Shown one piece after another: positions 1 through 44,716 of a stretch of DNA of 44,716 bases. The stretch lies in assembly GCA_003218475.1 (NCBI GenBank), contig QHNR01000035.1, positions 1 through 44,716 of the forward strand, read 5' to 3'. Every line of letters begins with the position of its first letter. Positions within the stretch are counted from its first letter, which is position 1. The notes below the pieces were generated by a model. The model was not told the DNA's origin, did not search any database, and saw nothing but the letters and a program-made list of their open reading frames with translations. This DNA comes from Verrucomicrobiota bacterium. Lineage in GTDB: Bacteria; Verrucomicrobiota; Verrucomicrobiia; Chthoniobacterales; UBA10450. The position numbers were made by a program, and so were the translations under genes.

Positions 1-147
<147 letters not shown>

Positions 148-166
148 TGACGCGACGCGAACCTGT

Positions 167-303
167 TCTGGGGAGCGCAGGCTGCCAGCCTGCAGCATTC
201 GGCAGCTTGCCGAATGCACCTGGGTCGATCTCGCGCTTGATTGCCGATACATGTTCGCGGCAGGCTGCCGCGAACTACAGGCTGGCAGCCTGTGCTCCCC
301 AGA
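167..303. repeat. 137-bp nested-palindrome element, copy 1
   Basis: Termini TCTGGGGAGCGCAGGCTGCCAGCCTG / CAGGCTGGCAGCCTGTGCTCCCCAGA (25/26 inverted match), with internal hairpins GCATTCGGCAGCTTGCCGAATGC and GTTCGCGGCAGGCTGCCGCGAAC. Confidence 0.9.
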
Positions 304-310
304 AAATCAC

Positions 311-1240
311 ATGACCACTCGCTGGACACGCAAAGATCTTCTTGGCCTGCGCGAGTTGTCGGCCGAGGAAATCAATTTTGTTCTCGAGACCGCGGATGCA
401 TTCAAACAGGTCGGTACTCGTGAGATCAAAAAGGTTCCGGCGCTGCGCGGAAAAACGCTCGTCAACTTTTTTGTCGAACCAAGTACGCGGACGCGCACCT
501 CATTCGAGTTGGCTGCTTTCCGATTGAGCGCGGACGTGATCAATATCTCGGCGACCACATCCAGTCTGACCAAAGGCGAAACACTAAAAGACACCGCGCG
601 CAATCTGGAGGCATTGCACGCCGATATTCTCGTGCTGCGCCACAGTTCAGCGGGCGCGCCGCAGTTCCTGGCAAATCGACTCAAAGCAAGCGTAATCAAT
701 GCCGGCGACGGTGCGCATGAACATCCCACGCAGGCCCTCCTCGATCTTTACACGATCCGCGAACATAGAGGAAAAATCGCTGGCCTGCACGTCGCGATCA
801 TTGGCGACATTCTCTTCAGTCGCGTCGCGCGCTCCAACATCTTCGGGCTGCTTAAACTCGGCGCGCGCGTGACGCTGGTTGGGCCGAGCACGCTTGTGCC
901 ACGCGAGTTTGAAAAACTCGGAGTCGAAGTTTCGTACAAAATCGATGACGTGCTGCCGAAAGCCGATGTGGTAAATCTTTTGCGAATTCAGCACGAGCGC
1001 CAGCGCAGAGAATATTTTCCCGGGCTCGGCGAATACATCCGCCTGTTTGGCCTGACGAAAGAACGCGCAAAGCTTTTGAAACCGGATTGCCTGATCATGC
1101 ATCCCGGCCCGATCAACCGTGGGGTCGAGATCGACAGCGAAGTCGCCGATGGTTTGCAAAGCGTGATCCTTGATCAAGTCACCAACGGCCTCGCCGTTCG
1201 TATGGCTGTTCTCTATTTGTGCGGAGGAATCGCAGCGTGA
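311..1240 (+). CDS. pyrB: aspartate carbamoyltransferase catalytic subunit
   Basis: [48 protein letters not shown] motifs; start [13 protein letters not shown] at 311 (ORF open further upstream through the repeat). Confidence 0.95.
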
Positions 1241-1259
1241 CCTGTGTGCTGAGGATTGT

Positions 1260-1396
1260 TCTGGGAAGCGCAGGCTGCCAGCCTGCAGCGTTCGGCAGCT
1301 TGCCGAACGCACCCGGGCGCAATTCAGACTGCGTGGTCAATAAATGTTCGCGGCACGCTGCCGCGAACTACCGGCTAGTAGCCTGTGCTCCCCAGA
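1260..1396. repeat. 137-bp nested-palindrome element, copy 2
   Basis: Same length and architecture as 167-303; hairpin GCGTTCGGCAGCTTGCCGAACGC carries a paired A:T to G:C change relative to copy 1. Confidence 0.9.
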
Positions 1397-1397
1397 C

Positions 1398-2684
1398 ATG
1401 AGCGCGCTCATCATTCGCAACGGCCGGGTGATCGATCCCGCAAACAAGCGGGAGGAAATCGCCGATCTTTACATCGCGAACGGAAGAATCGTCGGCTCCA
1501 AGCACGAAATCCGAGATCCGAAGTCCGAAATTGAACAGATTGACGCAAAAGGATTGATCGTGGCGCCAGGCTTGATCGACATGCATGTGCATCTGCGCGA
1601 GCCGGGGTTCAGCCACAAGGAAACAATCGAATCAGGCGAGCGCGCGGCGGCAGCGGGCGGATTTACAACCGTGGTTTGCATGCCGAATACTTCACCGGCA
1701 GCCGATAGCCCCAGCACGATCGCATGGATTAAGGATCGCGCTGAAGATGTCGCCTGCGTGAACGTTATGCCGACTGGCGCCATTTCGAAAAATCTCGCAG
1801 GCGAAGAATTGGCTCCGATCGGCTCTCTCGCACAAGCGGGCGTTGTAGCGATCACGGATGATGGGCATTGCATTCAAAATCACGAGGTGATGCGGCGCGC
1901 GGTCGAATATGCGCGCATGGTTGGCGTGCCTGTGCTCGATCATTGTCAGGACTACAATTTGGTCGGCAATGGAGTCGTGCATGAGGGTTATTGGAGCACG
2001 CTTCTCGGGTTACCCGGCTGGCCAGCTGCGGGCGAGGAAGCGATAGTCATGCGCAACATCTTGCTTGCTGAACTTTGCGATCATCCGATTCATTGCCAGC
2101 ACCTCACTACAGCCGGAAGTGTGCAATTACTGCGCGAAGCGCGGGCGCGCGGCGTGAAAATAACCGGCGAGGTTTGCCCGCATCACATCGCGCTAACCGA
2201 AGAAGCGATCCAAAATTTTGATACGAACTACAAAGTGAATCCGCCGCTGCGCTCGCAGACGGATGTCGATGCGTTGCTGGAGGGAATCGCTGACGGAACA
2301 CTCTCGATCTTGTGTTCCGATCACGCGCCACATGCCGATTTCGAAAAAGAAGTGGAATTCGATGCCGCGCCCTTTGGAATCATCGGACTGGAGACAGAAC
2401 TCGGATTATTTCTTGATCTGCTCGTCCACAAATACGGCAAGATCGATATCGCCCGACTGATCGAGATGTACACAATTGAGCCGGCAAGGTTGTTAAAGAT
2501 CGGCGCCGGCACATTATCAATTGGCGCGCGCGCCGATGTGACGCTTATTGATCCGGAATTGGAATGGAAAGTCGGGGTCGATGAGTTTGAATCAGCGTCC
2601 CGCAACTGCCCGTTCGACGGCTGGAAACTGAAAGGGCGCGCAGTGCGGACGATCGTAGGCGGAAAAACGGTTTGGAAGTTGTAG
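1398..2684 (+). CDS. pyrC: dihydroorotase
   Basis: DMHVHLREPGFSHKETIESG, CSDHAPH motifs; follows pyrB. Confidence 0.95.
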   Translation: MSALIIRNGRVIDPANKREEIADLYIANGRIVGSKHEIRDPKSEIEQIDAKGLIVAPGLIDMHVHLREPGFSHKETIESGERAAAAGGFTTVVCMPNTSPAADSPSTIAWIKDRAEDVACVNVMPTGAISKNLAGEELAPIGSLAQAGVVAITDDGHCIQNHEVMRRAVEYARMVGVPVLDHCQDYNLVGNGVVHEGYWSTLLGLPGWPAAGEEAIVMRNILLAELCDHPIHCQHLTTAGSVQLLREARARGVKITGEVCPHHIALTEEAIQNFDTNYKVNPPLRSQTDVDALLEGIADGTLSILCSDHAPHADFEKEVEFDAAPFGIIGLETELGLFLDLLVHKYGKIDIARLIEMYTIEPARLLKIGAGTLSIGARADVTLIDPELEWKVGVDEFESASRNCPFDGWKLKGRAVRTIVGGKTVWKL

Positions 2685-2731
2685 CGGCGTTTGTGTCAAA
2701 CGCAGAGGCTTTTGGCGCAAGGCCCTTAGAA

Positions 2732-3181
2732 TTATCCCGCGTATCCGCCGTGGATGTAGTGTTCCAAATGTGCAATCGCTGCGCTCTGGCAGGAAATGAC
2801 GTGCTTCACGAGATCGCCGATTGAGATCACGCCCACAACTTTATCGTTCTCGACCACTGGCAGATGGCGAATGTGTTTGTCGGTCATCAGTCGAAGACAT
2901 TTCTCGACGGGCTCACGGGGATTGGTGACGGTGACATCGCTCGACATGATCTCGGCGACTTTTGTTTCGCGCGATCGCTTGCCGCGCAACATCACTTTGC
3001 GTGTGTAATCGCGTTCCGAAATGATGCCCACCAGCCGTTCCTGATCCATCACCAGCAGTGCGCCGACATTCTTCGCGTCCATCATTTCGACCGCTTTGAG
3101 AACCGTTGCGTCGGGAGAAATTGAGAAAACGTCGTCGCTTTTCTGATTCAAGATCGACCGGATGGTTCCGCTGACGTCCAT
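2732..3181 (-). CDS. tandem CBS-domain protein
   Basis: MDVSGTIRSILNQK...VGALLVMDQERLVGIISERDYTRK...HIRHLPVVENDKVVGVISIGDLVK; two CBS repeats. Confidence 0.88.
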   Translation of the reverse strand: MDVSGTIRSILNQKSDDVFSISPDATVLKAVEMMDAKNVGALLVMDQERLVGIISERDYTRKVMLRGKRSRETKVAEIMSSDVTVTNPREPVEKCLRLMTDKHIRHLPVVENDKVVGVISIGDLVKHVISCQSAAIAHLEHYIHGGYAG

Positions 3182-3240
3182 AACTGAGAATTTCACGATA
3201 GACTCACACCAGCCTGCGATGCAAAACAAATAAACAACGT

Positions 3241-3289
3241 GACGGCTTCCCCTTGGGTCGCCGTAGCCTTGGCGAACGCGGCAGCCGTC
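3241..3289. repeat. dispersed repeat core (TCGCCGTAGCCTTGGCGAA) inside stem GACGGCT...AGCCGTC
   Basis: Core resembles those at 15507-15530 and 23464-23490; arms are inverted. Confidence 0.55.
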
Positions 3290-3293
3290 ATAC

Positions 3294-3890
3294 TTAAACC
3301 GACGGCTGCCCAAGCCGTCGCTCCTTGTCGGCATAGCTCCGCGGAACGAGTTTCGGCGGACGTTTTCCATTAACAATCGCGCCCGCAATCGCGACGTACG
3401 AAAGCTCTTGTCGATCCGTTGCACAACGCAACATCAATCCGCCACGGCTCATGTCGCCACGTCCAATGAACTCCGACGGGAATCGCAGCCGGTCACGAAA
3501 AATTGTCATTAAAACATCCACATACTTGCCCGTGGCAATGCTGCCGAGAAGAATGACCTCGCTCTCGACTGGCAGCCTTCGTGCCAGAAGTTGTGCATCG
3601 CGTTCAATCGGTAGTCGATAACGCGAATCGTCCTCGTGAATGTCGACCGTGGCGAACTCACGCAGGTCGTCGAGATGAATTCTCTTTTTTGCATCGACAA
3701 GCCCGCGCGTCGGCGTAATGACAAAGACACCGGGAGTTCCGCGCGCCGGCCGCGCAAATGCGGTCGCATACGCAATCTTTCCACGAAAGTAGAGGCCGCT
3801 CAGAAACGTGAACACTTCCGCGATTGGCGCGCCCTTTTTCCCGCGCAGTTTCCACGCGAGTTCGAATTGCGCCCGATCGCTCAGAATCAT
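3294..3890 (-). CDS. conserved hypothetical protein
   Basis: Long ORF with coherent composition (MILSDRAQFELAWKLRGKKGAP...); the 3968 start is the alternative. Confidence 0.6.
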   Translation of the reverse strand: MILSDRAQFELAWKLRGKKGAPIAEVFTFLSGLYFRGKIAYATAFARPARGTPGVFVITPTRGLVDAKKRIHLDDLREFATVDIHEDDSRYRLPIERDAQLLARRLPVESEVILLGSIATGKYVDVLMTIFRDRLRFPSEFIGRGDMSRGGLMLRCATDRQELSYVAIAGAIVNGKRPPKLVPRSYADKERRLGQPSV

Positions 3891-4044
3891 TCGCGCTCGT
3901 TGACCTCCGGCGTAAGCGGGTGAGAGAAGAAAGATGCGACAGCAGGCCTTGTTTCCCATCCGTTTCAATTTTCAACGGCACCAGGGGTTGCCGCAAGCCG
4001 CGCCCCCCGCTTGCTTTTTAAGTCGCCTGACAAAATAATGCGAC

Positions 4045-5001
4045 GTGCGTTTGGCTTGGCCGTTCAAAACTCGCATCGACGACGATCGCAATGGAGAAGA
4101 GCATCACTGTTGCATCGGTGATGCACGCCCAGACTTCTTGTGCGTGGGCGCGCAGAAAGCTGGAACCTCGTGGCTGTATCGACAACTCGAGCCACATCCC
4201 GATTTCTGGATGCCCCCGGTAAAGGAACTGCATTACCTGGATACTTTGAACAGCACGAGGCGATTCCATCCTCCGCGCTCCAAAGATGAATGCGATTATT
4301 GTTTTCTGGAGAGCATGAAGAACCTGAGTGCCCAGTCGTACATTGACCTGCAGAATTACGGCGAGTTGTTCCGACACAAGGGAGCGCTTCTGTCAGGTGA
4401 CATTTCGCCAGCCTATTCGACATTGAGCGATGAAGTGATTGAGCGAGTCGTCGATTACTTCCCTAATTTGAAAGTGATCTTTCTGGCTCGCGACCCTGTC
4501 GAGAGAGCCTGGTCGCAGTTGTCCATGGGCGTGCGGCTCGGAATGATCAGCCGGTTTGACGCGACGGATGCCGAGGAAGTGATTCGGAATTTGCTAAACC
4601 CAGGCGTGTTGGTCCGTTCGCATCCCAGTAAAACCGTCGCGCGATGGAAGCGCTATGTTCGTCCGGAACTCTTTCGCGTTTATTTCTTCGATGATCTGAA
4701 ACAAAATCCCGCACAGCTGCGACGTTCGATTCTCCTTTTTTTAGGCGGCGATCCGAACAAGCCAAGCGGTAAGTTGAAGCCGGATGACAACAGGGATGCC
4801 ATCAGGGAGAAGCTTCGGCTCACCGCCAAAGTGCGCGCCCGTATCGCTCAATTTTTTGAACAGGAACTGAAGGCCTGCGCAGCAGAACTGGGCGGACCGG
4901 CCAAACGTTGGCCAGCCCGATACGGCTTTTCAGTAGTCATCTTTCTCGCGCAACTAGTAGACGACTTCGATATCCTTTTCTGGTGCGATTGGATCGCCTG
5001 A
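4045..5001 (+). CDS. sulfotransferase family protein (copy A)
   Basis: PAPS-binding-like PDFLCVGAQKAGTSWLYRQL and VIFLARDPVERAWSQ; GTG start aligns with ATG of the downstream paralog. Confidence 0.88.
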   Translation: MRLAWPFKTRIDDDRNGEEHHCCIGDARPDFLCVGAQKAGTSWLYRQLEPHPDFWMPPVKELHYLDTLNSTRRFHPPRSKDECDYCFLESMKNLSAQSYIDLQNYGELFRHKGALLSGDISPAYSTLSDEVIERVVDYFPNLKVIFLARDPVERAWSQLSMGVRLGMISRFDATDAEEVIRNLLNPGVLVRSHPSKTVARWKRYVRPELFRVYFFDDLKQNPAQLRRSILLFLGGDPNKPSGKLKPDDNRDAIREKLRLTAKVRARIAQFFEQELKACAAELGGPAKRWPARYGFSVVIFLAQLVDDFDILFWCDWIA

Positions 5002-5097
5002 CGTCGGCAAATAAAAGCCGGTCTATTGCTCCTTCAAATAAGGAGTAGGCTTTGCTCGTTCTTGCCTTTTTGATTCTAAGAGGAACATAATGCAGAC

Positions 5098-6054
5098 ATG
5101 AGATGGACCTGGCGATTCAAAGCTCGCACCGGGGCCAACGGTCATAGGGAAGCGAACGGATCTGTTAATGGCGATGCACGGCCCGATTTTTTGTGTGTGG
5201 GAGCCCACAAAGGCGGCACGACCTGGCTTTATCAGCAGCTCGACTCCCATCCGGATTTCTGGATGCCTCCGGTAAAGGAACTGCATTATTTTGATCAATT
5301 AAGTAGGGTTCACCGCACATCTCGTCCGCGCTGCAGAGATGACCGCGATCTTGGCTTTTTGGAGAGCCTAAAGAGCCTCAGTGCCAAGCCGTATATAGAC
5401 CTCGAGCATTATGCCCAACTGTTCGAACCCAAGGCATCGCTCCTTTCGGGTGATATTTCGCCAAACTATTCGACGTTGAGTAATGAAGTCATTCGGCGAG
5501 TCGTCGGATATTTCCCGAACTTAAAGGTGATCTTTCTGGCCCGCGATCCGGTTGAGCGCGTGTGGTCGCACTTGTCCATGGAAGTGCGTTATCGCCAAAT
5601 TGAGCCGTTCGACGCGACCGATATCGACCAAGTCAATCGGAATTTGCTCCGTCGAGGGATGCTGTTGCGCTCGTACCCGAGCGCAATTGTCGCGCGCTGG
5701 AAATGCAATGTTCATCCAGACAGGTTTCGTATTTATTTCTTTGACGATCTAAAAAGAAATCCCACTGAACTGCGGTGCTCCATCCTCCGTTTTTTGGGTG
5801 CCGATCCAGACAAGCCAAGCCGCCGGGTGACGACGGATTACAACAGTTGGGCCGGGATGGAAAAGCTACCTCTTACAGATAAAGTGCGATTGCATCTGGC
5901 TCAGTTCTTCAAGAAAGAGCTCAAGACCTGCGCGGCGCGACTGGGCGGGCCAGCCAGAGATTGGCCGGCTCGATATGGCTTTTCAGTACTCTTTTTTCTC
6001 TGGGAGTTGGCAGACGATATCGATCTCTTTGTGTGGTGCGACTGGATTGCCTAG
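5098..6054 (+). CDS. sulfotransferase family protein (copy B, tandem paralog)
   Basis: PDFLCVGAHKGGTTWLYQQL...VIFLARDPVERVWSHLS; also 318 codons. Confidence 0.9.
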   Translation: MRWTWRFKARTGANGHREANGSVNGDARPDFLCVGAHKGGTTWLYQQLDSHPDFWMPPVKELHYFDQLSRVHRTSRPRCRDDRDLGFLESLKSLSAKPYIDLEHYAQLFEPKASLLSGDISPNYSTLSNEVIRRVVGYFPNLKVIFLARDPVERVWSHLSMEVRYRQIEPFDATDIDQVNRNLLRRGMLLRSYPSAIVARWKCNVHPDRFRIYFFDDLKRNPTELRCSILRFLGADPDKPSRRVTTDYNSWAGMEKLPLTDKVRLHLAQFFKKELKTCAARLGGPARDWPARYGFSVLFFLWELADDIDLFVWCDWIA

Positions 6055-6065
6055 GCGATGCGCAA

Positions 6066-6455
6066 TCAGCCGCGCTCAGCGACCGCTGCTACAGCCTTTG
6101 CCCGCGCTCGATTCGCCTGAAGTTCTGCCAGGTGTTTTTCCGACCAGCGGCAAAGCGTGCGCAACGGCTCAATCAAGGTCCGACCCAATGTGGTCAGTGA
6201 GTATTCTACTTTCGGCGGCACGACTGGATGAACGGTGCGTTGCACCAGGCCGTCGCGCTCGAGGCTCCGCAAGGTTTGGGTAAGCATCTTCTGGGAAATA
6301 CCTCCGATTTCTCGCTGCAGCGTCGCGTAACGCATCGTCCCGCGCGCGAGAATCTGGATGATGAGAGCGGTCCATTTATCCGCGATTCTGTCGAGTACGA
6401 GCCGGGAGGGGCACTGCGCGTCCATCACGGACGGGGGAGAAGAGGGCTTTGGCAT
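6066..6455 (-). CDS. HxlR-family winged-helix transcriptional regulator
   Basis: CPSRLVLDRIADKWTALIIQILARGTMRYATLQREIGGISQKMLTQTLRSLERDGLVQRTVHP. Confidence 0.92.
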   Translation of the reverse strand: MPKPSSPPSVMDAQCPSRLVLDRIADKWTALIIQILARGTMRYATLQREIGGISQKMLTQTLRSLERDGLVQRTVHPVVPPKVEYSLTTLGRTLIEPLRTLCRWSEKHLAELQANRARAKAVAAVAERG

Positions 6456-6572
6456 GCCTCTTTCTAATCTGCGCCTTTCTCACGTTCAAGCAGAGAGTAA
6501 CATTCGAAAAGATATGTATAGGCGGTAGCTACATGTAGTTGACTGCCGGTTTGGTTGCTCGAAATTTGATTC

Positions 6573-7640
6573 ATGACAATTGCATCTCTTTCAAATGAAA
6601 ACGCTGTGCCGATGGATTCTCTCCTCAACGAGGTTGACTCCGGAGCTGGCGCAAAGTCGATGGGCGACGCCGAAGCGGCCACCGCGGCACTAGACGATTC
6701 CGCCTTGCTCGATGCGTATTCACGCACAGTGGTGAGTGCAGTCGCGCGGGTCGCGCCTGCCGTTGTGAACATCGACGTGAAACAACGCGTGAACGTCCGC
6801 CGCGGAGCAGGTGCAATCAGTGGAAACGGCTCAGGTTTCATCATCACACCTGATGGATTCATCCTGACGAACAGCCACGTCGTTCACGCAGCGAACTCTA
6901 TCACTGTGAACCTACCGGACGGACGCGAATATCCGGCGCAATTGACTGGTGACGACCCGGACACGGATGTCGCGGTCATTCGCATCGATGCGCCGCGGCT
7001 CACGCATGTGCGTCTGGCCGACTCCGAGAATTTGCGCGTCGGCCAATTGGTAATCGCCATCGGAAATCCGCTCGGCTTTCAAGCAAGCGTGACTGCGGGC
7101 GTCATCAGTGCGCTCGGCCGCTCGATGCATGCTCAGTCGGGGCGTTTGATCGATAATATTATCCAAACCGACGCCGCTCTGAACCCCGGGAACTCCGGCG
7201 GACCACTGGTGAATTCAGCCGGAGAAGTGTTGGGTGTTAACACAGCGATGATCCGACCGGCACAGGGCATCTGCTTCGCCATCGCCAGTAACACAGCAAA
7301 GCTGGTCGCTGGATGGCTGATCCGCGATGGGCGAATCCGGCGTGGATATATCGGCGTTGCCGGTCAGAATGTGCCGATTCATCGGCGGATCGTGCGATTT
7401 TACGGGTTACCTCTCGATACGGGAGTGCTCGTGGTTTCTGTTGAGAAGGAGAGTCCCGCCAAGCGCGCTCAATTGCGCGAGGGCGATTTGATTGTTGCGT
7501 TCAATAGTCAGCCCGTCGGGAGCGTGCATGACTTGCATAAAGTTTTGGTTGGAGAACAAATCGGTGTCAGCGCCAGTCTTACAGTCATTCGCCACACCGA
7601 GAAATTGGAGTTGCCAATCCTGCCAGCCGAATCGCGCTGA
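6573..7640 (+). CDS. trypsin-like serine protease with PDZ domain (HtrA/DegP-like)
   Basis: Catalytic-type blocks LTNSHVVHA, DTDVAVIRID, LNPGNSGGPLVNSAGEVLGVNTA; C-terminal PDZ-like segment. Confidence 0.92.
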   Translation: MTIASLSNENAVPMDSLLNEVDSGAGAKSMGDAEAATAALDDSALLDAYSRTVVSAVARVAPAVVNIDVKQRVNVRRGAGAISGNGSGFIITPDGFILTNSHVVHAANSITVNLPDGREYPAQLTGDDPDTDVAVIRIDAPRLTHVRLADSENLRVGQLVIAIGNPLGFQASVTAGVISALGRSMHAQSGRLIDNIIQTDAALNPGNSGGPLVNSAGEVLGVNTAMIRPAQGICFAIASNTAKLVAGWLIRDGRIRRGYIGVAGQNVPIHRRIVRFYGLPLDTGVLVVSVEKESPAKRAQLREGDLIVAFNSQPVGSVHDLHKVLVGEQIGVSASLTVIRHTEKLELPILPAESR

Positions 7641-7738
7641 TTGGGCGTCGATTGTAGTGGCAGGAGTGTCGCCTGCGATTTCGAATGCTTTGCAGCCGAC
7701 GCGGCTGCCTCTACAGTGCCGCTGCGATTGCTCCTTTG

Positions 7739-9025
7739 ATGAAAATTTTAGTGATTGGCAGCGGCGGCCGCGAACACGCCCTTGCATGGAAACTGCGGCA
7801 ATCTCCACATGCTGAGCGTATTTTTTGCGCACCGGGAAACGCGGGCACTGCCGAGATTGGCGAGAATGTCGCGATTCCCGCGAGTGATTTGGAAGCGCTC
7901 GTTGGCTTCGCGAAGGAAAATTGTGTCGATCTAACGCTGGTCGGCCCGGACGATCCGCTTGCCGCGGGAATCGTCGATCTGTTTGCGGCTGAAAAATTGC
8001 GTGCGTTTGGTCCGACGAAATTGGCGGCCCGTATCGAGGCGTCGAAAGTTTTCGCAAAAGAACTGATGCGCGCACAGAAGATTCCCACAGCGGAAGCGAG
8101 CATATTTTCTGAGAGCAGCGAAGCGCTTCGATACTGTGAGCGAGCGAAATTTCCAGTAGTGATCAAAGCGGACGGGCTGGCGCTCGGCAAAGGGGTAATC
8201 GTTGCGGCTGATGCTGCCACAGCACGATCGGCTATCGATGAGATGATGAATCAACGTCGTTTCGGGGACGCAGGCCGGCGCATCGTGATCGAGGAACTTT
8301 TACGCGGCACAGAATGCTCGTTGCATGCGCTGGTAGACGGAAACAATTATCTTCTGCTGGAATCGGCGCGCGATCACAAGCGCGCGTTGGATGGCGATCA
8401 GGGCCCAAACACGGGCGGGATGGGCGCTTTCAGTCCGGCCAATAACTGGAACGGCAAATTGCAAGCTCAGTTCGAAACGGAAATCATGCGGCCGCTGCTG
8501 CACGGTCTCCTGCAAGAGGGAACCAAGTTTCGCGGCCTCCTTTATCCCGGCTTAATGATCACCAGCGAAGGCCCGCGTGTGTTGGAGTTTAACTGTCGTT
8601 TCGGTGATCCGGAGACGCAGGCGCTTTTACCACGTATGAAATCGGATCTGTTGCCGCTCTTGGAATCGACAATTGATGGAAAGATCAACACATGCGCAGT
8701 TGAATGGGATACGCGGGCTGCAGTCACGGTCGTGCTGGCGTCGGCCGGTTATCCTGGCAAATACGAAACCGGGAAACCGATCTCAGGTCTCAACGACGCA
8801 GCAAAACAAGACGTTCAGATTTTCCACGCCGGAACGAAATGCGCGAACGGCAAAATCAGGACTGCGGGTGGCCGGGTTCTCGCAGTTACTGCGCTTGGGT
8901 CAACCATCAAAGAGGCGCGGGAACGCGCATACGAAGCCGTTTCAGGCATTCAGTTCGAAAACTGTCAGTACAGGCGCGACATTGCTCTGAATGCTGTTGC
9001 GGCTAACATCGAGAAATCATCGTGA
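7739..9025 (+). CDS. purD: phosphoribosylamine--glycine ligase
   Basis: MKILVIGSGGREHALAWKL, VIKADGLALGKGVIVA, DHKRALDGDQGPNTGGMGAFSP. Confidence 0.96.
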   Translation: MKILVIGSGGREHALAWKLRQSPHAERIFCAPGNAGTAEIGENVAIPASDLEALVGFAKENCVDLTLVGPDDPLAAGIVDLFAAEKLRAFGPTKLAARIEASKVFAKELMRAQKIPTAEASIFSESSEALRYCERAKFPVVIKADGLALGKGVIVAADAATARSAIDEMMNQRRFGDAGRRIVIEELLRGTECSLHALVDGNNYLLLESARDHKRALDGDQGPNTGGMGAFSPANNWNGKLQAQFETEIMRPLLHGLLQEGTKFRGLLYPGLMITSEGPRVLEFNCRFGDPETQALLPRMKSDLLPLLESTIDGKINTCAVEWDTRAAVTVVLASAGYPGKYETGKPISGLNDAAKQDVQIFHAGTKCANGKIRTAGGRVLAVTALGSTIKEARERAYEAVSGIQFENCQYRRDIALNAVAANIEKSS

Positions 9026-10140
9026 TCTCTCGATCTTTGCAGGCCACGTTTGCCATCTTCATCTTCGCTGCGAATCTCGCCGCGCAAACGCCATCCGGTG
9101 CGGCACTGCAGAGCCCGTCGAAATCGCCTGGTATGCCAGCAGCTTCGCCGTGGATCGCTCCCACTACAGAAGATCTGGTCAATTCGTTAGGCCCGGCCGA
9201 TCTACAGGCGGTCATTACGCTGCTGAAAAGCAATTTCGCAAATCCGGACGCCACCACTGACACGGAGTTGAGTCGGGCAACTGTTGAGGGCCTAATGGCG
9301 CGGCTGCAGCGAGGTGTGATGCTTTTGCCGAGCAAAGAGAACGCCGCGGCCGTCCCGCCAAGCGCTTTTTACAGCGAGATTATCGCAGGGCACATCGCAT
9401 ACGTGCGTCTCGGGTCATTCAATAGCGCCAACCTTCAGGCCCTGGACAAGAGTCTCAGCACTCTCGCGCCGAAAAAGGTGAACGCCGTGATTGTCGATCT
9501 TCGATCCAGCGGGACGGCAAATGATTTGGCGTTTGCCGCGGAATTTGCAAAGCGGTTTTGTCCCAGAGGTAAAACCATATTTACCTTGCGCAAAGCCCCG
9601 GGACGCCAGGATCGCGTATTTAGTTCTGATCGTGATCCGGCATTTCGGGGCCTGGTCATGGTGCTTGCCGATGGCGACACCGCTGGCGCAGCAGAAGCCA
9701 TCGCCGCTGCGCTGCGGTTTCACGACAAGGCTCTGGTTATCGGACAACCGACAGCCGGTCGCGCGGCCGAATACTCGGACTTATCATTGCCGAGTGGCAA
9801 GATTCTGCGTCTTGCCGTCGCTGAAATGATTTCGCCGGAGGGCCGCTCATTATTTACGGAGGGAGTCAAGCCAGATTTGCCCATCGATATGTCGCTAGCA
9901 GACAAGCGACAGATTTTTCAATCAAGCAGCGAAAAAGGAATGGGCCCGTTTGTTTACGAAGCGGGTCGGCCGCATATGAATGAAGCGGCGCTGTTGGCCG
10001 GAACTAATCCTGAGGTCGAAGCAGCAGAAGCAGCGCAGCAGCGCCGCGGCCGCGTCCCGGAAAAGCAGCCACCGCACGATCCAGTCTTGCAACGGGCGCT
10101 GGATGTGATCACCTCGCTCGAGGTTTATCAAAGCCGATAG
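9022..10140 (+). CDS. secreted S41-like (C-terminal processing peptidase-type) protein
   Basis: N-terminal signal-like MISRSLQATFAIFIFAANLAAQ; IAGHIAYVRLGSFN, VIVDLRSSG, LVMVLADGDTAGAAEAIAAAL; GTGA overlap with purD stop. Confidence 0.72.
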   Translation: MISRSLQATFAIFIFAANLAAQTPSGAALQSPSKSPGMPAASPWIAPTTEDLVNSLGPADLQAVITLLKSNFANPDATTDTELSRATVEGLMARLQRGVMLLPSKENAAAVPPSAFYSEIIAGHIAYVRLGSFNSANLQALDKSLSTLAPKKVNAVIVDLRSSGTANDLAFAAEFAKRFCPRGKTIFTLRKAPGRQDRVFSSDRDPAFRGLVMVLADGDTAGAAEAIAAALRFHDKALVIGQPTAGRAAEYSDLSLPSGKILRLAVAEMISPEGRSLFTEGVKPDLPIDMSLADKRQIFQSSSEKGMGPFVYEAGRPHMNEAALLAGTNPEVEAAEAAQQRRGRVPEKQPPHDPVLQRALDVITSLEVYQSR

Positions 10141-10228
10141 ATAAGGTGGAACCGCCTTCGTTTTCGACTTTGGATTAGCTTATCTGTTATTCCGAAGCCT
10201 TGTCGTCCGTGAGCGGATTGTAGTATTC

Positions 10229-10960
10229 TTGGAGTTTGCTCAGAATGCCACGGATGTGACACCGCTCGAAGAACGCATTGGTTACAAATTCCGCAATTCA
10301 CTGCTGCTGGCGGAAGCACTGACGCACCCCAGCCTCGGCCATGAGGCGCAACGTTATCATTTTGATTATCAGCGGTTGGAGTTTCTGGGCGACGCGGTTC
10401 TCCAGCTCGTTATTACCGAATATCTGTTTCGCAATTTTCGAATCGAAGCAGAAGGACAACTAACCAAGTTACGTTCGCGGCTGGTCTCCCGCGAAGCGCT
10501 GAGGATGCATGCCGCCGCGCTCGACCTCGGACGTTACATCTTGATGGGGCGCGGTGAAGAAGCCAGTGGCGGCCGGGAGCGAACATCCACATTAGCCGAC
10601 GCATTCGAAGCGCTCATCGGCGCGCTTTACCTCGACGGCGGCCTCGACGTGGCCAAAAAGTTCATTTTGACCCAGACTCGCGCTGATCTCGACGAGCTGG
10701 CGGAAAAGCCGGTGGACATAAATCCTAAAGGCGACCTTCAGGAGTTGTTACAAAGCATTTCGCCGCAAAGTCCGGTCTATGAATTAATTTCGCAGAGTGG
10801 GCCGGAACATGAAAAGACGTTTGTCTCGCAAGTCGTTTGGGAGGGAATTGTCCTTGGCCAAGGTTGCGGCCGCAGCAAAAAACAGGCTGAAACTGCGGCT
10901 GCGCTCGAAGCGATGCAGTTAAGACGCTGGGAGAAGAAGCGCGAAAAAGAGAGCGCGTGA
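10229..10960 (+). CDS. rnc: ribonuclease III
   Basis: RLEFLGDAVLQLVITEYLF, LADAFEALIGALYLDGG, C-terminal dsRBD; TTG start, so exact start uncertain. Confidence 0.94.
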   Translation: MEFAQNATDVTPLEERIGYKFRNSLLLAEALTHPSLGHEAQRYHFDYQRLEFLGDAVLQLVITEYLFRNFRIEAEGQLTKLRSRLVSREALRMHAAALDLGRYILMGRGEEASGGRERTSTLADAFEALIGALYLDGGLDVAKKFILTQTRADLDELAEKPVDINPKGDLQELLQSISPQSPVYELISQSGPEHEKTFVSQVVWEGIVLGQGCGRSKKQAETAAALEAMQLRRWEKKREKESA

Positions 10961-11058
10961 GATTCATTTGGTATGCGCGGATTGCCAAGGCGGACCATGC
11001 AACGTTGCAGCGCGTCCGACCCGCCTCCGCCGTGGCGAGCGGTCGCGCTCTACCAAAC

Positions 11059-11904
11059 TCAAATTGAATGTCTGAGCGCCTCGACAATCTTTCCCGTTTT
11101 AGACTTCCACTTGAAATGTCGAGCGATCGATTGGGTCACAAATTTCTTGGCACGTTGAACTGCATGTTCCAGCGATAAACCGGACGCAAGACCAGCCGTG
11201 ATCGCCGCTGAGTACGTGCAGCCGGTACCGTGCGTTGCGACACCCCGCGCAAACGGCGCTGAGAACGTTCTCAGTTTGCCCTTGTGAAAAAGTAAATCGA
11301 TCGCGTCGTCGCCTTGAAGATGGCCACCTTTCAACAAGATCGAGGCGCAATATTGGTTCGCGAGAGCCTCGGCCGCTTCCTCCATCGCTTTCCGGGTTTT
11401 GATTTTCGTTTCGAGCAACAAGCCTGCTTCGTCGAGATTGGGTGTAATAAGCGTCGCGAACGGGAATAGTTGGTCTCTGTAAGCGTCAATAGCTGCCGGC
11501 TCGAGAAGGCGGTCGCCACTGGTCGCAATCATTACGGGATCGATCACGAGTGGAATGCGTCGCCCCCGCGTGCGGTAGGTCTTTCCTATCGCTTCGGCCA
11601 CGGCAGAAATGATCGCCGTGGAGCAAAGCAGGCCGGTTTTCATCGCGCCGATCGGAAAATTTCTAACAAGCACTTCGATTTGCTCGCGAACAATCCCCGT
11701 GTTGGCTGGCTCAAGCCGCGAAACTTTCCCGGGAATTTCCGCGACGATACAGGTCACGGCGGTCAATCCATAAACACCAAGCGCGGAGAGCGTTTTCAGG
11801 TCGGCCTGAATGCCAGCGCCGGCGCTGCTATCCGATCCTGCGATGGTTAACGCTATGGGAACTGTAGCGGCGCTCTGTGAGCGCCGATCGTGTTGCTTTC
11901 CCAT
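11059..11904 (-). CDS. thiD: hydroxymethylpyrimidine/phosphomethylpyrimidine kinase
   Basis: ALTIAGSDSSAGAGIQADLKTLSALGVYGLTAVTC...VATHGTGCTYSAAITAGLA. Confidence 0.95.
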   Translation of the reverse strand: MGKQHDRRSQSAATVPIALTIAGSDSSAGAGIQADLKTLSALGVYGLTAVTCIVAEIPGKVSRLEPANTGIVREQIEVLVRNFPIGAMKTGLLCSTAIISAVAEAIGKTYRTRGRRIPLVIDPVMIATSGDRLLEPAAIDAYRDQLFPFATLITPNLDEAGLLLETKIKTRKAMEEAAEALANQYCASILLKGGHLQGDDAIDLLFHKGKLRTFSAPFARGVATHGTGCTYSAAITAGLASGLSLEHAVQRAKKFVTQSIARHFKWKSKTGKIVEALRHSI

Positions 11905-11936
11905 CGCTTTCGGCGGTCATAGACCGCCGCTACAGA
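11866..11936. repeat. inverted-repeat element around thiD start (CTGTAGCGGCG...CGCCGCTACAG)
   Basis: CTGTAGCGGCGCTCTGTGAGCGCC opposed by GGCGGTCATAGACCGCCGCTACAG. Confidence 0.6.
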
Positions 11937-12170
11937 TTACGCGCCATCATTCCCAATCGCTTCGACCGGACAGCCTTCCATCGCTTCTTTGCAGAGTCCT
12001 TCTTCCTCTGGCGTCTCTGGCTGTTTATAGACATAGGAATGGCCACCGTCATCATTCCGCTTGAAGTTTGCGGGCGCGGTTTCGCGGCACAAATCGCAGT
12101 CGATGCATTGATCATCGACGTAGAATTTGCCCGGTACGTTCTCGGCGTATTTGTTTGCGGCATCGGCCAT
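11937..12170 (-). CDS. 4Fe-4S ferredoxin
   Basis: MADAANKYAENVPGKFYVDDQCIDCDLCRETAPANF...CKEAMEGCPVEAI. Confidence 0.88.
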   Translation of the reverse strand: MADAANKYAENVPGKFYVDDQCIDCDLCRETAPANFKRNDDGGHSYVYKQPETPEEEGLCKEAMEGCPVEAIGNDGA

Positions 12171-12366
12171 GGCTTTCGCGTAAAAATGAAGTGGAACGTT
12201 AGAAAGAAACGCTCCGTACGCAATCAATCTGGCCGCTGAGGGGGCTGCGCGCAACCGTCATGAGGCCGTGCCGCGTTAATTCGTTGAAAGCTCAAGGCCG
12301 GCAGCCCATTATCGCTCGATTCAGCGGTTGATTTGGACACGCGGTAATTCTTTGGATTGAGCCAGC

Positions 12367-12609
12367 ATGAAAAAACAAGCTGCTAAAAGTCTGCGAGCGT
12401 TTGCGATCGAGCTGGCGATTTATTCAGTCCTCGTCACCGTTTATTTTTTCCTGGTTCTTCATCTTCTGGGCGAGTGGCTGTACCACCTCGAAGCGCAACA
12501 TCGTTACATGTATGCCTTAGTCGCGCTCTTGCTCATCGCCGGTCAGGCTGTCGCTCTGGATGCGGTGACGACGCTGTTATTTCGGCTTCTGCGCGGCCGC
12601 TGGAGATAA
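12367..12609 (+). CDS. small two-TM membrane protein, hypothetical
   Basis: Two hydrophobic segments, 80 aa, 3 nt upstream of the TauE-like gene. Confidence 0.65.
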   Translation: MKKQAAKSLRAFAIELAIYSVLVTVYFFLVLHLLGEWLYHLEAQHRYMYALVALLLIAGQAVALDAVTTLLFRLLRGRWR

Positions 12610-12612
12610 GTC

Positions 12613-13536
12613 ATGTTTTTCCCGATCTCCGACTCGCACATCAACCCGATCTATCTGGTCGTCGTCGGTTTTATTATCGGAATTTTGGGAGGGTTCTTTG
12701 GCGTGGGTGGAAGTTTCATCGCCGGGCCCGCCTTGCGCTTAATGGGAGTTGATTGGAATTACGCCGTCGGCACGGACCTGGCGCATATCGTCGGCAAATC
12801 GATAGTAGCGGCAAAGCAGCACCGCGCGCTGGGCAATGTTGATCTTAAACTGGGATTCTTCATGGCATTTGGAACAATCGCTGGCGCCGAATGTGGCGCG
12901 CAGTTGATTCAGGCGCTAAAGCGCGCTGGCAACGTGAATATAGTAGTCAGCTATGTCGCGATCGTCGTCTATTTTGGCATCGCGGCCTTTATGCTCTGGG
13001 AGAGCCGAAAAACGCTGCGATCGGGCAGAGGCCGATCACAGAGCGGGCTGGTCAAGGGATCGGAGTCAAAAAAAGACCACTCTGCATTCAGCCCCGTCAC
13101 GCGGAATATTCAACGGCTGAAAATTTGGCCGATGATCACACTGCCCACTTCAGGCGTACGAATTTCCCTCTGGACCATCCTTCTCGTCGCCTTTGTTGGA
13201 GGCGTCTTCAGCGGTTTTCTTGGTGGCGGCGCTGGTTACATCCGAATGCCGTCGATGGTTTATGTGCTCGGGATTCCCACACACCTGGCAGTGGGGACGG
13301 ATCTTTTTGAGATCGTGATTTCAGCAAGTTACGGAACCATTACCCACGCGATCAAGGGCAACGTGGATATCCTGATTGCGCTCGTCATGCATACCGGCGC
13401 AGTCATCGGCGCGCAGATCGGCGCTGTTTCTACGCAATATTTCGCCGGACCAAAAATTCGGCTCGCGTTTGTGCCGTTGCCGTTGATTGGCGCAGCGATC
13501 GTTATCTACACGCTCGTGACCGGACACAAATTCTAG
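12613..13536 (+). CDS. TauE/SafE-family sulfite/anion permease
   Basis: FIIGILGGFFGVGGSFIAGPALRLMGVDWNYAVGTDL and second-half GGVFSGFLGGGAGYIRMPSMVYVLGIPTHLAVGTDL. Confidence 0.92.
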   Translation: MFFPISDSHINPIYLVVVGFIIGILGGFFGVGGSFIAGPALRLMGVDWNYAVGTDLAHIVGKSIVAAKQHRALGNVDLKLGFFMAFGTIAGAECGAQLIQALKRAGNVNIVVSYVAIVVYFGIAAFMLWESRKTLRSGRGRSQSGLVKGSESKKDHSAFSPVTRNIQRLKIWPMITLPTSGVRISLWTILLVAFVGGVFSGFLGGGAGYIRMPSMVYVLGIPTHLAVGTDLFEIVISASYGTITHAIKGNVDILIALVMHTGAVIGAQIGAVSTQYFAGPKIRLAFVPLPLIGAAIVIYTLVTGHKF

Positions 13537-13539
13537 CCG

Positions 13540-14418
13540 ATGAAAATTTTGATCTGCAGCGACGGAACGCAGTCGACCGAAACAGCAATCCATTTGGGGG
13601 GATCGCTGGCAGGACCGCTCAAGGCCGAGACCACGCTCCTCGGAATCGCGGAAACATCGCAAGACGAGCAGCCGCTGCGCGATGCACTTTACAAGCAAGC
13701 ACAATTGCTTCACAGCCGCGGCGTGTCGCCGGCTATCGTCGTGCAATCTGGCGAACCGGTGCGGCAGATTGTGGACCAAACGTCGAAGACCAATTACGAC
13801 CTAGTCGTCATTGGTGCGCGTTGGATCGGAGCAACCGGGCATTACTGGCGCTCGGCAAAAACGTACGAAGTGATCAAAGCTATTCAGCCCCCTGTGCTGG
13901 TGGCCATTGGGGAGTCCAAACAATTAAAACGTTTCCTGATTTGCTCGGGCGGTAAAGAATTTATAGAACAAGCGGTGCAATTTACTGGCAAGCTGGCCGT
14001 CGCCGTGAAAGCTTCAGTAACATTGCTCCACGTCATGGCTGAGCCGCCCGCTATGTACGCGGACCTTGTCCGAATGGAAGAGAATGTTGGTCAGTTACTC
14101 GAATCGAAATCAGAGCTTGGCACTAATCTCCGTCGGCAAAAAAGGGAACTCGAACGGCTTGGTGTTCCCGCCGAAGTTCGCCTTCGGCACGGAATTGTGG
14201 TCGATCAGGTTTTTGAAGAAGTCCGCCAGGGCAATTACGACTTGATCGTGACCGGTACGTCACAAGCGCGCGGACTGCTTCGCCATTACATTATGGGCGA
14301 TTTAACCCGCAGCATTTTGAATCGTTCTAATGTTCCCGTGCTCGTCGCGCGTGCAGGCCCGCCTAGACCGGGCCGAACTCTCTGGAACGCCATCAAAGGA
14401 GTGTTTGGCAAGCGCTAA
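13540..14418 (+). CDS. tandem universal stress protein (UspA family)
   Basis: Two Usp repeats; YDLIVTGTSQARGLLRHYIMGDLTRSILNRSNVPVLVAR. Confidence 0.88.
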   Translation: MKILICSDGTQSTETAIHLGGSLAGPLKAETTLLGIAETSQDEQPLRDALYKQAQLLHSRGVSPAIVVQSGEPVRQIVDQTSKTNYDLVVIGARWIGATGHYWRSAKTYEVIKAIQPPVLVAIGESKQLKRFLICSGGKEFIEQAVQFTGKLAVAVKASVTLLHVMAEPPAMYADLVRMEENVGQLLESKSELGTNLRRQKRELERLGVPAEVRLRHGIVVDQVFEEVRQGNYDLIVTGTSQARGLLRHYIMGDLTRSILNRSNVPVLVARAGPPRPGRTLWNAIKGVFGKR

Positions 14419-14420
14419 CT

Positions 14421-14535
14421 AAAAGCGACGCGAGGACGCGTGCGCACTCCAAAAGCTGGCGCGAAACAAAACAGGCGCTGTTCTCGCTTCTGCACGAAGT
14501 GCTTTGGGAGTGCGATGCGTCTTCGCATCGCTTTC
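14421..14535. repeat. head-to-head hairpin pair (REP/BIME-like)
   Basis: Arm AAAGCGACGCGAGGACGCGTGCGCACTCCAAAAGC opposed by reverse complement AAAGCGATGCGAAGACGCATCGCACTCCCAAAGC; each arm also self-pairs. Confidence 0.7.
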
Positions 14536-14573
14536 GCCTTCGAACCTCTACCGTGATTGTGCGTACATCTTAA

Positions 14574-15488
14574 ATGGAAGCACGTGAACGACCGACTCTG
14601 CGCAGCTCACGCGTACGGCGCTGGCTCGGTCATCTGTTCCGCGAATGGACGACTGAAAGCTGGCGACCGATCGCTCCTGCCTTTGCCAAACCCAGGCCTA
14701 CAACGTGGAGCGATGCGCAAGTCACGTTCGCCTGGATTGGTCATGCGACAGTGCTCATCAATTTTCTCGCCGTCAAAATTCTCACTGACCCTGTGCTTTT
14801 CCCGCGCATCGGAATTCGCTTGCCAGGTTTCACTATCGGTCCAAAACGATTGACCGCGCCCGCGCTTCAGTTTCATGAGCTGCCACCGATCGATTTGATC
14901 CTTCTTTCGCATGCGCACTTTGATCATCTCGATCTGCGAACACTGCGCTGTTTTGGCAAAAGCACGACTGTAGTCACCGCTCGCGCTACCCGTGATTTAT
15001 TGAGACATACACGATTCCGTAATGTCACCGAGCTCGATTGGGGGGAGGCAAAAACCCTTAAGACCGCCACAGGCGAGATCAATGTTGGTGCCTTGCCTGT
15101 GAACCACTGGGGCGCGCGAAAACAGCGGGACACACATCGCAGCTATAACGGTTATCTGCTGGAGAGAAAGGGGCGGCGCATTATTTTCACAGGCGATACT
15201 GCTATGACGGACAGTTTCGCAGAGATCCGACGACCTGCCATCGACGTTGCGATCATGCCGATTGGCGCTTATAATCCGTGGGTTCAGTCGCATTGCACGC
15301 CCGAGCAGGCGGTTGAAATGGCAAACGCCGCAGGCGCACGCTTCATCATTCCGGTCCATCATCAAACGTTCCGCCTGAGCTTCGAACCATTCCGCGAGCC
15401 GATTGAGCGCTTCGAAGCCGCACTGGGGAAAACTCCGGAGCGCATCGCATTGCGTGAAATCGGCGAGACATTTGTGTTGCCATTGTAG
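14574..15488 (+). CDS. MBL-fold metallohydrolase (NAPE-PLD/UlaG-like)
   Basis: VTFAWIGHATVLINF, LLSHAHFDHLDLRTL, RIIFTGDTAMTDSF, IPVHHQTFRLSFEPF. Confidence 0.9.
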   Translation: MEARERPTLRSSRVRRWLGHLFREWTTESWRPIAPAFAKPRPTTWSDAQVTFAWIGHATVLINFLAVKILTDPVLFPRIGIRLPGFTIGPKRLTAPALQFHELPPIDLILLSHAHFDHLDLRTLRCFGKSTTVVTARATRDLLRHTRFRNVTELDWGEAKTLKTATGEINVGALPVNHWGARKQRDTHRSYNGYLLERKGRRIIFTGDTAMTDSFAEIRRPAIDVAIMPIGAYNPWVQSHCTPEQAVEMANAAGARFIIPVHHQTFRLSFEPFREPIERFEAALGKTPERIALREIGETFVLPL

Positions 15489-15489
15489 C

Positions 15490-15539
15490 CGCGTCTCTGG
15501 TTCCCTCGCCGTGGCCTTGGCGAAGGCGGGTGAGACGCG
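15490..15539. repeat. dispersed repeat core (TCGCCGTGGCCTTGGCGAAGGCGG) inside stem CGCGTCTC...GAGACGCG
   Basis: Same core type as 3259-3276 with different arms. Confidence 0.55.
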
Positions 15540-15664
15540 TGACGCGCGTGATGTGTGCAGTGCACCAGAGCGTTGCGACCCAAATCAAGCGCTTCACACA
15601 GCGAAGCAGCTACAGGAGAGCGCTTGTCTCAGGCGCCAGCGGATGCAATGTTTTGCCGCTTCCC

Positions 15665-15737
15665 GCCGACGTAGCTCAGCTGGTAGAGCAGCGGTTTCGT
15701 AAACCGCAGGTCACGGGTTCGAATCCCGTCGTCGGCT
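15665..15737 (+). tRNA. tRNA-Thr (anticodon CGT)
   Basis: 73-nt cloverleaf: acceptor GCCGACG/CGTCGGC, anticodon stem GCGGT/ACCGC with loop TTCGTAA, T arm ACGGG TTCGAAT CCCGT. Confidence 0.95.
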
Positions 15738-15738
15738 C
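15692..15738 (+). repeat. attL-type 47-bp direct repeat (tRNA-Thr 3' part)
   Basis: CGGTTTCGTAAACCGCAGGTCACGGGTTCGAATCCCGTCGTCGGCTC, repeated at 20805-20851. Confidence 0.95.
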
Positions 15739-15747
15739 GCCCTCTAA

Positions 15748-15780
15748 AATGCGCCGTTTTACCTATGAAAACCGCGCATT
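15748..15780. repeat. inverted repeat just downstream of tRNA-Thr (possible terminator or accessory att site)
   Basis: AATGCGCCGTTTT-ACCTATG-AAAACCGCGCATT (12/13 paired), followed by T-rich CATTTTTGCTTTTCTTTT. Confidence 0.6.
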
Positions 15781-15837
15781 CATTTTTGCTTTTCTTTTCC
15801 CGATTCTCGCGCCGATAGTCCCCGAAAACTGACCGCG

Positions 15838-15863
15838 AAAACAACAACCAAACGACAACCGAA
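15838..15863 (+). repeat. left subterminal direct repeat of island
   Basis: AAAACAACAACCAAACGACAACCGAA vs AAAACAGCAACTAAACGACAACGGAA at the right end (23/26). Confidence 0.75.
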
Positions 15864-15943
15864 AATATGACGAAAAGACGACCGTTCAAAATCCGGGAGC
15901 GCAATTACCGGGCGAGCGCAAAATTTAGATTGCGGAGGGCGAC

Positions 15944-17091
15944 GTGAGGCGAATCGACTTCAGGGTGCGCCGCTACCGGGACCAGAACCGGCCTCGGTGG
16001 AAATTCGTAGTGAGCCATTACGAAGCCGGGGAACGCAAGGGCAAGCTGTTCGAGAAGAAAGCGCAGGCGCAAGCCTTTGCCGCGTTCAAGAAAACGGAAG
16101 CGGAAGCGCAGGGGCTGGGACACGCGGAGTTTTCAACCGATCTGCGCGTGATGACGCAAGATGCGCTTGAGCAGTTGAAGCCGTTCGGCAAGACGATCAC
16201 CGACGCGGTTGCGCACTACGTGGCGCATTTGAAAGCAAGCGAGCGGTCCTGTGGCGCGGCGCAATTGGTCGATGAAATGATTGCTGCTAAGGAACGAGAC
16301 GGCCTTTCGGAGCGGCACACGGAGGACCTTCGCAGTCGGCTCAAAATCTTTGCAGCGAAGTTCGACGGGCAGATGGTTGCCACGATCACGAGTGCGGAGA
16401 TTGACGATTGGTTGCGGTCGCTCCCGGTCGGTCCTGTCACGCGCAATCATTACAGGAGCGTGACCGTGCAGGCGTTCAACTTCGCGATTGGACGGGGATA
16501 CGCGACCCACAATCCAGCGGCCAAAGCAGCTGAGGCGAAAGAGCCGAAAACAAAACCGGGCATTCTCACGGTCGAACAGGCAACAGCGCTATTGGTCAAC
16601 GCTTCGCCGGAGATTCTGCCATACATCGCCATCGGACTGTTTGCCGGTCTGCGCCGTGCGGAGATTGAACGGCTGGATTGGAGCGAGATTGATTTCGACA
16701 GCGGCCACATTGAAGTCACCGCCGAAAAGTGGAAATCCAAGCTGGCCAATCGCTTCATCACGCTACAGCCGAATTTGCGGGCATGGCTCATGCCGCATCG
16801 CCAACTCAAGGGCGACGTCGCGCCAAAGGAAAACTTTCGGGACCTGTTCGATCAAGTGCGCAAGGCCGCTGGCATTCTGGCAGACTGGCCGGACAACGCG
16901 CTGCGACACAGCTTTGCCAGCTATCACGTGGCACACTTCAAAGACGCGAAAGGGCTGGCGCTGGAAATGGTCACACTGACTCCGGGATGCTTTTCAATCA
17001 CTACCGCGCACTCGTGAAACCGAAGGAGGCGGACCGCTATTGGCGCATCCGTCCGGTGGTGACGAAGAAAGTTGTGGCTTTCAAGGCGTGA
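15944..17091 (+). pseudogene. tyrosine recombinase/integrase, frameshifted before catalytic Tyr
   Basis: Frame 15944-17017 has GLFAGLRRAEIERLDW and LRHSFASY, then breaks; the frame ending at 17091 continues GHTDSGMLFNHYRALVKPKEADRYWRIRP. Confidence 0.88.
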
Positions 17092-17504
17092 CAAGCCAAC
17101 CCGGCGCGGTTCTAATTTCCAATGCGCTGCCATTCGGTCGGCTTTGGTATGGCGAGCCAAATGCAATCACGAACGCAATCGGTTACGCAAAGTTCCGCAG
17201 CCGTTCACACGATGCCGTGATTCGCGTTTACGATGAAGCTGGCAATGTGATCGAAACGCACGAGCACGGCAATCCAACAGAAGCACGGTCATTCGGCGCG
17301 ATGTTTTTGTTTCCGACGTTTTTTCCATTGAGGGTGAGCAGCGCGCCATTCCCGCTGTTTCCGCGTGTAATACTCCCGCCAGTATTGAGCCGTGCGTATT
17401 CGGCGGCGGCCACGCCTTTCAACCTTATGCATAAGATCAAAATAACCGACCGCGCAGACCAAACATTAATGAAGGCAGTTCAGAGCGCATCTAATTTTAC
17501 GTAG
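17088..17504 (+). CDS. small protein overlapping integrase stop (unknown function); only the N-terminal ~65 aa look coherent
   Basis: GTGA overlap; MTSQPGAVLISNALPFGRLWYGEPNAITNAIGYAKFRSRSHDAVIRVYDEAGNVIETHEHGNPTEA. Confidence 0.55.
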   Translation: MTSQPGAVLISNALPFGRLWYGEPNAITNAIGYAKFRSRSHDAVIRVYDEAGNVIETHEHGNPTEARSFGAMFLFPTFFPLRVSSAPFPLFPRVILPPVLSRAYSAAATPFNLMHKIKITDRADQTLMKAVQSASNFT

Positions 17505-17531
17505 CCGATTGCATCAAGGAGCCGAAAGGGT

Positions 17532-17563
17532 AAAGGCGTTCGCCGGCGGAGGCGAACGCCTTT
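17532..17563. terminator. 13-bp perfect-stem hairpin between convergent genes
   Basis: AAAGGCGTTCGCC-GGCGGA-GGCGAACGCCTTT. Confidence 0.75.
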
Positions 17564-17611
17564 CCAATTCGCCTCGGTGTTTAACACACAAGGCCACTCT
17601 ACCTCAAAGCT

Positions 17612-18601
17612 TTACGGTTTGTTCACGACCACTTGCGGCGCAGGTTTGCTCACTTCAAGCTGCGCGCTCACTTTCTGCAGGCCCGCAGTAAGCGCGTCAA
17701 TTTGCTTTTGCTGGCGCGCGACGGTCGCTTGCAATTCCTCAACTTTGCGATTGGACATGGCTTGGGGCTTGCTGGCTTGGGAAGCAGGTACCGAGACCCT
17801 GTTTCCAGCGGCATCGACGAGGCCGGTGCCTAACTTTCCAGAGCTATCGATGAACACAATGAAGGCTTCCGCGATCGGAACGTCCTGACCGATAATGTTG
17901 CTGATATAGGTGCTGTTATTCACCTGGCCAAGCGTACCATCGATACCAGACTGGACCACGCCGATTACATTAATGTTATTGCCGACGTCAATGTCGAACC
18001 CGGCGAAACCACCGAGGGCCGTGTTCAGTGCACCGGTTGTGACGCCCCCGAGCGCAGAAGCGCCAAAAGCGCTGTTGAACGCTCCGTCGATGTTGTTGGC
18101 AAGTGCGAAAGCGCCAAAAGCGTTGTTGGCGCTGGCAAAACCGCCGCCGCTCGAGTCATTATTATAGAGCGCAAAGAAGCCGACAGCATTGTTCTCGCTG
18201 GCGATCATGTTGTTGACGAGCGCGTTAGTTCCAACGGCTGTGTTTCTAGTGCCGCTGAGGTTGAGGATCATCGCTGCGGTGCCAACTGCGGTATTGGAAT
18301 CCCCTTCGGTCCCGACTCCTGTTCGACTGGTGAGGGCCAGCGTTCCAGCGCCAACACCGGTGTTGAAGCTGGCGTCACCGGCTAAAAAGTTGGAATACCA
18401 ACCAACTGCTGTGTTTCCTATGCCGCCTAAGAGCTGATGAAGGGCGTTGCACCCTTCCGCTGTCGTGAACGCGGGATAGCACCCGTCCGGGTTCCCGGGT
18501 ATCTCCGGGGGTAATTGCGCTTGCATTGTTGGCAAAAGCCCAATGCAGGCGAACACGGACAGGATAGTTGTGAATATTTTTAGGCTACTACGATTTTTCA
18601 T
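17612..18601 (-). CDS. secreted YadA-head-like repeat protein with C-terminal coiled coil
   Basis: Signal-like MKNRSSLKIFTTILSVFACIGLLPTMQAQ; repeats GNTAVG, NTGVG, NTAVG, NTAVG, NNAVG, NNAFG, NSAFG, NTALG; coiled coil VEELQATVARQQKQIDALTAGLQKVSAQLEV. Confidence 0.85.
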   Translation of the reverse strand: MKNRSSLKIFTTILSVFACIGLLPTMQAQLPPEIPGNPDGCYPAFTTAEGCNALHQLLGGIGNTAVGWYSNFLAGDASFNTGVGAGTLALTSRTGVGTEGDSNTAVGTAAMILNLSGTRNTAVGTNALVNNMIASENNAVGFFALYNNDSSGGGFASANNAFGAFALANNIDGAFNSAFGASALGGVTTGALNTALGGFAGFDIDVGNNINVIGVVQSGIDGTLGQVNNSTYISNIIGQDVPIAEAFIVFIDSSGKLGTGLVDAAGNRVSVPASQASKPQAMSNRKVEELQATVARQQKQIDALTAGLQKVSAQLEVSKPAPQVVVNKP

Positions 18602-18835
18602 TAGCTTAACTTTCCTTTCATTGTTTTGGCCTTCTCTGATTTCCCGCTGGAGAACTCATTTCCGAGAAGCGCGGCTGCGTGATCTGGATTTGGATGACTC
18701 GCGGAAGCGTGGCCATTTGGATGTTCATTTGGAGTTCTTACATTTCTCCAATAGCCCACCGCCGCCTTCCCCGCCCTGTGAGAAGTTGGACAAACTATCG
18801 AACAACGAAGTTTCGCGGCTTTTCGCTAGTCTCCA

Positions 18836-18869
18836 TATAGGACCTTGGTCCTACGACCTTAGTCCTATA
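18836..18869. repeat. 34-bp imperfect palindrome
   Basis: TATAGGAC-CTT-GGTC-CTAC-GACC-TTA-GTCCTATA. Confidence 0.75.
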
Positions 18870-18885
18870 CGTCCGCCCGTTGGAA

Positions 18886-18960
18886 TCAATCGCTGAGACA
18901 CAGCCCCAAACTCCAATCGGCTTTGCTACGATTATCGGCGATTATTTCCCAATGCTTCAT
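18886..18960 (-). pseudogene. short decayed ORF MKHWEIIADNRSKADWSLG..., frame lost at a G run
   Basis: Other frame continues GCVSAIDSNGRT after WSLG; GGGG (CCCC at 18904-18907) would restore frame as GGG. Confidence 0.4.
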
Positions 18961-19111
18961 TCGAGTTTCAAATCGACGATGAATCGCCGCGTGAAGTTTC
19001 TCTTGTTGCTGCCCGCCAGCTACTTCGCTTCGAGCAGGCGTTACCCGCTTTGAGGTCGGTGGCTTGGATCGTTCCGAGCAGTACTCGCCGTCATGATGCC
19101 AAAACATTGTT

Positions 19112-19984
19112 CTACTTTGCCATCGATGTCTCGGACGACCCGTCCTTCGACGTTGGAGCCGATTTCGGTGGACCACCGAATGTCCAGGAACCGCCGAAGA
19201 CGATGGTGCGCCCCTCCGGTCGAGCCACGGCCGAATACTCGTCGTAGTTGTCGAACACCTGATCTTCAAACGATTTCTCTTTCTTCGGCTTGGACGACGG
19301 CTTGCGCTTCTTTGTTGGCGCTGCGTTAGCCGCCTCTCTGAGCGACTTCTTACGAGCGATCACGTCCTCAGCGACGCCAGCCTTAACCGCTGTGACGGCT
19401 TGGCGGCCTTTGTGCTCGGAAACCTTCGCCTCAGCAGCAATTTGCTGCGTCACTTTGCCAGCTTCGGTTGAATTCAACCTAACCTTTTCTTGACCACCTT
19501 TCCTCTGGCGCTCTCGCGCTTGGGCTTCAAGCTGTGGAAGACGAATCTTCGCAATCAACGCCACGCGTTGATCGTCTGTCAGATTCAGGTCCCGGCGCAT
19601 GATGTTCTTGGATATAACAAAACCAGCCGGGTCAGTGCCCTCGTAACGCTTGAAGGCTCGCGGGATGCCTAACTCACGGCAGGCTCTTTCCCGGTGGCGA
19701 CCATCTAGAATCTTGCCCTCATAAGTCGTAATGATCGGGTCTGTCAGACCGCCGTTCTTCTTGATGTCTGCGAGAAACTCTTGGTAGCGCTCCTCCGACA
19801 TTGGCGGCACGAGTTCCGCCAGCGGGTGAGGTTCCATTAGCTCTAGCTCGTGTTGCGGTTTGCCCGTGTCTGGCTGAGTCGGTAGCCGGGCTTGGTTTTC
19901 TAGCTTGCGCTGTTCCTCAGCGCCAGTGGCCTGCTTTGCCCGGAAGGCTTTTAGCTCCTGTTTGTGCGTTGATCTATCTTTCAT
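19112..19984 (-). CDS. ParB N-terminal-like domain protein
   Basis: HPLAELVPPMSEERYQEFLADIKKNGGLTDPIITTYEGKILDGRHRERACRELG; basic C-terminus. Confidence 0.85.
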   Translation of the reverse strand: MKDRSTHKQELKAFRAKQATGAEEQRKLENQARLPTQPDTGKPQHELELMEPHPLAELVPPMSEERYQEFLADIKKNGGLTDPIITTYEGKILDGRHRERACRELGIPRAFKRYEGTDPAGFVISKNIMRRDLNLTDDQRVALIAKIRLPQLEAQARERQRKGGQEKVRLNSTEAGKVTQQIAAEAKVSEHKGRQAVTAVKAGVAEDVIARKKSLREAANAAPTKKRKPSSKPKKEKSFEDQVFDNYDEYSAVARPEGRTIVFGGSWTFGGPPKSAPTSKDGSSETSMAK

Positions 19985-20151
19985 CTGCTAGTTACCTTTC
20001 TTTTGTTGGTGTGTGCCGAGTGGTTGGTGAATCCCTTTGCCGCCGCGTCGGCACGTCCGCAGGAGTGAGGGTGTTTTCATTTGGTCTTTTGAGAATTGCG
20101 CGCCGAGTGAGCCGCCATGCTTGCTCGGCGCAAGTTTCTTTGGAGCCGGGT

Positions 20152-20388
20152 TCATCGCCGCAGCACCTCCACGGCTTTTATCTCCCTACGAAGGAGCGCA
20201 CGTTGCACGCGGCTCTTCTGAAACAGGATTGTCTTGTAGCCGAATTTGAAATGCGGGATGATGCCCGCGTAAACCCAATCGCGCAGACGGCGCTCAGGGA
20301 TGTTCAATTCCTTGGCTAGTTGCCGATAGTTCAACAGCGGTTCGAGGCTGTCGCTGACCGCGCTCAGTCGTTCTGGTTTTGCTGCCAT
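20152..20388 (-). CDS. helix-turn-helix (excisionase/MerR-like) DNA-binding protein
   Basis: LLNYRQLAKELNIPERRLRDWVYAGIIPHFKFGYKTILFQKSRVQRALLRREIKAV. Confidence 0.78.
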   Translation of the reverse strand: MAAKPERLSAVSDSLEPLLNYRQLAKELNIPERRLRDWVYAGIIPHFKFGYKTILFQKSRVQRALLRREIKAVEVLRR

Positions 20389-20453
20389 AAAGTGGATGTT
20401 GTCGCGTCGGTTTTGTTTTGTTCCGTTGCAACCGCACCGCCTTGAACCGATGC

Positions 20454-20487
20454 AAAAAAATAGCGGCACGATTGCTTACCGTGCCGC
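20454..20487 (-). terminator. intrinsic terminator (leftward), upstream of the HTH gene
   Basis: Minus strand GCGGCAC-GGTAAGCAATC-GTGCCGC-TATTTTTTT. Confidence 0.75.
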
Positions 20488-20680
20488 GTCATGGGCTTCC
20501 GCGACTGTGCCGCCCTTCACCGTTGCCGCCTCAGTGGCTCAGTCTCGAAGACTCAGACAACGTTGTGTTGCTTTGCGGCCTCCACTCCGTATCCGTGGCC
20601 GAACCTGTTTAGATTAGCCCGGAATCCGGGAAAAAAACCAGAATTTTTTCGGCGTGCGAACAGCGGTCCGGGTCCGATCA

Positions 20681-20700
20681 AACGCCGAATTCGCCGTTTG
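20681..20700. repeat. 20-bp imperfect palindrome
   Basis: AAACGCCGAATTCGCCGTTT, 9 of 10 pairs. Confidence 0.5.
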
Positions 20701-20756
20701 AAAATCCCGGTCGGCCAACGATCTTCAATTCAAGTTAATCGTCTCAATAGTTTGCC

Positions 20757-20782
20757 AAAAACAGCAACTAAACGACAACGGA
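20757..20782 (+). repeat. right subterminal direct repeat of island
   Basis: AAAACAGCAACTAAACGACAACGGAA, see 15838-15863. Confidence 0.75.
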
Positions 20783-20804
20783 AGCGGCTCGTGGGGCTAC
20801 GCGT

Positions 20805-20851
20805 CGGTTTCGTAAACCGCAGGTCACGGGTTCGAATCCCGTCGTCGGCTC
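20805..20851 (+). repeat. attR-type 47-bp direct repeat (tRNA-Thr 3' part duplicate)
   Basis: Same sequence as 15692-15738; no 5' tRNA half present. Confidence 0.95.
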
Positions 20852-20984
20852 CAGCCTCCCTTTTCATCGTGGCTTTTGCGCAGCACGGCTCCAAGACTAC
20901 GGCCTGGCGGGAAGTCGACTGCGATTGCTTTGTGTTCGCTCATCAAATGTTGAGCGTTGAAATTCGATTTCAGAAAAACTTTGC

Positions 20985-21779
20985 ATGACAGATTCCTCTG
21001 AACGTGCCAGCTCCGTCTCGATCGTCATTCCTACTTTGAACGAAGAGGAAAACATTGAGCCATTGGTTTCTCAAATCACTGCATGCGCTGTTCCTTTTGT
21101 GGAAATCTTATTCGTTGATGATCATTCCACGGACAACACACGCGGCAAGATCCACGATCTCGCGAGAACTCAGCCAATCCGCTTAATTGAACAAGACGGA
21201 GCAGACATCGGATTGGCTGGCGCAATTATGTCGGGCGCCCACGCTGCGAAAGGAGAAATTCTTCTGGTGATGGATGCGGACCTGAGTCATCCGCCCGATC
21301 GAATCAACGAGCTGTTGGCGCCGTTATTTGCGGACGCTGCAGATTTGGTAGTTGGGAGCCGATATGTAACAGGCGGATCCACACCCGGTTGGCCCATCTG
21401 GCGGCGGATCGTGTCCCGAACAGGTGCCGCCCTCGCCTATCCATTGACTGGCCTGCACGATTCGATGTGCGGCTTTTTTGCTATTGGCCGTTCCCGGCTG
21501 CTCAACTTGGCACCGCAAACCAGCGGTTTCAAAATTGTCTTCGAGACGATGGTGCGCGCTCATGGCACGCTGCGCGTACACGAAATTCCCATCGCTTTTC
21601 GCGAACGCGTACGCGGGAAATCGAAAATGTCATTCAGCGTTGCGCTGCGGTTTTTTTTCCGCTGGATGTGCGCGATGTTCCAGCACCTGATCCGCAGCCT
21701 GCAGCATCACGAACTGCCCGCAAGACCGACAATCAGCAATGGAGGAATAAGCCGCGAAAGTTTTCGGGAATCGAAGTGA
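20985..21779 (+). CDS. family 2 glycosyltransferase (dolichyl/polyprenyl-phosphate mannosyltransferase-like)
   Basis: SVSIVIPTLNEEENIEPLVSQI, EILFVDDHSTDNT, LLVMDADLSHPPDRI, DLVVGSRYVTGGSTPGWP. Confidence 0.92.
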   Translation: MTDSSERASSVSIVIPTLNEEENIEPLVSQITACAVPFVEILFVDDHSTDNTRGKIHDLARTQPIRLIEQDGADIGLAGAIMSGAHAAKGEILLVMDADLSHPPDRINELLAPLFADAADLVVGSRYVTGGSTPGWPIWRRIVSRTGAALAYPLTGLHDSMCGFFAIGRSRLLNLAPQTSGFKIVFETMVRAHGTLRVHEIPIAFRERVRGKSKMSFSVALRFFFRWMCAMFQHLIRSLQHHELPARPTISNGGISRESFRESK

Positions 21780-21795
21780 TTTGTAGTCAGCGCCC

Positions 21796-22830
21796 TCACA
21801 TCAAGAGGCCCCAGGAAAGTAGCGCTGATGCATCGCGCCACACGCGGCTCGAGCTGTCGCCCAGTACAACAACGATCACGTCCTTGCCAGGACGCGTGCC
21901 ACTTGCGATCAAACATTTGCCTGCAGCGTCGGTATAACCAGTTTTCATCCCATTGCAGTAAGGGACGCGTCTGAGAAGTTTGTTCGTATTTTCAAGTTCG
22001 CGCGTGCGACCATTGGCATAGCGAAAAACAAGCTGCGGAAGACAAACGATTGAGCGGATCGTTGGGTTTGCGTAGGCAGCGCGCGCAATGAGCGAGAGGT
22101 CGCGCGCGCTTGAGTACTGGCCCGGCACCGGCAAACCATTTGGATTCACAAAGTGCGAATGCACGGCTCCAAGTTCCTGGGCGCGTCTGTTCATGACTTC
22201 CGCAAACGCTTGCACGCTGCCCGCATTATCTCGCGCCAAACATCGCGCAACGTCATTGGGACTTTTCACCAGCAATGCCCGAAGGAGATCGATGCGTTGA
22301 TAAGTGTCGCCTGCCTTAATGTTCAACTTCACTGGGTCGGCCATTGTATCTACCGGTTGGACAGTGACTGCCCGGTCCAAAAAACCGCTCTCCGCTACAA
22401 TGAGAGCTGTCAGCAATTTTTGCGTGCTCGCTGCCGGTCGTATTTGGTCCGGGTTTTTTTCGTACAGTATTTTTCCGCTGTTTGCGTCGACCACGATCAC
22501 CGACGCGGCGCTGGTTTTCGGTATTCCCTCGGGAGTGAACTCGGTCGGCGCGGGAATTGTGTCTTCAGTGTCTTGTTTGACCTTTGCGCGTTTCCGGTGC
22601 GACGAAGCATGACTTGATTTCGAGCTTTTAGTCTTTTGAGCGGATTTAGACTCAGCGTCCGCATCGTCCGTGTCCGTGTCCCTAGCTGTGACCGCCTTCG
22701 CTTTGCGAACGGGGCCGGAAACCCCGCTCGGTCGCACTGCCTCGGAGTCAGCTGCATCCTGACTCCAAGCGCTAAGCGCGAACGCTGAGAGGAGTGCGCA
22801 AAGAAGGAGAGTTCGTTTGCGCCACATCAT
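21796..22830 (-). CDS. D-alanyl-D-alanine carboxypeptidase (PBP5-like)
   Basis: SxxK in AASTQKLLTAL, SxN in SPNDVARCLA, KTG in GMKTGYTDAAGKCL. Confidence 0.93.
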   Translation of the reverse strand: MMWRKRTLLLCALLSAFALSAWSQDAADSEAVRPSGVSGPVRKAKAVTARDTDTDDADAESKSAQKTKSSKSSHASSHRKRAKVKQDTEDTIPAPTEFTPEGIPKTSAASVIVVDANSGKILYEKNPDQIRPAASTQKLLTALIVAESGFLDRAVTVQPVDTMADPVKLNIKAGDTYQRIDLLRALLVKSPNDVARCLARDNAGSVQAFAEVMNRRAQELGAVHSHFVNPNGLPVPGQYSSARDLSLIARAAYANPTIRSIVCLPQLVFRYANGRTRELENTNKLLRRVPYCNGMKTGYTDAAGKCLIASGTRPGKDVIVVVLGDSSSRVWRDASALLSWGLLM

Positions 22831-22895
22831 GGCCGAGAAATTAGAGACAAAACTTTCGCGCGCGCAAGCGTCGCGCACATGTTCCGCCGGAACGC

Positions 22896-23279
22896 CTATG
22901 ATTTTCGCGCGCGCTCAATTAGTTCGATTTCATAGCCTTCCGGTGCATCAACGAAGGCGATTCTGCCGCCACTGCTTGGATGCGGCCCGTCCGACAGCGG
23001 GTAACCTTTAGCAGCTGCGTGTTTCGCAAACTTGTCCAAATCGTCCACTTCGAATGCGAGATGCGTCAGATCGGGGCCAACCTGAACCGGACCGCTTTGA
23101 TCAAATTTGCAGAGCTCGATTTCCTCGTCGCTGCCTGGCGCTTTCAAGAAGACAAGCTGCGATCCGCGGCCCGATGTCTGTCGTCCAACCTCTTCGAGTC
23201 CGAGAACATCCTTGTAAAACGAAACCGTTTTCTCCAGGTCGTGTACGCGATAGCGCGTGTGCAGTAGCCTCTTGACCAT
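22896..23279 (-). CDS. VOC-family protein (glyoxalase I-like)
   Basis: RLLHTRYRVHDLEKTVSFYKDVLGLEEVGR...LTHLAFEVDDLDKF...AFVDAPEGYEIELIER. Confidence 0.92.
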   Translation of the reverse strand: MVKRLLHTRYRVHDLEKTVSFYKDVLGLEEVGRQTSGRGSQLVFLKAPGSDEEIELCKFDQSGPVQVGPDLTHLAFEVDDLDKFAKHAAAKGYPLSDGPHPSSGGRIAFVDAPEGYEIELIERARKS

Positions 23280-23328
23280 GGCCTATCTTATTGTTTCGAG
23301 GGATGGATTCAAATTCCCTTTCTGGACA

Positions 23329-23346
23329 AAGCCGTTGAAACGGCTT
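23329..23346. repeat. short hairpin AAGCCGTTGAAACGGCTT
   Basis: 8-bp perfect stem in the intergenic region. Confidence 0.55.
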
Positions 23347-23510
23347 ATTTCCGCTGCGCACGCGAAGTCATCGGGCTTAAAGCCGCGGTGTTAATGAGAG
23401 TCACGGAGCAGGTGTATTAGCGCGTGCTCCGAACCAGACCTCATCCGTGTGATCCGCTGCCTGCCCGCCGTAGCCTTGCGCGAAGGAGGGTAATCCGCGG
23501 TTGTCTGCAT

Positions 23511-24476
23511 ATGAAAAAAATCGGAATTCTTTTTGGCCAGGAACACAGTTTTCCGCCGGCATTTGTCGAGCGGGTGAATCAAAAAACCGGCGGCAAAGAC
23601 ATCGCCGCAGAATTCGTCAGGATCGACAGGGTGATTCAGGGCGAGCCGTGTGGATACGACGTGGTGATCGATCGTATCTCGCAGGACGTGCCGTTTTATC
23701 GCGCCTGGCTCAAGAACGCAGCACTCACCGGGACGGCTGTCGTAAACAATCCGTTTTGGTGGAGCGCCGATGAAAAATTTTTCAACAACGCGCTGGCGAC
23801 AAAAATCGGCGTTGCAGTTCCGCGCACCGTGTTACTTCCATCAAATCAACCGCCGCCGGACACGAACGACAAATCTTTCCGCAATCTCGGCTACCCGCTC
23901 GATTGGGAAGCGATTTTCAATTACGTAGGCTGGCCTGCGTTCTTCAAACCGTTCGCAGGTGGCGGGTGGAAGAACGTCTATCGGCTGCACAATCGCGACG
24001 AATTTTTCCGCGCGTACAACGATACTGGCCAGTTGGTGATGATGTTGCAGGAGGAAGTGAAATTTGACATGTACTTCCGCTGTTATTCGATTGATCAGCG
24101 GCACGTCTGGATCATGCCCTACGAGCCGCGGCATCCGTTTCATTTGCGTTACCAAACCGAATGGCACGCGCCACGCGAGATTCTCCAGAGAGTGGAAGAA
24201 GGTGTGCTGAGGTTAAATGAGTATCTCGGTTATGATTTGAACACAGTCGAATTTGCCATTCGCGACGGCGTGCCGGTCGCGATCGACTTCTGCAATCCTG
24301 CGCCCGATTGCGAAGCGGCCTGGATCGGTCAGGCCAATTTCGAATGGGTTGTTGAAGCAATTTCGGAAATGACGATTCGTAAAGCGCGCGAACACGTTCC
24401 CGGCCGCGACAACCTAAGCTGGGGCAAATACCTGCAAGCAGCGGTCACCCGAGGCGACTTGGGTAAACTCGTCTAA
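23511..24476 (+). CDS. ATP-grasp-type protein, hypothetical
   Basis: KKIGILFGQEHSFPPAFVERVN; WPAFFKPFAGGGWKNVYRL; NTVEFAIRDGVPVAIDFCNPAPD. Confidence 0.78.
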   Translation: MKKIGILFGQEHSFPPAFVERVNQKTGGKDIAAEFVRIDRVIQGEPCGYDVVIDRISQDVPFYRAWLKNAALTGTAVVNNPFWWSADEKFFNNALATKIGVAVPRTVLLPSNQPPPDTNDKSFRNLGYPLDWEAIFNYVGWPAFFKPFAGGGWKNVYRLHNRDEFFRAYNDTGQLVMMLQEEVKFDMYFRCYSIDQRHVWIMPYEPRHPFHLRYQTEWHAPREILQRVEEGVLRLNEYLGYDLNTVEFAIRDGVPVAIDFCNPAPDCEAAWIGQANFEWVVEAISEMTIRKAREHVPGRDNLSWGKYLQAAVTRGDLGKLV

Positions 24477-24483
24477 GGTTTTT

Positions 24484-24564
24484 CCACAGATTATGCAGAT
24501 TTTCGCAGATTAGGCGGCCTGCATCTGTTTCGAAATAATCTGTGTAAATCTGCGAAATCTGCGG
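24484..24564. repeat. inverted repeat with 29-nt arms upstream of ybdK-like gene
   Basis: CCACAGATTATGCAGATTTTCGCAGATTA vs reverse complement CCGCAGATTTCGCAGATTTACACAGATTA (24/29). Confidence 0.75.
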
Positions 24565-24581
24565 ATGTTCTCCCTGGCTAA

Positions 24582-25718
24582 GTGAAAAAAGACCACGTTT
24601 TCACCCTCGGAATTGAAGAGGAATTCGCGATCGTCGATCCAGAGACGCGCGAGTTGCGTTCGCACATTCAGGAAATTCTCGAGGGCGGCAAGGTCGTGCT
24701 CAAAGAGCAGATCAAACCCGAGATGCACCAGTCCGTGGTCGAGCTCGGCACTGAGATTTGCGATTCGATCGAGCACGCGCGCACACACGTCCTTGATCTT
24801 CGCAGCAAACTCGCCGAGCTCGCCGGCAAGGCAGGGCTCAAGATCGCCTCGGTCGGCACGCATCCGTTTTCGCACTGGCGCGACCAGCACATCACCGAGG
24901 GCGAACGTTACAAGCAGATTATTCAGGACATGCAGCTGCTCGCTCGTGCGAATCTTATTTTTGGATTGCACGTGCACGTAGGCATACCCGATCGCGAAAT
25001 GGCCATTCACGTGATGAATCAGGCGCGCTATTTTTTGCCGCATCTTTACGCGCTGTCGGTCAACTCGCCGTTTTGGGTGGGCGAAGACACGGGGTTGAAA
25101 GGTTATCGGCTCAAGGTGTTCGAACGTTTTCCGCGCACCGGCATTCCCGATTCGTTCGAATCGCTTTCAGAGTACGAAGATTACTGCAAGCTGCTGGTCA
25201 AAACTGGTTGCATCGATAACGCAAAAAAAATCTGGTGGGATATTCGGCTACATCCGTTCTTCGACACATTGGAGGTGCGAGTGTGCGACGCCCAAACTCG
25301 GGTGGACGACACCCTCGCAATCGCGGCGCTCATCCAGGTTATCATCGCGAAGCTCTTTAAATTACTGCGACAAAACATCACGTTTCGGATTTACCGGCGC
25401 CGTCTTCTGGATGAGAACCGCTGGCGCGCTGCGCGCTATGGGATCGATGGAAAACTGATAGACTTCGGGAAAGAAACCGAGGTGGAAGAACGAAGTTTAC
25501 TGAACGAATTGCTCGAGTTCGTGGCCAGTGAGGTGAACGAGTTTGGCACGCAGCGCGAGATGACACACATCGAACGGATCATGCGCGAGGGCACGGGCGC
25601 AGATCGACAGCTAGCCGCGTACGAACGTACGCACGATATGAACGCAGTGGTCGATCACATCGTCACAGAAACGTACGAAGGGCTGAGCACATCGCGTCAG
25701 ACTGCGATCGTCGGTTAA
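24582..25718 (+). CDS. carboxylate-amine ligase (YbdK / GCS2 family)
   Basis: FTLGIEEEFAIVDPETRELR, IFGLHVHVGIPDREMAIHVMNQARYFLPHLYALSVNSPFW. Confidence 0.92.
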   Translation: MKKDHVFTLGIEEEFAIVDPETRELRSHIQEILEGGKVVLKEQIKPEMHQSVVELGTEICDSIEHARTHVLDLRSKLAELAGKAGLKIASVGTHPFSHWRDQHITEGERYKQIIQDMQLLARANLIFGLHVHVGIPDREMAIHVMNQARYFLPHLYALSVNSPFWVGEDTGLKGYRLKVFERFPRTGIPDSFESLSEYEDYCKLLVKTGCIDNAKKIWWDIRLHPFFDTLEVRVCDAQTRVDDTLAIAALIQVIIAKLFKLLRQNITFRIYRRRLLDENRWRAARYGIDGKLIDFGKETEVEERSLLNELLEFVASEVNEFGTQREMTHIERIMREGTGADRQLAAYERTHDMNAVVDHIVTETYEGLSTSRQTAIVG

Positions 25719-25926
25719 TCCTTTTCTTGCCTCATAAGAGAGGCGGACCGCGCTCGATCCTTTGCTATCTCTTTGGTCAGATTGTCTGCATCGCCTTCGA
25801 TACCCCGACCATGTTGCTGCAGGACAGATTATCCAATAACCCGGACAATTTCTACAAAGGAAAAGCCAATCGAAGCCGAGTGCCGCTAGCTCGACACAGA
25901 TAATCTACAGCCAGAAAGGAGCACCG

Positions 25927-26001
25927 ATGAAAAGAATTCTCTTGTTACATGACGATGCCACACGGCTCACGACGCCGTCATTCCTGCGTAAGGAAAATTA
26001 G
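25927..26001 (+). CDS. candidate 24-aa small ORF with good Shine-Dalgarno
   Basis: AGAAAGGAGCACCG then ATG; MKRILLLHDDATRLTTPSFLRKEN*. Confidence 0.3.
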   Translation: MKRILLLHDDATRLTTPSFLRKEN

Positions 26002-26199
26002 ACGAGTGTTCATCGTGAAAGGCGCGCATTTTTCATCAACGCGCGACTGCGTCGAAGGCCCGAAGGGCTCGTGTGGATCTCGGCATTTGGCAGTTAGATC
26101 GCGGGATCGATTTCCTGCGTGCCACTGCGAATGCGGTTCAAGCGAGCCGCGTGAATCAACTGTTGCTTGCCCGGCACTTGATCAGTGATACCAAGCAAA

Positions 26200-26754
26200 A
26201 TGACCAAACCCGCTTCCAAAATCCGTTTCAAAGCGAAACTCTTCCGGCCGGCGAAGAACGCCAAGGCCGACTCTTGGACCTTTCTTATTCTGCCAAAGAA
26301 CGCCAGTGCGAAGCTCCCGTCCCGCGGCATGACACCAATCGAAGGCACCATCAATGGCTTTCCGTTTCAAGCCGTGCTCGAGCCAGACGGCCAGAAAAGC
26401 CACTGGCTCAAAGTGGACCGGAAGTTGCGCGAAGCTACGGGCGCAGACGCGGGCGACATTGTCACGTTGGAGATCGCGCCGGCGGCAGTGGAACCGGAGC
26501 CCGCGGTGCCGGCAGATCTAAGAAAAGGTCTCGCGGCCGCCGCCTCGAAGGCGCGCGGGTTATGGTCGGATATCACGCCCAACGCGCGCCGAGATTGGGT
26601 CCACTGGATCACCTCCGCCAAGCAAGCAGAGACACGCGCGCGCCGGATCAAAAATGCCTGCTCGATGCTGGCTGCCGGGAAGCGACGCGTTTGCTGCTTC
26701 GACCGATCCGGGTTTTACGACAAAAGCTTGAGCCCTCCTAAAGCGGCGACTTAG
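26200..26754 (+). CDS. DUF1905 / YdeI (OmpD-associated) family protein
   Basis: IRFKAKLFRPAKNAKADSWTFLILPKNAS...IEGTINGFPFQAVLEPDG...C-terminal YdeI-like RRDWVHWITSAKQAETRARRIKNACSMLAAGKR. Confidence 0.85.
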   Translation: MTKPASKIRFKAKLFRPAKNAKADSWTFLILPKNASAKLPSRGMTPIEGTINGFPFQAVLEPDGQKSHWLKVDRKLREATGADAGDIVTLEIAPAAVEPEPAVPADLRKGLAAAASKARGLWSDITPNARRDWVHWITSAKQAETRARRIKNACSMLAAGKRRVCCFDRSGFYDKSLSPPKAAT

Positions 26755-26755
26755 A
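26550..26755 (+). repeat. 206-bp direct repeat, copy 1 (3' end of YdeI-family gene)
   Basis: Aligns without gaps (constant offset 2393) to 28943-29148. Confidence 0.88.
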
Positions 26756-26771
26756 TGACTACTAGTCTATC

Positions 26772-28871
26772 TCAACGCGCCGGGCTGCTGTTGCCTGCTC
26801 GCGCTTTTTTCGCTTCGTCGATCACGCGCTGCTCGATCTCGCGTGGCATTTCTTCGTAGCGACTGAATTGCTCGGAGTGAACGCCGCGTCCGCCGGTAAG
26901 CGAGCGCAGGACACTTCCGTAGCGGTAGAGTTCCATCGCGGGAACCTCGGCGCGGACGACATGAAATTGTGCCTCGACATCCGTGCCGAGAATTCTCCCG
27001 CGACGGCTGGAAAGATCGCCCACGACTTTGCCCATGCAAACTTCGGGAATGCGCACCTCGATCACATTGATCGGTTCGAGCAAACAGGGCCGCGCTTTCA
27101 TGAACGCTTCCTTAAACGCCCAATAGCCCGCGACCTGGAATGCAATATCCTTCGAGTCCACAGGGTGCATCTGGCCGTCGTAAAAATTCGCCTCGACATC
27201 CACGACGCGACAGCCGGCGAGAATTCCCTCCGCGCACGCGATCTCGATCCCGCGCTGGACCGACGGCACGAACACGCGGTCCACACACTGGCCTGAAAGT
27301 GATTCGCTGAACGCGATGCCGGAGTTGCGCGGCGCGGGCGCGAGCGTGAGCGCGACTTCAGCGAATTGCCCTGCGCCGCCGGTTTGCTTCTTGTGCCGAT
27401 ACCTGTGCTCGGCGCGGCCATGAATCGTTTCGCGATAGGGCACACGCGGCTCGATCAGGTCGAAATGAACGCGGAACCGCCGCCGAAGACGCTCAGCGAT
27501 CAGTTCGAGATGCAGTTCGCCCTGCGCGGAAATGATCGTCTGGTGCAACTCAGGATCGGCGCGGAAAACAAATGCCGGATCTTCGTTGTGCAACGTCGCC
27601 AGCCCCGCGGCCACTTTGTCCTCTTCACCCATCGCCTTGGGTTGCAGCGCGGCGTGAATGTTCGGGCGCGGATATTCCGGCACGGGAAGTTTCACCGGAT
27701 GATTCGGGGCGCAAAGCGTGTCGCCGGTGTGCGTGTTCTTGAGTTTCACCGTCGCGCCAATGTCGCCCGCGCCGAGACGCAACACCGTCTCGCGCGTCCG
27801 CCCGTCGAGCAGAAAAATTTGCCCGATTCGTTGCGTGATGTTGCGGTTGGCGTTGAACAAATCGCCGCCGGTCGTGATTTGCCCGGAATAAATCCGGAAG
27901 AACGAAAGCTCGCCAAAGTGTTCTTCGTTCATCGTCTTGAACACTTGCAGCACCGGCTCGGTGCGGCCGACTTTCACTTCCAGTTGGGCGCCGCTGCGCG
28001 CGTCTTCTGCATCGACCTTCTCGCGATCGAGCGGCGAGGACCCGTATTTCGCGATGAAGTCGAGCAGACGGCCGATGCCGACGTTCGACGTGGCTGAGGT
28101 ACAGAAAAGTGGGATGAACATCTGCGCCTGCACCGCCGCGTGAATGCCCGCGCGAAATTCCTCCTCCGACAACGAGCCTTGCTCGAAAAATTTGTTCAGC
28201 AACTTGTCATCCGACTCCGCGATGAGTTCGATCAATTCACGATGCAGCTGCGTGGCACGCTCTTTCCATTCGCCGGTCGCCGGCTCCTCGCGAAACTTCC
28301 CATGCCCGTCGGTTTCATACGTCACCACTTCGTTGCGCAACACGTCGAGCACCTGGTTGAAGTTCGGCCCGGGATTGATCGGCACGTTGAGCGGAAAAAC
28401 TTTCGGCCCGTAATGTGCGCGCGCGTCGGCCAGCACCTCGTCGAAGTGCGCGTTCTGTTTGTCAACGGCGTTGATTACGATCACCTTCGGGATGCCGCAG
28501 TCAGTCGCGCAATTCCACACCCGTTCCGTGCCAACGCCGATGCCGTGTTGCGCGTGCACCACCACGAGTGCGAAGTCCGCCACATGCACCGCCGCGAGCG
28601 CTTCGCTCATGAAGTCGAGATAACCCGGCGTATCGAGGATGTTCAGTTTCTTGCCCATCCACGTGCAATGCAGCAGCGAAGTCTGTGTAGAAATCTGGTG
28701 CTGCCGCTCGCTGACGTGATAATCCGAAACCGTGGTGCTTTGCGCGATGTTGCCCATGCGCCCGATAACGCCCGCGCATGCGAGCATCGCCTCGCTGAGC
28801 GTCGTCTTGCCCGACGACGCGTGACCCACGATGGCAAAATTCCGAAGATCCCCTGCAGAAGGCGTGGCCAT
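26772..28871 (-). CDS. elongation factor G-like GTPase (EF-G paralog)
   Basis: GHASSGKTTLSEAML, DTPGYLDF, NAVDKQNAHFDEV, GELHLELIAERLRRRF, domain IV/V segments. Confidence 0.92.
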   Translation of the reverse strand: MATPSAGDLRNFAIVGHASSGKTTLSEAMLACAGVIGRMGNIAQSTTVSDYHVSERQHQISTQTSLLHCTWMGKKLNILDTPGYLDFMSEALAAVHVADFALVVVHAQHGIGVGTERVWNCATDCGIPKVIVINAVDKQNAHFDEVLADARAHYGPKVFPLNVPINPGPNFNQVLDVLRNEVVTYETDGHGKFREEPATGEWKERATQLHRELIELIAESDDKLLNKFFEQGSLSEEEFRAGIHAAVQAQMFIPLFCTSATSNVGIGRLLDFIAKYGSSPLDREKVDAEDARSGAQLEVKVGRTEPVLQVFKTMNEEHFGELSFFRIYSGQITTGGDLFNANRNITQRIGQIFLLDGRTRETVLRLGAGDIGATVKLKNTHTGDTLCAPNHPVKLPVPEYPRPNIHAALQPKAMGEEDKVAAGLATLHNEDPAFVFRADPELHQTIISAQGELHLELIAERLRRRFRVHFDLIEPRVPYRETIHGRAEHRYRHKKQTGGAGQFAEVALTLAPAPRNSGIAFSESLSGQCVDRVFVPSVQRGIEIACAEGILAGCRVVDVEANFYDGQMHPVDSKDIAFQVAGYWAFKEAFMKARPCLLEPINVIEVRIPEVCMGKVVGDLSSRRGRILGTDVEAQFHVVRAEVPAMELYRYGSVLRSLTGGRGVHSEQFSRYEEMPREIEQRVIDEAKKARAGNSSPAR

Positions 28872-28942
28872 AACTCAAATCTGTTTCTGCTCTAAGCACG
28901 CCTCGAATTCGCCACGAGCGCAAGCTGAAATGTCCGGCTCCT

Positions 28943-29148
28943 TGCGCGGGCGTTGTGGTCGGACATCACGCCCATCGAGCGCAGAGATTGGATCCACTGG
29001 ATCACCTCGGCCAAGCAGCCAGAGACGCGCGCGCGCCGGATCAAAAATGCCTGCTCGATGCTCGCAGCCGGGAAGCGACGCGTTTGCTGCTTCGACCGCT
29101 TCGGATTCTACAGTAAAACCTTGAGCGTTCCTAAACCGGCGATTTAGA
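28943..29148 (+). pseudogene. 5'-truncated YdeI-family fragment (direct repeat copy 2)
   Basis: LARALWSDITPIERRDWIHWITSAKQPETRARRIKNACSMLAAGKRRVCCFDRFGFYSKTLSVPKPAI*; no upstream DUF1905 half. Confidence 0.82.
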
Positions 29149-29229
29149 CGAATACCGGTTTGTCGCCATAAACTGCCAAGATTCACAGACCAACCCCAAT
29201 TAGCTTCCGGAATTCAGAGCGCGTTTTCA

Positions 29230-30057
29230 TTGTCCATATTTGGACTAGAGCCCGCTTGCTATACTGAGTTCGCAACGAAACAGTATCGAAGTAATGGACG
29301 AGTTGTCAGCTTGGTACTCGCCCATGGCGGACGTGAGCTGCCTGCTTTCGCTGTGACTCGAAATCAGGCCGGAACGGCGAACACAAAGCGATGTCGCGAG
29401 ATTCTTACGGCATGCCTCTTTACGTTGTGCCTCGAAAAGAACGAGGAAAACAAACGATTTCTGATTGGCTTCCAGAGCCGATGCCACGGCAAGCCACGAG
29501 CATTTCTGGCCGCGAATCCGCACTTGGCGCGAAGACCGGTCACGGAATTGTTCACTGACGAATTTGGCGAGCATGGGGATATTGACGTTATCTTAGTGCC
29601 AGACTTTGGGCCCGAGGATCTGTCAGATCGCGAAATTCATCAATGCCAGATTTTGGGATATCTTGGCCGGAAGAATCCCGGGCCATACGATTTAGTAACC
29701 TTCGTGGAGGAGAAGAAATTGCGATACAGCCCTCCTGACAACGACCTGCGGCTGGTAATAAATATTGAGCAGAAGACAGAGTTCGACCCGGGGTTACTTT
29801 CGGCTTATCTGCAGGGGCGGAAGCCTAGCTGTCCGTATAGCCAAGTATTCTTGCTTGGCCAGGTTGGCGACAATGAAGATCGCTACTGGTTGTGTTGGCA
29901 ACTATATCCTGAGCTGATTCCATTCAAGGCATTATCTCTTTCAAGTCTGCGAAGTCTTCTTCCAGACAGAAAGACGCATTGCGAATTTGTTCCCGGGGGC
30001 ACCTCCAGAGCAGCTCGGCCCACAATGGTTCAAGAAAGCGTCCCCCAATTAGATTAG
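29230..30057 (+). CDS. hypothetical protein of unknown function
   Basis: Long ORF; coherent segment DIDVILVPDFGPEDLSDREIHQCQILGYLGRKNPGPYDLVTFVEEKKLRYSPP; N-terminal extent uncertain. Confidence 0.5.
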   Translation: MSIFGLEPACYTEFATKQYRSNGRVVSLVLAHGGRELPAFAVTRNQAGTANTKRCREILTACLFTLCLEKNEENKRFLIGFQSRCHGKPRAFLAANPHLARRPVTELFTDEFGEHGDIDVILVPDFGPEDLSDREIHQCQILGYLGRKNPGPYDLVTFVEEKKLRYSPPDNDLRLVINIEQKTEFDPGLLSAYLQGRKPSCPYSQVFLLGQVGDNEDRYWLCWQLYPELIPFKALSLSSLRSLLPDRKTHCEFVPGGTSRAARPTMVQESVPQLD

Positions 30058-30067
30058 GGACAACAGA

Positions 30068-30133
30068 GGTCAGTCTGTGATTCTCGACTTTTTGCATGCC
30101 CAAACAGCAAACAGCGACATTCACAGACTGACC
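30068..30133. repeat. REP-like inverted pair GGTCAGTCTGTGA ... TCACAGACTGACC
   Basis: Perfect 13-bp arms; related copies at 29180-29195, 31228-31246 and 31305-31318. Confidence 0.78.
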
Positions 30134-30277
30134 CGTTCCGTTTTTCCGGATGAGTTTGAGGGCGCTATCTATCAGTTACTGAGACGCGGCGGCCGGCGTG
30201 AGGAAATCTTCTGGGATAATGTGGATAGAAAGAAGTTTCTGGAGCTGATCCCTCTTTCAGCCTTTCTTCCCGCGTGA
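30077..30277 (+). pseudogene. N-terminal relic of REP-associated tyrosine transposase (RAYT, Y1_Tnp/IS200-like)
   Basis: DEFEGAIYQLLRRGGRREEIFWDNVDRKKFLEL resembles the RAYT N-terminus (IEFEGAIYHVMSRGNxRxxIFxDDxDRxxFL); no HUH or Tyr region follows. Confidence 0.72.
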
Positions 30278-31184
30278 CGCCGTCAGAACAGCTGAAACGG
30301 CGCGCAGGCCGAATGCGTCGGCGTTATTGGGACGATCCGGGAAAAGCGCGCTCTTATGCCAGAAAATGGTATGCCCCTAACCGGGACCGGTTGCGGGCAA
30401 AATCGTTCGCGTATTGGCGATCTCATCGCGAGGAAATTCTCGCCAAGCACCGCGTCCGGCGACGCGAGGCTGCCCGGAACCGAGCACCGAGAGCGGAGCT
30501 CTCAGCTGAGGATAGAAAGATTCGAAAGCGCGCCTACTATGAAAAAAACAGAGAGCGAACTCTGGCCCAGAATCGGGAGTATCGAAATAGGCCGGAAATA
30601 CGAGAGAAGGTGCGCGAACGAAGACGAAAAAATCGCGACACGGTTCTTCGCTGGAAACGCGAGTCGTATTGCCGGAATCGCGAGAAAATTTTGACTCAGC
30701 AAAAGGCGTTCAAGCAAAACGAAGCGCCGCAGGAAAAAGCAAAGCGTCTGGCTTGGCATCGCGCTTATTACAAGAGTAATCGCGAACGAATCCGCCAGAT
30801 GCAACAAGAGTATCGGCGCCGCAATCTGAAGCGCCATAACTTGAAACGTGTTATTAAGCGTCGATCAGATGTGCAGTTCGCGCTGCGCTGCCGCATTCGC
30901 AATCGTGTACGCAAAATCGTTCTCCAACACCTTATTTCGCCTCGCGTAGTCACTACCTCGACTTATTAGGTTGCAGATTGAGCGAACTTGCTTCCTACCT
31001 TGAGAGCAAGTTCCTGCCGGGAATGTCTTGGGAGAATCGCAACCTTTGGCACCTCGATCACATTCGGCCCTTGAAGACGTTCGACCTCTCTGAGCCGGCA
31101 CAACTTGCAGCCGCTTGCCACTTCACCAATCTTCAGCCCCTCTGGGCCGCCGACAATCTGAGAAAGGGGCACCGCTGGCCCTAG
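30274..31184 (+). pseudogene. HNH-type endonuclease, split by frameshift
   Basis: Basic N-terminal part 30274-30969; other frame carries LGCRLSELASYLESKFLPGMSWENRNLWHLDHIRPLKTFDLSEPAQLAAACHFTNLQPLWAADNLRKGHR. Confidence 0.75.
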
Positions 31185-31227
31185 CAGGGAGACAAGAAGG
31201 AGGGAGAAGGAATTGGGACCTGAAAGC

Positions 31228-31318
31228 GGTCAGTCTGTGAATCTCGTAGTCGTTGATTTGCTCCGTTTTATCGTAAGCGGTTACTGCCTGGACAAGATGG
31301 ACCCTTCACAGACCAGAC
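31228..31318. repeat. second REP-like inverted pair (GGTCAGTCTGTGAATCTCG ... TTCACAGACCAGAC)
   Basis: Same motif family as 30068-30133; right arm imperfect. Confidence 0.65.
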
Positions 31319-31343
31319 TCGTAGCGTCACAAGTTGCTAGCCT

Positions 31344-31727
31344 ATGATCACCTCAATTCATACCTTGATTTACTCCGACGACGCTCAGGCGACGTGGGCG
31401 TTTCTGCGAGACGCGCTCGGCTGGAAATATGTGGCCGAAGATTGGGATAACGACTGGCTGATCTTCAAATCGGGACCGAGCGAGATGCGTGTGCATCCGA
31501 CGCACAGCGTCTCGGAAGGTAAGACCTATGATCACCCGCGGCACCACTCGATCGCGATCATGTGCGATGACATCGATGCGACGGTGAATGAGTTGCGGGC
31601 GAAAGGAGCGCAGTTCCGAGAAGAAATCGAGGAACGCGAGTACGGTCGCGTGATCATGATGATCGTGCCCGGCGCGGATGACATGCAGCTTTACCAGCCC
31701 ACGCACAAGCTGGCGTATAACCTGTAG
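31344..31727 (+). CDS. VOC-family protein
   Basis: SIHTLIYSDDAQATWAFLRDALGWKYVAEDWDNDWLIFKSGPSEMRVHP...GRVIMMIVPGADDMQLYQP. Confidence 0.88.
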   Translation: MITSIHTLIYSDDAQATWAFLRDALGWKYVAEDWDNDWLIFKSGPSEMRVHPTHSVSEGKTYDHPRHHSIAIMCDDIDATVNELRAKGAQFREEIEEREYGRVIMMIVPGADDMQLYQPTHKLAYNL

Positions 31728-31787
31728 GACTAAAAACATGGTATTGGTTCCCTCGACTCCAAGCCCTAACGTTGCTGCTGATCGGCA

Positions 31788-32540
31788 ATGGCCAATCAAC
31801 AACAAAACGAAAATAGAAAGGCACTTATTGTTAATATGCAGAAATCAAATCAGCAGGGCAGCAAGGCGATTGTTCTTGTTCATGGCGGGTTTGTAGACGG
31901 CTCGGGATGGGCCGGTGTCTACAACATACTAAAGGAAAAGGGTTACAACGTCGCTGTGGTGCAAAACCCGACGAAATCCCTCGCCGAAGACGTCGCATTT
32001 ACGAAGTCCGCGATCGACAGTCTGAAAAGTCAGGTTGTTCTTGTCGGGCATTCATATGGCGGGGTCGTGATAACCGAAGCAGGGACGCATCCGCAGGTAA
32101 CCGACCTCGTCTACATCGCGGCGTTTGCTCCCGACAAAGGAGAATCCGTTTCCTCATTGATAGCGAATCCCCCGCCCGGCGCTCCTGTGCCGCCAATCCT
32201 GCCTCCGCAGGACGGCTATCTTTTCCTTGATCGAGCGAAATTCGCAACGTCCTTTGCGGCGGATGTCGAACCGGGAATCGCGTCATTCATGGCCGACTCC
32301 CAGGTTCCATGGGGTGTTGACGCGCTGGCAGGTGCAGTGTCTGAGCCCGCGTAGAAAACCAAGCCGAGCTACTACCTGGTAGCTACCGACGACAAAATGA
32401 TTCCGCCTCCGGCTCAAAGGAAGATGGCCGAACGCGCAAAAGCACAGGTGACCGAAGTTGCAGGCAGCCATTCTGTTTATGTTTCAAAGCCACGTGAGGT
32501 TGCAGAAATGATCGAGAAAGCCGCTGTTTCTACGAACTAG
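31788..32540 (+). pseudogene. alpha/beta hydrolase interrupted by in-frame TAG at 32352
   Basis: IVLVHGGFVDGSGWAGVYNILKEKG, VVLVGHSYGGVVIT; same frame continues after TAG: KTKPSYYLVATDDKMIPPPAQRKMAERAKAQVTEVAGSHSVYVSKPREVAEMIEKAAVSTN*. Confidence 0.88.
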
Positions 32541-32818
32541 TCAAAGCCGGGTCTATTCCGCGGGTGGCAGAATAGACCTCGGAGTTGATAGTTCTTAGTT
32601 GATTGTTGATAGAAAAGATTTCAAGACGGCGCGAAACGCCACTGCTCTCAACTCTCAACTTCTCGGTTGTGATGTTCATGGCAGAATTGGATTGATCAGC
32701 TCAAGCAGCAACGATAAGCACAACCACTCGGACATAATCATTTCACCCTAAAGAGGTACTCGCTCTTCCGGCTCAATCACCGTAGCGTGGGTATTCGGAA
32801 GCGGACCACGACCGAGTA

Positions 32819-34186
32819 ATGAAAACCAAAATCGTTATTGCGGGTGGCGGGTTCGGCGGACTTTACGCAGCGAAGTATTTCGACAAGACGCTGGCGCGTC
32901 GCGACGACATCGAGGTTACGTTGATCAGTCGCGAGAATTTTATTCTTTTCACGCCGATGCTGCACGAAATTGCCGCCGGCGATCTTTCACCAGACGACAT
33001 CGTAAATCCGCTCCGGCGCATTCTTCATCACGTGAAATTTGTCGAAGCGGGGGTGAAGGATGTCGACCTTAACGCGCGAAAAATCCGTTGTATTCACGGA
33101 ATCGGAGACGCCGTTCTTGAACTTGAGTATGACCACCTGCTTCTCGCACTCGGTTCGGAGACAAACTTCTTTGATAATCAGGGCATCCGCGAGTGGGCGG
33201 TGACGATGAAAAACGTGATGGATGCAACGCTTCTACGGAATCGCATGGTTGCGTTATTGGAAGAGGCCGCGCTGGAGAAAGATGAAACCGCTCGTCGCGC
33301 GCTGCTCACATTCGTAACTGCGGGTGGCGGTTTCGCCGGCGCGGAAACGACAGGCGCGGTCAACGATTTTCTCCGCGAGACTGCGCGTTTTTATCCGGCA
33401 TTACGCGAGGATATGATTCGAGTCGTGGTTGTTCATGCGGGCAGCTATTTGTTGCCGGAACTTGGCGAAGAACTCGGTCGTTACGCTGAACGAAAGTTGA
33501 TCGAGCGCAAAGTCGAGGTGATCAAAGGCGCGCGCGTGGCAAGTTACGATGGTTCGGTCGTAAAACTAAACGACGACCGATCAATCCCGGCGGCGACTCT
33601 CATTTGGACAGCGGGTGTGAAACCGAGCCCGGTGATTGCATCGTTACCTATCGAGAAGGAAAAAGGCCGTCTTCGCGTGAACGAACACCTGGCCGTGCCA
33701 GGAATGACTGGATTGTGGGCCGTTGGCGATTGCGCAGCAGTCCCCGATCCAAATACTGGGCAGTTTTATCCGCCGACTGCGCAACACGGGCTACGCGAAG
33801 GAGTCGTGGCGGCAAAAAACATCGAGCGCACGATCCTCGGTCAGCCGTTAGAGCCATTTCGATTTAAAACACTCGGATTACTGGCAGCTATTGGTCACCG
33901 CACCGGCGTGGCGATGGTATTTGGAATGAAATTTTCCGGTTTCATCGCCTGGTGGTTGTGGCGATCGGTCTATCTGCTAAAGCTGCCGCGTCTGGCTAAG
34001 AAGCTTCGAGTCGTAATCGCCTGGACGCTCGATCTTTTCTTCGGGCGAGACATCACGCAGATAATCACTTTGCGCGATGTGCAAGACCTTAGCGATCGAC
34101 TGGCTCGGGTTCGAAACCGAACAAAACAATCTGCGTTGATCGAGGCGGAATCGGCATTCGACACTTCGGCCCACGATCAGCCATAA
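32819..34186 (+). CDS. NAD(P)/FAD-dependent oxidoreductase, NDH-2-type NADH dehydrogenase
   Basis: KIVIAGGGFGGLYAAKYFDK, VTAGGGFAGAETTGAVNDF, GLWAVGDCAAVPDP. Confidence 0.92.
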   Translation: MKTKIVIAGGGFGGLYAAKYFDKTLARRDDIEVTLISRENFILFTPMLHEIAAGDLSPDDIVNPLRRILHHVKFVEAGVKDVDLNARKIRCIHGIGDAVLELEYDHLLLALGSETNFFDNQGIREWAVTMKNVMDATLLRNRMVALLEEAALEKDETARRALLTFVTAGGGFAGAETTGAVNDFLRETARFYPALREDMIRVVVVHAGSYLLPELGEELGRYAERKLIERKVEVIKGARVASYDGSVVKLNDDRSIPAATLIWTAGVKPSPVIASLPIEKEKGRLRVNEHLAVPGMTGLWAVGDCAAVPDPNTGQFYPPTAQHGLREGVVAAKNIERTILGQPLEPFRFKTLGLLAAIGHRTGVAMVFGMKFSGFIAWWLWRSVYLLKLPRLAKKLRVVIAWTLDLFFGRDITQIITLRDVQDLSDRLARVRNRTKQSALIEAESAFDTSAHDQP

Positions 34187-34193
34187 TCAGTTG

Positions 34194-35453
34194 ATGAAAC
34201 GGTTTCGTAGCTGTCTCATGAATGGTAGGGATCCCGTAGTTGCGGGAAGCCGTCCGTTCGGGTTGCGCCATAACGCGGCGCGCCCGGCGGTCGCGCCCTA
34301 CTTGGTCACCGCGCTGGCGATCGGCGTGTCGATTGCCATGGGTTGTTCGCGCAAGGCGGCGCAGGCCCCTGCAAACGCGCCGGAAGTACTCGTTACAACC
34401 GTCACACCACAGGATGTGCCGCGTGTGCTGGAACGCGTGGCCACGCTGGATGGCTTCATCGACGCTAACATCAACGCGCAGGTGCAGGGCTACATCGTTT
34501 CGCGCGATTATCAGGAGGGCAGTGTGGTCAAGAAGGGCGATTTGCTTTTTCAGATCGATCCCCGGCCGTTTCAGGCCGCATTGGCGCAGGCCAACGGCAC
34601 TCTGGCGAAGGACAAAGCCAATCAGGTGAAAGCCGACGCCGACGAAAGACGCGCGCTGGATTTGTTTAAAAGGAAAGTGATCAGCGATCAGGAACGCGAT
34701 ACTGCGATTGCAGCTGCCGGATCGAGCAGAGCAAATGTCGAAGCGGATCAGGCAGCGGTCGAACAGGCCCAGTTGAATCTCGGTTATACGAAGGTGACGG
34801 CACCGATCGATGGTCTCGCTGGGTTCGCGAATAACCAGGTTGGCGATCTGGTCGGGCCAACCACGGGACCACTCACGACAGTTTCACAGATTGATCCGAT
34901 CAAAGCTGTCGTGACTGCGGGCGAAGGGCCGTTCACGGATTTCGTTTCGCGCCATCCTGACGCAACTGAGCGCAATGCTTATATAAAGAGCCTCGACTTC
35001 GACTTATTCCTCGGCAACGGCGAGCTGTATCCGCGGAAAGGAAAATTTTATGCGCTTGATCGCAGCCTGGATCCGAAGACTGGATCGATCCGCTACTATG
35101 TGACGTTTCCGAATCCGGGAAACATTTTGCGGCCGGGACAGTTCGGAAAGGTGCGTTTCGTCGCCGATATGAAGAAAGGCGCGATGGTGATTCCGCAGGA
35201 AGCGGTGAACGAATTGCAGGGCAACTTTCAGGTCGCGGTTGTCGATGAAAATAACAAGGTCAGCATTCGTCCGGTGAAAATGGGTGAGCGCATCGGCGCG
35301 ATGTGGGAAGTTACCGAAGGTTTGAAGCCCGGGGACAAAGTTGTCGTGCAAGGCCTCCAAAAAGCGCGCGAAGGAGCGACAGTCATCGCAAAAGACTGGA
35401 CTCCTCCCGCCGACGCGTTGGTTTCAAAAGCTGACCAGCAAAAGAAGCCCTAG
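34194..35453 (+). CDS. RND efflux periplasmic adaptor (MFP)
   Basis: INAQVQGYIVSRDYQEGSVVKKGDLLFQIDPRPFQAALAQA; lipoprotein-like AMGCSRKA; upstream of RND permease. Confidence 0.93.
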   Translation: MKRFRSCLMNGRDPVVAGSRPFGLRHNAARPAVAPYLVTALAIGVSIAMGCSRKAAQAPANAPEVLVTTVTPQDVPRVLERVATLDGFIDANINAQVQGYIVSRDYQEGSVVKKGDLLFQIDPRPFQAALAQANGTLAKDKANQVKADADERRALDLFKRKVISDQERDTAIAAAGSSRANVEADQAAVEQAQLNLGYTKVTAPIDGLAGFANNQVGDLVGPTTGPLTTVSQIDPIKAVVTAGEGPFTDFVSRHPDATERNAYIKSLDFDLFLGNGELYPRKGKFYALDRSLDPKTGSIRYYVTFPNPGNILRPGQFGKVRFVADMKKGAMVIPQEAVNELQGNFQVAVVDENNKVSIRPVKMGERIGAMWEVTEGLKPGDKVVVQGLQKAREGATVIAKDWTPPADALVSKADQQKKP

Positions 35454-35456
35454 GAA

Positions 35457-38400
35457 ATGTCCGAGTTTTTCGTCAGGCGGCCCATTGTCGCCATCGTCAT
35501 CGCGATTTTGATGACGCTCATTGGCGGCGTTTGCATGCTCGCGTTGCCCATCGCGCAATATCCGCAAATCGCGCCGCCGGAGATTCAAGTGCAGACGCAC
35601 TACACCGGCGCGGACGCGCTGACCGTCGAGCAATCGGTCGCGGCTCCAATCGAGCAGCAGATGAGCGGCGTCGACAACATGAATTACATGTATTCGATCA
35701 ACGCCAACAGTGGCGACATCCGATTGATCGTGGATTTCGACATCGCGACGGATCCGAACATCGATCATGTGCTGACGCAGCTGCGCGTCTCGCAAGCACA
35801 GTCGCAATTGCCCGCCGACGTGAACAACTACGGCGTGACCGTTAAAAAATCGACAACGGCGCCGCTGATGTTGATTGCGTTGTACTCGCCGAAAGGAAGC
35901 TACGACGGAGTTTTTCTGGCCAACTACGGCTACATCAATCTGTTCGATCAGCTGACGCGCGTTCCTGGGATCGGCAATGTCCAGATATTCGGCGCGGGCC
36001 AGTATGCAATGCGGCTTTGGGTGAAGCCCGACCAGCTCGCGAAGCTCGGCATCACCGTTCCCGACATTATTACCGCGGTGCAAAAGCAGAACACGGTGAA
36101 CCCGGCCGGTCAGGTCGGCGGCGAACCGATTCCCAGTGGACAGAAATTCACCTACACGGTGCGGGCGCAGGGGCGATTGCAAACTCCGGAGGAATTCGGC
36201 GAGATTGTTGTTAGGGCAAATCCCGATGGCTCATTCGTTAGGGTGAAAGACATCGCGCGCATTGATCTCGGCGCGCAGACTTACAACTTGAAGGGACGGC
36301 TGAACGGCCAACCTTCGGCAATCCTCGCCTGTTACCAGCTGCCGGGCACCAATGCGGTCAAAGCGGCGCAAGGCGTTCGCAAATTAATGGCGGAAGCGAA
36401 GCAACGTTTTCCCGCGGACATGGATTTCGCCGTTTCGCTCGATCAAACGCTTTCGGTAACTGAAGGATTGCACGACATCGTTAAAACGCTCTTCGAGGCA
36501 CTCGCGCTGGTCGTTATCGTCGTATTTATCTTCCTGCAAGGGTGGCGGGCTACGCTGATTCCATTGTGTGCGGTTCCGGTATCGTTAATCGGAACATTTG
36601 TGCTGTTCCCATTGTTTGGGTTCTCGATCAACACGCTCTCGCTCTTCGGTCTCGTGCTCGCGGTCGGCCTCGTTGTCGATGACGCAATCGTCGTGGTCGA
36701 AGCCGTTGAGCGTCACATCGAAGAAGGAATGTCGCCGCGTGAGGCGACGCTTCAGGCAATGCGCGAAGTCTCGGGCCCGGTGATCGGCATCGCGCTCGTG
36801 CTTTCCGCCGTTTTCATTCCGACGGCGTTTCTTCCCGGGATTACCGGACGTTTGTATCAACAGTTCGCCCTTACGATCGCGATCTCGGTCATCTTATCCG
36901 CGTTCAACGCGCTTTCGCTCAGTCCAGCGCTTTCATCGTTGTTGCTGCGGCCGCGAAAGAAAACGCGCGGTCCGCTGGGCTGGTTTTACGATCGGTTCAA
37001 TCGCGTGTTCGGCAGCGCGACCCATGTTTACGTAAATTGGTCGCGCCTGGCCATTCGAAAAGCCGTGCTAAGCTTCGCATTTCTTGCCGTTTTCGCAGCC
37101 GGTGCGGGACTGTTTGGATCGCGATTGCCGAGTGGATTCCTACCGGAAGAAGATCAAGGCTACGTTTTTCTCGCGCTTCAGTTACCCGACGCATCGTCAC
37201 TCGAACGTACCGACCAGACTGCGCGCAAGATCGAAGACATTCTCAGCAAAATTCCTGGCGTTCAGTACACGACCAGCGTCGTCGGATTCAGTTTGCTCAG
37301 TCTCGTGCAAAATACTTACAGCGCGTTTTTCTTCGTCACCTTCAAGCCCTGGAGCGAACGGACCAGGCCAGAAGAAAAATACACGGCCATCAAAGCGAAC
37401 ATTAACAAACAGCTCGCCGGTCTTACCGAAGGTCTCGCCTTCGCGTTTCCGCCGCCGGCGATTCCGGGCGTGGGCACTTCCGGCGGATTCCAATTCATAC
37501 TGGAAGATCGTGCCGGCAAAGACGTTGCCTTCCTCGCACAACAAGTGAAAACATTTGTCGACGCGGCGCGTAAACGACCGGAACTCGGTACACTGATACC
37601 GACATTTCTGCCGAACGTTCCGCAGGTCTTCGTCGATGTCGATCGTGACAAAGTGATCAAACAGGGGATCGATCTCGGCCAGGTTTACCAAACGCTTCAG
37701 ACATTCATGGGCGGCTTTTTCGTGAATTACTTCAACCGGTTCGGTCGCACATGGCAGGTTTACATAGAAGCGGAAGGCGATTACCGCACCGACGCGAAAA
37801 ACGTCGGCCAGTTCTTCGTGCGTAACGCAAACGGTGATGCTGTGCCACTTGACGCGATCTCCACCATCAAAGACATCGCCGGCCCGGAATTCACTTTGCG
37901 GTACAATGAATATCGCTCGGCTCAAATCAACGGCTCGGCCGCGCCGGGCTACAGCTCGAACCAGGCGATGGCGGCGCTAGAAGATGTCTTCCGCCAAACG
38001 ATGCCGACCGACATGGGCTACGATTACCTCGGCATTTCCTATCAGGAAAAGAAAGCGCAACAAGGCGTCTCGCCGACGGTGGTATTTGGAATGTCGCTCA
38101 TATTTGTTTTCCTCATTCTCGCCGCGCTCTACGAAAGCTGGTCGCTGCCGTTCAGCGTCTTGTTAGGCACACCCGTAGCGGTGCTCGGCGCGTTCGCGAC
38201 ACTTTGGCTGCGCGGAATGGAAAACAATATCTACGCGCAGATCGGATTGATCATGCTCATTGGTCTCGCCGCAAAGAACGCCATCTTGATCGTCGAATTC
38301 GCCAAGGACGAATACGAAAAGGGCAAACCACTGCTCGACGCGACCTTGGAAGGCGCGCGTTTGCGTTTACGTCCGATCCTGATGACTTCCTTTGCATTTA

Positions 38401-38630
38401 TTTTTGGAATGCTGCCGTTGTGGTTCGCCAGTGGTTCTGGCGCAGTCGCACGGCGCATCCTCGGCTCGACGGTGATCGGCGGAATGATCGCAGCTTCGGC
38501 GATCGCAATTTTCCTTATCCCAGTGACATTTTATGTGATCGAGCGACTCTTCGCCGGTCGAAAAGAAAAAACGCCGGTGCAACAGGTCGCCAAACCACAG
38601 CCCCAGCCTGAGCCCGCGATCAAGGTCTAG
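35457..38630 (+). CDS. RND efflux permease (HAE1/AcrB-MexF type)
   Basis: MSEFFVRRPIVAIVIAILMTLIGGVCMLALPIAQYPQIAPPEIQV...GLVVDDAIVVVEAVERH...GLAAKNAILIVEFA. Confidence 0.96.
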   Translation: MSEFFVRRPIVAIVIAILMTLIGGVCMLALPIAQYPQIAPPEIQVQTHYTGADALTVEQSVAAPIEQQMSGVDNMNYMYSINANSGDIRLIVDFDIATDPNIDHVLTQLRVSQAQSQLPADVNNYGVTVKKSTTAPLMLIALYSPKGSYDGVFLANYGYINLFDQLTRVPGIGNVQIFGAGQYAMRLWVKPDQLAKLGITVPDIITAVQKQNTVNPAGQVGGEPIPSGQKFTYTVRAQGRLQTPEEFGEIVVRANPDGSFVRVKDIARIDLGAQTYNLKGRLNGQPSAILACYQLPGTNAVKAAQGVRKLMAEAKQRFPADMDFAVSLDQTLSVTEGLHDIVKTLFEALALVVIVVFIFLQGWRATLIPLCAVPVSLIGTFVLFPLFGFSINTLSLFGLVLAVGLVVDDAIVVVEAVERHIEEGMSPREATLQAMREVSGPVIGIALVLSAVFIPTAFLPGITGRLYQQFALTIAISVILSAFNALSLSPALSSLLLRPRKKTRGPLGWFYDRFNRVFGSATHVYVNWSRLAIRKAVLSFAFLAVFAAGAGLFGSRLPSGFLPEEDQGYVFLALQLPDASSLERTDQTARKIEDILSKIPGVQYTTSVVGFSLLSLVQNTYSAFFFVTFKPWSERTRPEEKYTAIKANINKQLAGLTEGLAFAFPPPAIPGVGTSGGFQFILEDRAGKDVAFLAQQVKTFVDAARKRPELGTLIPTFLPNVPQVFVDVDRDKVIKQGIDLGQVYQTLQTFMGGFFVNYFNRFGRTWQVYIEAEGDYRTDAKNVGQFFVRNANGDAVPLDAISTIKDIAGPEFTLRYNEYRSAQINGSAAPGYSSNQAMAALEDVFRQTMPTDMGYDYLGISYQEKKAQQGVSPTVVFGMSLIFVFLILAALYESWSLPFSVLLGTPVAVLGAFATLWLRGMENNIYAQIGLIMLIGLAAKNAILIVEFAKDEYEKGKPLLDATLEGARLRLRPILMTSFAFIFGMLPLWFASGSGAVARRILGSTVIGGMIAASAIAIFLIPVTFYVIERLFAGRKEKTPVQQVAKPQPQPEPAIKV

Positions 38631-38636
38631 GTTGGA

Positions 38637-38660
38637 ACGCGGCGCTGCCCAGCGCCGCGT
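38637..38660. terminator. 10-bp perfect-stem hairpin after RND permease
   Basis: ACGCGGCGCT-GCCC-AGCGCCGCGT, 6 nt after the stop codon. Confidence 0.7.
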
Positions 38661-38693
38661 CTTGATCTTAAAGCGGGAGGGCATCCGTTCCGC

Positions 38694-39563
38694 CTAACCC
38701 CCGATCTCGTTTAACTCTTTGATTGCGTCGTCAGGCAGTTGGAGTCCCGCACCAGCCACATTCTCTCTTAGGTGCTCGATAGACGATGTTCCGGGTATGA
38801 GCAGAATGTTCGGGGAGCGTTGCAGCAGCCACGCCAAGGCGACACCCATTGGGTTGGCCTTTAAACGGGCAGCGACCCTCGACAGCGTGTCGGACTGCAA
38901 CGGTGAAAAGCCACCGAGGGGGAAGTAAGGCACGTAAGCAATTCCTTGTTCGGCAAGAGAGTCGACGAGCGAATCATCCTGCCGATTGGCGATGTTGTAG
39001 AAGTTCTGTACGCAGACAACCGCCGCGATCGATTGCGCCTCGGCGATTTGCTCGGCGCTGACGGTACTTACCCCGAGGTGCTTTATCAGACCCTCTTCCT
39101 GCATTTCAGCGAGCACGCTGAATTGCTCCGCTATCGAACCTGGCTCCGGTGCATCGAGGCCACCGACTCGCAGATTAACCACATCGAGTGCGTCGAGACC
39201 GAGATTGTGGAGGTTGTCATGAACGGCTCGGCGGAGCTCGTCTGGAGCGAGTGCTTTGAGCCAATTTCCCTTCGCGTCCCGTCGCGCGCCGACTTTGGTG
39301 ACGATCCGTAACTGCTCTGGATATGGATGCAGCGCTTCTTTGATAAGTTGATTGGTTATGTGCGGTCCATAGAAGTCGCTGGTGTCAATGTGATTGATGC
39401 CGAGCCTAACAACTTCGCGCAGGACGGCGAGTGCACCGTCGTGGTCTGCGGGCGGCCCGAATACATGCGGCCCAGCGAGCTGCATGGCGCCGTACCCCAT
39501 GCGTGTCAGGACCAAATCATCTGCGAGCTTGAATGTGCCTCCGGGTAGCGCTGTGGACTTCAT
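38694..39563 (-). CDS. aldo/keto reductase
   Basis: RMGYGAMQLAGPHVFGPP, GINHIDTSDFYGPHITNQLIKEAL, LLQRSPNILLIPGTSSIEHLREN. Confidence 0.93.
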   Translation of the reverse strand: MKSTALPGGTFKLADDLVLTRMGYGAMQLAGPHVFGPPADHDGALAVLREVVRLGINHIDTSDFYGPHITNQLIKEALHPYPEQLRIVTKVGARRDAKGNWLKALAPDELRRAVHDNLHNLGLDALDVVNLRVGGLDAPEPGSIAEQFSVLAEMQEEGLIKHLGVSTVSAEQIAEAQSIAAVVCVQNFYNIANRQDDSLVDSLAEQGIAYVPYFPLGGFSPLQSDTLSRVAARLKANPMGVALAWLLQRSPNILLIPGTSSIEHLRENVAGAGLQLPDDAIKELNEIGG

Positions 39564-39719
39564 ATTCTTCCTCCTGATTTTCGTATTTGACTGTTGTGAC
39601 TTACGCTCCCAGGCCGGCGCGCTGCAATGGAACGTTCGTCAGTAACATTTGTCTAATCCATGGGAGCCCGAAGTAGTGAACGGCAAATCAAACGGGCCGA
39701 CCGATGGGATCCAAATGCA

Positions 39720-40622
39720 ATGAATAAAAGAGTTCAGTTGATTCTCAACGGCAAAGCGGGCGGCAACGACGCGCTCCAGACAGCGGTTGCTCGGCAACGA
39801 GCGATCGGGCATACCATTGAAGTAAGAGTCACTTTGGAAAAGGGAGACGCGCGACGGTTTGTGGCGGAAGCAGGCGAAGTGGATCTGGTGATTGCTGCTG
39901 GAGGTGATGGCACCCTTAACGAAGTAGTTCACGGTTTAATGGATCTTTCCACAGCCGCGCGACCCGCAGTCGGAGTGGTGCCTCTAGGGACAGCGAATGA
40001 CTTTGCTACCGCGTGCGGTATTCCGCATGATCCGGAAGAGGCGCTGGCGCTCTGCATGGAAGGGAAAGCGGCACCAATCGACATCGGCAAAGCTAATGAA
40101 CATTGGTTTTTGAACGCAGCCAGCATTGGCTTCGGCGCCGAAATCACAGCGACAACGCCACCCGAGCTAAAAAACCTGCTTGGTCCTGTCGCGTACGGTG
40201 TGATGGGTGCGATTCTGGCAATGAACGTTCATCATTATCGAGGGACACTCAGCTTGCCGGATCGCGAAATCACCGGCAGCGGACCGGTGGCGATCGTCGG
40301 CAATGGGCGTCAGGCAGGCGGCGGTCTCGAAGTCACTCCGCGAGCATGCGTCGACGACGGTTTGCTGGACGTTCTCGCGGTTCGTGATATCCCGGCGCTG
40401 GCGTTGCTCACCGCAGCGCGCGAGTTACAAGAGCTGTCACCGGATGGCGAGTATATCAACTATTGGCAAACTCCTTGGGCCGAGGTCCACACCGAGGACG
40501 CGATTCCAGTCAATCTGGATGGCGAGCCGGTGCAGTTTTCGAGCGTACGATATGAAGCGGTGCCGAGCGCGATTCGCCTTATTGTTCCGCCGGATTGTCC
40601 ATTATTATCGGCGCAACCGTAA
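39720..40622 (+). CDS. yegS: lipid kinase YegS-like (diacylglycerol kinase family)
   Basis: VQLILNGKAGGNDALQTAV, VIAAGGDGTLNEVVHGL, VGVVPLGTANDFATACGIP. Confidence 0.9.
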   Translation: MNKRVQLILNGKAGGNDALQTAVARQRAIGHTIEVRVTLEKGDARRFVAEAGEVDLVIAAGGDGTLNEVVHGLMDLSTAARPAVGVVPLGTANDFATACGIPHDPEEALALCMEGKAAPIDIGKANEHWFLNAASIGFGAEITATTPPELKNLLGPVAYGVMGAILAMNVHHYRGTLSLPDREITGSGPVAIVGNGRQAGGGLEVTPRACVDDGLLDVLAVRDIPALALLTAARELQELSPDGEYINYWQTPWAEVHTEDAIPVNLDGEPVQFSSVRYEAVPSAIRLIVPPDCPLLSAQP

Positions 40623-40704
40623 AGACGTGCGAGATGAAAACATTTGATAACAAAGGAAGCGGTTCCCATGCCGCAACAGTTTGCCTTGGCTGATGTGAAA
40701 TTCG

Positions 40705-43082
40705 ATGCAGGGACCCCAATCACACGAGAAGCAAAATGTCGCCGCCACTCGTTGGATAGCTAACGCGACTATCGCAGTGCTGCCCGTGCTCGCCTGTTTC
40801 CTGGGCGGCGGCACTCAAAAGTGGGAAGAGGGATTTATCATCACGCTTCTCGCGCTCTACCTGTTGGTGCGACCGCCTCGGTTTTCGCTCGGCGCGTTCG
40901 CGAACGTCGTTCTTCTTACTCTCTTTATATTGGTGGCAGTCGCCTTTTCCCGGCCCGCTGGTTTTTCCAACCCGAGTGGCGTGCAGCACTTGTTAATGAT
41001 TTCGGAATTCAGCTTCCATCGACGCTCACTCCGCAGCCCTGGATCACGCTGGGCTATCTGGTTAGCTTCGCTGCCGGACTGAGTTGGCTCTATATCATCT
41101 CCACGCAAGATCTGCAGCTTCGCGAGGTGCGCTTTCAACTGCGCTTGTTTACCAGTGGAATTGCGCTCTTAGCCGCAATATGCATCGCCCTTTACCTCGC
41201 ACGCACCACATTTTCATTCTGGCACAACGACCAAAATTTCGGTCCATTTCCGAATCGGAATCAAGCCGGGACTCTTTTCGGGCTCGCCGCGATCGTGATT
41301 CTTGCGTGCGCTCAGGACGATCTTCGCAAGCGAAGAAAACGGTGGATCGTCTGGATCCTCGCGCTGGTCCTGATCGGGGCAGCGATCATTTTGAATTCTT
41401 CGCGCTGTGGAATCGCAATCCTCATGGCGGGCAGCGCATTTTGGCTGGGCGCGTTGGCGTTCCGACAACGCTCTCCCTGGCGACTCGCGCTTGGAATCTC
41501 TCTTTTTCTTCTTCTTTTGCTACTCACGGCGCTGTTGCTTTTCGGAGCGCAAACACTTGAGAGATTTCATCTTCACGATTTCGGCAGCACCGGCATCGCA
41601 TCGAATCTCCGGTGGCAAATTTTTCATGACACGTTTCGACTCATTCGTAATTCGCCCTGGTGCGGAATCGGTTTTGGAAATTTCGAATCGATCTTTGCAA
41701 TTTTTCGTGACGCTTCCCTCGGCGGCGCGCGAGCCTTGCATCCGGAAAGCGACTGGCTTTGGCTTTGGACTGAACTCGGCTGGCCAGCCGTGGTGCTGAT
41801 CATCGTCGGTATCGTGCTGCTTGCCAGTCGAGTTTTCCCACTGCGTTCGGGAACCAACCAAGGTTATCGTCTCGCCGCGCTTATCGCAGTGCTCCTGTTT
41901 GCGATCGATGGGATTGTCGATGTTTCCGGGCACCAGGTCGGTACGGCGTTTGCGGCAGTATTTTTGGTTGGGCTCTCAGCGCATCGGCCGCTCTCTCTAA
42001 AAAGGAGCCGGTGGACGTCGATCTTATTTCGTTTTGTTGGGTTGGTACTACTTGCCGCGGGCCTGTCATTGGTTGTCGCCGCCCACGGTGAAAAACTTCT
42101 TCCCGGCTCAGTCGGTGTTTCCAGCGCGAAGCAATTGTCGGCGGTAGCCGATACCGAACTCAGCTTTAGTGAAACAGTTGCACTGACAACTAGCGCGCTT
42201 CGATGGGCGCCGCTCGATTGGGAACTTTATTTAGAGCGCGCGGTCGCAGAGGTCGACCTCAAACAGACGAAAAACGCAGTCGATGACTTCCGCCGGGCGC
42301 GCTTTCTGGAGCCGATCGCTTATGAAGTTCCGCTGGCCGAAGGAAATGCTTGGCTGCCGTACGATCCAGTTTTGGCCGTAGAAGCCTGGCGTGAGGCGCT
42401 ACGCAGAGCCGGACCTCTGCGGCCGCGAGTCTACGCAAGCATGCTGAGCGACGCTTCGCTCAGGAGTCCAGAAGTCAGCCCGATTCTAGAGGCGATTGGA
42501 CTTAAGGAACACGATTTAGCCCTACCCTATCTCAGCCGCATTTCCGGTGCTCGTTTCAATCGCGCTCTCGCGCAACTGTTGAGAAATGATCCGGACTTAC
42601 GTTCGTTCGGTGAAACAGAAAAACTCGCGCTATTCGCGTTTTGGTCCGAACGCGGCGATCCCGAGGAGATTTCCCGAGCCGTTGAAGAGCATCCCGACTG
42701 GCTTCGTTATGCTTGGCTTGGCGTGGCGAAATACAAAGCCAGCAAGAATGATTTTCGCGCCGGCTATGAGTTGACCCAACGATACGGTGAACCGGTCGCG
42801 CTGCCGCGAGTCGCCACAAATTTCTCTCTTCAAGATTTGGAAAAGCGTGTCCAAGCCGCGCCCAATAACTATGCCATTGGTTACGAACTTTATCGCGCGC
42901 AGATGCAGAACGGTCGCATTGATGATGCGCTCCTTACAGCCCGTCATTTTAGCGAACGGCGAAACTCACCGGGCTATTTTCATTTCTTGGAAGCGCAATG
43001 TTGGGCCGAGAAACAAAATTGGGAGCGCGCTTGGAATGCATGGCAGGTCTTTCAGGCCGCGCAGGCACCAGCAGCGAAGTAG
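40705..43082 (+). pseudogene. O-antigen ligase-family membrane protein with C-terminal TPR-like region, frame broken near 40943-40952
   Basis: N-terminal TM part in the 40705 frame up to LFILVAVAF; rest in the 40821 frame from FPARWFFQPEW; Wzy/ligase-type GFGNFESIF...HPESDWLWLWTELGWPA. Confidence 0.8.
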
Positions 43083-43169
43083 ATTTTTCGCTGATTGACG
43101 AACGTGACGTGACTTGCCTGGAAACGGATGTAATCGGAAGATCAGACACACAGATAGAAAGGAAACGTT

Positions 43170-43397
43170 ATGGCCAGGAAAGATAAATCTACAGATTCAG
43201 TCTACAGAGTAACGGAAGTAATCGGCACGAGTGCGCAATCCTGGGAGGATGCGGCAAAGAATGCGGTTGGTACCGCCGCTGGTACGCTACGGGACCTGCG
43301 CATCGCCGAGGTTGTGAAGATGGATGTGAAGATTGAGGACGGGAAAGTGCTCGAGTTTCGAACGCGCTTACAACTGTCCTTTAAGTACGAAAGCTAG
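43170..43397 (+). CDS. dodecin-family flavin-binding protein
   Basis: SVYRVTEVIGTSAQSWEDAAKNAVGTAAGTLRDLRIAEVVKMDVKIEDGKVLEFRTRLQLSFKYE. Confidence 0.93.
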   Translation: MARKDKSTDSVYRVTEVIGTSAQSWEDAAKNAVGTAAGTLRDLRIAEVVKMDVKIEDGKVLEFRTRLQLSFKYES

Positions 43398-43452
43398 TCC
43401 GAATCTACAAGCGGCGCGTTCACACCTAATCCTGCTTTCCGAATCACCAAGC

Positions 43453-43964
43453 ATGGATGTAATTGGATCATCATTATCCTGCAGATCTACACGATCATTC
43501 ACACGCTCATTAGCCTCGTTGCATTTGTTACTGGCCTCATTGTTGTGTTTGGAATGCTCGGTCGCGAGAAGCTCGATGTCCTGGACGAAATGGTTCCTCA
43601 TCACAGCTGTCGCGACAACTATCACGGGATTCTTTTTCCCGTTTCATGGTTTAACGCCGGCGATCGGTCTGGGCATCATATCGCTGCCGTTCCTCGCACT
43701 TACGATCTTCGTGCGTTACCCAAAACATCTCGCCGGGCCGTGGCGCTGGATCTACGTCATAGGCGCCGTGATTTGTCTCTACTTTAATCTTTTTGTCGTA
43801 GTGGTACAGGCGTTCGAAAAATCCCGGCGCTGCATGCGCTGGCCCCGACGCAGACCGAGCCTCCATTTAAACTTACGCAGCTCATTGTCCTCCTCGTTTC
43901 CGCTCTACTCGCAATCGTTGCTGCGATCCGATTCTACCCCGAGCTGCGCGTCACTAGCAGCTGA
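43453..43964 (+). pseudogene. small multi-TM membrane protein with at least two frame changes
   Basis: LQIYTIIHTLISLVAFVTGLIVVFGMLGREKLDV | WTKWFLITAVATTITGFFFPFHGLTPAIGLGI...VVVQAFEK | IPALHALAPTQTEPPFKLTQLIVLLVSALLAIVAAIRFYPELRVTSS*. Confidence 0.72.
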
Positions 43965-43989
43965 ATGACAAGATCGACATCGTAGTCTG

Positions 43990-44716
43990 ATGGAAAACAA
44001 AATTCGTGGACTTCACCACGTTACTGCGATCGCCAGCGATCCGCAGCGGAACCTCGATTTCTATGTCGGACTTCTCGGTCTGCGGTTCGTCAAACGCACG
44101 ATCAATTTTGACGATCCTGGAAGTTATCATTTTTATTTCGGCGACAACCGCGGCACGCCAGGCACGATTCTCACATTCTTTCCGTGGCCGGGCGCGCACC
44201 GCGGAATTCGCGGGACCGGCCAGATCGAGGCGACGGCGTTCGCGATTTCACGCGACTCGATTGGTTACTGGGTCGAACGTTGCAAGCAGCAACACGTCAC
44301 TGCCGAGAAGGTCCCTCGATTTGGCGAAGAAGCGATTCGATTCACTGATCCGGATGGACTTCTGCTTGAGTTAATTGCTTCGAATTCTCTGCCCGCAGTT
44401 GAGCCATGGCCGGACAGTCCGATTCCGGCAGAGAATGCGATCCGCGGATTTCACAGCGTGTCGGCCGCGGTCGAGGGTTACGAGAGTACTGCGCGATTAC
44501 TCACCGATAGTTTTGGTTATCATTTGATCGAGGAATCGGGAAACCGATTCCGCTTCGCGTCGCCGGAGGAGACGGCGCCCGGCAGGATCATTGATCTCCT
44601 CTGCATGCCAGACACCGGCATGGGCCGGGTCGCGGCGGGTTCGGTGCATCATATTGCCTTTCGCGCAAAGGACGAAGCCGAACAGCTGAAGTGGCACGAA
44701 CATCTCGTAGATCTCG
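43990..44716 (+). CDS. ring-cleaving dioxygenase / VOC-family protein (truncated by window edge)
   Basis: ATG at 43990: MENKIRGLHHVTAIASDPQRNLDFYVGLLGLRFVKRTINFDDPGSYHFYFGD...SVHHIAFRAKDEAEQLKWHEHL; no stop in window. Confidence 0.9.
   Translation, partial: MENKIRGLHHVTAIASDPQRNLDFYVGLLGLRFVKRTINFDDPGSYHFYFGDNRGTPGTILTFFPWPGAHRGIRGTGQIEATAFAISRDSIGYWVERCKQQHVTAEKVPRFGEEAIRFTDPDGLLLELIASNSLPAVEPWPDSPIPAENAIRGFHSVSAAVEGYESTARLLTDSFGYHLIEESGNRFRFASPEETAPGRIIDLLCMPDTGMGRVAAGSVHHIAFRAKDEAEQLKWHEHLVDL

Follow-up and report, generated by a model that had tools for sequence, protein, structure and literature searches.

Genomic islands of Sinorhizobium meliloti are bounded by repeats, 46-49 bp long, that correspond to tRNA 3' ends (PMC11476347), and ROD21-like islands possess a conserved excision/integration module (PMC6035254). 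With these tRNA-integrated islands the locus described here shares an integrase gene beside a tRNA gene, a repeat of about 47 bp, a small helix-turn-helix (HTH) gene and variable cargo; it differs from them in its Verrucomicrobiota-like host, its reduction to 5.1 kb, its frameshifted integrase and an interior taken up by a host-dispersed module. In the phage collection searched, a similar integrase was found at ≤1e-10 only in the Akkermansia prophages Chantilly, Moulinsart and Chambord (28.8-29.7% identity), which are full prophages of 31-37 kb, whereas no virion or packaging gene is seen in the present island. These phage matches and the general gene content point to a host in the Verrucomicrobiota. 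The locus lies in a window of 44,716 nucleotides (the whole stretch of DNA that was analysed), namely contig C173; the assembly to which it belongs totals 3.16 Mb in 195 contigs and is 83% complete. With a probability of roughly 0.8, we interpret it as a tRNA-Thr(CGT) island of the type found in a related genome, G008, with its interior lost or replaced by the host-dispersed module and its integrase frameshifted, and probably immobile alone.

The island spans positions 15692-20851, 5.1 kb between exact 47-bp direct repeats (Table 1). The last 47 bases of the tRNA-Thr(CGT) gene are repeated exactly at its far end, an identity far beyond chance, and the gene itself is intact. To the right lies a glycosyltransferase gene (20985), orthologues of which occur in 15 same-genus genomes, with tRNA-Thr(CGT) just upstream in 14 of the 15. 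In 12 of those 14, the order metallo-hydrolase (MBL; 14574 in the window), uninterrupted tRNA-Thr(CGT), glycosyltransferase is found with no element between, and for most of the empty-site genomes the window flanks, once joined, can be aligned straight through the junction. CCA is encoded directly after the tRNA in 9/14 empty sites; attR is likewise followed by CCAGCC, and attL by CGCCCTCTAAA, which agrees with the island-side sequence of related islands. Because CGCCCTCTAAA matches those islands, and attR rather than attL keeps the CCA, the DNA to the right of attL arrived with the island. The preliminary description had proposed a site-specific insertion at the tRNA 3' end, bounded by 47-bp direct repeats, with the integrase gene adjoining attL and an HTH gene close to attR, and had suggested a look for empty tRNA-Thr sites; the repeats, the gene positions and the 12 same-genus genomes with an uninterrupted site between both flank genes agree with it on each of these points. 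Insertion of foreign DNA into the tRNA-Thr(CGT) gene is a real event.

One glycosyltransferase orthologue, on contig C169 of genome G184 (L045), has neither the tRNA-Thr(CGT) nor the metallo-hydrolase gene upstream and represents a rearranged locus. Elsewhere in the window, two tandem sulfotransferase-like genes (4045-6054) are apparent duplicates of one another, and a 231-aa open reading frame (30274-30969) is rich in repeated charged 'NRExx' motifs.

Table 1. Features of the tRNA-Thr(CGT) island, in window coordinates
Feature	Position	Strand	Basis or remark
tRNA-Thr(CGT), intact	15665..15738	+	ARAGORN; Rfam tRNA, 75 bits; its 3' part serves as left attachment site
attL core, 47 bp	15692..15738	+	same as 20805-20851; then CGCCCTCTAAA, element-like, versus CCA at empty sites
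attL-internal arm region	15739..15863	+	CCCTCTAAAA box; ACAACCAAACGACAAC (RCAAY-N6-RCAAY) at 15844-15859
Tyrosine integrase ORF as sequenced, frameshifted near 16969, without catalytic tyrosine	15944..17017	+	PF00589 3e-7; phrog_1 1e-31; frame change versus 6/6 relatives
Integrase C-terminal end in other frame (DSGMLFNHYRALVKPKEADRYW)	16969..17091	+	stop 17089-17091; alignment to relatives
Copy of small ORF A; its GTG start overlaps the integrase stop	17088..17504	+	58 own-genome matches; DNA match 17096-17268
Genome-dispersed module (A, hairpin, secreted protein, B)	17097..18963	.	coverage by other copies starts at 17097, ends at about 18963
G+C-rich hairpin	17519..17575	.	further copies present in the genome
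Secreted NTAVG-repeat protein, 329 aa	17612..18601	-	related, with an internal deletion, to a 604-aa Peptidase_S74 protein on contig C23
Small ORF B remnant, first 90 nt	18870..18959	-	nhmmer 6e-21
ParB-like gene, 290 aa	19112..19984	-	phrog_21315 2e-20; phrog_12047 (ParB-like) 5e-5; relatives found
Excisionase-like HTH gene	20152..20391	-	HTH_17 6e-6 (just under cut-off); TIGR01764 1.5e-4; phrog_66; G008 homologue 43%
attR-internal arm-like repeat, GCAACTAAACGACAAC inside	20758..20783	+	88% identical to 15838-15863
attR core	20805..20851	+	then CCAGCC, like empty sites

All six related integrases correspond to one frame of the window up to about position 16969 and to another from there to the stop at 17091. 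Because the relatives continue in this other frame, the listed ORF lacks the segment with the catalytic tyrosine: the frame changes before the tyrosine, and an intact catalytic R..H-R..Y set is not found. The element had been described as complete-looking, an impression that its integrase, ending in a frame without the tyrosine, does not sustain, and because of this frame change we class the island as a degenerate member by descent and not as a functional one. Either decay or, the contig being of metagenome type, an error of sequencing or assembly could account for the frameshift. Programmed frameshifting was rejected, since all six relatives read through in a single frame. The small GTGA-coupled protein noted previously is there, as is the overlap, but the ORF joins the stop of the integrase's other frame, not that of the listed integrase ORF. 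Searches with the integrase protein found no relatives in viral contigs or on plasmids.

The interior of the island has a different distribution from its ends. When the island was compared with the other contigs of its own genome, 15739-17092 and 18965-20804 matched nothing and are single-copy in the contigs compared; 17097-18963 was covered by up to tens of copies, and whole-genome searches with the module's two parts gave 60 and 58 matches. The window copy of ORF A has lost the family start and first codons, with its tail replaced; its relatives begin 'M...HVYEVRPRKD..'. The fuller copy on contig C23 bears a Peptidase_S74 chaperone domain, which the window copy lacks. Because the segment is multi-copy and is without the S74 domain of fuller copies, what had been taken for an adhesin-like cargo is a shortened copy of a dispersed, genome-resident module, the small ORF and the secreted protein together making up one of the tens of copies in the genome. 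Nor does the comparison of the secreted protein with a YadA head stand: it has no YadA family match in Pfam, where fuller copies carry Peptidase_S74, and none of the head, stalk and anchor families of a YadA-type trimeric autotransporter adhesin. Its PHROG matches are virion and tail-spike repeat proteins, and a search of solved structures returned no relative.

Two other explanations were considered. In the first, the locus would be a complete, functional compact element, excised by its integrase and HTH protein and carrying a secreted, adhesin-like protein of benefit to the host. Both att sites and the integrase, HTH and ParB-like genes are indeed present, and the frameshift could be an error, yet the frame changes ahead of the catalytic tyrosine, the cargo belongs to a module present many times in the genome and lacks the S74 domain of fuller copies, and no second copy of the arrangement was found; we consider this explanation improbable. 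In the second, short-read assembly would have joined two loci through the module, which is many-copy and is often carried by contigs of the same genome. A chimera of this kind is very improbable given that the MBL gene and the glycosyltransferase flank the same tRNA in 12 relatives and that the 47-bp repeats match across the gap.

Toward attR, the degenerate island retains two genes on the minus strand. The ParB-domain protein of the preliminary description corresponds to a ParB-like gene that is present, but the call is weak, with no match in a Pfam scan and a PHROG ParB-like hit at an E-value of 5e-5; a search for its relatives in viral contigs found none. The HTH gene had also been noted within the island. 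It is excisionase-like and a candidate excision directionality factor, with HTH_17 and excise-like scores at or below curated cut-offs, and starts at the ATG at 20391 or possibly at a GTG at 20469. Among the 83 genomes of the bacterial family, its protein has one clear relative, on the contig of the G008 integrase. An HTH gene directly before a ParB-like gene also occurs in genome G138 and, in other genomes of the phylum, at two loci. The G138 ParB-like protein (contig C54) is 36.6% identical to that of the window; in contrast to the island, where no replication-like genes remain, helicase and toprim genes follow it in G138. PADLOC returned only a weak mad1 HTH match.

Capsid, terminase, relaxase and replication families were absent from the six ORFs scanned, in agreement with the preliminary description. 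The island does not qualify as a prophage or phage satellite, having no virion or packaging family beyond the repeat similarity of the secreted protein, or as an integrative conjugative or mobilizable element, with no relaxase or conjugation match among the same six ORFs.

Integrases 59-64% identical to that of the window adjoin tRNA-Arg genes in genomes G159, G008 and G194. The G008 island (contig C23, 97942-125831) occupies 27.8 kb in tRNA-Arg(TCT) between exact 48-bp repeats of the tRNA 3' end, in the order tRNA, integrase, cargo, ParB-like N-terminal remnant, HTH, 48-bp repeat. It resembles the window island in having the integrase at the tRNA end, HTH and ParB-like genes at the other and common motifs inside attL; the integrases are 59% and the HTH proteins 43% identical (5e-10), and order and orientation are alike. 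Its ParB-like N-terminus is 45% identical to the G138 ParB (1e-5). It differs in its tRNA gene, its length and its cargo, which comprises restriction-modification, UvrD / PD-(D/E)XK, DUF5131 and permease genes. By integrase clade, HTH and ParB-like genes at the far end and arm motifs, we place the window island in the G008-type family, a grouping in which G008 is the only relative with both ends known and its ParB-like gene is an N-terminal remnant only.

The existence of islands with the same two ends bears out one part of the earlier idea of a compact element family; the relative, at 27.8 kb and with unrelated restriction-modification cargo, does not fit the rest. The further suggestion that the family is undescribed gives way to a degenerate member of the known tRNA-targeted genomic islands. 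The combination of integrase, GTGA-coupled protein, ParB and HTH, for which a search had been proposed, had no second case in the genomes sampled (ParB, 196 genomes of the order and 390 of the phylum; integrase and HTH, 83 of the family), and ParB and HTH genes were absent near the integrase relatives except in G008. Contig C39 of G159 (L137, 4400-8100) has a pair of tyrosine integrases facing one another downstream of a single tRNA-Arg gene, with a possible tRNA-like remnant near 4450, as judged by eye; these are perhaps stacked islands.

The attachment sites also link these islands. A CCCTCTRAAA box lies next to the tRNA in the window, G159, G008 and G194 islands (in G194 the called tRNA takes in its first bases). 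In the window, as in the three relatives at tRNA-Arg genes, RCAAY-N6-RCAAY is placed 105-114 nt from the tRNA, against an expectation of about 0.007 per 200 bp. Box and repeat recur at equal spacing in these three closest integrase relatives, and the attL-internal motifs are common to four islands at three tRNA genes. RCAAY-N6-RCAAY is also present on the attR side of the window island; the G008 attR side has an approximate copy only. These sites weigh on a further alternative, in which the integrase and attL came from one island and the HTH gene, ParB-like gene and attR from another in the same tRNA gene, with a deletion between them. That ParB and HTH genes are missing near integrase relatives other than G008, and that tandem integrases lie beside tRNA-Arg in G159, would suit such an accretion. 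We nevertheless think it quite improbable: a single island of G008 carries both this integrase type and this HTH type, and the arm-like repeats near attL and attR of the window island are 88% alike.

Our model of a single, degenerate G008-type island is as follows. A tyrosine-integrase island entered the 3' end of tRNA-Thr(CGT) through the 47 bp of identity and restored the tRNA at attL, as the sequence and the empty sites show. The family plan, evident from one full relative and four attL ends, has the integrase at the tRNA end, together with paired arm-like repeats, and the excisionase-like HTH and ParB-like genes at the other, with interchangeable cargo between. The integrase would bind the core and arm repeats and recombine attP with the tRNA gene, the HTH protein may act as an excisionase, and the ParB-like protein may regulate or partition the excised form. 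In the window, the interior was presumably lost, or replaced by one copy of the module of A, secreted repeat protein and B; the module may have inserted into the island, or the island may have formed around the module. With its integrase frameshifted, the island probably cannot move by itself; with both att sites remaining, it would stay put unless another integrase acted in trans.

ORF A (about 79 aa) occurs in 45 of the 83 genomes of the bacterial family, at up to 58 copies per genome, and in 2 of 243 across the phylum; ORF B (about 59 aa) occurs in 52 of the 83. The median dN/dS of A, 0.21 over 31 intact copies, indicates purifying selection and so marks A as a genuine protein family. No Pfam family scored above cut-off for A or for B, no relatives of A were found on plasmids, and single-sequence structure prediction for A gave a pLDDT of 52, which is not usable. 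The two alternate in arrays, with A mainly on one strand and B on the opposite one. The start of A is often no more than about 60 nt from the stop of an unrelated gene, or overlaps that stop. A or B was present at 5/10 integrase loci of the genus against 0/23 control loci (Fisher p 0.001), a rough comparison with partly orthologous controls. It is conceivable, if rather doubtful, that A and B form an undescribed, genus-restricted system resembling gene cassettes, in which A sits behind unrelated genes, copies lie near tyrosine integrases and arrays gain or lose cargo.

Alternating A/B arrays are seen on G161:C359 (L167, 1-14219), G000:C94 (L146, L150, L151) and G000:C79 (L143); between the copies lie VPDSG-CTERM-like secreted proteins and single genes unrelated to them. 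Many array copies are fragments, with breaks near nt 120-135 and 184 of A and nt 90 of B. The genes directly before A copies (L048, L168, L147) include TIR-like, peroxiredoxin-like and arginase-like ones, as judged by eye.

The window element is thereby settled as real yet degenerate, and a poorly studied lineage is seen to have a family of tRNA islands whose ends are constant and whose cargo, restriction-modification among it, varies. The comparison also brings to light the A/B modules, whose small proteins match no Pfam family and which number tens of copies per genome; if their arrays are a cassette system, much of the gene turnover in the genus would be explained.
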